This document shows, in pieces, positions 1 to 41,521 of a DNA stretch of 41,521 nucleotides. Both the position numbers and the translations under genes were made by a program. Location: the IMG/VR virus record IMGVR_UViG_3300031227_000126, positions 1 to 41,521 of that record. The stretch is one strand, 5' to 3'. The notes below the pieces were generated by a model, which worked only from the letters and a program-made list of their open reading frames with translations, did no database searches and was not told where the DNA came from. The DNA comes from a virus. The number at the start of each line of letters is the position of its first letter. Position 1 is the stretch's first letter.

Positions 1-1
1 T

Positions 2-571
2 TATAATGAATGGTTTTCTACTGACCAAGAAGTTGCACATACTATATCTGGAAACGGATACGGTATATACATGAAACTCGTATACGATGGAACCGTTACA
101 GGGTCCACGTATGGTTTATTTATTGATGATCTCAGCAGAGGTTTAGACTTCGGAATCTATGTAAAAGAGGCAGTAGCAAATTATTTTGCAGGTACTGTTG
201 GTATCGGGGTAGCAGACCCGCACTCCAAACTTGAAGTCAATGGAGCAATATCTTCCGCTACAGCAACGATTCATCCCACAGGACAAACAGATGACACAGA
301 TGTTTCAGGCGTCAATGTTTTATTTATTGATGCAGACGGTGCTAATAACGCACTTATAAGTGGTTTTACCGGGGGTGTGGACGGACAGGTATTATATGTA
401 TCAATTATAGATCACACAAAAGATGTTACAATGCAACATATAGAAGGTGTCAGTGTGCAGGATTTGTATATGCACGATAGTAGCGACGAAACTTTAGACA
501 ATTTTGGCGGCTGGACTTTTGTCTGTGATGGAACTAATTGGTATGATATATCACATGCAAAGCACGTATAG
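2..571 (+). CDS. Tail fibre/appendage protein, C-terminal part (5' end outside window)
   Basis: The frame is open from base 2 with no convincing start, so this is the last 189 residues of a longer protein. It contains a G-I-G-V-A-D-P-x-S-K-L-E-V-N-G stretch, the turn-rich signature that often precedes the distal region of phage tail fibres and endosialidase-type appendages. A threonine- and aspartate-rich segment follows, and the protein ends in an aromatic tip (GGWTFVCDGTNWYDIS). No intramolecular chaperone domain is visible after the signature. It lies first in the rightward late cluster, 9 bases before the next gene. The role in host attachment is inferred from composition and position; another virion surface protein is possible. 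Confidence 0.6.
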   Translation, partial: YNEWFSTDQEVAHTISGNGYGIYMKLVYDGTVTGSTYGLFIDDLSRGLDFGIYVKEAVANYFAGTVGIGVADPHSKLEVNGAISSATATIHPTGQTDDTDVSGVNVLFIDADGANNALISGFTGGVDGQVLYVSIIDHTKDVTMQHIEGVSVQDLYMHDSSDETLDNFGGWTFVCDGTNWYDISHAKHV

Positions 572-580
572 GGGAATGTA

Positions 581-808
581 ATGGCAAACCTAATCAACTT
601 CGACGCGATACCGGAAGCGAAGAGGCCGGATGTAAAATTAAACATGCTTGCCTATATGCCTAATGCCGAGCCAGATAAGTACACAGACTTGGAATGGGTT
701 GAAAAACAGTGGCGAGAAATCTTTAAGAAGGCCAATAAAAATGGGAATGACATCCGCATAATGAAGGCGGCGGAGCCCATAGATGATATATTTGAATCTC
801 AGTCTTAG
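581..808 (+). CDS. Hypothetical small protein, 75 aa
   Basis: A 75-residue soluble protein, starting shortly after the tail-fibre stop with a GGGG-containing ribosome site. It is charged (DKYTDLEWVEKQWREIFKKANKNGN), looks mostly helical, and shows no membrane segment or cysteine motif. It sits between virion genes with short spacing, so it is probably co-transcribed with them. I do not recognise the family. A short accessory virion or assembly protein is possible but is only inferred from context. Confidence 0.6.
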   Translation: MANLINFDAIPEAKRPDVKLNMLAYMPNAEPDKYTDLEWVEKQWREIFKKANKNGNDIRIMKAAEPIDDIFESQS

Positions 809-823
809 GATAGTGGAGCTAAT

Positions 824-1684
824 ATGCCAGACTACAACACAGCAGGACCGGCTTCTACGCCGCAGCTATATCTTGAAAATGAATATCGGCAGTTACAGCG
901 ACGAGCCGCCGATTGGGAAAAGAACCTCCAGGCGCAGGGCCTCGATGAGGCGGCTTACGCTGATGAGATCGGCAAGAAGCAAAAAGAACTTAACGAGCAG
1001 ATCGAGTTCTTCCAGGCCAAGTCTCAAGAACTACGGCAGACACAGAGCATGGTTGACCTTGGGCTAATTGATAGTCAAGCTGCTGGTACAGAAGCTATGT
1101 GGGCTTCTGTGTTGCCAGAAGAGGTAAGGAAGGCCATGTATCCTAAGCAGCCTGAAGTTTCTAAACGGGAGCCGCTTAGTGTCAATGAGTTAGAGAACGT
1201 AAAAGAGAGCGTGGAAGAATTCGCAGGACAGACTCCCAAGACTAAGATAAGTAAACGCTACGGGATAGGTAAGACTGACTTCTTAGCAAGAGACGTCAAG
1301 GGTAGGTCTCAGGCCGACACTATAAAAAAGTATTACGCTTGGAGAGACTTTATAGGGTATGAAGGACTTACCCCTGTAGAGCAAAAACAGGTGGACAGCC
1401 AATGGGATGGCTGGATAGCCGGACAAAAAGGTACGTGGAAATGGAATCCTGGTTCACGTCAGGTTAAAGCCATACGTGCAAAAGGTCCGCTTACTCGTGC
1501 CTACGGATCACAGTTTCGACGGACTCCTACGGGTCCGACTGAAGCCGTGAACCCGTTACAGATGAGCATTGCACGGGCTTTACCGAAGAAGAAAGAGGAA
1601 CCACAAAAACCTACTGCGGGAGAATTACGTAGCAAGGGTACACCGGAAGCATACGAGATCGGTAAGAATTTGGGGTACTGGTAA
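824..1684 (+). CDS. Hypothetical virion-module protein with N-terminal coiled coil, 286 aa
   Basis: Residues about 15-75 are rich in E, Q, K and L and look like a helical coiled coil. The middle is mixed and the C-terminal third is basic and proline-rich (RALPKKKEEPQKP). There is no signal peptide or membrane helix. The stop is 2 bases before the start of the 1344-residue protein, so the two are translated together. In many podovirus-like genomes such a protein before the giant polyvalent protein is an internal virion component; that is inference from position only. I do not recognise a domain. Confidence 0.65.
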   Translation: MPDYNTAGPASTPQLYLENEYRQLQRRAADWEKNLQAQGLDEAAYADEIGKKQKELNEQIEFFQAKSQELRQTQSMVDLGLIDSQAAGTEAMWASVLPEEVRKAMYPKQPEVSKREPLSVNELENVKESVEEFAGQTPKTKISKRYGIGKTDFLARDVKGRSQADTIKKYYAWRDFIGYEGLTPVEQKQVDSQWDGWIAGQKGTWKWNPGSRQVKAIRAKGPLTRAYGSQFRRTPTGPTEAVNPLQMSIARALPKKKEEPQKPTAGELRSKGTPEAYEIGKNLGYW

Positions 1685-1686
1685 TA

Positions 1687-4600
1687 ATGGGTTTCGACGA
1701 CTGGAAAAAAGAAAACGCTGGCCTTGAAACATGGCAGCAAGAGAATGTCAACTTCAAGGCGTGGCAGCAAGGAAATCCTGCCGCTACTGCACCCGATCTA
1801 AAAGAAGCCTCGCCAATCGGCGGAGGTAATGCTGGATGGGGTGCCCAGATATTCGGTACACCTGAGCCTGGGTCTCAGTTTGAAGGCCGCAAGACAATGT
1901 GGCAGTCTATCAAGCACGGCTGGGAAGTCGGCGGCATGATGGCTGTGGAGGGACTCGCTGGACTTGTACGTATGGAAGCTGAATTCAGTGACCACACGCC
2001 TTCACCTATGGGAGTGAACCCCCCGCCGAAAGCGTACAGGGACATAGAAAAGAAAGACCTAATAAAATGGTCAGAAGATATGCTCGAAGCTGTTGACATC
2101 GCGCAGCAAGAGAATCCAGAGATAGCGATGCAGCTAAACGAAGATGACGGCTTCATCGATACCACATTTGATATAGTTTCTCACCCTGAAAAATTATTAC
2201 AGGGTGTAGTAGAAGCTGTCCCGCTTATGGCTGAAGCTGTACTTGGTAATATAGTAGCTAGTCCTGTTGGTGGCGTCGCTGTAATGGCACAGCCATTCGT
2301 GGGTAAAACTTATGGGAGAGCAAGGCAAGAAGGTACCGATCCACTACCGGCATTCGTTCAGGCGTCACTTACCGGCTATGGTGAAGCGGCTATCGAACAG
2401 TGGACATTCGGTAAGAAGCTCGGACTCGCCAAAGGCTTTCGTGAGATCGTAGAAAAAGGTGCCGGGAAAGTAATCTGGGAAGGCACAAAGCTATACGGAC
2501 GTGGTATGGCAGAGGAAGGCACGCAGCAATTCAACGAGAATTTGTGGCGGTGGGTATTTACTGATCGGTCACAAGTGCTAACGGAAGGTGTCGTGCAAGC
2601 GATGGCCGTAGGTGGGCCGCTTGAATTAACGATGGGCGGCGGATTTGCTGGTGTAGGCTACGCCACGACTCCTAAGCAAGTACCGAATTCTGAAAAGCTC
2701 AAGCGTATTGAAGCATTAAGGCAGCAAGTAGACAGAAGCAGTATATCGGAAGAAGGTAAGGCCGAGCTTAATAAGGAGTTCGATAAAATTGTCGCGGATG
2801 TCAACGCCGGTGAATTCGATAAAGCTCCTGCCGATGTAAAAGACGGGGCCACTCCTGAGAAACAGGAAGATGCGGCGGATAACAAAGCGGCAAGCCAAGA
2901 AGTACTGCTTGAGAAATCAAGAAAACAGCAACAAGAAGTATACGATGAACTCTTGGAGCAAGCACAGGAAGGCGATGAAGTTGCTGCTCAGAAACTTAAA
3001 GAGCTTCAAATAGGTGAGCCTTTCGAGGGAGTTCTTGAAGCGGCACAAGAGGCAGGCAATACAGGAATAACAGCGGCGGAGCGGAGTCTCCCTACGTATG
3101 AAGTTGTATTTGCTGCTATGCTTGAAGGCGATGAAGATGCCAGGGCTGCAATAAGGGATGGGAACTATAAAGAGGCTAAGGAAGCAGTGAATCAGCTTAG
3201 GCCAGAAAAAGTTGATCCGTTTGAAGGGGTACTCGAAGCAGCACAGGAAGCGGGTAGAGGTAATACTCCTGTTAATGCTTCTATTAAAGCTACAGAAGAA
3301 CAGCAAAGAAAAACCGCGATAGGCCAAGCCCATATAGCGGCGAGGCTGCTGAATATAAATAAAAAGGAAAGATATAAGATACAGAAACGGATAACTGGAA
3401 TAGAATCTTTGGGTAAAATGGGGGTGGAAGATTCGAGAAAAGTAAGAGACTATTTCCAGGCAGAACTCAAGAAGCGCGGGATGTCCGTATCTACTGGGCT
3501 TGAATTGGCCGATGCCGTAAAGAATAACACTACACAGAAGCAGGTAAAAGAAGTATCCGGCATCCCGGACCCAGCTTGGAAACGTATACTGAGTAATCCC
3601 CGTAAGGAAAGCAGTAGGTTTATAGAGCAGATGACACGTATAGAGCGTATGCTTGAAGCATTAGACGGTTATACCGAGGGCCCAATTTACAATTCAATCT
3701 GGAAAGTTGTACACTTACAATTAGTTAATAGCCGTGTTAGCAAGAGCCGCCGCATCAATGCGTTCCGCGACGCTCTCGTTGATATTATGACACCAGAGTT
3801 AAACACACCAGAAGGCATGGCTGCGGCACAAGAATTTATACAAGCTGAAGATAAAGCAGCTAATAGAAAAGTGAAGAAGCTCGGCAAGAAAGCCCTACGT
3901 ACCCTCGTAGGAGATTCACTCTGGGCCAAGCATGTAACAAGGGGAAGGACTGTAATCTTAGAGGCTACTGATGCAGACCCCAAATTATCGTTGAACGCGT
4001 CAGAACGTATCGGCGTATACCTGGCGATGAAGAACGAAAATAGTAGAATTCATTTATTAAAAGGGAACTTCGCCGCATTTACGAACCCCGATCTTGCTAT
4101 GATAGCGGTCTTAGATGCTCTATCGTCACAAGAAAAAGAGATAGCAGAATGGATACTCACTGACCTTGAAGCTAACTTCTCGCGTGCTAATCAAGCTGCA
4201 ATACTTGGACTCAATAGGGAGTTGGAGCAGCGTGATAATTATTTCCCGATGCGTGTAATAGACGTAGCAGATATGAAGAAAGATGATTTTCTTACTATGC
4301 TTGAAAGTCATCCAAAAATTGACACGGCGCTGAATGAACCGGGTGAAGTTAAAAAAACAGTCAAAGGCGCAGATCAGCCGATTAACTTGGACTCATTTGA
4401 AGTCTACCTAAATCATATATCGAGGATCGAACAGTTTATACACATGGCTCCAGTAGCTAAAAGTGTCGGCAATATACTTAGAACAAAAGAATTCCGACGG
4501 GCTGTTAGCAATGTTACAAGTGGGTTTGGCCCCAACATATTGGATAGGTGGCTAAAGAATTGCATAAGAGGCCACGCCATAGATAAGGTCGATGGGTTCG

Positions 4601-5721
4601 CTTCAAGAACTCTTTTATGGCTGCGTATGAAAGGCATGATGCACGTCTTAGTTGGCAACATACCATCAGTGGCCCGGCAGTTCTTATCCGGATTTAACGG
4701 AGTAGCCTCGCACCCTGTTTTATTGGCTTATGCCACTACTAACTTGATCGAGGTTAACAATCCTAAAGTATACAAACTTCTTCAACAACGCATGATTGAC
4801 AAGTCCGATACAATGAGGACCAGGAGTTTTGAACGTGAACTCGCTAATGTAAGATACTATGCTCAGGTATCACGAGTGCTAATGGGTAAGAAAGAATTCT
4901 CTGAGATAGCGTTATCATGGCAGAAGTGGGCTGATAAAAGGACTGTAACTATAGTGTGGAACTCAGCTTATGACGCTGCCCTCAATAATGAATCGGTACA
5001 AAAACAATTTGAGCTTGATGGATCGGAAGAAGCGGCGGTATATTTTGCTGACAAGATGGCTATGCGCACTCAGCCGATGGGCGATGTCGAGCATCTTCCT
5101 GACTTCTTTACGGATGGGCCAATTGAACGGCTACTTTCTACGTTTATGAATCAGCCCAATAACAATCTTAATTTCTGGGCACATGATATCATAGGTATGC
5201 GTAAGGCGGGTAAGATTGATAATAAGATGGTGGCCTATCGTGCGTTAATGTCCAGCATTTTACCGGCTATGATGTTCGGTGCTATCTCGCGTGGTGGTTT
5301 ACCTGATGACTGGAAAGATGCGGCGTTCGATATGACAGTATACACACTTGGCTCTGTCTTTTTAGTCGGGCGTATGGTGGTTGATGCTATGCTCGGATTC
5401 GCAGGCGGCAAGACCGCGGTGGAAGACATAATCCCAGCAAATTTTGGCAAAGCATTGCAAGCCGGGATCAAAGCTGCTGGTGCTAAAGACAGCGAAGAGC
5501 GTAAAAAGCATTTGAAAAAAGTTGGGCTATATACCGCAAAGACTGCCGGGGCCTTGACCGGCTTGCTACCAAATCAGGCTATACGATCTGCCGGAGGAGC
5601 CAGAGCTTTGTTGACTGGAGAGACAGACGACCTCCGCCGATTGATATATTCTGACTGGTCATTAACACAGTACGGGTGGCCCGATTCAAAAGAAGAAGAA
5701 AAAATCTACATGAAGAGGTAG
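1687..5721 (+). CDS. Large polyvalent virion/ejection-type protein, 1344 aa
   Basis: The largest gene in the window. The N-terminus has three tandem W-x-x-(E/G)-N motifs (WKKEN, WQQEN, WQQGN; residues about 6-32). Hydrophobic glycine/alanine-rich stretches follow around residues 175-205 and 300-325, then a long charged helical region in which PFEGVLEAAQEAG occurs twice (about 444-456 and 511-523). The C-terminal 350 residues hold SWQKWADKR, an MAMRTQPMG stretch and a run of membrane-like segments. This pattern recalls the C-terminal domain of phage polyvalent (LPD-type, MuF-associated) proteins. A role as an internal virion protein delivered with DNA is inferred from size and place at the end of the late operon. 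No lysozyme, protease or polymerase motif was recognised. Confidence 0.6.
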   Translation: MGFDDWKKENAGLETWQQENVNFKAWQQGNPAATAPDLKEASPIGGGNAGWGAQIFGTPEPGSQFEGRKTMWQSIKHGWEVGGMMAVEGLAGLVRMEAEFSDHTPSPMGVNPPPKAYRDIEKKDLIKWSEDMLEAVDIAQQENPEIAMQLNEDDGFIDTTFDIVSHPEKLLQGVVEAVPLMAEAVLGNIVASPVGGVAVMAQPFVGKTYGRARQEGTDPLPAFVQASLTGYGEAAIEQWTFGKKLGLAKGFREIVEKGAGKVIWEGTKLYGRGMAEEGTQQFNENLWRWVFTDRSQVLTEGVVQAMAVGGPLELTMGGGFAGVGYATTPKQVPNSEKLKRIEALRQQVDRSSISEEGKAELNKEFDKIVADVNAGEFDKAPADVKDGATPEKQEDAADNKAASQEVLLEKSRKQQQEVYDELLEQAQEGDEVAAQKLKELQIGEPFEGVLEAAQEAGNTGITAAERSLPTYEVVFAAMLEGDEDARAAIRDGNYKEAKEAVNQLRPEKVDPFEGVLEAAQEAGRGNTPVNASIKATEEQQRKTAIGQAHIAARLLNINKKERYKIQKRITGIESLGKMGVEDSRKVRDYFQAELKKRGMSVSTGLELADAVKNNTTQKQVKEVSGIPDPAWKRILSNPRKESSRFIEQMTRIERMLEALDGYTEGPIYNSIWKVVHLQLVNSRVSKSRRINAFRDALVDIMTPELNTPEGMAAAQEFIQAEDKAANRKVKKLGKKALRTLVGDSLWAKHVTRGRTVILEATDADPKLSLNASERIGVYLAMKNENSRIHLLKGNFAAFTNPDLAMIAVLDALSSQEKEIAEWILTDLEANFSRANQAAILGLNRELEQRDNYFPMRVIDVADMKKDDFLTMLESHPKIDTALNEPGEVKKTVKGADQPINLDSFEVYLNHISRIEQFIHMAPVAKSVGNILRTKEFRRAVSNVTSGFGPNILDRWLKNCIRGHAIDKVDGFASRTLLWLRMKGMMHVLVGNIPSVARQFLSGFNGVASHPVLLAYATTNLIEVNNPKVYKLLQQRMIDKSDTMRTRSFERELANVRYYAQVSRVLMGKKEFSEIALSWQKWADKRTVTIVWNSAYDAALNNESVQKQFELDGSEEAAVYFADKMAMRTQPMGDVEHLPDFFTDGPIERLLSTFMNQPNNNLNFWAHDIIGMRKAGKIDNKMVAYRALMSSILPAMMFGAISRGGLPDDWKDAAFDMTVYTLGSVFLVGRMVVDAMLGFAGGKTAVEDIIPANFGKALQAGIKAAGAKDSEERKKHLKKVGLYTAKTAGALTGLLPNQAIRSAGGARALLTGETDDLRRLIYSDWSLTQYGWPDSKEEEKIYMKR

Positions 5722-5726
5722 CAACT

Positions 5727-5909
5727 ATGGATGAAAATCACATCGAAAAGTCAGACCGCGACTTGCTAATTCAAGTAGTCAATGATATGACGTGGGTGAA
5801 GAAGTTCATGGTGGACCACCTGGCCCACCACAGGAAGCTCTTCTTTACAGGGCTGGGTATTCTACTCTCACTACTTATGGCAATGGGGTTATACATCATC
5901 GCCCAATAA
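5727..5909 (+). CDS. Small one-helix membrane protein (holin/XhlA-like candidate), 60 aa
   Basis: The start at 5727 is chosen because AGAGG lies 8 bases upstream and the previous gene stops at 5721; a longer reading from 5676 would overlap the giant protein. The protein has a charged amphipathic N-terminal half (DRDLLIQVVNDMTWVKKFM) followed by one C-terminal transmembrane helix (LFFTGLGILLSLLMAMGLYII). This charged-helix-plus-membrane-anchor layout resembles XhlA-type phage lysis accessory proteins, but there is no diagnostic motif. It is the last rightward gene. Its end overlaps the converging leftward gene by 21 bases. Confidence 0.6.
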   Translation: MDENHIEKSDRDLLIQVVNDMTWVKKFMVDHLAHHRKLFFTGLGILLSLLMAMGLYIIAQ

Positions 5910-6194
5910 AGCATTAGCTATCTTCTCAGGTAGCACGATGACATCAGCCGTAGTGAAAATGAACCTCGGCTTCATGGCTTTCTGTGATCCGAGTTTGCCC
6001 ATCGCTTCCATTGTGCCCACCATGTTTCTAATCCTGGCAGCAGGGATAAGCATGGACATACCACGATAAACCCACACGATTACCCCGCCGCTAAGTGACA
6101 GGGCCACGAAACTCCGCATGTCCATGTACTCCAGGATCGGTAGCTGGTTGGTGTTATGCCGCATAACGCACAGTGTCTTTTGGGTTGCTAACAT
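5889..6194 (-). CDS. Hypothetical protein, 101 aa
   Basis: Last gene of the leftward block, converging on and overlapping the end of the rightward late genes by 21 bases. An AGGTGAG ribosome site precedes the ATG. The protein has one moderately hydrophobic stretch (RSFVALSLSGGVIVWVYRG), which could be a membrane helix, followed by a basic segment. I recognise no family. It forms the end of a run of small accessory genes (Tat-signal protein, HTH protein). Confidence 0.5.
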   Translation of the reverse strand: MLATQKTLCVMRHNTNQLPILEYMDMRSFVALSLSGGVIVWVYRGMSMLIPAARIRNMVGTMEAMGKLGSQKAMKPRFIFTTADVIVLPEKIANALLGDDV

Positions 6195-6215
6195 AGCTCA
6201 CCTGCCTTTACAAAT

Positions 6216-6500
6216 TTATTCGCTTTCATATATATAAGCACTCTTCCCATCACTTGCTATAAATCTTGTGCCGACTGGAACTTTAGCAAATTCATCCCAC
6301 ATCGTTAGCGTAACGTGCCGCCCCTTTATCGGCACTGTATTACACATTCGGGCGATCTCTTTTTGTGCGGGGTTCAGCTTGAACTTGTCGAGCCCAGGTC
6401 GATCCTTTGCTACCACCGGCAGTTTCTTTACGACTGTCGGTACAACCACCGCACCGGCAGCGACAGCCGCGATTCTCTTTAGAAAATTTCTTCTGTCCAT
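6216..6500 (-). CDS. Small exported protein with a twin-arginine (Tat) signal, 94 aa
   Basis: The ATG at 6500 follows a GTGGGG site and lies 1 base after the upstream stop; an earlier in-frame start would overlap that gene more. The N-terminus is MDRRNFLKRIAAVAAGAVVV. The D-R-R-N-F-L-K match to the Tat consensus S/T-R-R-x-F-L-K, then a weakly hydrophobic alanine-rich h-region, is typical of a Tat signal peptide. The mature part (about 70 residues) has no cofactor motif I can see. If the signal is real the phage uses the host TatABC system to export it folded. Its function is unknown. Confidence 0.65.
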   Translation of the reverse strand: MDRRNFLKRIAAVAAGAVVVPTVVKKLPVVAKDRPGLDKFKLNPAQKEIARMCNTVPIKGRHVTLTMWDEFAKVPVGTRFIASDGKSAYIYESE

Positions 6501-6501
6501 T

Positions 6502-6720
6502 TTACCCCACTTCCTGAATAAAAGTCTCAATCTCAGACTGCGTAGTGAACCACTGATCCATGTGCTTCCTCGCCCCCAGCTTCACGATCCTGCCGTCATT
6601 AGTCCGGCACCCTTTCCTGGCCCAGTTGTAGACCGTCGCCTTGGATCGTGAGACCCCAGTGAGTGAGGTGAAGATTGCTGATACTGCTGACAGTGGGATG
6701 AGTTTTTCTTTAGCTTCCAT
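6502..6720 (-). CDS. HTH DNA-binding protein, DUF1580/excisionase-like, 72 aa
   Basis: AGGAGA lies 6 bases before the start. The protein begins EKLIPLSAVSAIF, continues with VSRSKATVYNWARKGCR and ends with a small wing and ...WFTTQSEIETFI. This is the layout of MerR/excisionase-like winged helices and closely resembles the DUF1580 pattern (helix, S/T-x-L/V-Y-R/N-W, G-x-R, wing, T-S/T-x-x-E/A-I/L). DUF1580 proteins are known mainly from Planctomycetes. It probably binds DNA as a small regulator. The family assignment is by eye. Confidence 0.6.
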   Translation of the reverse strand: MEAKEKLIPLSAVSAIFTSLTGVSRSKATVYNWARKGCRTNDGRIVKLGARKHMDQWFTTQSEIETFIQEVG

Positions 6721-6731
6721 TTACGATCTCC

Positions 6732-7088
6732 TTATATATCATTAACTCGTTCGACGGTACCAAGTTCTCTATGCTCTGCCGCTATCTCAGGCATGTCACC
6801 TTTGTACAGCGGGTGATCACTGTGACAATAATCTTTCCAGTCAATGTAATCAATCAAATAAGCATACGGGGCACGGTTCCATCCGATTGCGATAGCCACG
6901 TAGTATCCACGGCCCGTCTTCGTATTAACTAACACAATCCACCCAGGACGGTTGCTGTTTGGTAGCGGCTTAAAGCCGCCAAGTAACACAACCGGCAGAC
7001 CTGAATGCAGCCCACGTTGGACAGCCCTGGTGGGTGCATGGAGGTCGAGCCAATCAAGTAACTGGTCGCGGGTCAAGAAGTCTTTCAT
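6732..7088 (-). CDS. Hypothetical protein, 118 aa
   Basis: The start overlaps the stop of the previous gene as ATGA, with no clear ribosome site of its own, so translation is probably coupled. The sequence is soluble, with a glycine-rich central part (GWIVLVNTKTGRGYYVAIAIGWN) likely to be beta-structured and an acidic, histidine-containing end. There are no motifs I recognise. Confidence 0.55.
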   Translation of the reverse strand: MKDFLTRDQLLDWLDLHAPTRAVQRGLHSGLPVVLLGGFKPLPNSNRPGWIVLVNTKTGRGYYVAIAIGWNRAPYAYLIDYIDWKDYCHSDHPLYKGDMPEIAAEHRELGTVERVNDI

Positions 7089-7288
7089 TTTGGCTTTGTA
7101 CTCCCAAGACGTTCAAGAACCTGCACACGTAAATCCAAAGCAATTAAACGCTTCATCAATTTTACGAGGGTGGGCTTTATCGCATTCTCCCTACCTGCGA
7201 GGAACCCTTCCTCGTGTCCTTGGTTGTATCCTTTCTCGTAAGAAGCGGCTATAGCCACGGCCCTACGTTTTTTCGTTGTTAATATCAT
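7085..7288 (-). CDS. Hypothetical small basic protein, 67 aa
   Basis: GGGGAGG lies just before the ATG, and the start overlaps the preceding stop as ATGA. The protein is basic and helical, with an unusual Y-x-K-G-Y-x-x-G-H-x-E-G-F-x-x-G repeat of glycine/aromatic residues around residues 17-33 and a leucine-rich C-terminal helix (LVKLMKRLIALDLRVQVLERL) that could form a coiled coil. The function is unknown. Confidence 0.6.
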   Translation of the reverse strand: MILTTKKRRAVAIAASYEKGYNQGHEEGFLAGRENAIKPTLVKLMKRLIALDLRVQVLERLGSTKPK

Positions 7289-7824
7289 AGCCTCCCCTTT
7301 ACTGCCTTGACGATAGCCTCGGTCGTCTTGGATTGCGTATCTGACAGGAACCCGTTAACATTAGCGGCAAGCTCATTGTAAGTCGTACCGTCCAAAGGCA
7401 TTGTGCGTATACTTTCAACGCCTTGTACAACTTCCCGCATAGCCCTACGCCGCACCAGTACACTGTATATCATCAAACATACTGTACCGATCAGAGAGAT
7501 CGCAGCTATGACAGCGGAGTATCGGGTAACACCTATGATGAGGCTGATGACCACGAAGCACGCCGCCATAAACTGAAGCCCTTTAGAACTACCATTCAAG
7601 AACGCGAAGAACCCAGCACCCACACCGACAATGGAAAGGGTGAAGAGCCAGTTAGCTTTCTTCAACGTCTGGAACATCGCCTCCGGTCCAGTGGTAGGCA
7701 GATCGGCGAGTACGTCGCCGGGGGTGCTTGGCTGGAAAATAGCACAGCCACCTGAGAAGAGGGTCAAAAAGAATAGTATCACAATAATTATTACAACTGC
7801 AAATACCGCGTCTGTTAATTTCAT
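7285..7824 (-). CDS. Membrane protein with possible lipobox, 179 aa
   Basis: The ATG at 7824 is preferred over an upstream in-frame GTG because it follows GGGAGAG and lies just after the primase stop. The N-terminal helix (VFAVVIIIVILFFLTLFSGGC) ends in F-S-G-G-C, which fits the loose lipoprotein signal pattern. Three further hydrophobic segments lie around residues 60-80, 86-103 and 104-125, then a soluble C-terminal tail. It may be a lipoprotein or a plain multi-span membrane protein. Its place downstream of the primase says little; a lysis or membrane-anchoring role cannot be decided. Confidence 0.6.
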   Translation of the reverse strand: MKLTDAVFAVVIIIVILFFLTLFSGGCAIFQPSTPGDVLADLPTTGPEAMFQTLKKANWLFTLSIVGVGAGFFAFLNGSSKGLQFMAACFVVISLIIGVTRYSAVIAAISLIGTVCLMIYSVLVRRRAMREVVQGVESIRTMPLDGTTYNELAANVNGFLSDTQSKTTEAIVKAVKGRL

Positions 7825-7826
7825 AA

Positions 7827-10091
7827 TCACTCTCCCAGATAAGTAGCTTTAGCTTCTTCAGTTAATGCTATACCCTGATAGATATAGCGTTGAGAACCGT
7901 TAATTGTGGCCCGGCCCTTAACTACAAATGGATAACTCGCAGTGAACCTGCTGAAAAACAGCGGCTTGATCCCAGGCGATCTTCCGTTCCACTTACACCA
8001 GTTACGCCATGTCTCGTACAAAACATTCGTTACTACCTGCGTTTCCTTATTAAATGCGCAACACTCACCGATGAACTCATGGATAGGATTGGAGATTGCC
8101 TTGAACTGATCTACCAAATCGTTTGAGCTTTCAGGTAGCGTGAAGACTTTGTTCTCACGTAGCCGTTTCAGTCCACGTAATGCGAAGTTGATTATCCTGC
8201 CTGCGTCAGCTTCCCGATTGAGTTTGGTCTTCAAGAAGCGATCCTCTTTGCCGATATAGGAATTTTCAAAGTGCAGCAGGTTCAGCCGTGGCTCTAACGC
8301 ATTAGCATGATCGGCGAAAGCTGGTAACTCGTTCATTGCCATTGTAAACCTACATTTCAATTGGACCGTCGGCATCTGTGTTATACCCTTGCGGTTGATA
8401 GTTACAGGATCGCCGCCCACGATTTGTAACAGCTTTTCCAATGCAGCATCGGACTCACGAGCATGCGGAGTTTTAGCATCACCGATTAGTGCAGCGAGTG
8501 TGCCGACCATAGGCTGTAACCCAAAGGGTCCACATAGACTTTGGAAAGTTGACTCACAACACTGCTCATAGCCGAGCATGTGGCGTAAGGCTTCCAGTAC
8601 GGTTGACTTCCCCGATCTTGGACGCCCAGTAAAAATCATCATCTTCTCGTGAGACATGTCCGGTACACAGTTGTACCCCATCCACTCAGCAAGCAGGCTG
8701 ATCTTCTCCTGACCCCCACTGAATATGTCAAGAAGGAAATCGTCCCACAGCTTTGACTCCAAGTTTTCATCGAAGTCATACGGAACAACATTCATGTTGA
8801 AGTAAGCAGGCGTGGGGTCAAGTAAAGTTATCTTGCCCGCCATGTAGTCATCGAAGTTTAGTATCCCATTCCTAAACGGTATGAGGTTCACTGGATCAGG
8901 CCGCGTCTTATCGTCTAACCATGCAGGCGGGTCATATATAATCGGGCACCATTGGTTAAGGGCGTCAAAGATGTCGCTGACCTTAGCACGCGACGGTTTA
9001 TACGGGGCAAGGGTTATGGCCCCTTCGCCGTCAACTTTTTGGTACTGCTTACCGTCAAGAAACCTATACAGACGCCCGCGTAATAATTCTGTAACTTCTT
9101 TCTGGTAACGCCCATCGACATAGTGAAGCCATTGCCCTTTATATAGACGTATAATGGGGAACTTTTCAATTAAGAGTTCACAATCCATCCACGCTTTTGC
9201 TACCGTGTACGCTACGTCGTCCTCAAATATCTCACCAGCAGGTGCAACTGGTGCGTCTTCGATTTTCGCGAGCAGTAAATCTTTTGTTAACCCCGCCTTC
9301 ACCCAGGACCGTAAATCTTTTACGCCGTCAGGTGGCATAAGTTGTATGATATTAGCAGTCAACTTACTTATGGTACGGTAAGCGGATTCCATCCCAGCTT
9401 CGCCTACTCCGGCATCATTTTCTCCGATCACAACAACTGAACGGCTATTCAATGGCATCTTGATTAACAATTTCACTGACTTAGCTGACGGTCTGCCGAT
9501 TGCTACGAAGCCCAAGTCTGTTGCTGCCGCTACGTCTGTCTGACCTTCTACTATGAGTATAGGGAGTTCAGTATTCGGAAGCACGGTTTCGCAATGTGAA
9601 TTCTTAACTCCTTCTGGCCTAAGAATGTGGAGGTAAGTTCCTTCACCGCATTCACATACAGAACCTTCTTCTTGTCCACACAATATAGCGGGGGGGTTCT
9701 CAATGTCCTCAGCCGATACCATACACCATTTAGTTCTACCGCATAACGGGCAAGGCATGCCAGCCGATACTCGTACCCAGTTGTGTCTGCCGGGAACATA
9801 GCGATCACGTTCTTTTCCAAATTCAGGATTAAGTATGTAGGTAAGCCCGCGTTTTGAACCAGTTACTGTACATTTCTTGCCGTTATCAAATCGGCGGATC
9901 AGGCCGACGACCCCACCCGCAGCATCACGTTCTGCGAACACCCAAGATGACCCGGCGAATTCGTAGCCGATACCTATAAGGTCAAGAGCTTCTGATGATA
10001 CACCGAGGTCAGCAGCCAAGCATTCAAGCATAGCAGGATAGACGTTCTGCCGGTATGTCTCGAAGAGTTGTGCAAAGTTTGGCTTTGGCAT
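7827..10091 (-). CDS. Primase-helicase: zinc motif, TOPRIM and SF3/D5-type helicase domains, 754 aa
   Basis: It should make primers and unwind DNA at the phage fork. A cysteine cluster (C114-P-L-C117, C123, C138, C146-x-C148) is a likely zinc-binding module. The TOPRIM domain follows, with ILIVEGQTD (179-186) and VVVIGENDAG (219-228). The C-terminal helicase has Walker A GRPRSGKST (489-497), a Walker B-like TLAALIGDAK (531-540) and the sensor-like RFTMAMNELP (581-590), matching phage/plasmid D5-P4 primase-helicases. An AGGGGT site precedes the start. It is the natural partner of the polymerase encoded upstream in the same leftward block. The lack of a visible AEP/DnaG catalytic core other than TOPRIM leaves the priming mechanism open. 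Confidence 0.88.
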   Translation of the reverse strand: MPKPNFAQLFETYRQNVYPAMLECLAADLGVSSEALDLIGIGYEFAGSSWVFAERDAAGGVVGLIRRFDNGKKCTVTGSKRGLTYILNPEFGKERDRYVPGRHNWVRVSAGMPCPLCGRTKWCMVSAEDIENPPAILCGQEEGSVCECGEGTYLHILRPEGVKNSHCETVLPNTELPILIVEGQTDVAAATDLGFVAIGRPSAKSVKLLIKMPLNSRSVVVIGENDAGVGEAGMESAYRTISKLTANIIQLMPPDGVKDLRSWVKAGLTKDLLLAKIEDAPVAPAGEIFEDDVAYTVAKAWMDCELLIEKFPIIRLYKGQWLHYVDGRYQKEVTELLRGRLYRFLDGKQYQKVDGEGAITLAPYKPSRAKVSDIFDALNQWCPIIYDPPAWLDDKTRPDPVNLIPFRNGILNFDDYMAGKITLLDPTPAYFNMNVVPYDFDENLESKLWDDFLLDIFSGGQEKISLLAEWMGYNCVPDMSHEKMMIFTGRPRSGKSTVLEALRHMLGYEQCCESTFQSLCGPFGLQPMVGTLAALIGDAKTPHARESDAALEKLLQIVGGDPVTINRKGITQMPTVQLKCRFTMAMNELPAFADHANALEPRLNLLHFENSYIGKEDRFLKTKLNREADAGRIINFALRGLKRLRENKVFTLPESSNDLVDQFKAISNPIHEFIGECCAFNKETQVVTNVLYETWRNWCKWNGRSPGIKPLFFSRFTASYPFVVKGRATINGSQRYIYQGIALTEEAKATYLGE

Positions 10092-10100
10092 GTTATACCC

Positions 10101-10496
10101 CTACGATTTTAAGTCGGTCATCGCCATCAGTATGTCATACGATATCGCGTCTGTAATGCTCTTGAGCATAGCACGTATATCTTCATTCCTACTTCTTGCG
10201 AGTCGAAATGGTACATCGGGTTTATACTCGCCATGAATTTCGTGCCCGTTAATAACAAGAGTGTAACAAAAGACGTGGCCCGATAATCCGTCCCTACAAA
10301 ACCATGCGGCTTTGAAATTAAGGATGCTATTCTCGGTGCTACCTATAATAGATGTCACCATTTCTTGCCTTGCTGCCGCTTCCATTTCACGGAGAAGGCG
10401 AACGCTATCATCTGTCGGAGCCTTATGCTCATTGACCTCACGACAGTATGGCATAGCCTCGTTATGAGTCGTATGAAATTGATTAACATGAAACAT
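10101..10496 (-). CDS. Hypothetical protein, 131 aa
   Basis: The start at 10496 is chosen because AAGGGGG lies immediately upstream; a longer frame would run into the tRNA-like element. The protein begins MFHVNQFHTTHNEAM, has a charged helical middle, a probable beta stretch (HVFCYTLVINGHEIHGEY) and a C-terminal helix. It ends 9 bases before the primase start and is probably in the same transcript. Family not recognised. Confidence 0.6.
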   Translation of the reverse strand: MFHVNQFHTTHNEAMPYCREVNEHKAPTDDSVRLLREMEAAARQEMVTSIIGSTENSILNFKAAWFCRDGLSGHVFCYTLVINGHEIHGEYKPDVPFRLARSRNEDIRAMLKSITDAISYDILMAMTDLKS

Positions 10497-10520
10497 GGCT
10501 GCCCCCTTCCAGAAAAACGT

Positions 10521-10603
10521 GATGGCTGACGGGACTCGAACCCGCAACAAGGTCGTGTTTTACGCTTGCAAGCCCTTTGCTTTGCCAGTTAAGCTACAGC
10601 CAC
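10521..10603 (-). tRNA. tRNA-like element with irregular anticodon arm
   Basis: Read on the minus strand, GTGGCTG and CAGCCAT form a 7-bp acceptor stem (one G-T pair). TA separates it from a D arm with GCTT/AAGC stem and a GG in the loop. The T arm is GCGGG-TTCGAGT-CCCGT, with a perfect T loop. The part between, 33 bases, does not fold into a normal 5-bp stem with 7-base loop. CTTGCAA (a proper loop with anticodon TGC, alanine) is present, but the AAGG/CCTT stem pairs only if 12-13 extra bases are ignored. No CCA is encoded. It may be a decayed tRNA, a tRNA with an insertion, or a tRNA-derived signal. It lies between two leftward genes. Confidence 0.55.
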
Positions 10604-10617
10604 CACATTAGTCTAAC

Positions 10618-11469
10618 TTACTTAGCGAAAACACCTACCTCAGAGATCACGGTCTCAGTGATCTTGGACCAGTCAGCGGCCTTGATTGCCTCTTCACTCT
10701 GTCCAGGAGCAACAGCATACATCGCTCTTGTGAAGGCTGTCGCCAACTGCTCATCTGAAACTCCGTCAGCTTTCCTGGTACAACATTCAGCCCATGATCC
10801 TTCATACGTAGCAGTGTCATTAGCTACGGCAACGGGAAGCTCCAGCACTGCGGCTGCGGCTGCTGCCTCAGTCTCTGCGGCCTCGGCTGTAGGAGCAGCG
10901 GGGGGTTTTGGGGCTGCGGCTTTCTTCGTTGTCTTCTTCGTAACGGCCTTCTTCGGAGTAACAGGAAGTGCGGTCGGTGCCTTGGCCGATGCTACTTTCG
11001 GTGCCCCGCCCAGTTTCTTGAGGGCGGCACCATATTTAGCACCCAACGCACCGAGTTCAGCGGCGTCGAGTTTCTTCAAAGAGTTGCCCGGTTCGTCGTT
11101 GTAGCCGCGGATGTTCTGTACCTGCATCGAAGTCTTATCATCGTAAGTATGCTCGGCAACCTCGAACTGAACTTCCGCTCCTTCAAGATCAAGCCCGTTC
11201 AAACCGACGAGAGAAACTCCGTCCCACTCGAATACCCGCATGATATCCTTAGTGTGGAAGATCGGGTTGCCACTCTTACCAAACAGCACGAGATAGCTGG
11301 TAATTTCATTATCCTCTTCCTGGTAAGGCAACCATACTTTCTCTTCGGCGTCATAGAATTCCAACGCACGCATCTTCACCACAAACTGCGGAAGCCCGCT
11401 GCTTGTGGCCCCTACTGCACTCTCCAATACGACACCACGATACGATGCTGCTCTTGTAATCATACTCAT
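10618..11469 (-). CDS. Putative single-stranded DNA-binding/replication accessory protein, 283 aa
   Basis: The N-terminal 125 residues look beta-rich (GLPQFVVKMRALEFYD, ITSYLVLFGKSGNP), as in phage SSB-like proteins that list the DNA bound and its modifications. The middle (about 150-210) is a low-complexity K/A/P/T linker, and the C-terminal 70 residues form a separate helical domain. It directly follows the RecA-like ATPase and its inserted neighbour. In many phages a Sak4-type ATPase is paired with an SSB, which is the main reason for this call; no OB-fold signature is certain. A GGAGA site precedes the ATG. Confidence 0.45.
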   Translation of the reverse strand: MSMITRAASYRGVVLESAVGATSSGLPQFVVKMRALEFYDAEEKVWLPYQEEDNEITSYLVLFGKSGNPIFHTKDIMRVFEWDGVSLVGLNGLDLEGAEVQFEVAEHTYDDKTSMQVQNIRGYNDEPGNSLKKLDAAELGALGAKYGAALKKLGGAPKVASAKAPTALPVTPKKAVTKKTTKKAAAPKPPAAPTAEAAETEAAAAAAVLELPVAVANDTATYEGSWAECCTRKADGVSDEQLATAFTRAMYAVAPGQSEEAIKAADWSKITETVISEVGVFAK

Positions 11470-11498
11470 TTTCTGTCTCCAATAAAAATTAGTTTTTG

Positions 11499-11555
11499 TT
11501 AATCGGCAAACAAGAACTTCCAGATGGAGTCGTCCTTTGCCTCTTCAAAACAGTA
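11499..11555 (-). pseudogene. Remnant of a second RecA-like ATPase C-terminus
   Basis: Directly downstream of the 165-residue gene, a short minus-strand frame reads F-E-E-A-K-D-D-S-I-W-K-F-L-F-A-D-stop. The intact ATPase ends F-D-D-P-K-D-N-S-I-W-T-F-L-F-E-E-G-G-stop. The pattern F-x-x-x-K-D-x-S-I-W-x-F-L-F is shared and both end within four residues, while the DNA has diverged. There is no start codon or ribosome site, so it is not a gene. It looks like the original 3' end of the ATPase gene, displaced by insertion of the intervening gene, or the tail of a deleted paralogue. Confidence 0.7.
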
Positions 11556-11556
11556 T

Positions 11557-12054
11557 TTACTTTTTAATATACATATCAGGATATTCTTCTGGGGGCCAGA
11601 TTTCTTCTTTAGAAAGAACGTCTAACCCACCTGCAAATTTATGAAGTTCTTCAACAGAATCAGAGTCTAACACCTGCTTAAATCTCGCCTTAATTTTGGC
11701 ATCAGGCATAGCTTTCATTATAGTTTTTAACTGAGAAAGAAAGTTCGGGAATTGCGGAGCCTTATCGGAAGTAACGACTAATTTATTATCCCCGATACGC
11801 TCGACAATATCAACAGGAAAATTAAACCCGGTATCTACAACCTGAGATAAGTATTTTAATGAAGAACTCCTACATCGCACGCCAGCATTGAGGTCTAACT
11901 GCTTTAACTGGCCGGGGGTCATTGATTTCCAGTTTCTTGGCCCCACTTTAATCCCTGTTTCATTAAGTATTGCGATAATTTTTTCGACCCTGCTATCGTC
12001 TATATGCCACTCTAATCTTTTAGAATAGTTTATCGTTACAACATTACTCGGCAT
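11557..12054 (-). CDS. Hypothetical protein, 165 aa, apparently inserted gene
   Basis: A strong GGAAGGAGG site precedes ATG 12054, which lies 1 base after the ATPase stop. The protein is soluble and helical, with basic and acidic residues mixed; I recognise no domain. The gene is more A+T-rich than its neighbours. It is flanked by the intact ATPase 3' end upstream and a diverged second copy of that 3' end downstream, which suggests it arrived as a cassette. No HNH, GIY-YIG or LAGLIDADG homing endonuclease motif was seen, so how it arrived is unknown. Confidence 0.65.
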   Translation of the reverse strand: MPSNVVTINYSKRLEWHIDDSRVEKIIAILNETGIKVGPRNWKSMTPGQLKQLDLNAGVRCRSSSLKYLSQVVDTGFNFPVDIVERIGDNKLVVTSDKAPQFPNFLSQLKTIMKAMPDAKIKARFKQVLDSDSVEELHKFAGGLDVLSKEEIWPPEEYPDMYIKK

Positions 12055-12055
12055 G

Positions 12056-12946
12056 CTATCCTCCTTCCTCGAATAAGAACGTCCAAATTGAATTGTCTTT
12101 CGGATCATCAAACGCAACAACAGCTTTATCAGGCCCAAGAGTACGAGACTTCGCTCGGAAGTGAGGCTGCGGGTGTACGAAAACTGCACGTTTATTCTCA
12201 CCGCCCGTAACCTTTCTGTTATCAACAGACAGGAACTGGTAGCCGATACGAAAAATATGATCGGCCCATTCACAGTACAGAGCTTCAATCGACGGGGTAC
12301 CAGAAAATAGACGCGGGCCTTCACGTAGGAAGTCTTCACCACCAGGGTTAGCTACCTTGTTCGGTGCCATCTGAGCGATAATGATGACATTCTTACCACG
12401 GTGGATGAGCGAATCAGCATCTTGCAGGATCAACTTCATAGTATCGTACATGTGGCGATAGCCTTTGTTGTACCCATACCGTATGATGTTATCCATCTTC
12501 GCGCCCTTGTCGTTGGTAATCGTCGCAAGTATATGAGTGACGGCCCACTCTTCAAGGTAAGTCGCTTGATCGAGTACCACTGTCTCATCATCCTGATAAA
12601 TATCGGCAAGCATAGCGGCACGTACATCACCAAAGCATTCTACACCTGGGACGTGACGCAGTTTATTACCTGCTGCATTGATGAGCAATTTACCGCCGTC
12701 ATCTACGCCGATGAACACCGGCTTTGGTGCAAGGCTTGCAAGAGTTGTCTTTCCCATACCCGATTCACCATAGAGCAGAATCCTCTTTCCATCCTTTGAA
12801 GAGTCCCAGTCCGCGATCATAAAATCCTTTGCCGGGATTGCAGTAGCCTTTGCCTTCGGTGCAGCCGGTGGCCGGGCACTTGCTGGACCCTTTGGTTTAC
12901 CCTTAGCTTTGGGCGGCTTCGGTATTTCTCGTTTCTTTACTGCCAT
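12056..12946 (-). CDS. RecA-like (Sak4-type, AAA_24) ATPase/recombinase, 296 aa
   Basis: After a basic proline/alanine-rich tail (1-40) comes a RecA-fold core. Walker A is GESGMGKTT (60-68), Walker B ETVVLD (121-126), and a hydrophobic strand VIIIAQ (187-192) matches the sensor strand with its glutamine. The layout fits phage Sak4 single-strand annealing/recombination ATPases, which work with an SSB and an exonuclease. Here a PD-(D/E)XK nuclease gene lies immediately upstream, overlapping by 44 bases, and an SSB-like gene lies downstream. It could also act as a replication-associated ATPase. Start chosen at the first ATG with AAGGA upstream. Confidence 0.8.
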   Translation of the reverse strand: MAVKKREIPKPPKAKGKPKGPASARPPAAPKAKATAIPAKDFMIADWDSSKDGKRILLYGESGMGKTTLASLAPKPVFIGVDDGGKLLINAAGNKLRHVPGVECFGDVRAAMLADIYQDDETVVLDQATYLEEWAVTHILATITNDKGAKMDNIIRYGYNKGYRHMYDTMKLILQDADSLIHRGKNVIIIAQMAPNKVANPGGEDFLREGPRLFSGTPSIEALYCEWADHIFRIGYQFLSVDNRKVTGGENKRAVFVHPQPHFRAKSRTLGPDKAVVAFDDPKDNSIWTFLFEEGG

Positions 12947-14117
12947 CTTTACGTTCCTTTCTGATTAAATTAGCGGGAAGCTCTCCATCTGGATCGATCC
13001 CATTGTAACACATATCTATGTACTCACAATGATACGTAGCCTCACACTGCTCTTCGCAATGATACCAGCAGCCGAGCTTCTCCATCGCACGCATCGCCTC
13101 AAAGACACCAAGTAGCTCACTGTGTACCCGATCCAATTCAGCGTCGGTCTTAGCAAGTTCCTTACGAGCGAAGTAATACTCAGGACGCTCTGCGATATCG
13201 GCGAGGAGTCTGTGCCCGTACATGTCGGGAGTCTCTTTAATCTTGAACTGTCCTGGTTTAGCCGTAAGCTCAACGTGGGCTATCTTTCCATCTACTACTA
13301 ACGCCAGTAAATCTCCATACGTTTCGCTTACTGTAAATTCTCCGCCGCAGTACTCACCGCTTTCAACAAATTTCTTACTGTCAGCGACGGACAAAAACTT
13401 CGGCTTGATCCCCGGCTTATGGAATACGTCATAATAAAACCCACTGATGTCGCCTTCGATATCCAACTCTGCTCGATCACGAAGTAGCCGGAGGACATAA
13501 GTGTATAGCGAAGTCTGCGTGTCCATCGTCAGCTTACCCCAGTACTTAGAATCCTGGGAGATAGAACTACCAGTAGTCTTATGCTCGACGACCATGTTAC
13601 CGGCATGCTTCACGATCTTGTCGATGATGCCGTCGATCAGCAGGTTAGGAACCATCCGATCTGTGTGCCCAGGAATCGGCGTGGAGAACTTGACCTCAGT
13701 ATGTATGACGTGAAGTGGTTCGTTCTGGTAGTACCAGTTGTAGCCAGCCGCAGCGTACAGTAACTTCGCCCGTTCCACAGCCCAATCTTCGGGAGCTACC
13801 GAGTTAGGAACAAGAGTATAAGCATCATCAATGACCCGTGTTACTGCTGTCATAATGTCATCGGGCACGAGTCCGCCGCCATCACAGATCGGGCAAGAGT
13901 CGAATCCTGGCTTCAACATGTCTACACACGGGCACGAGTCACCCGGCGTCAACGAAATAACTTCCATAATCTTGTGCCAGTTCGTGCCGTATCTAAAGTG
14001 GTCCGGTTCCTCTGCCCGCTTGATGTGCTTGATGTATTTCAAGTAGTACTTATACGGGCATTGTTTGAAGCACGAGATCGCTGTTGCTGATAACCTCCAT
14101 TTTTTTGGACTGCCCAT
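12903..14117 (-). CDS. PD-(D/E)XK exonuclease, RecB/Cas4-like, 404 aa
   Basis: The start SATAISCFKQCPYKYYLKYI is the typical N-terminal helix of Cas4/AddB-type PDDEXK_1 nucleases. Catalytic residues are visible: H48, D162 in LIDGIID, E178-H-K180 in VVEHKTT and Q201-x3-Y205. C20 plus the C-terminal cysteines (CWYHCEEQCEATYHC...C) could hold an iron-sulfur cluster as in Cas4. An extra cysteine module, C62-x-C64...C75-x2-C78-x-G-G-G, is inserted near residue 62 and looks like a zinc loop. An AGGAGA site supports the start. It likely resects DNA ends for the ATPase encoded next. Confidence 0.85.
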   Translation of the reverse strand: MGSPKKWRLSATAISCFKQCPYKYYLKYIKHIKRAEEPDHFRYGTNWHKIMEVISLTPGDSCPCVDMLKPGFDSCPICDGGGLVPDDIMTAVTRVIDDAYTLVPNSVAPEDWAVERAKLLYAAAGYNWYYQNEPLHVIHTEVKFSTPIPGHTDRMVPNLLIDGIIDKIVKHAGNMVVEHKTTGSSISQDSKYWGKLTMDTQTSLYTYVLRLLRDRAELDIEGDISGFYYDVFHKPGIKPKFLSVADSKKFVESGEYCGGEFTVSETYGDLLALVVDGKIAHVELTAKPGQFKIKETPDMYGHRLLADIAERPEYYFARKELAKTDAELDRVHSELLGVFEAMRAMEKLGCWYHCEEQCEATYHCEYIDMCYNGIDPDGELPANLIRKERKDGSKETRNTEAAQS

Positions 14118-14307
14118 TATTGTTCTCCTTATATTCTATGTTTAGTTTAGCAGCTGATTTTTTCGCTGCACTAATTGCCTCTGTTTTATTTAGCCATTGA
14201 GCGTCAGAAGAACACATGCGTTTATGATTGCCCGCGAATATGCCACAGCAATAAAAAAATGAAAAATCGCACCCTTTATATCTCCAAGCCCCCACTTTAA
14301 TATACAT
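14050..14307 (-). CDS. Hypothetical cysteine-containing protein, 85 aa
   Basis: The protein opens MYIKVGAWRYKGCDFSFFYCCG and continues AGNHKRMCSSDAQWLNKTEA, with four cysteines that could bind a metal, then a basic helix. An AAAGGA site lies upstream. The last 68 bases overlap the start of the nuclease gene in another frame, so the final residues carry no independent conservation clue. Family not recognised. Confidence 0.5.
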   Translation of the reverse strand: MYIKVGAWRYKGCDFSFFYCCGIFAGNHKRMCSSDAQWLNKTEAISAAKKSAAKLNIEYKENNNGQSKKMEVISNSDLVLQTMPV

Positions 14308-14319
14308 CAGGTTTCCTTT

Positions 14320-14568
14320 CTAAGATATATAACCGTGGTAAGTATTACGCCGCACTGATAACTCAGCATCGGTAAACACCGGGCTACCGCCAATAAACAA
14401 ACGCCCACACCCAACAAATCGAGGATCATAATCATTAGCTATCATTTCTAATAGCTCATAGAGTATTTCACCTTCAGGCCCATGTAGTATGAGAGGTTCA
14501 CCACGTATACGAGTTGTTCGGCGTAATATCCCGACTCTTCTAATTAGAATCTTTTCTGCCCTGTTCAT
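14320..14568 (-). CDS. Hypothetical protein, 82 aa
   Basis: Its ATG overlaps the DNA polymerase stop as ATGA, so it is likely translated by re-initiation. It is basic at the N-terminus (NRAEKILIRRVGILRRTTRIRG), with an acidic middle and no membrane segment. It shows no known motif. Its place in the polymerase/nuclease operon suggests a replication-linked accessory, by position only. Confidence 0.55.
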   Translation of the reverse strand: MNRAEKILIRRVGILRRTTRIRGEPLILHGPEGEILYELLEMIANDYDPRFVGCGRLFIGGSPVFTDAELSVRRNTYHGYIS

Positions 14569-16652
14569 TTCTTATACACCTCTGAAATATCGCCTTCGGC
14601 TGCTAAAGGCAGACCGTCTGCCCATTCAGGTCCGGTACTCATTATGTCATTCAGTATCTGCAAGTTCTGCGTGGCAAACAAATCGGATGAGATCGCTATG
14701 ATTTCATCGTGGACATGCAACGCCACCGGCAAGCACGCTTTCTCAGCTTCCAGTATCCAATAGCCAAGTAGGTCACGAGCGATTGCTTGCACGATGTTCT
14801 CAGTAAGAGAGCCACCCCATAGCGGGTACTTATGACCGTACTTTAGTTGATTATCATAATCATTAGGACTTTTCTTTCTTCGTATCGTAGCATGCGGATA
14901 GTACAATATGCGACCGGAAGGTAGCTGGACATTAACGGTTCCCCCGTCATTCCAGAACGTGAGTAAATCCCCTGGACCTACTTTGCTACCTTCCGGTGCA
15001 TACCGCATAACCTGATGGGGATACTTGGTTACTATTCGGAAGCATTTCTCTACCGATTTCCAAAACTTAGGTACCATACTATAAGTTGTTCGGTACCCTT
15101 TTATCAACCGCTTGACAAAGGCGAGGTCATACTTACCGCTGTCAAATAAAGGACGCAGGCTAGGGTTAGTGAGGCAATTATCGTAGAATTTGTTTGGCCC
15201 CATACCGTAGCCTGCACCAAGTACCGTATCCTTTGCGAACCCACGCCGGATAGATAACAGTTTATACATAGGGGGAGGATCGGTCTTCTTGGGTTTTCTT
15301 AATCTGGCCGAGAATAATCCCGTACCAAACTCACTGTAGATGTCCCGACCCTCCTCGAATGCCTTCACCATATCTTCCTGCCCGGCCAGCCAAGCCAGGA
15401 TACGTGCTTCAATTTGAGCGGAGTCAACGATAAGAAGTTTGCTATGCTCGTTGGCCAGTATAAGATTCCGCATCTTCTGAATTAACAGGTGAGTGCCTGC
15501 TCCTGCACGACCACTGCCACCGAGGTTCTGTAGATTTATACCACCACCGCCACTCCACCTACCTGTATGGCAGCCATAATAATTCAGCGGGACAGGAAGC
15601 CAGCCCCCACAAGCAGTAGCGAGTCGTGTCATCGCATCGATACGCTTAATGTGGAGGGGCCAGGACTTCACTGCCTGTCTTGCTTCCATCAGGCTACGTA
15701 CTGCCGAATCAGAGTGAGCCAGCAACATCTTACATCCATCATCTGTCTTCGCCAATGCTGGTATGATTCCTTCTTCCCCAAGCAAAGCGGTCATCTTTTT
15801 ACCGGGACGCTTACCGAATTTTGTAGGTATGCTCTCACCGTCGGGTAACGCCATCATCAAAGCGGCAGCAAATGGCACGCCGCTACCTATGTCTTTCTCG
15901 GTCATGTCTACAGCTTCACAGGCTTCGGTGATGTGTGCTGTCATGGCGGTCTTGAGTTCATCGGCCAATATAAAGTCGAATTTTAATCTTGGCTGAAGAT
16001 AGAGGTCCACTGTATGCCGAGCGAGAGCGAGTTCAGTTTCGACATCGGAGAGATATTGCAGCATGATCTCGAATAATTTGTACTCCAATTCACAATCTCT
16101 ACAGCAATACTCTTCCATTGCCTGACGTTGTACGCCCTCAAAATCGGCCAAATGCAGCCCGATAAATTTTATCGTCTCACCCTTATCGGGTAACTTCTCC
16201 CGCTTCGCCATGTCTTTCAATCGGTGTGATCGACGCGAATCGAAGTGAGCATCGAGGTGCTTAAGGTCGATCATGTATTTTGGTTTGATGTTATATTTTT
16301 CCTGGAGGATCAGAGCATCAAAAAGGACATTCTGTATTACGACTGTAATGTTCTCAAGGTCTTCGCCACAGGTCGCTTGCAGATTACGGAGGTGTCCTTC
16401 GAGCTTATCTTCTGCATATTCTGGCCTTTCTTTTTCAGCCCATACAAATTGAGAATCTGGGTTAGCATAGCATGTGCCGGGGATTATGTTATGCTTGAAT
16501 CCGCAACCGATTATCTCGAATCTCGGATCGGCAACATAGGGCCACGGCTTTAAGTCAATGATACTATAGTCTTCAGCGAAGTACGTCTCAAAATCGATTA
16601 CTACGAAGTCAGCCGGGTAGCCTGCGGATTGTAGGATTTCAGCGGTAGTCAT
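14565..16652 (-). CDS. Family A DNA polymerase with 3'-5' exonuclease domain, 695 aa
   Basis: Replicates the phage genome. The exonuclease domain has D20-x-E22 (VVIDFETYF), N108-x3-D112 and Y182-x3-D186. The polymerase domain has TGRWSGGGGINLQNL (363-377), motif A VDSAQIEAR with D410, motif B R470-x3-K474-x7-Y482-G and motif C H648-D649-E650. The residue four after K474, equivalent to E. coli Pol I F762, is leucine (L478). ATG 16652 follows AAAGGT; a GTG at 16697 would overlap the small upstream gene. No 5'-3' exonuclease domain is present, as usual for phage enzymes of this size. Confidence 0.93.
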   Translation of the reverse strand: MTTAEILQSAGYPADFVVIDFETYFAEDYSIIDLKPWPYVADPRFEIIGCGFKHNIIPGTCYANPDSQFVWAEKERPEYAEDKLEGHLRNLQATCGEDLENITVVIQNVLFDALILQEKYNIKPKYMIDLKHLDAHFDSRRSHRLKDMAKREKLPDKGETIKFIGLHLADFEGVQRQAMEEYCCRDCELEYKLFEIMLQYLSDVETELALARHTVDLYLQPRLKFDFILADELKTAMTAHITEACEAVDMTEKDIGSGVPFAAALMMALPDGESIPTKFGKRPGKKMTALLGEEGIIPALAKTDDGCKMLLAHSDSAVRSLMEARQAVKSWPLHIKRIDAMTRLATACGGWLPVPLNYYGCHTGRWSGGGGINLQNLGGSGRAGAGTHLLIQKMRNLILANEHSKLLIVDSAQIEARILAWLAGQEDMVKAFEEGRDIYSEFGTGLFSARLRKPKKTDPPPMYKLLSIRRGFAKDTVLGAGYGMGPNKFYDNCLTNPSLRPLFDSGKYDLAFVKRLIKGYRTTYSMVPKFWKSVEKCFRIVTKYPHQVMRYAPEGSKVGPGDLLTFWNDGGTVNVQLPSGRILYYPHATIRRKKSPNDYDNQLKYGHKYPLWGGSLTENIVQAIARDLLGYWILEAEKACLPVALHVHDEIIAISSDLFATQNLQILNDIMSTGPEWADGLPLAAEGDISEVYKK

Positions 16653-16662
16653 AGCGTTACCT

Positions 16663-16818
16663 TTAAGATAAAGCAGCCAGTTTAGTTTGTAATTCACTGA
16701 TTAGCTCTCTGAGGTTTGATTTGGTATGTTCTTTATCAACCCCAGTGTCGCCGAATAGCATATCTATAGCATCCGATGCTTCGTCATACAGTTCAGAATT
16801 TTTTTCATCATTTGTCAT
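16663..16818 (-). CDS. Small acidic protein, 51 aa
   Basis: A short frame not longer than 51 codons, starting MTNDEKNSELYDEASDAIDM and ending LQTKLAALS. Its ATG overlaps the preceding stop (ATGA at 16815-16818) and its stop lies 10 bases before the polymerase ATG, filling the gap exactly. It is acidic and predicted helical. The function is unknown; coupling to the polymerase start suggests it is translated. Confidence 0.65.
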   Translation of the reverse strand: MTNDEKNSELYDEASDAIDMLFGDTGVDKEHTKSNLRELISELQTKLAALS

Positions 16819-17231
16819 AATAGTATCTCCAATTTGAATCCAGCCCCAATGCTTCCGATTACAATTATACGTTCCCAGTCTTCGATTACCGCGTCCAGTT
16901 TGACCAATGAATCCTCAACATGCTGCGGGGATTCTTCACCACACCCCCACCACATCTGTATGAGATCGCGTATCATCACTAATAAGCAAATGGTTTTATC
17001 ATCACGTCGGCTAAGGCCCCCATCTTTTTGTAAACTTGCACACGGTAGCCTACCCGGGTCTTCAATAGGAGGCGGCTGAAGATTTTCCAGCATAGTAAGG
17101 ATGCTGTGCTTATCCCGTTGACTTATCGGAAGTCTACGAGCGGATAGGAGAGTCCTCTTTATCCATTGCCCGTAGTACATCCGCATCTGGTACAGGGGGA
17201 AGTTACCGAATGAAAACCCGCCTCTGCTCAT
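16815..17231 (-). CDS. Hypothetical protein, 138 aa
   Basis: ATG 17231 is preferred (MSRGGFSFGNFP) because GGGAG lies just upstream and the previous gene stops 2 bases earlier. The protein is helical with a basic segment (IKRTLLSARRLPISQRDK), an aromatic patch (LIQMWWGC) and a C-terminal stretch IIVIGSIGAGFKLEILL. No known domain was recognised. It sits in the polymerase operon. Confidence 0.6.
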   Translation of the reverse strand: MSRGGFSFGNFPLYQMRMYYGQWIKRTLLSARRLPISQRDKHSILTMLENLQPPPIEDPGRLPCASLQKDGGLSRRDDKTICLLVMIRDLIQMWWGCGEESPQHVEDSLVKLDAVIEDWERIIVIGSIGAGFKLEILL

Positions 17232-17233
17232 AC

Positions 17234-17518
17234 TTACTCCCGGAATTTCTCGCATGTATACCCTGGATTATGTACTTCACCAGTAATACGACACGTTATC
17301 TTGTAGTTATGATTAGGGCATACCCAGAGACCGTCCGCACATTGATCACATCGGCCAATGTCCTTGCTAGTTACGTTACCTAATCCCGCTGCCTTCATGC
17401 CGATGTTGAATTCCCGCATAGTAATCTTGCCGAGGGCTAAAGACCACCTTAAACCCTCCTCCACACGGCTGACCTGGCACGGCCTACGCTTACTGGTTTT
17501 GCCTGGGAAGTTACCCAT
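17234..17518 (-). CDS. Hypothetical zinc-ribbon-like protein, 94 aa
   Basis: The C-terminal half contains C-D-Q-C, then a W-V-C-P-N-H stretch, C-R-I-T-G and Y-T-C: enough cysteine/histidine ligands for one zinc site. The N-terminal half is basic and may bind nucleic acid. A GGGGAG site precedes the ATG, and it overlaps the phosphoesterase stop by 8 bases. Family not recognised. Confidence 0.6.
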   Translation of the reverse strand: MGNFPGKTSKRRPCQVSRVEEGLRWSLALGKITMREFNIGMKAAGLGNVTSKDIGRCDQCADGLWVCPNHNYKITCRITGEVHNPGYTCEKFRE

Positions 17519-18209
17519 TGTGATATCGCTCCCCTTTTCCGCAAGGCATCATTATATGCTGCGGCATGCCATTAAGGATTACACCGCACGATAAGACAGA
17601 TCGGTAAGTTTGTTCTTTCGCGTAAGCAAAAGCGAAAGCTGTATCGTCCACGCCGCACCCCACGTCCATCCCGAACCATCGACGTAATGGATTAACAAGC
17701 CATTTTACGCCGCCTTTACTGTGGAAATGACCAAGTACAGTGGACATCCCCATATTCTTAGCAGTATTAAATGCCGGATTCATACCACCGCCTTTGCCGT
17801 CTCCGTGGCAATAGAATACCTCATCAATTATACATGATGTTACCCATTTCCATTCGGGAGTCTTCCACACCTCTTTATAATTACGAAGAAGTTTGGGGAA
17901 TATACCTTGCTCTTCAGCTTTGCGGTGGGGCCTTCGGTCGTGGTTCCCAAGTGTTACTACAGCTTTAGGGAAGGCTCTTCGCCATCGCTGGATACACTGT
18001 AACGCTAATCGATACTCATCAGCAGGACCGGGGCATTCTGGATTAGTAACGTGAAAACTAATGCTCGTCCAATCAACTACATCCCCGATGAATACCACTT
18101 TGTTGCACTTAAACTTTTTATACACATCCTTACAGAATCGTAAGTAGTGCTTACGAGTTACTGGTGCATGAAGATCGCCGATACATAGCACTCTGCTTCC
18201 TCTACTCAT
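17511..18209 (-). CDS. Calcineurin-like metallophosphoesterase, 232 aa
   Basis: All five signature motifs of the metallophosphoesterase fold are present: GDLH (11-14), GDVVD (42-46), GNHD (88-91), H135 in YCHGD, and GHFH (160-163). These bind two metal ions and hydrolyse phosphoesters. Phage members include DNA phosphatases/nucleases and protein phosphatases; the substrate here cannot be read from sequence. ATG 18209 follows GGGGG, and a TTG two codons earlier overlaps the previous stop. It sits among nucleotide-metabolism-like genes. Confidence 0.88.
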   Translation of the reverse strand: MSRGSRVLCIGDLHAPVTRKHYLRFCKDVYKKFKCNKVVFIGDVVDWTSISFHVTNPECPGPADEYRLALQCIQRWRRAFPKAVVTLGNHDRRPHRKAEEQGIFPKLLRNYKEVWKTPEWKWVTSCIIDEVFYCHGDGKGGGMNPAFNTAKNMGMSTVLGHFHSKGGVKWLVNPLRRWFGMDVGCGVDDTAFAFAYAKEQTYRSVLSCGVILNGMPQHIMMPCGKGERYHNG

Positions 18210-18211
18210 AA

Positions 18212-18844
18212 TCAAACCCCCAACTGTTCTTTTAAGTTAGCTATAGTCTCTGCACTGAGTTCAATTTTAGTACCGTCTTCAAGGACTAATTTGGCGGTAG
18301 GTGCCGGTTGTAAAGTATCAGATACACCAGCAAAAGTCCTTAAACTTCCATTGAGATATGGGCTAACGCCATCTTCTCTTCGACAAACCGGGTAGACAGG
18401 ATAAGAAGCATGTTTGCCGTTGTACGGGACAAGTTTGTAGTAAAATAAACTTTTATGATAGCTGGAGAAGCTGCCGTTGGGGTTAATTACTCGAAAGTTT
18501 AGGTCGTTTTCAAAGACCAGTAACGCTTTTTCATTATCAATACAAACTGAACCAGAGTGCATCCCAGATATTTTTACTGGTACACCGAATTCCCAGCCGA
18601 TGAAATGGCCCATCTGTTTTTGTGGTCTCACGTTGGCCTCCTTCTTGATAATGACTTCTTGCCCAACAAAATGGTTTACTACTTTTTTTGCGGCATAACT
18701 GAATAAGAATCGGCTTGTCTCTGTGGAAGCCGGTCGAAGGTAGCCACCGTTTGTATCGAGGACAATGAACTGGCCCTTACGATATTCTGGAATAGTATTC
18801 ACGTACTCGAATTCATCGCCTGGGTTCAAGTCTCTCAATCTCAT
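18212..18844 (-). CDS. Hypothetical protein, 210 aa
   Basis: The N-terminus MRLRDLNPGDEFEYV resembles the opening of small SH3-like or KOW-like beta barrels, and a similar P-G-D motif appears in the C-terminal part of the DUF5664 protein. The rest is beta-rich and aromatic, ending in a regular helix with KLVLEDGTKIELSAETIANLKEQLGV character. There is no membrane segment. It is relatively A+T-rich. Its start overlaps the previous stop by 4 bases. Confidence 0.6.
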   Translation of the reverse strand: MRLRDLNPGDEFEYVNTIPEYRKGQFIVLDTNGGYLRPASTETSRFLFSYAAKKVVNHFVGQEVIIKKEANVRPQKQMGHFIGWEFGVPVKISGMHSGSVCIDNEKALLVFENDLNFRVINPNGSFSSYHKSLFYYKLVPYNGKHASYPVYPVCRREDGVSPYLNGSLRTFAGVSDTLQPAPTAKLVLEDGTKIELSAETIANLKEQLGV

Positions 18845-19242
18845 ATTAGCTCCTTCCGGTACATTGCATAAAGATAATTACACGCCTCATCAAGAGTGTG
18901 AAAGACGCACACCGGCTTGTTAGTAGCTACGGCGTGATCGAACTCGATCTTCCGGCCACCTTGTAGCTCATCACCTTCTGGTACGTAAACGAGAAGGCCG
19001 TCGCATCCGTCGATGATCTTGCAGTCAACATCGAGTATGGCTTTCTCACTGATGTGCCCGCTGTCATACGCTATCTGTACGAATGTCTCATTTTCTGCCG
19101 GTACGTAAAGCACCAACTTTGGGAACTCGGCTCGTAGTATGTTGGCTACACGGATTGCCTCGACACAGTTCCTGGTCTGGATGTCATGTGAAGCATCTGG
19201 ACCCTTTTCGCCCCTAATTGCATGAGAAAAGTAAAATTTCAC
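18841..19242 (-). CDS. Nucleoside 2-deoxyribosyltransferase/DUF4406-like protein, 133 aa
   Basis: The protein starts with a short strand MKFYFSHAIRG and later has GCDGLLVYVPEGD followed by GGRKIEFDHAVATNKPV. This matches the deoxyribosyltransferase-like fold, in which a glutamate (here E100) in G-x-x-x-E-x-x-x-A is the nucleophile and K-P-V/I follows. Family members move deoxyribose between bases or hydrolyse nucleotides. It lies next to a DUF5664 protein, suggesting a small nucleotide-pool unit. The true substrate is not evident. Confidence 0.68.
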   Translation of the reverse strand: MKFYFSHAIRGEKGPDASHDIQTRNCVEAIRVANILRAEFPKLVLYVPAENETFVQIAYDSGHISEKAILDVDCKIIDGCDGLLVYVPEGDELQGGRKIEFDHAVATNKPVCVFHTLDEACNYLYAMYRKELI

Positions 19243-19243
19243 G

Positions 19244-19888
19244 TTAGGCCCCTTTCCTTTCCAGCAAAATCAGTTCATCAGAATACAAGTTCACATCTAC
19301 ATGGAATGCCAGATGAACTTTGTAGATATTAGCTGGTGAATCCAGTTTCACAACCACCGTGCCAACATAACCCACCTGCTTAATCCGTAGCTTATATATA
19401 CTGCTCATAGAAACTCGTGGCTTGATGCTAACTACATCACCGGGCTGTGGGGCGTATGCCTTCGGTTTATCAACTTCTGTCATGTTAGACTTATCCGATG
19501 TTATTCGACCACCGCAACAAGAAATCGGCCCATCGATCTCTACTGCATTGTATTCATCCGATTGTACTTTCAGATACTCGTGCAAGTAGCCCATCGTGTT
19601 GAAGAGCAAACCACACAGGCTTTCTTCGATGTTTTCTTTGACTGCCTCATCAACGTGCCTGTGGTTAGCCCACCAGTCAAAGAAATGCCGGTATGCAGAT
19701 TTCATGTATGCCTTTAGCGGGATTCCCTTTTGCCAATTGTCTGAGTCTCGCAGTTCACCATCAGCCTGTATTCTATGCTTGTTCATGTACTCAGCGTATC
19801 TGTTCAAGACTGCCGGACTAAGAAAACCTTCAAAGTCGAACTTGTCTTCCACTGTATCTCTTGTAGCACCCGTATCAAATTCCCTCAT
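19244..19888 (-). CDS. DUF5664 (dATP/dGTP diphosphohydrolase N-terminal-like) protein, 214 aa
   Basis: The opening REFDTGATRDTVEDKFDFEG, then FLSPAVLNRYAEYMNKHR and DNWQKGIPLKAYMKSAYRH, is the DUF5664 signature found in many phages and as the N-terminal part of dATP/dGTP diphosphohydrolases such as that of cyanophage S-2L. It is an all-helical, MazG-like fold. After about residue 140 comes a second, beta-type segment with QPGDVVSIKP that is not part of the usual domain. Enzyme activity on dGTP is possible but unproven for the stand-alone family. Confidence 0.75.
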   Translation of the reverse strand: MREFDTGATRDTVEDKFDFEGFLSPAVLNRYAEYMNKHRIQADGELRDSDNWQKGIPLKAYMKSAYRHFFDWWANHRHVDEAVKENIEESLCGLLFNTMGYLHEYLKVQSDEYNAVEIDGPISCCGGRITSDKSNMTEVDKPKAYAPQPGDVVSIKPRVSMSSIYKLRIKQVGYVGTVVVKLDSPANIYKVHLAFHVDVNLYSDELILLERKGA

Positions 19889-20076
19889 CTTATACCCTTT
19901 CTACAATCAGATTCGTAACAACAGCATTTGTACCTCTTACCGGACCCGCATCGGCAAGCCTCATTCCTACCGATCTTCCTATGCGTCCTGATGATCTGCT
20001 TACCACCACGGCGTGCCCTGATCATATCCAGCAAATCCCGAATGAACTTTGGTATCAGCATCTTGCGGTTAAGCAT
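19885..20076 (-). CDS. Small SEC-C zinc-motif protein, 63 aa
   Basis: The C-terminal half reads IGRNEACRCGSGKRYKCCC, the SEC-C motif (G-R-N-x-x-C-x-C-G-S-G-K-x-x-K-x-C-C) found at the end of SecA and in stand-alone zinc proteins. The N-terminal half is a basic amphipathic helix. SEC-C motifs bind zinc and can contact SecB or ribosomes; whether this phage protein targets host secretion is unknown. It overlaps the next gene start as ATGA. Confidence 0.8.
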   Translation of the reverse strand: MLNRKMLIPKFIRDLLDMIRARRGGKQIIRTHRKIGRNEACRCGSGKRYKCCCYESDCRKGIR

Positions 20077-20078
20077 AA

Positions 20079-20495
20079 TTACCTCTGGTGATTAAGTGAT
20101 TTGATTTCCATTTTGCTGACACTGATAGCACGTGCGTTGGTAAGAAAATCGCTACCAATTTTTACTACATAAGAAGAATCGGCGTACACTCGAATGACCT
20201 TTGTTTTAGCCATTGGATCGGTCTTACCCCAGCCATCAGATAGTATCTGATGCTTTTTACGGTAACTGCGGGCGTCCTTGCGTGTGAAGAAGCAGTGGAA
20301 CTGCCCCTCATAGGACGAAAGCTCAAAGCGAAAGGGATGCGAGTGATTAAAGCCCAATAGATAGGCTTCCTCGTTTTGGTTCCCTCTTTCTGTTTCACCC
20401 CAGATACCTATAATGTTGTCTTTCCTGATGACTTTCCATAATTTCAGCACACCATTTTTTACTACCTGTGGTTTTGCACTCGTTCGTATACACAT
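20079..20495 (-). CDS. Hypothetical protein, 138 aa
   Basis: The start is coupled to the regulator gene by a TAATG junction and has its own AGGAGA site. The protein is basic overall, with a central FHCFFTRKDARSYRKKH segment and no membrane helix or known motif. It follows the HTH gene in the same transcript, so it may share its regulation. Confidence 0.6.
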   Translation of the reverse strand: MCIRTSAKPQVVKNGVLKLWKVIRKDNIIGIWGETERGNQNEEAYLLGFNHSHPFRFELSSYEGQFHCFFTRKDARSYRKKHQILSDGWGKTDPMAKTKVIRVYADSSYVVKIGSDFLTNARAISVSKMEIKSLNHQR

Positions 20496-20869
20496 TAAAA
20501 TTTCTCCTTAACTTGACTGTCAAGGCACGGTTGATACCGAATGAGCTTCACAAGTGGTAGACGAACAGTGCCCTGCTTGTCGTTGATCGACCCGATGATC
20601 TGGCTGACCCTACTTAGGCCTACGCCTAATTCATCGGCTACTTGTAGATTGGTGTAGCCCGACGCAATTCGGTCTTTTACAATTGCTTCTTGCTTACTTA
20701 ATAGCGGGAAGAGTTGTGGGCAGGCGACCTCCGCCCTTTTCAACAGGTAGCTAACGGCCCGCGGTGTTATGCCCATGACGACAGCAGCTTCTTCTGTAGT
20801 AAGACCTTCAAAGTCGCCACTACATAGCCGGATCGCCTGTTCTTGTTTTTCTGAAATCCGCCGATTCAT
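20495..20869 (-). CDS. HTH transcription regulator, sigma-70 region 4-like, 124 aa
   Basis: The N-terminal part has EGLTTEEAAVVMGITPRAVSYLLKRAE, a classic helix-turn-helix of the sigma region 4/LuxR type. A second possible HTH is SGYTNLQVADELGVGLSRVSQIIGSI near residues 72-97. Two HTH units in a small protein suit a regulator or a sigma-like factor. It is preceded by the 51-bp repeated element also found before two other transcription units, which may place it in that regulon. A GGGAG site supports the start. Confidence 0.72.
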   Translation of the reverse strand: MNRRISEKQEQAIRLCSGDFEGLTTEEAAVVMGITPRAVSYLLKRAEVACPQLFPLLSKQEAIVKDRIASGYTNLQVADELGVGLSRVSQIIGSINDKQGTVRLPLVKLIRYQPCLDSQVKEKF

Positions 20870-20880
20870 TATTAACTCCC

Positions 20881-20931
20881 TAAAAAACGCACGGCCTCAT
20901 TATTAAGCAAAAATTTAGCAAATAGGAACCT
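20881..20931 (-). promoter_or_regulatory. Conserved phage upstream element, copy A
   Basis: Read on the minus strand, the block starts with AGGTTCCTATTTGCTAAAT, then 7 variable bases, then TAATAATGAGGCC and CGTGCGTTTTTTA. It matches copy C (28192-28242) at about 42 of 51 positions with the same spacing. It runs up to the ribosome site of the HTH gene. TAATAAT could serve as a -10. The long conserved downstream part suggests a phage-specific promoter or a conserved leader. Confidence 0.7.
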
Positions 20932-20967
20932 TTATTTTGAAAAATCCGGAAAAATTGTAAAAATTTT

Positions 20968-21225
20968 TCATTCCGCATAAGCCCTCTCAGCATAGTCTAT
21001 CTCTTTGTACCGCATATACCTCTCCGGTATTGTGCGCTTTTTACCTTTGGGGTAAAACAATTCGACTACCAGCCACCCCTTTTTCTTTCCACGTTTTACG
21101 GTGCGGTAGCTTTTGATCGGTTGCCAACACTCTTTGACCCAAGCGAAATCAGCCGCCCGATTCTCAGCCATAGCACGATCACGGCGGCACTTGAGGAACT
21201 CTCTAAAGCGGACGTGTCTACCCAT
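20968..21225 (-). CDS. Hypothetical basic protein, 85 aa
   Basis: A strongly basic protein (MGRHVRFREFLKCRRDRAM...VKRGKKKGWLVVELFYPKGKKR) with one probable beta hairpin in the middle and a charged C-terminus. It may bind nucleic acid. Its start overlaps the previous stop by 8 bases. It is the last gene before the copy A element. Family unknown. Confidence 0.6.
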   Translation of the reverse strand: MGRHVRFREFLKCRRDRAMAENRAADFAWVKECWQPIKSYRTVKRGKKKGWLVVELFYPKGKKRTIPERYMRYKEIDYAERAYAE

Positions 21226-21421
21226 TACCCATACCCTTTTTCATATCCGCGACGGCTCGGCCTATAGCTATACCATACTGCCTAATTGATTCAAGGTCTT
21301 CGTCGTCAGTTGGCCCATTGAGGTAAATCTTGCCGTTGGGATAATCTGTAGTAACAAACCAATAGCAATCCTCAAGCGTGTATTCATAGCCGCAGCACTG
21401 TTTTCGTATTGCCTTTTTCAT
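21218..21421 (-). CDS. Hypothetical protein, 67 aa
   Basis: ATG 21421 forms a TAATG junction with the previous stop and has GGTGGG 7 bases upstream; an earlier in-frame GTG is less likely. The protein contains a C-C-G-Y-E-Y start and an acidic DDEDLESIRQYG segment. There is no known motif. It is probably translated by coupling within the run of small genes at 21.2-22.3 kb. Confidence 0.6.
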   Translation of the reverse strand: MKKAIRKQCCGYEYTLEDCYWFVTTDYPNGKIYLNGPTDDEDLESIRQYGIAIGRAVADMKKGMGNG

Positions 21422-21609
21422 TACACTACCCACCTTTCAACAAACTCAGCTTGTTTATCGGCTGCTTCTTGTACCACTTCAGCCGCACGTTTCGCCACGC
21501 ATTCCCCACAGGAATACGTCGGCACGTTATCGATCGTTACCAGCCCCACTTCTACCGGGCCACCGGAGAAATGGGTACCACATTTGTGTCTGAATTGCTC
21601 TGCGTCCAT
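21421..21609 (-). CDS. Hypothetical small protein with paired cysteines, 62 aa
   Basis: The protein has a C10 near the start and a C-G-E-C pair after VPTYS, followed by a long helix (KRAAEVVQEAADKQAEFVERW). The CxxC plus upstream H/C could hold a metal, but only weakly. It is joined by TAATG to the following gene. Family not recognised. Confidence 0.58.
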   Translation of the reverse strand: MDAEQFRHKCGTHFSGGPVEVGLVTIDNVPTYSCGECVAKRAAEVVQEAADKQAEFVERWVV

Positions 21610-21611
21610 AA

Positions 21612-21803
21612 TTACCTCACGCTTTCTATTTTACCATCGGCCAATGTTACCGTCGCCCTGAACGTCCGATCTGAGTTCTCCACGAAGAACGAGCCACTGT
21701 TGCTGATAGCAAGCGTACCCTTGTGGCCGTCTATGGCACATTTTAGTTTATCTCCGATTGCCTTCTTCAACTGCCGCTTTGATTTGTAGTTGACTATAAT
21801 CAT
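21612..21803 (-). CDS. Hypothetical small protein, 63 aa
   Basis: A short protein starting MIIVNYKSKRQLKKAIGDKL, with a beta-rich remainder ending in TVTLADGKIESVR. It looks like a small alpha-beta fold. It lies 2 bases from both neighbours. I know no function. Confidence 0.58.
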   Translation of the reverse strand: MIIVNYKSKRQLKKAIGDKLKCAIDGHKGTLAISNSGSFFVENSDRTFRATVTLADGKIESVR

Positions 21804-21805
21804 TG

Positions 21806-22288
21806 TCAGATTTCCTCCAGTCTGAATTCTTCGAGTATACTTTGCCCAGCTTCAATTTGCTGGTTCAATTCATACACTTCACGGTAAGCCTCGTTTTGCT
21901 CTTCGACTGTTAGCTCGTCAATACCATCCAGCCAGCCATCTTTGGATACCTCCCATCGGAGGATGCACTGCTCGACCACTTCGCGTGCGGAATGCTTTTT
22001 CTTAATTGGCGGTAACTCTGCCTTTGCAGGATCGAATTCGTCAATTTTGTAGCCAATGGGTATATCAGCAGTTACTGACCAATCCCCATAATACACGCCG
22101 CCGTAATAAATTAGATCACGATGTATTAGTAGACGTTGGAATCTGCCAAAAGGATTATCTAGCTTTACGTCGCTTGCATAAGTGGTGTGCGCATAGCGGC
22201 CAGTTCTGAATGTCGGCCCAGTCGTGCCCCAGTCGTTCATATCTTCTTCTGGATCAAGTCTACCATGAAACAAATACAAGTAAAGCAT
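21806..22288 (-). CDS. Hypothetical protein, 160 aa
   Basis: The N-terminal 80 residues are aromatic and beta-rich (MLYLYLFHGRLDPEEDM, LIYYGGVYYGDWSV); the C-terminal part is an acidic helix pair. A similar start (strand, H-G-R, D-P, D-D/W-G) occurs in small phage proteins of unknown function. A 99-base gap upstream (22289-22387) holds a hairpin with CGGTA-TTC-TACCG and no clear promoter. Confidence 0.6.
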   Translation of the reverse strand: MLYLYLFHGRLDPEEDMNDWGTTGPTFRTGRYAHTTYASDVKLDNPFGRFQRLLIHRDLIYYGGVYYGDWSVTADIPIGYKIDEFDPAKAELPPIKKKHSAREVVEQCILRWEVSKDGWLDGIDELTVEEQNEAYREVYELNQQIEAGQSILEEFRLEEI

Positions 22289-22387
22289 TTCAGTTCTCCA
22301 TAAAAGCGAATTGTCGTTGATTGATCCCCGATACCGCAGTATACGATGTCGGTATTCTACCGTATCGTCGCATAGACACGGCCCATA

Positions 22388-23212
22388 TCAAACCCCTTCC
22401 ATTCTAAATTTTTCTACATCTTCACCTTCAAAAAAGAAATTGTCAACCATTTGATTGAAACATGAATAGCATATCATATGGCCATGAGCTTCTTCTATCT
22501 GTTCAGTGCCACCGCATACATCACAGGCGTCATCGTATGTATATGAGTACGCTGAAGTACACAGCTTTTCTATTTTTTCTTCAGCGACAAATTTCGTAGC
22601 GTTGTATTTCTCATAGAACTCCCTAAACTTATAAACCTGTGTTGCCAACACTTTCAGGTCTACATAGCTATCTTTACTATGAGCATGTTGGTACCCGATT
22701 CCAAGATTAAAACAGCAGGCTGTTGTCGGCAAATCGGCTATATCAGAATATGACCCGAAGCCTATATCCCAATATTCGCGTAAAACTTGTTGAAACGCAT
22801 AGCTGTCCTTTTCGTATGTTACTACATCATCACCAGCACGATCAAATTCAACGACCCAGTTATAGTCCTTACAAACATGGTGTAACGCAGTTGAACGACA
22901 TTTTTCTTCGTCATCGGTGAGTAGTATATCGGCGTGTAATTCCATTCCAAGATTATACGCCAATAAACACCCCAGCCTGTCGTCAAGACCTGTGGCATGT
23001 ATCCGTTTTTTTGTCCGCTTTTTTATTCTCGGTGGGAGTACTGTATCAATATGAGCGACAAATAGCACATCGCCACCGTTATCGACAAAGATTCTCCGAT
23101 CATTTAGCAGTTTCCTACCTAAATTGAAGCCCAATTCTTTATCGGCGAATTGCAGAAAAAGATTGTCAGTAGGCTGCATCCAGAATTCTAACTTGCTTAA
23201 AAGCTCATTCAC
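22388..23212 (-). CDS. M42/M28-like zinc metallopeptidase with zinc-finger tail, 274 aa
   Basis: The catalytic region shows the ligand pattern of dizinc aminopeptidases: H54-x-D56 in FVAHIDTV, D77 in ATGLDDRLG (bridging), E102/E103 in LLTDDEE (base and ligand), D124 in EFDRAGDD, and a final histidine in GYQHAHSKDSYVDL (176-178). It is shorter than usual for M42/M28 enzymes. The last 50 residues carry C-x2-C and C-x2-C pairs (CDVCGG, CYSC), a zinc finger that may hold a partner or substrate. It overlaps the zinc-finger protein gene by 4 bases. Peptide or amino-acid recycling or protein processing is possible; the target is unknown. Confidence 0.72.
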   Translation of the reverse strand: MNELLSKLEFWMQPTDNLFLQFADKELGFNLGRKLLNDRRIFVDNGGDVLFVAHIDTVLPPRIKKRTKKRIHATGLDDRLGCLLAYNLGMELHADILLTDDEEKCRSTALHHVCKDYNWVVEFDRAGDDVVTYEKDSYAFQQVLREYWDIGFGSYSDIADLPTTACCFNLGIGYQHAHSKDSYVDLKVLATQVYKFREFYEKYNATKFVAEEKIEKLCTSAYSYTYDDACDVCGGTEQIEEAHGHMICYSCFNQMVDNFFFEGEDVEKFRMEGV

Positions 23213-24420
23213 TTTATTACCCCTTCAGATTTTTGCCTCGCTGTAGCACAACTTTCGCATAATGGACCGCTATCGTCTACAGTAGTTAGGTCTTCGGTGT
23301 AAAAGACCTCATCGCAGTCTTCACAGTAACTGGTTATTTCGCCAAAGCAATTTTGGCAGTACGTTTCATCATTTAGGAATTGTACGCCATCAATTGAATA
23401 ATGATCTTGGCACTTTTCACATTGATAATAATGAGAAGACACACAATGTTCACAGACGTAGCTTTCTGCATCTTCAATAAATACTGCATCGTCTTTATGT
23501 ATTACAATCTCGCAATACTCACAGCGTAGAAACGCTTTATAGAAACAATATTCGCAATATATATTACCATTATCATTACTATACGCATCTTCTTCGCCTA
23601 CACGATCGCCGCATAATTCACAAATATAGCCGCCCATGTTACCATTTTGATCTTGTAAACCAAAATCGCCGTTATCCCAAGACACTGTTAACAGTCCATT
23701 ACAGGTACTCCCACTTATTAGCGTATCCATATATGGTATTTCACCATCACAGTAATTTAAATTAGACATTATCCAAGAGCTTCTATTAGACCTGTCAACG
23801 TATCTGCTTACAATCCAGCCTTGATCGTCAGCGTGTCTCTTCATCTTTTCGAGTAAATGCTGGGCGTTAGTGTAAATACGCCCAAAGAGTTTACGTCCGT
23901 CATCGAGCTTGTGGATTATCGCCCTTGCAGAATCGTTACCGCTTCGGATAATAAGCATTTCAAATCGAGTAGGATTCGCTGCGTATAACCCTGTATATGA
24001 AGCATTACTGCCTGTCATACAGGAACTTCCACCGACTTCATCTTCATAGGCCTTGGTTATAGCTGGGCCGTGAATAAGTTCAACGTCGCTGAGTTCTTCA
24101 ACGGACCACAACAAGTTGTTGATCTTTTCTGCCAAGATACGAATCTGCTCATCATTCAGATTGGCCGCTTCATGTAATTTACACTTACGAGTAAGGTATC
24201 GGGCAGTTCTTATCTTCATCCGTTCTTTTCCCGGGACATCAAACGCTATTAAACCTGTAGAACCATCATCGGGTTTGTCAGGGTATCGGTAATTGATCGC
24301 CCCCATAGTCCACCCGATTTGTGGGTCAAACGGATGTAATGAGGCAACATAGTCCTCGATACAGTTCCTTATTCTTGTACTGTTCGAACAAGTGTTTAGT
24401 AATTTTACTCCGATGTTCAT
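23209..24420 (-). CDS. Protein with four LIM/zinc-ribbon-like C-terminal modules, 403 aa
   Basis: The N-terminal 265 residues include a G-G-S-S-C-M...Y-x-x-L-Y-A-A-N-P segment followed by a G-R-I-Y-T motif, a combination I have seen in phage proteins of unknown role. The C-terminal 140 residues contain four similar C-x2-C...C-x2-C modules (CELC/CEYC, CEYC/CEHC, CEKC/CQNC, CEDC/CESC), each about 30-35 residues, like tandem LIM-type zinc fingers for protein contacts. ATG 24420 is chosen with GGAGAAG upstream and forms an ATGA overlap with the small gene before it. Its neighbour is the peptidase with a related finger. Confidence 0.65.
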   Translation of the reverse strand: MNIGVKLLNTCSNSTRIRNCIEDYVASLHPFDPQIGWTMGAINYRYPDKPDDGSTGLIAFDVPGKERMKIRTARYLTRKCKLHEAANLNDEQIRILAEKINNLLWSVEELSDVELIHGPAITKAYEDEVGGSSCMTGSNASYTGLYAANPTRFEMLIIRSGNDSARAIIHKLDDGRKLFGRIYTNAQHLLEKMKRHADDQGWIVSRYVDRSNRSSWIMSNLNYCDGEIPYMDTLISGSTCNGLLTVSWDNGDFGLQDQNGNMGGYICELCGDRVGEEDAYSNDNGNIYCEYCFYKAFLRCEYCEIVIHKDDAVFIEDAESYVCEHCVSSHYYQCEKCQDHYSIDGVQFLNDETYCQNCFGEITSYCEDCDEVFYTEDLTTVDDSGPLCESCATARQKSEGVIK

Positions 24421-24563
24421 TGGTCTTCTCCAATTAAAACGCAATCACCGTATTTAAATTGAACGTCATCGATTTTACACCTTATTTTGAGGTGGCCACA
24501 TTCAGCGTCAACTTCGATATTTACATTATGCTTTTCATCGAAGCATTGCAAACGCTTAATCAA
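24417..24563 (-). CDS. Small protein, about 48 aa (start uncertain)
   Basis: A frame reading LIKRLQCFDEKHNVNIEVDA and ending VLIGEDQ, whose stop overlaps the next ATG as ATGA. The first standard start is a TTG at 24563. The only good ribosome site (GAAAGGGG) lies further upstream, spaced for an ATA or ATT codon in the same frame, so the real start may be non-standard. The peptide has three cysteines and a histidine. The coupling to the zinc-finger gene supports it; the length is unsure. Confidence 0.45.
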   Translation of the reverse strand: MIKRLQCFDEKHNVNIEVDAECGHLKIRCKIDDVQFKYGDCVLIGEDQ

Positions 24564-24652
24564 TTCTTTTACTAATATAATATACCCCTTTCAATTATAC
24601 AAAAAGCCACCATCGCCGCATCGTCATAATCCACGGTGCGACAATCGTAGTT

Positions 24653-24940
24653 TTATGCTGGCCGTTTCTTATCGGCTATGATCATTGTGTTGACCTTTTC
24701 TGAAGTTACAAGGCAGTATTGCTGGTGATTGTATGTGTTGATTTCGCAGCATATCGCCGTTATATCTATCGCCGCACCCTCGCCATCGATAATTTCAATC
24801 ACGAGACACCGTTCTTTTCCGCCCCCATAATGTCTAATACCACTAAACATCGAATAGGCATCAAAATACTTGCCCACAATTTCTGCAATGTGTCTTGTAT
24901 GGACATATTCGGTATAGATGGACCACTTTGTCTTTGCCAT
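24653..24940 (-). CDS. Hypothetical protein, 95 aa
   Basis: ATG 24940 follows GGGAGA and is coupled by TGATG to the membrane microprotein upstream. The protein (MAKTKWSIYTEYVHTRHIAE...) seems an alpha-beta fold with a C-C pair (ITAICCEINTY) and a basic end. No motif was recognised. About 90 bases between its stop and the next gene contain no clear feature. Confidence 0.6.
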   Translation of the reverse strand: MAKTKWSIYTEYVHTRHIAEIVGKYFDAYSMFSGIRHYGGGKERCLVIEIIDGEGAAIDITAICCEINTYNHQQYCLVTSEKVNTMIIADKKRPA

Positions 24941-25005
24941 CAAATCTCCCACACTTCAACTCTAATAATTAGTATCAAGAACGCCGTTAACATGCCAAAG
25001 AACAT
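24940..25005 (-). CDS. Membrane microprotein, 21 aa
   Basis: Starts MFFGMLTAFLILIIRVEVWEI, in effect one transmembrane helix with a short tail. AAAGGGGA lies 6 bases before the ATG, and the stop overlaps the next start as TGATG, so it fits the gap precisely. It could be a functional membrane peptide, or a leader peptide whose translation opens the next gene. It is below the size limit of most gene finders. Confidence 0.55.
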   Translation of the reverse strand: MFFGMLTAFLILIIRVEVWEI

Positions 25006-25076
25006 TTCATTCCCCTTTAATTAAAGTCAGCTATTTACCGGTACCTTACCATATTTCGTAAGGCACCAGTAATGAG

Positions 25077-25343
25077 CTACTTACAGGCCCTGCGTAGTAC
25101 AGCCCTGCACTCTTTGATTTGCTCTGCTGTGGCTGTGGTTGTTGAACCGGCACGCCAGTGGCCCAGGTTACTGACCACGTACAGCAACTGCACACGAAGC
25201 TCTGCCAGTTTGCTTTCATCATTCAGCTTCAATGCGTACTTGGCATAATTGACCGCGTAGTTCAACGCAGGGCAATCCTGATTCGCCACGATCAATTCCA
25301 ACGCCTCTTTGGGTGTCATTTTTGTTCTTGTATCCATCATCAT
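25077..25343 (-). CDS. Hypothetical protein, 88 aa
   Basis: The start at 25343 (MMMDTRTKMTPKEAL) is chosen because AGGAGA overlaps the stop of the microprotein gene upstream. The protein is a helical bundle candidate with LNYAVNYAKYALKLNDESKLAELRVQLLYVV and a basic, cysteine-containing end. No family was recognised. It belongs to the same transcript as the microproteins. Confidence 0.6.
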   Translation of the reverse strand: MMMDTRTKMTPKEALELIVANQDCPALNYAVNYAKYALKLNDESKLAELRVQLLYVVSNLGHWRAGSTTTATAEQIKECRAVLRRACK

Positions 25344-25348
25344 TCTCC

Positions 25349-25417
25349 TTACCAAAGTGATATAGTAGCCAGTATGAACATTATTAACCATTCTTTCCAG
25401 GCCCAAATCTTACCCAT
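25349..25417 (-). CDS. Membrane microprotein, 22 aa
   Basis: Sequence opens MGKIWAWKEWLIMFILATIS and ends LW: a basic, tryptophan-rich start and one membrane helix. AAAGGGGA lies upstream with good spacing, and the stop lies 5 bases before the next ATG, inside its ribosome site. It is the first gene after the strong promoter at 25515-25542. Its layout mirrors the 21-residue microprotein downstream. Confidence 0.55.
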   Translation of the reverse strand: MGKIWAWKEWLIMFILATISLW

Positions 25418-25514
25418 TTTGGTTCCCCTTTCTTGTGTTTACATGTTTAACTTTATGGCATTTACAAGTGCGACGTGCCCATACAGAGCAAAAATTTTTT
25501 CTTTCGCTGCATAA

Positions 25515-25542
25515 AGTGTACATCCAAAAATTCGATTGTCAA
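25515..25542 (-). promoter_or_regulatory. Sigma70-type promoter for the leftward operon
   Basis: On the minus strand TTGACA (25537-25542, perfect -35) is followed after 16 bases by TACACT (25515-25520, a 4/6 match to TATAAT). It points toward the first microprotein gene at 25417 and probably drives the small genes down to at least 24.4 kb. Confidence 0.6.
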
Positions 25543-25567
25543 ATTAAAAATAAGATCTTTTTTCGGT

Positions 25568-25988
25568 GCGATAATATCCCACGTAACATAGTAATTTCCA
25601 CGATATTTTCGGCACAGTCCGATAATGCCGTGATTCCGACCTGAAAATGCGTGAACGAGCTGACCCGCGTGAATCAGCGATATTTTCGGGCGCTCGCGGG
25701 AAATCGGCTGATTCAGTTCGATAAAACGTGCTGTGATTCATGCGCCGCGCGCATATTATCGGACCAAGCCATCCGATTCACCGTCCGATAATCTGTGATT
25801 CAGTCGTCGCACGTCCGATAACTACCGCGTGATAACAGACCCAGGCCCGATAATATCCGGCGTGATTCAAGCGTAGCACGCGTATTATGGGGCTAATGTT
25901 TTTCGATGCGAAGATGCGTGATTAACATGCCAACCAGTTGGTTTGCTAATTCATTCCGATAAAAGCTGTCATGTGATGACAGTATCGG
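25568..25988. repeat. Iteron-like array: CCGATAAT and GTGATTCA units in a gene-free stretch
   Basis: The 591-base stretch 25418-26008 holds no convincing gene. From 25568 it repeats CCGATAAT-type boxes (25619, 25785, 25815, 25847, 25956 on the plus strand, 25755 inverted) alternating with GTGATTCA-type boxes (25630, 25733, 25795, 25829, 25862). Between 25785 and 25882 the two form units of 30, 32 and 36 bases, about three helical turns. Such arrays bind replication initiators or regulators. Confidence 0.65.
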
Positions 25989-26008
25989 TGCTATTATGGG
26001 GTGGTATT

Positions 26009-26368
26009 TTAGGCTTTTGGGTATTTTTCAGCCAGCAATATGCCGACTTCGGCGTAGGCTTTTGAGTATTTTTCAGCCAGCAACATGCCGACTTCGCCGA
26101 GTGCCTTTTTATGTTTTTGTCTATATACTTCTTCTTTTTTTCTCATTGCGATAAGATTGGCCATCTTTTTTCTTCTTTTTATCGCAGCAGGGCAAGTTGA
26201 TTTTTTCTTTATCTTCTTTTTCTTCTTCTTCTTCTTTACTTCAGTGCAGCTAAATAATGCTTGGCAGGAAATACACCATCCGCAGTATCCATCGGGCTGT
26301 AATTTGCTTTCACGGAAATCGGACACTAATTTATATACTTTACAGTTACCGCAAATTTTTGCTTTCAT
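26009..26368 (-). CDS. Small zinc-ribbon protein with poly-lysine linker, 119 aa
   Basis: The N-terminus MKAKICGNCKVYKLVSDFRE, then DGYCGWCISC, is the four-cysteine ribbon often seen at the start of phage endonuclease VII/HNH proteins. No nuclease domain follows. Instead there is a lysine run (KKKKKKKKIKKK), a basic helix, and a duplicated 15-residue unit (AEVG-M/I-LLAEKY) encoded by a 45-bp tandem repeat. It may be a nucleic-acid-binding remnant or a small regulator. Its upstream region carries copy B of the conserved element. Confidence 0.65.
   Translation of the reverse strand: MKAKICGNCKVYKLVSDFRESKLQPDGYCGWCISCQALFSCTEVKKKKKKKKIKKKSTCPAAIKRRKKMANLIAMRKKEEVYRQKHKKALGEVGMLLAEKYSKAYAEVGILLAEKYPKA
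26011..26100. repeat. 45-bp tandem duplication inside a coding region
   Basis: 26011-26055 and 26056-26100 are near-identical 45-base units (about 4 differences) and give the C-terminal AEVGxLLAEKY repeat of the zinc-ribbon protein. The length is a multiple of three, so the frame is kept. Confidence 0.85.
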
Positions 26369-26369
26369 T

Positions 26370-26416
26370 TTACACCGCCTCTATGTATAGTTAAGATATT
26401 TAGCAATTAAGAACCT
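26370..26416 (-). promoter_or_regulatory. Conserved phage upstream element, copy B
   Basis: On the minus strand AGGTTCTTAATTGCTAAAT (26398-26416) matches copies A and C at 17 of 19 positions. It is followed by ATATC, a TATAC-containing stretch and GAGGCGGTGT. The downstream half carries a small length change compared with A and C. It ends at the ATG of the zinc-ribbon gene. Confidence 0.6.
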
Positions 26417-26470
26417 TTTGCCAATTCTTTTATCAATTTTATTTTATCGTCCGATAATCTCCTGGCCCGG

Positions 26471-26505
26471 GCATAAAAAGACCACGCCCCATAATAAGGC
26501 GTGGT
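26471..26505 (-). terminator. Intrinsic terminator (leftward), second of two
   Basis: On the minus strand ACCACGCC pairs with GGCGTGGT (8 bp, 9-base loop), followed by CTTTTTATG. The loop and the adjoining stem base include the CCCATAAT box on the opposite strand. It backs up the terminator just upstream. Confidence 0.7.
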
Positions 26506-26586
26506 CCGATATTACCACAGTGCAATAGTGCACAAAACCGCCATTTTCACATAGTCCCATAATGTCCAATGTCTCATAACACCCCC

Positions 26587-26628
26587 AAAAAGCAAAGAAA
26601 AAGCAAGGACCGATAATCAGGCCCTTGC
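26587..26628 (-). terminator. Intrinsic terminator (leftward) after the 85-aa gene
   Basis: On the minus strand GCAAGG pairs with CCTTGC around a 14-base loop, followed by TTTTTCTTTGCTTTTT. It lies 37 bases after the stop at 26665. The loop contains ATTATCGG, the complement of the recurring CCGATAAT box. Confidence 0.75.
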
Positions 26629-26664
26629 CAAGTGGTTGAAGCGATGGTCCGATATTGCCGCGTG

Positions 26665-26922
26665 TTATCCGGCAAAATCGGGATTGTAAAAATACCCGTT
26701 GCAGGAAACATTGATAATTTGATCGCCGTATTTTTCCGACTTAAATGCCAGTTGCTTTTTGGCATTGGCGATCAACACCGTTTTTCCTTTGGTTGACACT
26801 CTTTCGATAACAGGGCATGTTATCGTCAAAACTCCGTTTTTGATAACCGCTGTAAATGCCTTTTTACTTGCATCACTTGCGGCCTTGTGTTCAGGTGTCT
26901 GAGTTGCTGTTGCTGTTGCCAT
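26665..26922 (-). CDS. Hypothetical protein, 85 aa, monocistronic early gene
   Basis: ATG 26922 (MATATATQTPEHKAASD) follows AGGGGA; an upstream in-frame start has no ribosome site. After a flexible alanine/threonine-rich start the protein is beta-rich (AVIKNGVLTITCPV, KTVLIANAKKQLAF, INVSCNGYFYNP) and slightly basic, with two cysteines. It has its own sigma70-like promoter, structured leader and two terminators, so it is a separate unit, probably strongly expressed early. The family is unknown. Confidence 0.65.
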   Translation of the reverse strand: MATATATQTPEHKAASDASKKAFTAVIKNGVLTITCPVIERVSTKGKTVLIANAKKQLAFKSEKYGDQIINVSCNGYFYNPDFAG

Positions 26923-26953
26923 GGTATTTCCCCTAAAAGGATGTTGACAGACA

Positions 26954-27024
26954 GCACCCAACACGGTGCAGGGTGCTTATTAAGTTGTAAAAGAATAAGA
27001 TGGGCAGGCGGTGTTTTGCCTGCC
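26954..27024 (-). promoter_or_regulatory. Structured leader: two hairpins before the 85-aa gene
   Basis: GGCAGGC (27003-27009) pairs with GCCTGCC (27018-27024), and GCACCC (26954-26959) with GGGTGC (26971-26976). Both fall in the predicted 5' leader between the promoter and the ribosome site. The first has no following T-run, so it is not a normal terminator. They may stabilise the RNA or control translation. Confidence 0.45.
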
Positions 27025-27030
27025 AGTATA

Positions 27031-27058
27031 AGTATAACCCACCACAACTCATAGTCAA
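27031..27058 (-). promoter_or_regulatory. Sigma70-type promoter for the 85-aa gene
   Basis: On the minus strand TTGACT (27053-27058, 5/6 match) and TATACT (27031-27036, 5/6 match) are 16 bases apart. A second TATACT follows directly (27025-27030). Transcription would start close to the leader hairpin. Confidence 0.65.
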
Positions 27059-27153
27059 GTGAGAAAATTAGCTTGCAGTCATAAGTGCAATACTGACTAA
27101 TGTTTATAAACTGAAAAAAGAATAAAATAGTTTTAGAGTCCGATAATAGGGAG

Positions 27154-27633
27154 TTAGTTATTAGCACCCCCTTTTTAGTTATCCGGTTAGTTATTAGCTT
27201 TCCTATAAGTCGTGGCGCCAGCAGCACTTATAAAAAGGCGGTCAAGCGTCCAATATACGATAACTTACATAAATCATTGTAAATAAAGGGTTTAAGTGTT
27301 TTTTAGTTATTAAGTGTGTCATACTGAGCATAAGAGAATAATAAAACAGCGTATACCCCATTATAGGTAGATAGGCGAAAATAAATATATCCTATATAGG
27401 GACAGTGTGAGATTTTTCTAATAACTAACAAAAATCATGGGGTCCTGAATTTAAGTCCTTTTGCTATAAAGATTTAGAACTCATTTATCATTAGTTATGG
27501 CCCATGATTTATGCCCTTTTTAGCTTAATAATGCCCATTCTTCGATTTTGCTGATAACTAAAAGTCCTTTTTTGGCTTAATAACGCTTGTTTTCAATCCT
27601 GTTGACGGCTAAAAGCCGTTTGCTGATAACTAA
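27154..27633. repeat. TTAGTTAT iteron family in the divergence region
   Basis: The 8-mer TTAGTTAT occurs at 27154, 27175, 27187, 27303 and 27491, and in inverted form (ATAACTAA) at 27421, 27554 and 27626. Several are extended to TTAGTTATTA or TTAGTTATCA. Two longer similar blocks (about 27517-27568 and 27574-27633) share T-run, GCTTAATAA and GCTGATAACTAA. The surrounding DNA is A+T-rich with no convincing gene. Operator or replication-iteron function is inferred. Confidence 0.7.
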
Positions 27634-27639
27634 TTCATA

Positions 27640-28190
27640 TCATCCCTAGTCTTTTATAGGGGTATAAACCCTGTTCCTTGGGCCATAAAGTTAGGCGCAC
27701 CTAACATTACACTATGTCGCTTATTATGGGGCGTATTGGTTGACCAAGACCACATGCACGCACTGATAGCTGCCGATTTGTAGTGATCGTCCATCCTGAA
27801 GCACGTCAGGTACCTTAATAGGCGCGTATGTGGGCGGTTAAAGGACGTACTAACTGCCATTGCCATGTGGACCGATAACTGTGCCGCGTATGGGCATAGA
27901 CCAGCGCCTGGTTATAGGACCATACCCGCCTGATGGAGACGAAAGCCGCGTAATATCGGACCCCGGGGTGGTACCCTTCGGTTATCGGACCAAGATGCGG
28001 GCGTGCACCCTTCTTGGACACCAGGAATTCTGGCATTTGGAGCTTTAAGCGGTTTATCCAACTTGGTCTGTTCTGTACTAAAACGTGCAAGTGTAAAAGT
28101 ATACACTTATGTGGATAAGTATGCAGGTTATGTCATGGTATTTGTGGACCAGGGAAAAAATTTTAGAAATTTTGAGAATAGTTTTGGAAA
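27640..28190. other. Non-coding divergence region with putative replication origin
   Basis: The whole stretch 26923-28254 has no supported gene. This right part holds a GTTAGG-CGCA-CCTAAC hairpin (27690-27705), CCGATA-type boxes (27872, and inverted at 27952 and 27981), a dyad AAGTGTA-6-TACACTT (28089-28108), a perfect DnaA-box match TGTGGATAA (28110-28118), a partial match TTATCCAAC (28052-28060) and an A+T-rich stretch (about 28153-28190) that could melt. A weak rightward promoter candidate just before it is TTGACG-17-GATAAC at 27602-27630. Confidence 0.45.
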
Positions 28191-28191
28191 T

Positions 28192-28242
28192 AGGTTCTTA
28201 TTCGCTAAATATCCGCCTAATACTGAGGCCATGTGTTTTTTA
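28192..28242 (+). promoter_or_regulatory. Conserved phage upstream element, copy C
   Basis: AGGTTCTTATTCGCTAAAT, 7 variable bases, then TAATACTGAGGCC and ATGTGTTTTTTA. It matches copy A at about 42 of 51 positions with identical spacing. It ends at the ribosome site of the first rightward gene, so it probably starts the rightward transcript. Confidence 0.7.
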
Positions 28243-28254
28243 TAGGGGTCCAGA

Positions 28255-28536
28255 ATGACATACAGCGTAAACCCATTCAAATGGCTGCTATGGCTCTGCC
28301 GCAAGATAAGGTGGCGGAAGTCTCCGTTCCAGGCGTATCATTGCCCGAAGCCTTTGAGCAAGAAGGGGAAGGCGGAAAAGGACAAGAGATTCGCGGTGTT
28401 GATAAAAGGAATAGTGGAAGGACATAACCGTAGACGTGCAGAACGTATGCGGCGAGATAAATTGGGGCTGTGTTTCGATTGCGGCAAACCGTTGAACAAC
28501 CGCATATTTCTTTGCGATAAAGGCGATCCTTGTTGA
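28255..28536 (+). CDS. Small basic zinc-ribbon-like protein, 93 aa
   Basis: First rightward gene, with GGGG before the ATG. It is strongly basic (KWLLWLCRKIRWRKSPF, RRRAERMRRDKLG) and ends with CFDCGKPLNNRIFLCDKGDPC, a four-cysteine zinc ribbon. This combination suits a small nucleic-acid-binding protein. Overlapping frames on both strands lack ribosome sites and are not genes. Confidence 0.6.
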   Translation: MTYSVNPFKWLLWLCRKIRWRKSPFQAYHCPKPLSKKGKAEKDKRFAVLIKGIVEGHNRRRAERMRRDKLGLCFDCGKPLNNRIFLCDKGDPC

Positions 28537-28546
28537 GGCGTGAGTT

Positions 28547-28696
28547 ATGAGCGACAAAGAAGAAGACCTCGGCACCCTGGCCGATTATATTAGGCACCCC
28601 GAACAATACTCGACCCATGTGGACGAGGATTTAGACTGGGTGATAACCAGGAAGAAACCTGAACCGGAAAAGCAATCTTTCGTTGAGGGAGACTGA
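28547..28696 (+). CDS. Small acidic protein, 49 aa
   Basis: Begins MSDKEEDLGTLADYIRHPEQ and ends KQSFVEGD. GAGG lies before the ATG, and the stop is 1 base before the next ATG, filling the gap between two genes. It is acidic, with no cysteine or membrane segment. Function unknown. Confidence 0.6.
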   Translation: MSDKEEDLGTLADYIRHPEQYSTHVDEDLDWVITRKKPEPEKQSFVEGD

Positions 28697-28697
28697 A

Positions 28698-29033
28698 ATG
28701 GCAAAAACAGTTGGCGCAGAATACACAATAATTGAACTCGGCGGCGGCTTGATCTCGAAGGGCCAAGCTCTCCGATACTTTGAGTTGAAACATCCTGAGT
28801 ATGTGTCGTGTGTTGTAAAAGCCTTTAAGATTGACCACGAGGCTAAATCGGTTAGCGTGAAGATACAGGTCCAGCCGAAAGCGATCGGAATGACTGGAGC
28901 AAACGGATCGGGGATTTCCGGCGAACTCTTGCTTGAGAATGAAAAGCTAAAGAAACAGATCGCTGCATTTGCCGATACAGCAGTTGAAACGCTCGAAGAC
29001 GAAGGTGATGATGTGGAGTCTCAAGATGCCTGA
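28698..29033 (+). CDS. Hypothetical protein, 111 aa
   Basis: ATG 28698 (MAKTVGAEYTIIELGGGL) is preferred, with GAGGGAG upstream. The N-terminal 70 residues look alpha-beta (CVVKAFKIDHEAKSVSVKIQVQ). The C-terminal part is an acidic helix and tail (LLLENEKLKKQIAAF...EDEGDDVE). It overlaps the next gene by 8 bases. Family unknown. Confidence 0.6.
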   Translation: MAKTVGAEYTIIELGGGLISKGQALRYFELKHPEYVSCVVKAFKIDHEAKSVSVKIQVQPKAIGMTGANGSGISGELLLENEKLKKQIAAFADTAVETLEDEGDDVESQDA

Positions 29034-29367
29034 TGACGATATGAAAATGGAAGATATAACGCCAAGCGATTTAGGATGCCTTGGAGAACCAGAGATAGAC
29101 GAGGGAGTTATAGAAGAGAGTGCGGAGCCTGTTAAGAAACGGTCGCTGTGCTTTGAGAACATACCCTTCGAGAAGCGGAAGAGCTTCAGAAAACTGTACG
29201 ACGGCTTCGAGCAGAAGGACATGCCCTTCGAGCAATTCTGTATTGAGTTGTATGCGATTCAGAGTCCCGGCATGATGCAGCACGACTTGGGCAACATAAT
29301 CGACCAGAAGCATGCCGGTTATCAGCAGAAGGCTGCAATTGACCATACCTTGAATCGGATGAATTAG
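29026..29367 (+). CDS. Hypothetical protein, 113 aa
   Basis: ATG 29026 (MPDDDMKMEDITPSD) follows GGAG and overlaps the previous stop by 8 bases. The first 40 residues are acidic and probably disordered. The rest is helical with aromatic residues (RKSFRKLYDGFEQKDMPFEQF) and ends AIDHTLNRMN. Family not recognised. Confidence 0.6.
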   Translation: MPDDDMKMEDITPSDLGCLGEPEIDEGVIEESAEPVKKRSLCFENIPFEKRKSFRKLYDGFEQKDMPFEQFCIELYAIQSPGMMQHDLGNIIDQKHAGYQQKAAIDHTLNRMN

Positions 29368-29404
29368 CCGATTGATAACGCGGGAATCCGACCGCGATAA
29401 CGAT

Positions 29405-29437
29405 AGTGGGGAGAGTAACCTGCGGGTTTGCCCCACT
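29405..29437 (+). other. RNA hairpin between small rightward genes
   Basis: AGTGGGG (29405-29411) pairs with CCCCACT (29431-29437), with an inner AACC/GGTT stem in the loop. No T-run follows, so it is not a typical terminator. It lies in a 96-base gap upstream of the 77-residue gene and may be a processing or attenuation signal. Confidence 0.4.
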
Positions 29438-29463
29438 CCAAATTTAACAGGGAGACCTGATTT

Positions 29464-29697
29464 ATGGATTGCCCGATAGTCGAAATCATCTGGCGGGACG
29501 TTGAATGCAATCCCAATTGGACGAAGATAAGCGAACTGGAGGAAAGCAGCCCTCCTACCATTTATACTATCGGGTATCTACTATATGAAGATGAAAAAAG
29601 GTATATAGTCGCTTCCACAATCGGAGGCGATGAGGCTAATGCCACAATGGTTATACCTACCGATTGGGTAACTAAAATTTCACTCATCACATTTTAA
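29464..29697 (+). CDS. Small conserved-type phage protein, 77 aa
   Basis: The layout (V-E-I-I-W-x-D-V/A near the start, then T-I-G-Y-L-L-Y-E, then a beta strand and I-P-x-x-W/C-V-x-K-I at the end) is that of a short protein common in phages of many hosts, with no known role. A GGGAG site precedes the start. It is probably a single beta-barrel domain. Confidence 0.6.
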   Translation: MDCPIVEIIWRDVECNPNWTKISELEESSPPTIYTIGYLLYEDEKRYIVASTIGGDEANATMVIPTDWVTKISLITF

Positions 29698-29707
29698 GAG
29701 GCTTATT

Positions 29708-30052
29708 ATGCAGGAAATGTTTTTATCTGACAACGGCGGCAATCGTGTTCCCCCAGGCGTAGCATCTGGCGATCCGGTTCTTGCTTCTGGTATCAAGATT
29801 ACTGATGCCGCTGCTGGTGCTAACCACACAGAGACTGTTGAAGCTGGTGCTACGTATCAGGTTATGACCGGTGGGACCACTGACGGCGCGTTTCTTTTTG
29901 GGATCGCTACGACTGCTGTAGAAGCAAACGTAATCTGGTTTATGCCTGAAAGCACCGTCCGCACTATTACAATCCCGGCAGGCTATACGAGCTTGCATTA
30001 TCAGTCACTGGCAAGTGGTGGCTCTGCTTACCTCGCTAAGATGAAAGCATAG
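29708..30052 (+). CDS. Hypothetical glycine/alanine/threonine-rich protein, 114 aa
   Basis: Composition is rich in G, A, T and S with alternating hydrophobic residues (ATYQVMTGGTTDGAFLFGIATTAVEANVIWFM), typical of beta-sandwich virion surface proteins. There is no signal peptide. It lies just before the membrane-anchored protease gene. A capsid decoration or similar surface role is possible but only inferred from composition. Confidence 0.55.
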   Translation: MQEMFLSDNGGNRVPPGVASGDPVLASGIKITDAAAGANHTETVEAGATYQVMTGGTTDGAFLFGIATTAVEANVIWFMPESTVRTITIPAGYTSLHYQSLASGGSAYLAKMKA

Positions 30053-30063
30053 AAAGGGGCACT

Positions 30064-30798
30064 ATGCAAAAAACAGTGGTAGTTTGCTTATTGCTTATTG
30101 CAATCGGGGCATTCATTGTTGGTGGCACGCTTGTTGCTAATTCGACCAGTTCTTATCCGATTATCAGTTATAGTCTTGAGTACCAGATAGCATCGACGGT
30201 ACTCATCGAGATTGACGGCAGGCATACGGGATCAGGATTCATTGTTGCACCTGATTTAATTATAACTGCGAGGCATGTTGTTGACAGGAGAGGCGATTAT
30301 GCAATTCTATTTGCAGATGGCACACGCCGTAATGTACAGGCTATTCGTATTAGCGAAGTCTCTGATTGTGCTGTGCTACAGGTGCGTAAGGCAGGTCTTA
30401 GGCCACTTACACTCACTACTAAAATTCGAGTAGGTCAGCCGATTACAGTTATCGGTAGCCCACTTGATCCGGCGTATTTCAATTATGTAACTCGCGGGAT
30501 TGTATCTAAACTCGATGTGCAGGAAGATTGGTTGAGTGACAATCCCGTAATTATGATCGATGCGGCTGTGAACGGTGGTAATAGCGGTGGGCCGGTCTTT
30601 GACATGAAGGGCAGAGTAATCGGCATAGCAATAGCCGGTTATACACATAACTGTGGTATGAATTTTATCACGCCTGCTGCTGATATAATCGCCTTGTTGA
30701 GCGGATGGAAGGACGAGGGCGAAAACTATGGCGGACGATACGAAGAGACTGAAGAAGCGCGGGAAAATGAGTACGACGGAGCGGCTGGAGATTGCTGA
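30064..30798 (+). CDS. Membrane-anchored trypsin/HtrA-like serine protease, 244 aa
   Basis: An N-terminal hydrophobic helix (residues 4-25, VVVCLLLIAIGAFIVGGTLV) anchors or exports the protein. The chymotrypsin-fold triad is visible: H71 in TARHVVD, D101 in SDCAVLQV and S174 in GGNSGGPVFD, preceded by TGSGFIVAPD as in HtrA/DegP-like enzymes. No PDZ domain follows; the tail is acidic. It would act in the periplasm or at the outer face of the membrane. Lysis, superinfection control or virion processing are possible. Its end overlaps the next small gene. Confidence 0.85.
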   Translation: MQKTVVVCLLLIAIGAFIVGGTLVANSTSSYPIISYSLEYQIASTVLIEIDGRHTGSGFIVAPDLIITARHVVDRRGDYAILFADGTRRNVQAIRISEVSDCAVLQVRKAGLRPLTLTTKIRVGQPITVIGSPLDPAYFNYVTRGIVSKLDVQEDWLSDNPVIMIDAAVNGGNSGGPVFDMKGRVIGIAIAGYTHNCGMNFITPAADIIALLSGWKDEGENYGGRYEETEEARENEYDGAAGDC

Positions 30799-30904
30799 AG
30801 GGGTTCTTGACGAACAGAGGGTGTTGATCTTGTACCTGAACTTCGATGTGGAAGCTACCAGACGCGAAAGAGATTTCTGGAAGAAGAAAGCGGGTGGTAA
30901 ATGA
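30728..30904 (+). CDS. Small charged helical protein, 58 aa
   Basis: Starts MADDTKRLKKRGKMSTTERL and ends WKKKAGGK; mostly an amphipathic helix with LEIAEGVLDEQRVLILYL. GAGGG precedes the ATG. The first part overlaps the protease end in another frame, and its stop overlaps the next ATG (ATGA). It is placed like accessory proteins of holin cassettes, but there is no membrane segment. Confidence 0.6.
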   Translation: MADDTKRLKKRGKMSTTERLEIAEGVLDEQRVLILYLNFDVEATRRERDFWKKKAGGK

Positions 30905-31137
30905 TGTGGTTTGTGTTTACGATTATGGTCTTGATTGGCCTCGCCGATATCTATTTACTGGTTACCAAAAGAGATACGATCAGCCAAAGATATCATCGGC
31001 TGTTTCCGCAATGGCTTGACTTGGTAATTATGGTGGCGGTACTGGCTGCTGTATGGGTATATCTGGGAGTGGCTGTGTTCACTCCTGTCATGGCTGGGAC
31101 GATCCTGGGACACTTATGCTGGCATGACGGAGCATAA
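30901..31137 (+). CDS. Two-helix membrane protein, holin candidate, 78 aa
   Basis: Two transmembrane segments are clear: VFTIMVLIGLADIYLLV and LVIMVAVLAAVWVYLGVAVF, joined by a basic loop with RYHRLFPQ. The size and layout fit class II holins, but other small membrane proteins have the same form. Its start overlaps the previous stop. It stops 2 bases before the NinG-like gene. No endolysin was identified in the window to support the call. Confidence 0.6.
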   Translation: MMWFVFTIMVLIGLADIYLLVTKRDTISQRYHRLFPQWLDLVIMVAVLAAVWVYLGVAVFTPVMAGTILGHLCWHDGA

Positions 31138-31139
31138 GC

Positions 31140-31583
31140 ATGACGAAGCGTAAAGACAGTCCACTCGTCGCAGCGAAGAAAGATTTATGTAAAATCTTCT
31201 CTATGTATATCCGCATGCGGGATTGCCTTGAAGCTACAGGAACTCTTGATAACGGAATTTGTTGTACTTGCGGCAGACCTTACCCGCTTAAAAAATTACA
31301 GGCCGGGCATTTTATACCAGGCCGGATGGACAGTATCCTATTTGAACCGACTTGTGTACATGCTCAGTGTTATAAATGCAATATGCGACGTCAAGGTGAA
31401 TGGGTCAAGTACTACCGATTTATGCAGAAGAAGTATGGCGACGCTCATATTTTCTACCTGATGGAATTAAGTGAGCAGAAACGAGAGATCGACGAAGAGT
31501 GGATCGCGGCATCTGTTATGTATTATCTGGCAAAAATTGATGACCTGAGAGAAGCGTATGCCGAAAGACAACGAGGGGCCTAA
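31140..31583 (+). CDS. ninG: NinG/Rap-like recombination nuclease, 147 aa
   Basis: The core CCTCGRPYPLKKLQAGHFIPGR, then FEPTCVHAQCYKCN, is the lambda NinG (Rap) signature. This zinc-containing, HNH-like enzyme cuts branched DNA (D-loops, Holliday-type structures) during phage recombination. The protein is shorter than lambda NinG and lacks part of its N-terminal region. It lies directly before the terminase genes, a common place for branch-resolving nucleases needed before packaging. It overlaps the next gene by 26 bases. Confidence 0.85.
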   Translation: MTKRKDSPLVAAKKDLCKIFSMYIRMRDCLEATGTLDNGICCTCGRPYPLKKLQAGHFIPGRMDSILFEPTCVHAQCYKCNMRRQGEWVKYYRFMQKKYGDAHIFYLMELSEQKREIDEEWIAASVMYYLAKIDDLREAYAERQRGA

Positions 31584-31986
31584 GCCACCGCCTAAGCCTA
31601 AAAAGAGAATAACCCCCGCTGCTCCTAAAGCTCCTACTATCAGCGACAAAGCTCGTGCTGGTAAGTTGCTTTCGGGGCATCTGCGCATGATAGCGCAGGA
31701 AGAGACAGAATTCGTCGCGGGTCCAGACGGTGATAAGATGGCGACAAAAGCCGAGTCGTTGGCCCGATTGATGTTTAAGATCGCGCTTGGCTATGAAGAG
31801 GTAGATGTGAAGACCGGCAAGAACAAGGTGATTAAACCCTCTGCCGGTATGATCGCTTTGATTTTTGACCGCATGGAAGGCCGCGCTCCTGCTGCGAATG
31901 AGAACTTGGATAAGAGCCGGACGGTGCCTAATAAGGTGTCCGATGAGAATAAAAAGATATTAAACGACTTGGCACAAGGTAAGTAA
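31558..31986 (+). CDS. Putative terminase small subunit, 142 aa
   Basis: The protein starts with a proline/lysine-rich disordered tail (PKPPPKPKKRITPAAPK), followed by helices (ARAGKLLSGHLRMIAQEET, AESLARLMFKIALGYEEV) and a D-R-M-E-G-R-A segment seen in DUF5681-like and other small terminase proteins. It sits between NinG-like and large terminase genes, the usual place. It would recognise phage DNA and regulate the large subunit. A clear HTH is not visible, so the call rests partly on position. Confidence 0.6.
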   Translation: MPKDNEGPKPPPKPKKRITPAAPKAPTISDKARAGKLLSGHLRMIAQEETEFVAGPDGDKMATKAESLARLMFKIALGYEEVDVKTGKNKVIKPSAGMIALIFDRMEGRAPAANENLDKSRTVPNKVSDENKKILNDLAQGK

Positions 31987-32034
31987 ATAATTTTAACAGA
32001 AATCTGCAAACCCGAACTAAAGCAGCCATTCCCA

Positions 32035-33912
32035 TTGGGGAATCGTTTCTGGAAAGACCCAAAATCCGGGCTGCTTGTCCCTAAACACCTGGATGAGAAT
32101 GTTTCCTGGAAGGAAAAAATTCTTCTGAAAGCGGAGAACGACACGATCCTTCAGGCCGATTTACTCGCGGCTTGTAAGGAATCTTTGTTGTTCTTTACTA
32201 ACGCTTTCGTGTGGACGTACCATCAATTTGACATTGATCCGATTAGCGGGGAACGAATAGAATCCCTCAGTCCGCACGTTCCGTTTATAACCTGGGAAAT
32301 CCAGGATGAACTCTTTAATGAATTTGAAGAGCGTTTAGCTCATGCTCCTCACGACATACTTATCTCAAAATGCCGTGATATGGGGGCGTCGTGGTGCTGC
32401 GTAATCTTCATGCACTGGCTATGGTTGTTCCATCCAAAGGGGCCACAGCTACTTGAAATGTCGCGTACTCGTGAGTACGTGGATCAGACTGGAAACCACA
32501 AGGCGCTATTCCAAAAACATGACAAGATAAACGAGTGGCTTCCTGAGTGGATGTTACCACCCGATTGCATGGTAGGCGATAAGTACCGTACTAAGATGCA
32601 CATGCACAATAGTTTGACTGGCTCTACAATTGATGGCGAATCAACTACCAAACACGCCGGTTCAGGTGATAGACGTTTGGTAGCATTGCTTGACGAGTTC
32701 GCTAAAGTTGAATTCGGGAATGAAATGCGATCGGCCACAAGGGACGTGGCGTTCATGCGTATTATCAATTCCACTCCTGCGGGTGCTGGAACTGAGTACA
32801 GCCGATGGAAAAAATCGGGTCAGATCAAGGTCTTCCACCTTCCGTTCTGGGAGCATCCAGAAAAAGGTTCTGGAAGGCATGTAGTTGAAAAAGACCTCGG
32901 CGGTTATGAGATACGTTCTCCGTGGTTTGAAGTAGAAGAATCAGTGCGTAGCCCGAAAGAGCTTGCACAGGAAGTCTTGGCACAAGACATAGAATCGGGC
33001 GATATGTTTTTCACTGGTATCAACTTTGAAAAGCATAAGGCCCTGTTCGCTTGTCCGCCTTTGACACGCTTTAATATAGATTTGAAGTCGGGCATAGCGA
33101 ATGAAGAAGTCCGCAATTATGTTAAGCGCAGGAACTACGACGCTGTTAAGATTACGAGGAACCTTAAAGGCGAGCTTAGGGTCTGGATACACCTGCTTCT
33201 TGGAAGGCCGGATCAGTCGAAATCCTACCGATTAGGAATCGATGTAAGTAAGGGGCAGGGGGCGTCTAACTCTGTTATATCAGTAAAATGTCGAGAGACA
33301 GGGGAGAAAATCGCGGAATGGCGTGGTGCTAATACTCCGCCATATGAACTTTCTCGTATAGCCGTCGCCATTGCTTTATGGTGCGGCGGGAAGCTGCCGC
33401 AGCGGTTGCCACTTATGAAGTGGGAAATGAATGGCCCAGGATGGGACTTCGGGCGTATGATAGTTACGCAGTTTGAATACCCATTCTATTACAAGAAAAT
33501 AGTAAGCGGACAGATAGCAGCGACAGAGACAAAGAAATACGGCTGGCACGCTGATCCGATTTCAAAAAATGAACTGCTCATGCAGTATGATAGAGTCATG
33601 GCTCATGGCGGATACATTAACCATAGCGAATGGGCATTAGAAGAAGCGATGTATTATATCCATTTTCCTGATGGGTATATCGGCCCAGCGACTTTGGTGC
33701 AAGAAAATTCATCGGCAAGGAAGACACACGGCGACTGTGTAATAGCCGACGCGCTTACGTTGGAAGAGGGCAAGGCAGCGATCCTTGTTTCAAAGCCCGG
33801 CAAGATAGAGCCGCCGATTGGCTCTACTGGCTACCGGATGAAAATGGCCCTTAGGAAAAAGAAACTTGGTAATAAAAAATCATGGAGACAGAAGTATAAC
33901 TTTCTGAGTTGA
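32035..33912 (+). CDS. Terminase large subunit (packaging ATPase/nuclease), 625 aa or more
   Basis: The ATPase domain has a Walker A-type KCRDMGASW (112-120) and Walker B LVALLDE (215-221). The RNase H-like nuclease has D403 in RLGIDVSKG and a late HGDCVIADAL with the distal aspartates. It translocates DNA into the prohead and cuts it. The first standard start is TTG 32035, with no ribosome site. The frame is open back to 31987 and the preceding residues (CKPELKQPFP) read naturally into PLGNRFW, so the real start is probably ATA 31987 or ATT 31990, after AAGG at 31976. Confidence 0.9.
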   Translation: MGNRFWKDPKSGLLVPKHLDENVSWKEKILLKAENDTILQADLLAACKESLLFFTNAFVWTYHQFDIDPISGERIESLSPHVPFITWEIQDELFNEFEERLAHAPHDILISKCRDMGASWCCVIFMHWLWLFHPKGPQLLEMSRTREYVDQTGNHKALFQKHDKINEWLPEWMLPPDCMVGDKYRTKMHMHNSLTGSTIDGESTTKHAGSGDRRLVALLDEFAKVEFGNEMRSATRDVAFMRIINSTPAGAGTEYSRWKKSGQIKVFHLPFWEHPEKGSGRHVVEKDLGGYEIRSPWFEVEESVRSPKELAQEVLAQDIESGDMFFTGINFEKHKALFACPPLTRFNIDLKSGIANEEVRNYVKRRNYDAVKITRNLKGELRVWIHLLLGRPDQSKSYRLGIDVSKGQGASNSVISVKCRETGEKIAEWRGANTPPYELSRIAVAIALWCGGKLPQRLPLMKWEMNGPGWDFGRMIVTQFEYPFYYKKIVSGQIAATETKKYGWHADPISKNELLMQYDRVMAHGGYINHSEWALEEAMYYIHFPDGYIGPATLVQENSSARKTHGDCVIADALTLEEGKAAILVSKPGKIEPPIGSTGYRMKMALRKKKLGNKKSWRQKYNFLS

Positions 33913-33914
33913 TT

Positions 33915-35735
33915 ATGATAAATGAAGTTTCTCCTCTAAAAGTACAGGAAGTTGTTAAGTGCGGTTTCGAGCGTATGCAGGTCTACCGGCGTGCAAGGGC
34001 GATGTTTGTAAAGGAGTACGTAGGGCAGTATTATTCCAAGCATTATGGTATGACAGGTGATAGGCCGATCAACATGGTCTTCTCTGCTATACGTGCTATG
34101 GTCCCTGCAATCGTAAGTAAGAACCCGTTGAATGAAGTATCTACCCCGTATATGGCTTACAAGGAGTACGCCGAGTTGCAGTCTATGGGGCTGGACACTA
34201 TACAACGGCGACTTAAACTTAAAGAGATTCTGCGGGCCTGGGTCGTATCGGCCATGTTTGGTCTCGGAATTGTCAAGACCGGGATAGCAGCAGCCGGTAA
34301 CTGTATACTCATTGATGACCAACTTGTTGATCCTGGAGAAATTTTCGTTTCGTTGGTTGACCTCGATGACTTTGTAATCGACCCGCTTTGTAAGTCACTT
34401 GCGGAGTCCTCGTTTCTTGGTGACAGAACCAGCGTCCCTCGACAGTTTTTGCTGGACTATGATTTATACGACCACGATCTCGTCAAGAAGTTACCATCCT
34501 CTACAATGCTGCATGGTGATAAGGGAGCGACAGCCGAGTTGTCACTCCAATATCAGGGTGCGTTTGAAATGAAGGACTTGCAAGATATGGTGAACGTGGT
34601 TGAGCTATGGGTGCCCGGCGCTAACGCGCTGGTAACTATGCCCGATCCGCGTGAGGTAGTGTTCGAGAAGTATCTGGGGATTACAGACTATTACGGCCCA
34701 AATAAAGGCCCATATAACTTCTTGAGCTTTACCCCCCCGGTTGATTCTAACCCGCTGCCTATTGCGCCGGTTAGCTTGTACTATGACCTTGCTCGTGCAG
34801 TGAATCGCACTATGGTTAAGAGCCTCGAACAGTCCGATTCTCAGCGAAACATCGTGCTGTATAAACCGTCGCATGCTGACGTGGCCCAGGATATCTTGGA
34901 TGCTGAGAACAACGAAGCAGTAGCTACTGACGATCCTAAAGCGGTACAGGTCGTGTCCTTTGATGGGCAGGCACAGAGTAACATCCAGATGTTACAGCAG
35001 TTACAAGTGTGGTTCAATTATATGTCGGGCAATCCTGACCAGATATCCGGTGCCAATAGTGATGCCGAAACCGCAACGCAGGCTAACATACTTCAGGGTA
35101 ACGCTATGATATCCATCGAGGATGCAAGAGACATTCTTTATGATGGAACCGCTGGTATCAGCGAGGATTGTGCGTGGTACATGCGGTATGATCCGATGTT
35201 AGATATCACCGTAGCCCGCCGGAAACCGGGCATGGAAATGGAAGAGGTGCAGATTACTCCTGAGCAAGTTAAAGGAGAACCCGAAGACTTCATCTACAAG
35301 ATCAGGTCAAAGTCGATGTCGAAGCTCGATCCAGCTATCCGATCTAAGCGCATGATGGAATTTCTTACTAACGCTCTTCCGGCGCTGTTTAATTCTGGTA
35401 TGATGGCGATGCAGCTTGGACTGCCGTTTAATCTTCAGAAAGTTATCACGATGACCGCAGATCAACTTGAAATCGGTGATGACATGCAGGAGATTTTCGT
35501 TGACCCAGAGTTCCAGCAGAAACTGAAAACGTACCTGATAATGAAATCCGCCGGTGGTGGTGGTGCTGGTGCCGGGTCTACCGGCTCCACACGTAAGGCC
35601 GGACCGCAAGCGGGCATAGCACAGAATGGTGGCCATCCATCGCAAACGAGTATACCGTCGTCGCAGGCGGATGTACGATCTGCTGCTCAGGGTGGTGCCG
35701 ATTTAGGTCAACAAGCAAATCAAGGAGTGTACTAA
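33915..35735 (+). CDS. Portal protein, 606 aa
   Basis: It forms the DNA channel at one head vertex. The place after the large terminase, the size, an N-terminal helical domain with NMVFSAIRAMVPAIV and the central SGNPDQISGANSDAETATQANILQGNA segment are typical of phage portal proteins. The C-terminal 80 residues are low complexity (glycine, serine, glutamine). ATG 33915 is chosen over a TTG two codons upstream. No protease or nuclease fusion is present. Confidence 0.82.
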   Translation: MINEVSPLKVQEVVKCGFERMQVYRRARAMFVKEYVGQYYSKHYGMTGDRPINMVFSAIRAMVPAIVSKNPLNEVSTPYMAYKEYAELQSMGLDTIQRRLKLKEILRAWVVSAMFGLGIVKTGIAAAGNCILIDDQLVDPGEIFVSLVDLDDFVIDPLCKSLAESSFLGDRTSVPRQFLLDYDLYDHDLVKKLPSSTMLHGDKGATAELSLQYQGAFEMKDLQDMVNVVELWVPGANALVTMPDPREVVFEKYLGITDYYGPNKGPYNFLSFTPPVDSNPLPIAPVSLYYDLARAVNRTMVKSLEQSDSQRNIVLYKPSHADVAQDILDAENNEAVATDDPKAVQVVSFDGQAQSNIQMLQQLQVWFNYMSGNPDQISGANSDAETATQANILQGNAMISIEDARDILYDGTAGISEDCAWYMRYDPMLDITVARRKPGMEMEEVQITPEQVKGEPEDFIYKIRSKSMSKLDPAIRSKRMMEFLTNALPALFNSGMMAMQLGLPFNLQKVITMTADQLEIGDDMQEIFVDPEFQQKLKTYLIMKSAGGGGAGAGSTGSTRKAGPQAGIAQNGGHPSQTSIPSSQADVRSAAQGGADLGQQANQGVY

Positions 35736-36049
35736 TGTCAAAAAGAGCGCTGAAGGAAATGGCGGAGAAGCTGAGTAAAACGGAAAAGGAAAGAAAACTT
35801 AGAGAGGCGGCGAGGATCGCGGCGCGTTATGCTGGATCGGGCAAGGGGAAATCCGCCCCTAAGAAGAAAGAATCCTTCTTATCAAAAGTGAAAAAGAGGC
35901 TGGGTAAAGTGTTTCCAAGTAGCAAGTATAATAAGCCCAATGTCGCCACAAAGAAAGTACAGCGCGGTCTAAAAGAGGCTGGCGTCAAGAAGGGTGAGAT
36001 CAAAACCGACGCAGAAAAACGTGCAAAGAAAAAACGCAGGGGGAAATAG
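35735..36049 (+). CDS. Small strongly basic protein, 104 aa
   Basis: Lysine and arginine make up a large part of the sequence (KEMAEKLSKTEKERKLREAARI, KKKESFLSKVKKRLGK, KRAKKKRRGK). It joins the portal gene by a TAATG junction with AAGGAG upstream. It may bind DNA or the acidic scaffold inside the prohead. It has no known domain. Confidence 0.65.
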   Translation: MSKRALKEMAEKLSKTEKERKLREAARIAARYAGSGKGKSAPKKKESFLSKVKKRLGKVFPSSKYNKPNVATKKVQRGLKEAGVKKGEIKTDAEKRAKKKRRGK

Positions 36050-36050
36050 C

Positions 36051-36380
36051 ATGGCGATTCAAGAATTTATCTGCGATGTTTGCGGTGCCGAGGTAACAGA
36101 CGACAATGCAAGCATACATGTCTGTCCCGATTGCGGAGCCGATATGCGGTGGCGGTGCGGCGGCGGGATAAGAGAAGGCGACTACAGCCACACCTCTATG
36201 TCTTTGGCGATTAACCCCTGCCAAACGAAAGTACACAGGAAGCTGTTCCCCGGCATAGGTGTTTTACCCGATGGGCAGTTGCGTTTTGATTCTGTCAAGA
36301 AGCAAAGTGATTACTGCCAGAAGACCGGCTTTGAAAAGATGCCGCAGAAGATAAAGAACAAAGGCGTGAAGATCGCCTAA
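36051..36380 (+). CDS. Zinc-ribbon protein, FmdB-like, 109 aa
   Basis: ATG 36051 (MAIQEFICDVCGAEV) has AGGGGGAAA upstream. The N-terminal C-x2-C...C-x2-C (CDVC, CPDC) plus a following WRCGGG is the FmdB-type ribbon. Such small proteins are frequent next to phage head genes, role unknown. The rest is basic and ends in KNKGVKIA. Confidence 0.7.
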   Translation: MAIQEFICDVCGAEVTDDNASIHVCPDCGADMRWRCGGGIREGDYSHTSMSLAINPCQTKVHRKLFPGIGVLPDGQLRFDSVKKQSDYCQKTGFEKMPQKIKNKGVKIA

Positions 36381-36438
36381 TTGATTACCGATATAGCTAC
36401 GGGCAACTTTGCCCCTAACCCTAATGGAAGGTAATAGA

Positions 36439-37533
36439 ATGGCAGAACCAGCAGAGAAGACAGCGGAGAAGGAAGAAGAACTTGAAGATGCAAACGAGGA
36501 GCTTGTAGAATCTGTACATGCGAATTTGAGTAAGGTCTTTGGCGATTCTTCTGAGGACGAAGAGGTTGACGATGACGACATGGATGACGGCCAACAGGCA
36601 GAGGACAACAAAGAAGACGACGATTCTACCCCTGAAGAAGACGAAGCAAACGATGATGACGCTGACGACAAGCAGGCAGAAGAAGACGACGACGATGATG
36701 ACTCTACCCCTGAAGAGGACAAAGACGAAGCGGAAGACAAGGATGAATCTGGTTCTGAAGAGGAAGTAACGCTGTCCGATGCGTATTATCGTGCGGCGGT
36801 TCATCAAGGATGGAAGCCCGAAGATATAAAGGAATTTTTCGAGGCTAAACCAGACCTGGCGATAAAGACATTCGCCAAGATTCACGAAACCACGAATAAG
36901 ATTACAAGTGAGTTCGCAAGACTTGGTAGAGTCAAGCCAGCGAAGGGAGTACAGACCAAAGCTAAACCTGATGTCAAGGCGTCAGAGGGCGACTTTGATC
37001 TTGCCGATCTAAAGGAACAGTACGGCGATGACAGTGCGGTGGTAAAGGCTTTTACTGCTATGCAGGAAAAACTTGACGCCGTTGTAGTGCAGCCTGAAGT
37101 AGACGAGCAGCAGGTAGAAGAACTTGATCCAGTCGTGCGTGGCAGGATTGAAAAGTTCTTCCTCGATCCGACTCTCAAGCCTTATGCTGATTTTTATGGC
37201 GAAGGAAAAGACGCTGCGAAGTTGACTATCGGGCAGACTGATAACCGATACAAAGTGCTGGAAACAGCCGATAGTATCGTCCTCGGTTGCCAACAGCAGG
37301 GCCGCGAGATTACGCTGGAGCAGGCTCTGGAATCGGCGCATTTGTTAGTTAGTGAAGCTGTACGTGAAAAGGCTTTGCGCGTAGAATTGCACACGAAGGT
37401 AAAGAAACGCGCGAAGGGCGTGTCGCTCAAACCTTCTAAGTCGAAGAAAATTTCTCCGGCTAAGAACGCTAAGATGGATGAAAAATCTATGGAAGCAACA
37501 GTGGCGGCTAATTTGAAAAAAACATTTGGATGA
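36439..37533 (+). CDS. Capsid scaffolding protein, acidic, 364 aa
   Basis: It lies directly before the capsid gene and has the usual composition: a very acidic stretch (residues about 36-115, runs of D and E with DDDSTPEED twice), then helical regions and a basic C-terminus (KVKKRAKGVSLKPSKSKK). Scaffold C-termini normally bind the shell. VHANLSKVFG near residues 26-35 resembles VAANLKKTFG at the end. ATG 36439 has GGAAGG 8 bases upstream. It guides prohead assembly and is probably removed afterwards. Confidence 0.78.
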   Translation: MAEPAEKTAEKEEELEDANEELVESVHANLSKVFGDSSEDEEVDDDDMDDGQQAEDNKEDDDSTPEEDEANDDDADDKQAEEDDDDDDSTPEEDKDEAEDKDESGSEEEVTLSDAYYRAAVHQGWKPEDIKEFFEAKPDLAIKTFAKIHETTNKITSEFARLGRVKPAKGVQTKAKPDVKASEGDFDLADLKEQYGDDSAVVKAFTAMQEKLDAVVVQPEVDEQQVEELDPVVRGRIEKFFLDPTLKPYADFYGEGKDAAKLTIGQTDNRYKVLETADSIVLGCQQQGREITLEQALESAHLLVSEAVREKALRVELHTKVKKRAKGVSLKPSKSKKISPAKNAKMDEKSMEATVAANLKKTFG

Positions 37534-37545
37534 AAGGGATAACAC

Positions 37546-38631
37546 ATGGGAGTTAAGAACGCAGATTTAGCTGATCTTATCGCAACTACTATCAACAACC
37601 TGCCCAAGCAGGAGTTTGAAGTGGGGTGGGATAACCAGGACTATGAGTTCTGCCGCATTTATCAGAAAGAACGTATGGTATTTGATGGTGGTACACAGAT
37701 CGAGCGAAAGGTCATGCTTGATAATACCGGCAATGCAAGATATCGCCGGTCGTTTGACACGGATACCCCAACTGTCGGCGACGTGATCCATACGATTAAG
37801 GTGCCGTGGACGCAGATCGGGACGAACTATTCGTGGGAGAAGTTTGAGATTGTTCAGCAGAAGAATTCGGCGAAGGGCTTCATCAGTTTGATGAAGGTCC
37901 GGCGTATTGATGGTCTTTGGTCTCTCGCTGAGTTGATCGAAGAGCGGGCATGGAAGACCCCAACGAGTGCTTCGGATGACCTGTATCCGAATGGTGTCCC
38001 GTATTACCTGAAGGTGAAAAATGCCGCTGGTAGCGTCAATGCTACATCCGGTTTTGTCGGTGCGACTATCGATTACCAGGATGCTACGACTGGCACTTTG
38101 TGTTCCGGCATCGATTCCTCGACCGAAACTAAGTGGCGTAACTACGCCGCTTTGTACACGGAAATCAACAACGGCCTGCTACGGTCGTTCCGGCTGGCAT
38201 TTATGTACACCCGTTTCAAAGCTCCGCTGTTCGTGAAAGACCCACAGGACAAAAGAACTGCCGCGAAGCGCGTCTACACTGATTTCGACACTGTGGCCCG
38301 GTTGCAGGAACTGGCCGACCAGCGTGACGACAAGCATACTGGCAAGGATGTCCTCGGTAACATCAAGATGGACGAGACTGGCCTGGTGTATCTTAACCGG
38401 CTTCCAGTGGTCCCGATTCCGCAACTGAACGGTGCAACTTACACGCCGATCTATTGCATGGACTTCGCAAAGTTTATTCCCTACGTCCACGAAGGTTACT
38501 GGATGGAAGAGGGTGAGCCAATTACAGACCGGCTACAGCATACGTCGTTCACGGTGTTCGTGGATGGGGCACATAATAACTTGTGCCTGAATTTACGTAC
38601 CGCTGGCTTTGTTATGCACAAGGCGTCGTAA
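37546..38631 (+). CDS. Major capsid protein, 361 aa
   Basis: Placed after the scaffold, with a good AAAGGG site. The protein has an N-terminal arm, a beta-rich body (GNARYRRSFDTDTPTVGDVIHTIKVPW) and a C-terminal domain with QHTSFTVFVDGAHNNLCLNLRTAGF. Length and layout suit an HK97-fold shell protein, though I cannot prove the fold from sequence. Codon choice here is more G+C-rich than in neighbouring genes, as expected for a highly expressed gene. Confidence 0.8.
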   Translation: MGVKNADLADLIATTINNLPKQEFEVGWDNQDYEFCRIYQKERMVFDGGTQIERKVMLDNTGNARYRRSFDTDTPTVGDVIHTIKVPWTQIGTNYSWEKFEIVQQKNSAKGFISLMKVRRIDGLWSLAELIEERAWKTPTSASDDLYPNGVPYYLKVKNAAGSVNATSGFVGATIDYQDATTGTLCSGIDSSTETKWRNYAALYTEINNGLLRSFRLAFMYTRFKAPLFVKDPQDKRTAAKRVYTDFDTVARLQELADQRDDKHTGKDVLGNIKMDETGLVYLNRLPVVPIPQLNGATYTPIYCMDFAKFIPYVHEGYWMEEGEPITDRLQHTSFTVFVDGAHNNLCLNLRTAGFVMHKAS

Positions 38632-38687
38632 AAAGAACAAAACTCTATTGCAACGTGCGATGGAGTATCTTAATTTTTCTTAGATAA

Positions 38688-38703
38688 CCCCTATATGTAG
38701 GGG
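38688..38703 (+). promoter_or_regulatory. Short hairpin just before a ribosome site
   Basis: CCCCTA (38688-38693), 4-base loop, TAGGGG (38698-38703). The AAGGAGA ribosome site follows after 3 bases. It could shield the 5' end of the next transcript or tune translation. No T-run, so not a standard terminator. Confidence 0.5.
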
Positions 38704-38717
38704 ATAAGGAGAAGTAC

Positions 38718-39581
38718 ATGAGTGTAGTAACTTATCAAACAGCAAATACCACCCCTGTAGGCGGGCCAAGTCCTGCTATTTGGGCTGATTGCCCAGTGGT
38801 TGCAATGCAAAAAGACCCAGGTAAAGGGATTCATTTTATGGAAGATTTCCTGGGAGCTATTACTAATCTTACCGCTACAGGTGCAATACCTGGTACGCCA
38901 TTTACACTGGTGGGCGATGGTGGTGATGGAACACTAACGGTGGATACCGCCGCTTATGATAATGAGCATGGCGTCGTTTTGCTTGAACCTGATGGCGAGA
39001 CACAGTATGATGAGGCTTACTTGGTAAGCCAGGTCTTGTACCAGTTGGCTCTGGGCAGCGGGCGAAAGATGTGGTATGAGGCTCGTATCAAACTGGAAGA
39101 TCATACCCAGGACATATCGATCATCTGTGGTCTCGGCGATAGTACATTGCTGGCTGGAACTTCAGTACTCGAAGAGACTGCGATTCCTGACACTATCGAA
39201 AGTCGAGATTTTGTTGGATTTGTAGCGTTTACTGATGGTACCAACTTAGGTGACATCGACGCGATTTACCATGAGGTAGGTGATTCTGCTGTTACTCAGG
39301 TGAAGGATGCGGCATACTTGCAGGCTACATGGGCTGATGACACCTATGTAAAGTTGGGTCTGAAGTATGATGGCTTGAGATATCTGCGTTACTACATCAA
39401 TGGCGTCGAAGTTGGCAAACTTGATGTAGACGATTTTGCTACTGTTACCGCTAACGAACTCACCCCGCTTGGAATCATCGTTGGGCTGATGGTTAATGAC
39501 GATCCAGGTAGTGCTGGCGATGCCGGGTACATGGCTATCGACTGGATTCGTTTTGCGTGCGACCGCAACAACGCTCAGTAA
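38718..39581 (+). CDS. Putative capsid-associated protein with lectin-like beta sandwich, 287 aa
   Basis: After a short N-terminal arm (residues 1-45, possible shell-binding part) the rest is beta-rich with alternating patterns (MWYEARIKLEDHTQDISIICGLGD, DDTYVKLGLKYDGLRYLRYYINGVEVGKL) like concanavalin/LamG-type jelly rolls in phage head fibres and decoration proteins. It follows the capsid gene. It may bind surface sugars; no calcium or sugar site is certain. Confidence 0.65.
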   Translation: MSVVTYQTANTTPVGGPSPAIWADCPVVAMQKDPGKGIHFMEDFLGAITNLTATGAIPGTPFTLVGDGGDGTLTVDTAAYDNEHGVVLLEPDGETQYDEAYLVSQVLYQLALGSGRKMWYEARIKLEDHTQDISIICGLGDSTLLAGTSVLEETAIPDTIESRDFVGFVAFTDGTNLGDIDAIYHEVGDSAVTQVKDAAYLQATWADDTYVKLGLKYDGLRYLRYYINGVEVGKLDVDDFATVTANELTPLGIIVGLMVNDDPGSAGDAGYMAIDWIRFACDRNNAQ

Positions 39582-39601
39582 TAGGTAGTTGGATTTTAAG
39601 G

Positions 39602-39643
39602 CCCGGCCCTGCTTCTCCTCAACAAGGGCTGAAGCGGGTCGGG
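39602..39643 (+). other. Long hairpin after a head gene
   Basis: CCCGGCCC-T-GCTTC (39602-39615) pairs with GAAGC-GGGTCGGG (39631-39643): 13 pairs with one G-T and one bulged T. It lies 20 bases after the stop at 39581 and 31 before the next ATG. No T-run follows. It may act as a weak terminator or protect mRNA ends of the highly expressed capsid genes. Confidence 0.55.
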
Positions 39644-39674
39644 TCAACATTAACCCTTGTGAGGAAATAAAATT

Positions 39675-40088
39675 ATGAGTGAAAACAAGAAAGAACTGAA
39701 GAAGTACCGATTGGATTTGAGTGAGTACACGATTACGCTGACTGAGCCTGAAAGATCACAAGACGGCAAGCTCGTAATAGTAGACGGCCAACCGGCGACA
39801 GTAAAAAAGGAAGTAGATTATCCTCTACGAGACAATCTATCCTCTTGGTTGCGTAGTGCTGGCATGTTTAGAACGGCTGAAGATGTCGCGGAAGCAGTCG
39901 GGCTCGCAAGAGAGATTCGTCTATGCACTGCCGAATTCCTCATCCTGGACGAAAAAGAGAAAACTGTGCTTAGGGCTGTTATGAATAAGCGCATTGAAAT
40001 GACAGCCGATGGACAAGATAATGTCGGCGGAGAAATACACGAAGAAGCTATCTGCCGTGTAGTAAATATGGAAGTAATCGAGGAGTAA
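39675..40088 (+). CDS. Hypothetical head-tail module protein, 137 aa
   Basis: Soluble, acidic, with an N-terminal beta part (LDLSEYTITLTEPERSQDGKL) and a helical middle (AEDVAEAVGLAREIRLC). It has a GAGGAAA ribosome site. A similar gene often lies between capsid and adaptor genes in phages, sometimes as a chaperone or connector part, but I do not recognise this one. Confidence 0.6.
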   Translation: MSENKKELKKYRLDLSEYTITLTEPERSQDGKLVIVDGQPATVKKEVDYPLRDNLSSWLRSAGMFRTAEDVAEAVGLAREIRLCTAEFLILDEKEKTVLRAVMNKRIEMTADGQDNVGGEIHEEAICRVVNMEVIEE

Positions 40089-40094
40089 AAGAAA

Positions 40095-41333
40095 ATGGCA
40101 GAACCCACTGGCGTACTTACATTCCGCGATTTAGTTTTGCGTGCGGCTGAGAAAGCTGGCATGGCTTACTATGGAACTGACGGCCAAGGGAAAGCTCTTG
40201 TGCCGATAGACGACTTCAATCTTGACAGGTGCAAGCGTATTGTCAATGACGGAATGCGTTTATTCATTGCGAGTCCGCCGGACAACGGATGGAAATGGCA
40301 GGAGCGTATTGCCAGTGTAGTATTAGCGGCTACTGAAAGTGGTACTGCAACTGCTGGTACCGCTACTACTCTTATCGATACCACGAACAGGGATGAGGCC
40401 GATGATTATTTCATCGGCTGGACTTTAACTATTACCGCTGGTACAGGCATAGGAGAATCGGCCACCATAACTGATTCCGATGAGGGCGATAGTGAGGTCA
40501 CTTTTTCAGGTGGCTTATCGGGTAGTTCCACTCCTGATACGACATCCATTTACAGTATCGAAAAACCCAACTGGCTTCCCTATGATTTCGGTGGGCAGGT
40601 AGACGGGCCGATTACTTACGCGGCCAATACCAATCACGGCACTGGAATCAAGTGGGTTGACGAATCCCTCATACGCGCGTACAGGTCTAACTATGTAACA
40701 ACCGGCTACCCGCTACGAGCAGCGTGTAGAAGGATCGACCCTACAGCGGGCGTACTCGCTGGATCATCGAGACGATGGCAGCTTGTAACTGACCTCGCTC
40801 CAGTAGCAGCCGACACATTAGAGTTTCCGTATACGTCGCATTTTGCTACGATGGATTGTGAGGCCGGATTAACGGATAGTGGTAGTGCTGTTACGATTGT
40901 AGACGGAGATAGGGGCGAGGTTGACGACTATTTTAACACCTGGATTCTTACAGTAGTTGCCGGTACCGGACTTGGCGAAACGGCTACGATCACCGATTAC
41001 ACTGGTGCAACAGGTACATTTACTTTTGCCGCTTTATCTGGGGCATCGACTCCTGATAACACAACAGTCTACTACGTAGAACCGGCCACAAATCTTCATG
41101 CCGCTGGATTAGTATTCGATGACGCTATCTTGGCAGCGTGTTATGCCGAAGTTGAGAAACAGATCGTGGAAATAAACGAGGGCATGGTGGAGTTATTCTA
41201 TAAGACACACCTGCCTAACGCACATAAGTTGGATTCTTTGTCGCGTCCTCGTACATTACAAAGTAAGCATAGACATGGCCGCGATAGATATCGGCGGACG
41301 TGGCTGAACGTAACGACAGACAATGATATGTAG
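40095..41333 (+). CDS. Head-tail adaptor (tail-tubular A-like) with two inserted beta repeats, 412 aa
   Basis: The start FRDLVLRAAEKAGMAYYG with CKRIVNDGMRLFIASPP is typical of the helical core of tail-tubular/head-tail adaptor proteins. Two homologous beta-rich repeats are inserted at about residues 82-156 and 257-330, sharing DDYF-x3-W-T/I-L-T, AGTG-I/L-GE-S/T-ATITD and GxSTPD-N/T-T. The C-terminal helical end (AACYAEVEKQIVEINEGM) returns to the adaptor core. The repeats probably project outward. It stops about 75 bases before the next gene. Confidence 0.68.
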   Translation: MAEPTGVLTFRDLVLRAAEKAGMAYYGTDGQGKALVPIDDFNLDRCKRIVNDGMRLFIASPPDNGWKWQERIASVVLAATESGTATAGTATTLIDTTNRDEADDYFIGWTLTITAGTGIGESATITDSDEGDSEVTFSGGLSGSSTPDTTSIYSIEKPNWLPYDFGGQVDGPITYAANTNHGTGIKWVDESLIRAYRSNYVTTGYPLRAACRRIDPTAGVLAGSSRRWQLVTDLAPVAADTLEFPYTSHFATMDCEAGLTDSGSAVTIVDGDRGEVDDYFNTWILTVVAGTGLGETATITDYTGATGTFTFAALSGASTPDNTTVYYVEPATNLHAAGLVFDDAILAACYAEVEKQIVEINEGMVELFYKTHLPNAHKLDSLSRPRTLQSKHRHGRDRYRRTWLNVTTDNDM

Positions 41334-41410
41334 TCGTTGTCATAATTATAATCAGCCCTGAAGGATTTGGGCAGTGCGGTCAGGAATGACGGAAAGAAAG
41401 GAAAACGCGT

Positions 41411-41521
41411 ATGAGTAGAACACGAGCAACAATCGCATTTGACCTCGACAACATGGTTCCAGGAAAACCTGGAGCTTCTGCGGCTACGGTCATTATGAAG
41501 AGTGAGGACGGGATATTGCAG
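41411..41521 (+). CDS. Partial CDS at the window end, first 37 aa
   Basis: ATG 41411 follows AAAGG and the frame stays open to the last base (MSRTRATIAFDLDNMVPGKP...). The gene is cut by the window end. By position after the adaptor it should be a tail or connector gene, but too little is visible to name it. The 77-base gap before it holds a weak GCCC/GGGC hairpin. Confidence 0.55.
   Translation, partial: MSRTRATIAFDLDNMVPGKPGASAATVIMKSEDGILQ

Follow-up and report, generated by a model that had tools for sequence, protein, structure and literature searches.

A stranded gene end behind a Sak4-like ATPase gene in a virus contig: a probable scar of one-sided recombination

The DNA analyzed here (the window) is a metagenomic virus contig of 41,521 nucleotides, IMG/VR record IMGVR_UViG_3300031227_000126. 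On its minus strand, an exonuclease gene is followed by a gene for a RecA-fold ATPase, an open reading frame (ORF) of 165 amino acids, 87 nt of leftover DNA, and a gene for a protein of 283 amino acids. The features of the locus are as follows.

12903 to 14117, minus strand: PD-(D/E)XK exonuclease gene, upstream of the ATPase gene (Pfam PDDEXK_1, 3.7e-20)
12056 to 12946, minus strand: Sak4-like RecA-fold ATPase gene (AAA_24), 296 aa, intact (Pfam AAA_24, 1.4e-19; PHROG 124 Sak4-like, 1.2e-23)
12056 to 12112, minus strand: attached (in-use) ATPase 3' end, FDDPKDNSIWTFLFEEGG-stop (family C-terminal motif, alignment A1)
12060 to 12066, minus strand: Shine-Dalgarno sequence AAGGAGG serving the 165-aa gene, within the final codons of the ATPase gene (sequence)
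11557 to 12054, minus strand: 165-aa cargo gene (ATG 12054-12052, stop 11559-11557)
11499 to 11549, minus strand: displaced native ATPase 3' end, FEEAKDDSIWKFLFAD-stop, start-less (24-bit C-terminal profile match)
11470 to 11498, minus strand: leader of the SSB-like gene, resembling that of relative L003 (CTAATTTTTATTGGAGACAGAAAATG in the window, CTAATAATTTTTATGGGAGACAAAAGATG in L003)
10618 to 11469, minus strand: gene for a predicted OB-fold SSB-like protein, 283 aa, DUF669-like by fold (AlphaFold2 model and Foldseek)

The match of the ATPase to the Sak4-like profiles (PHROG 124/AAA_24) includes the P-loop, GESGMGKTT. Its C terminus reads AVVAFDDPKDNSIWTFLFEEGG-stop, and the 165-aa ORF begins one base past that stop. 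The ribosome site of this ORF, AAGGAGG (12066-12060), lies 5 nt from the ATG, and "exceptional," the word used for it in an earlier note on this DNA, is fair. Most members of the ATPase family end in F-x4-D-[DN]-S-[ILV]-W-x-[FL]-x-F, with the tryptophan invariant in an alignment of 19 ATPases (A1). The DDSIWxFxF portion has an acidic-hydrophobic character reminiscent of SSB tails, which end DDDIPF, and could be a partner-binding tip.

What is the neighbor on the far side of the leftover DNA? Sequence-family searches with the 283-aa protein gave nothing of note. An AlphaFold2 model of its family (21 sequences) reached a mean pLDDT of 80, and Foldseek returned PrgE as the best PDB match (1.5e-5), followed by PriB and SSBs, with phage DUF669 proteins among the viral-library matches. 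Hutinel et al. (PMC5928155) describe DUF669 proteins adjoining sak4 genes as SSBs, and given these structural matches we call the product SSB-like, as a prediction from the model. Between this gene and the next ORF, at 10519-10604 (minus strand), there is a candidate tRNA gene for which ARAGORN gives a two-base anticodon and no amino acid.

The 165-aa protein is an orphan. Searches of Pfam, PHROGs, NCBIfam, PADLOC, PDB, and phages gave nothing above noise. No homologues turned up in pattern scans across viral contigs and genome contigs, and plasmid matches are partial and sub-threshold (E 0.7-0.9). No nuclease match appears in Pfam, NCBIfam, PHROGs, or PDB, in agreement with the earlier note, which had seen no homing endonuclease motif. 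A single-sequence AlphaFold2 model has a pLDDT of 40, too low for a fold search. The sole relative found is a 94-aa accessory protein (L177, positions 1501-1785 of IMGVR_UViG_3300009788_000133), whose N-terminal stretch is 50% identical to residues 1-36 and which diverges completely beyond, a pattern of modular accessory proteins. A scan with the shared 36-residue module returned the L177 contig only.

The earlier note described a duplicated 3' end of the ATPase gene flanking an extra gene, and every element of that arrangement was found. It counted 57 leftover bases; the start-less end is real, but, counting the stop, the remnant itself spans 51 nt and lies within the 87 nt that separate the 165-aa gene from the next ATG (11469). 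The remnant frame runs from 11549 to 11499 and has no start codon. When the C-terminal profile of the ATPase family was searched against 59,621 ORFs, the remnant scored 24.0 bits (E 7.5e-5), whereas the top score among 1,000 dinucleotide shuffles of the interval was 11.5 bits. In a six-frame scan of the relatives, the C-terminal motif occurs once, at the ATPase end, in nearly every one. It occurs twice only in the window and in L051.

Relatives reveal the arrangement before the interruption. In L001 and L002, which are among the closest relatives of the window (67 and 60% identity over the alignment), the SSB-like gene lies within tens of bases of an uninterrupted ATPase gene, as the earlier note had proposed to check; the remnant is therefore a displaced ATPase 3' end. 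A third relative, L003, has a different gene of about 60 codons between ATPase and SSB and no remnant. The bases from the remnant to the SSB start in the window are of the same leader type as those of L003, so that the remnant and SSB gene look like the native arrangement and the attached end and 165-aa gene like the newcomer.

Could one end simply be a recent copy of the other? Across 14 codons, 12 of the 42 nt differ between the two, with 9 of the differences at third codon positions; five codon changes are synonymous. Differences placed mainly at third positions indicate two alleles and not a recent self-copy. Neutral drift from one copy keeps as many residues in about 2% of simulations (p about 0.02), and conservation above that level suggests that both ends were probably under selection, and functional, in separate genomes until recently.

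To place the locus in its family, 98 nonredundant ATPase-to-SSB intervals were compiled, plus one row for the L051 remnant itself; a pattern scan found no close relatives of the ATPase in bacterial genomes. The intervals range from 5 nt to 1.8 kb. Their cargo includes SEC-C/zinc-ribbon proteins in 53, as well as Cpn10-like proteins, a methyltransferase-like protein, HNH endonucleases (in L067, L122, L107, and L111), and others. The first cargo ORF starts no more than 10 nt from the ATPase stop in 47 of 84 loci, and in 60 of 64 cases the cargo has a higher A+T content than the DNA around it. Judged by these intervals, the ATPase-SSB junction is a general cargo site. The 165-aa gene, at 38.4% G+C against 46.4% for the window, is indeed A+T-rich, as the earlier note had it, but given the 60 of 64 relatives this is a regional property and not a special trait; with tight coupling also common, the gene is ordinary for its site. 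No convincing SSB-like 5' remnants were seen in the intervals. At the interval start in L110 and L117, the SEC-C motif (CPCGx...KHCHGD) is split by about 30-36 extra residues within one open frame.

The scar recurs at this junction. In L051 (4898-6198), a start-less KSRTLDEPVISFSTKEDNSLWRLLFDKGE-stop follows shortly past the ATPase stop and scores 49.5 bits with the C-terminal profile. This 90-nt remnant is identical to the intact end in L162 at 82 of 90 nt (91%), and its best matches are the ATPases of the clade to which the L051 SSB gene belongs. The polymerase, exonuclease, SSB, and primase of L051 are 84-91% identical to those of L162/L092. The attached ATPase, by contrast, shares only 45% identity with theirs, against 66-68% with those of another clade. 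The native end clusters with close relatives and the attached end does not, the whole ATPase having been exchanged. By these comparisons, L051 is a xenologous ATPase replacement with the native 3' end (90 nt) left stranded, and neither a cargo gene nor a nuclease lies between the two ends. A small gene just upstream of the L051 ATPase has a single match (39%), in the clade of the attached ATPase, and perhaps also came from there. L033 shares the swapped ATPase, its native end reduced to AAAGGGGAATAG (12 nt). Incongruence between exchanged ATPase and flanks is clear in L051, while the 14-16 codons of the window's remnant are too short to be assigned to a clade.

How much of the ATPase was imported in the window? 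In the flanking genes the window matches L003 over L001 at 336 of 458 informative sites (336:122), whereas 43 of the 61 informative sites in the ATPase favor L001 (43:18). The L002/L003 ATPase is itself divergent, and this inflates the contrast between these counts (p 5e-11). In its first half, that ATPase is about 48-50% identical to the window and L001, against 66% between those two, which suggests a recombination history of its own. A likelihood topology test with outgroups (AU test, 5,000 resamplings, fewer than advised) rejected the grouping of the window with L001 for the exonuclease, SSB, and primase (p below 0.004). The ATPase tree mildly prefers that grouping, and with an AU p of 0.27 for the flank topology, vertical descent is not rejected. 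In view of that value and of the first-half divergence in L002/L003, import of the whole ATPase is a possibility only. We conclude from these comparisons that the exchange would have covered no less than the ATPase end plus the 165-aa gene. Of the ATPase, possibly the whole gene came in, or possibly its end only. The exonuclease gene, near whose 3' end the informative sites shift, is a possible candidate region for the left recombination joint. Elsewhere in these genomes, tblastn with the window polymerase splits near residue 410-419 in L001 and L003, the pieces lying about 0.6-1.1 kb apart, which suggests an insertion in their DNA polymerase genes.

The remnant is most probably the scar of a one-sided recombination with a related phage, homologous on the left and illegitimate on the right, that would have imported an ATPase end with its cargo. 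The proposed sequence of events is as follows. The remnant was once the 3' end of the ATPase gene, sak4-like, of the resident phage. DNA of a related phage, comprising at least the last ATPase codons, perhaps the whole gene, and the translationally coupled 165-aa gene, would have joined the resident genome by recombination. On the left, at a point within the ATPase or upstream of it, the joint would have been homologous and hence seamless; on the right it would have been illegitimate, breaking into the resident ATPase some 16 codons short of the stop. Those codons would then have been stranded, unexpressed, ahead of the SSB-like gene. The initiating break may have come from the phage's own annealing recombination or from a homing endonuclease now absent. 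We infer by analogy that the process seen in L051 made the scar in the window; no donor phage carrying the ATPase together with the 165-aa gene was found.

Precedents for the individual steps exist. One-sided homing and double-strand-break repair in T4 leave illegitimate second joints at microhomology (PMC2988022), and PMC2327257 and PMC5499656 describe annealing proteins as promoting recombination of diverged DNA. The exchanged gene itself is predicted from its sequence to encode a Sak4-type annealing recombinase. A search of PubMed Central (open-access papers) gave no directly matching report of stranded gene ends or sak4 ends in phages. The kind of event is already known and the case is cleanly documented; the interesting aspect is the recurrence of scars at one junction.

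The earlier note had read the locus as a cassette that lands at the 3' end of a gene with its own replacement end, by a mechanism that might be new. The uninterrupted genes of L001 and L002 and the diverged alleles bear out that reading in part, in that the remnant is a displaced ATPase end, but a special cassette targeting the 3' end is not needed. Neither is a new mechanism, since a general cargo site together with known one-sided recombination and its illegitimate second joint suffices, and L051 and L033 exchanged a whole ATPase without cargo between the ends. Because the incoming ATPase end contains the ribosome site of the 165-aa gene, the two would be inherited together with no need of a dedicated device.

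The leading alternative, though an unlikely one, is a mobile cassette that targets the ATPase 3' end and never comes without a replacement; its cargo would be the 165-aa protein, or the cut would have been made by a homing endonuclease since lost. An identical anatomy is known from fungal mitochondria, where an inserted C terminus and a mobile ORF precede the native C*-terminus (PMC3630166), and nuclease genes do occur at this junction. In L067, an HNH gene has a SEC-C stub, MGIKFKGP, upstream and a complete SEC-C gene downstream that possesses a 5' end of its own (the duplicate matching at 23 of 26 nt). In L122 (6972-7826), an HNH gene of the same family is likewise preceded by a SEC-C stub, here of 27 codons, and followed by a complete SEC-C gene. 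Both are of the HNH_3, AP2-like type and are located at the 5' end of SEC-C, whose start is duplicated, and a homing endonuclease is suspected of having made the break in each. L122 also has an ATPase-end-like stretch, SNIWRILFDEA, directly before the HNH start and overlapping the HNH ribosome site; its score of 11.4 bits is reached by 1 in 1,000 shuffles and expected about 0.1 times over 98 intervals, so that as a scar it is only suggestive. Against the cassette, (i) the 165-aa protein has no similarity to nucleases, (ii) the clearest ATPase-end scar, that of L051, has neither an inserted gene nor a nuclease between its ends, (iii) the HNH insertion points are unlike (codon 9 in L067, codon 27 in L122), and (iv) ATPase-end scars are rare, with two clear and one weak among the 98 intervals. 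A past role for a homing endonuclease at the window site is possible, such genes being present in the four relatives named, two of them with replaced gene ends. It is quite unlikely that mobile cargo units land at the Sak4-SSB junction of this phage family and regularly bring a replacement end for the neighbor gene with them, which would make them a phage counterpart of the mitochondrial C-terminal elements, the 165-aa protein being an unrecognized homing factor.

Tandem ATPase paralogues, the second deleted except for its last 16 codons as the 165-aa gene was gained, would formally yield the same anatomy. This is very improbable: two complete ATPases are not seen in any of the 98 intervals, the C-terminal motif occurs once per relative, and no relative has at this place the full second gene by which the earlier note would have been refuted. 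The window is a metagenomic contig, and a chimeric assembly or a chance similarity has to be considered, yet either would be quite surprising when 0 of 1,000 shuffles reach 24 bits, an assembler would not normally join at the non-identical sequence observed, and the same type of scar occurs in independent assemblies. There is next to no likelihood that the remnant is functional, through frameshifting, reinitiation, or as a cis-acting site, for although its frame, in +1 phase, extends back without a stop into the terminal part of the 165-aa gene, it has no start codon, inspection found no recognized +1 slippery site (frameshift translation was rejected on that ground), a comparable stretch is absent from most relatives, and hardly any is left in L033.

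What do such scars offer? One-sided recombination, as preferred here, would leave stranded gene ends that mark the nonhomologous joint, a readable fossil of phage gene swapping. In L051 and L033, one recombinase gene was exchanged while the native end stayed in place, so that the displacement of phage genes can be dated and oriented directly. For annotators, start-less fragments behind cargo genes may be gene ends and not new genes.

Several known systems resemble the locus in part. Like the Sak4-SSB recombination pair (PMC5928155), the window has a Sak4-like ATPase with a downstream gene for an OB-fold, DUF669-like SSB, here by its model; unlike that pair, in this phage family cargo genes often separate the two. 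Phage mosaic exchange (PMC2988022, PMC2327257, PMC5499656) likewise combines one seamless joint, at homologous or homeologous DNA, with one nonhomologous joint and swaps diverged alleles at gene ends, whereas for the window such an exchange is proposed from comparison. Free-standing phage homing endonucleases and HEG islands (PMC2988022, PMC10448857) lie, like the cargo here, in intergenic positions between conserved replication genes and overlap their neighbors, and homing genes are known at the boundaries of phage genetic exchange (PMC10448857); the window interval lacks such a gene, but HNH genes occupy the same junction in the four relatives, and the HNH-associated cases link such scars to endonuclease-driven transfer. 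Finally, mobile ORFs with C-terminal duplications are reported from fungi, in Allomyces atp6 and in Glomus atp6, atp9, cox2, and nad3 (PMC3630166). These have a foreign 3' end in frame, an extra ORF, and the native 3' end stranded downstream, and in the window, too, a diverged replacement end is in frame and the native end lies stranded past an inserted ORF. Theirs encode LAGLIDADG or GIY-YIG endonucleases, whereas the ORF in the window is an orphan without nuclease motifs; by analogy, the locus looks like a mitochondrial C-terminal-duplication element, short of being identified as one.
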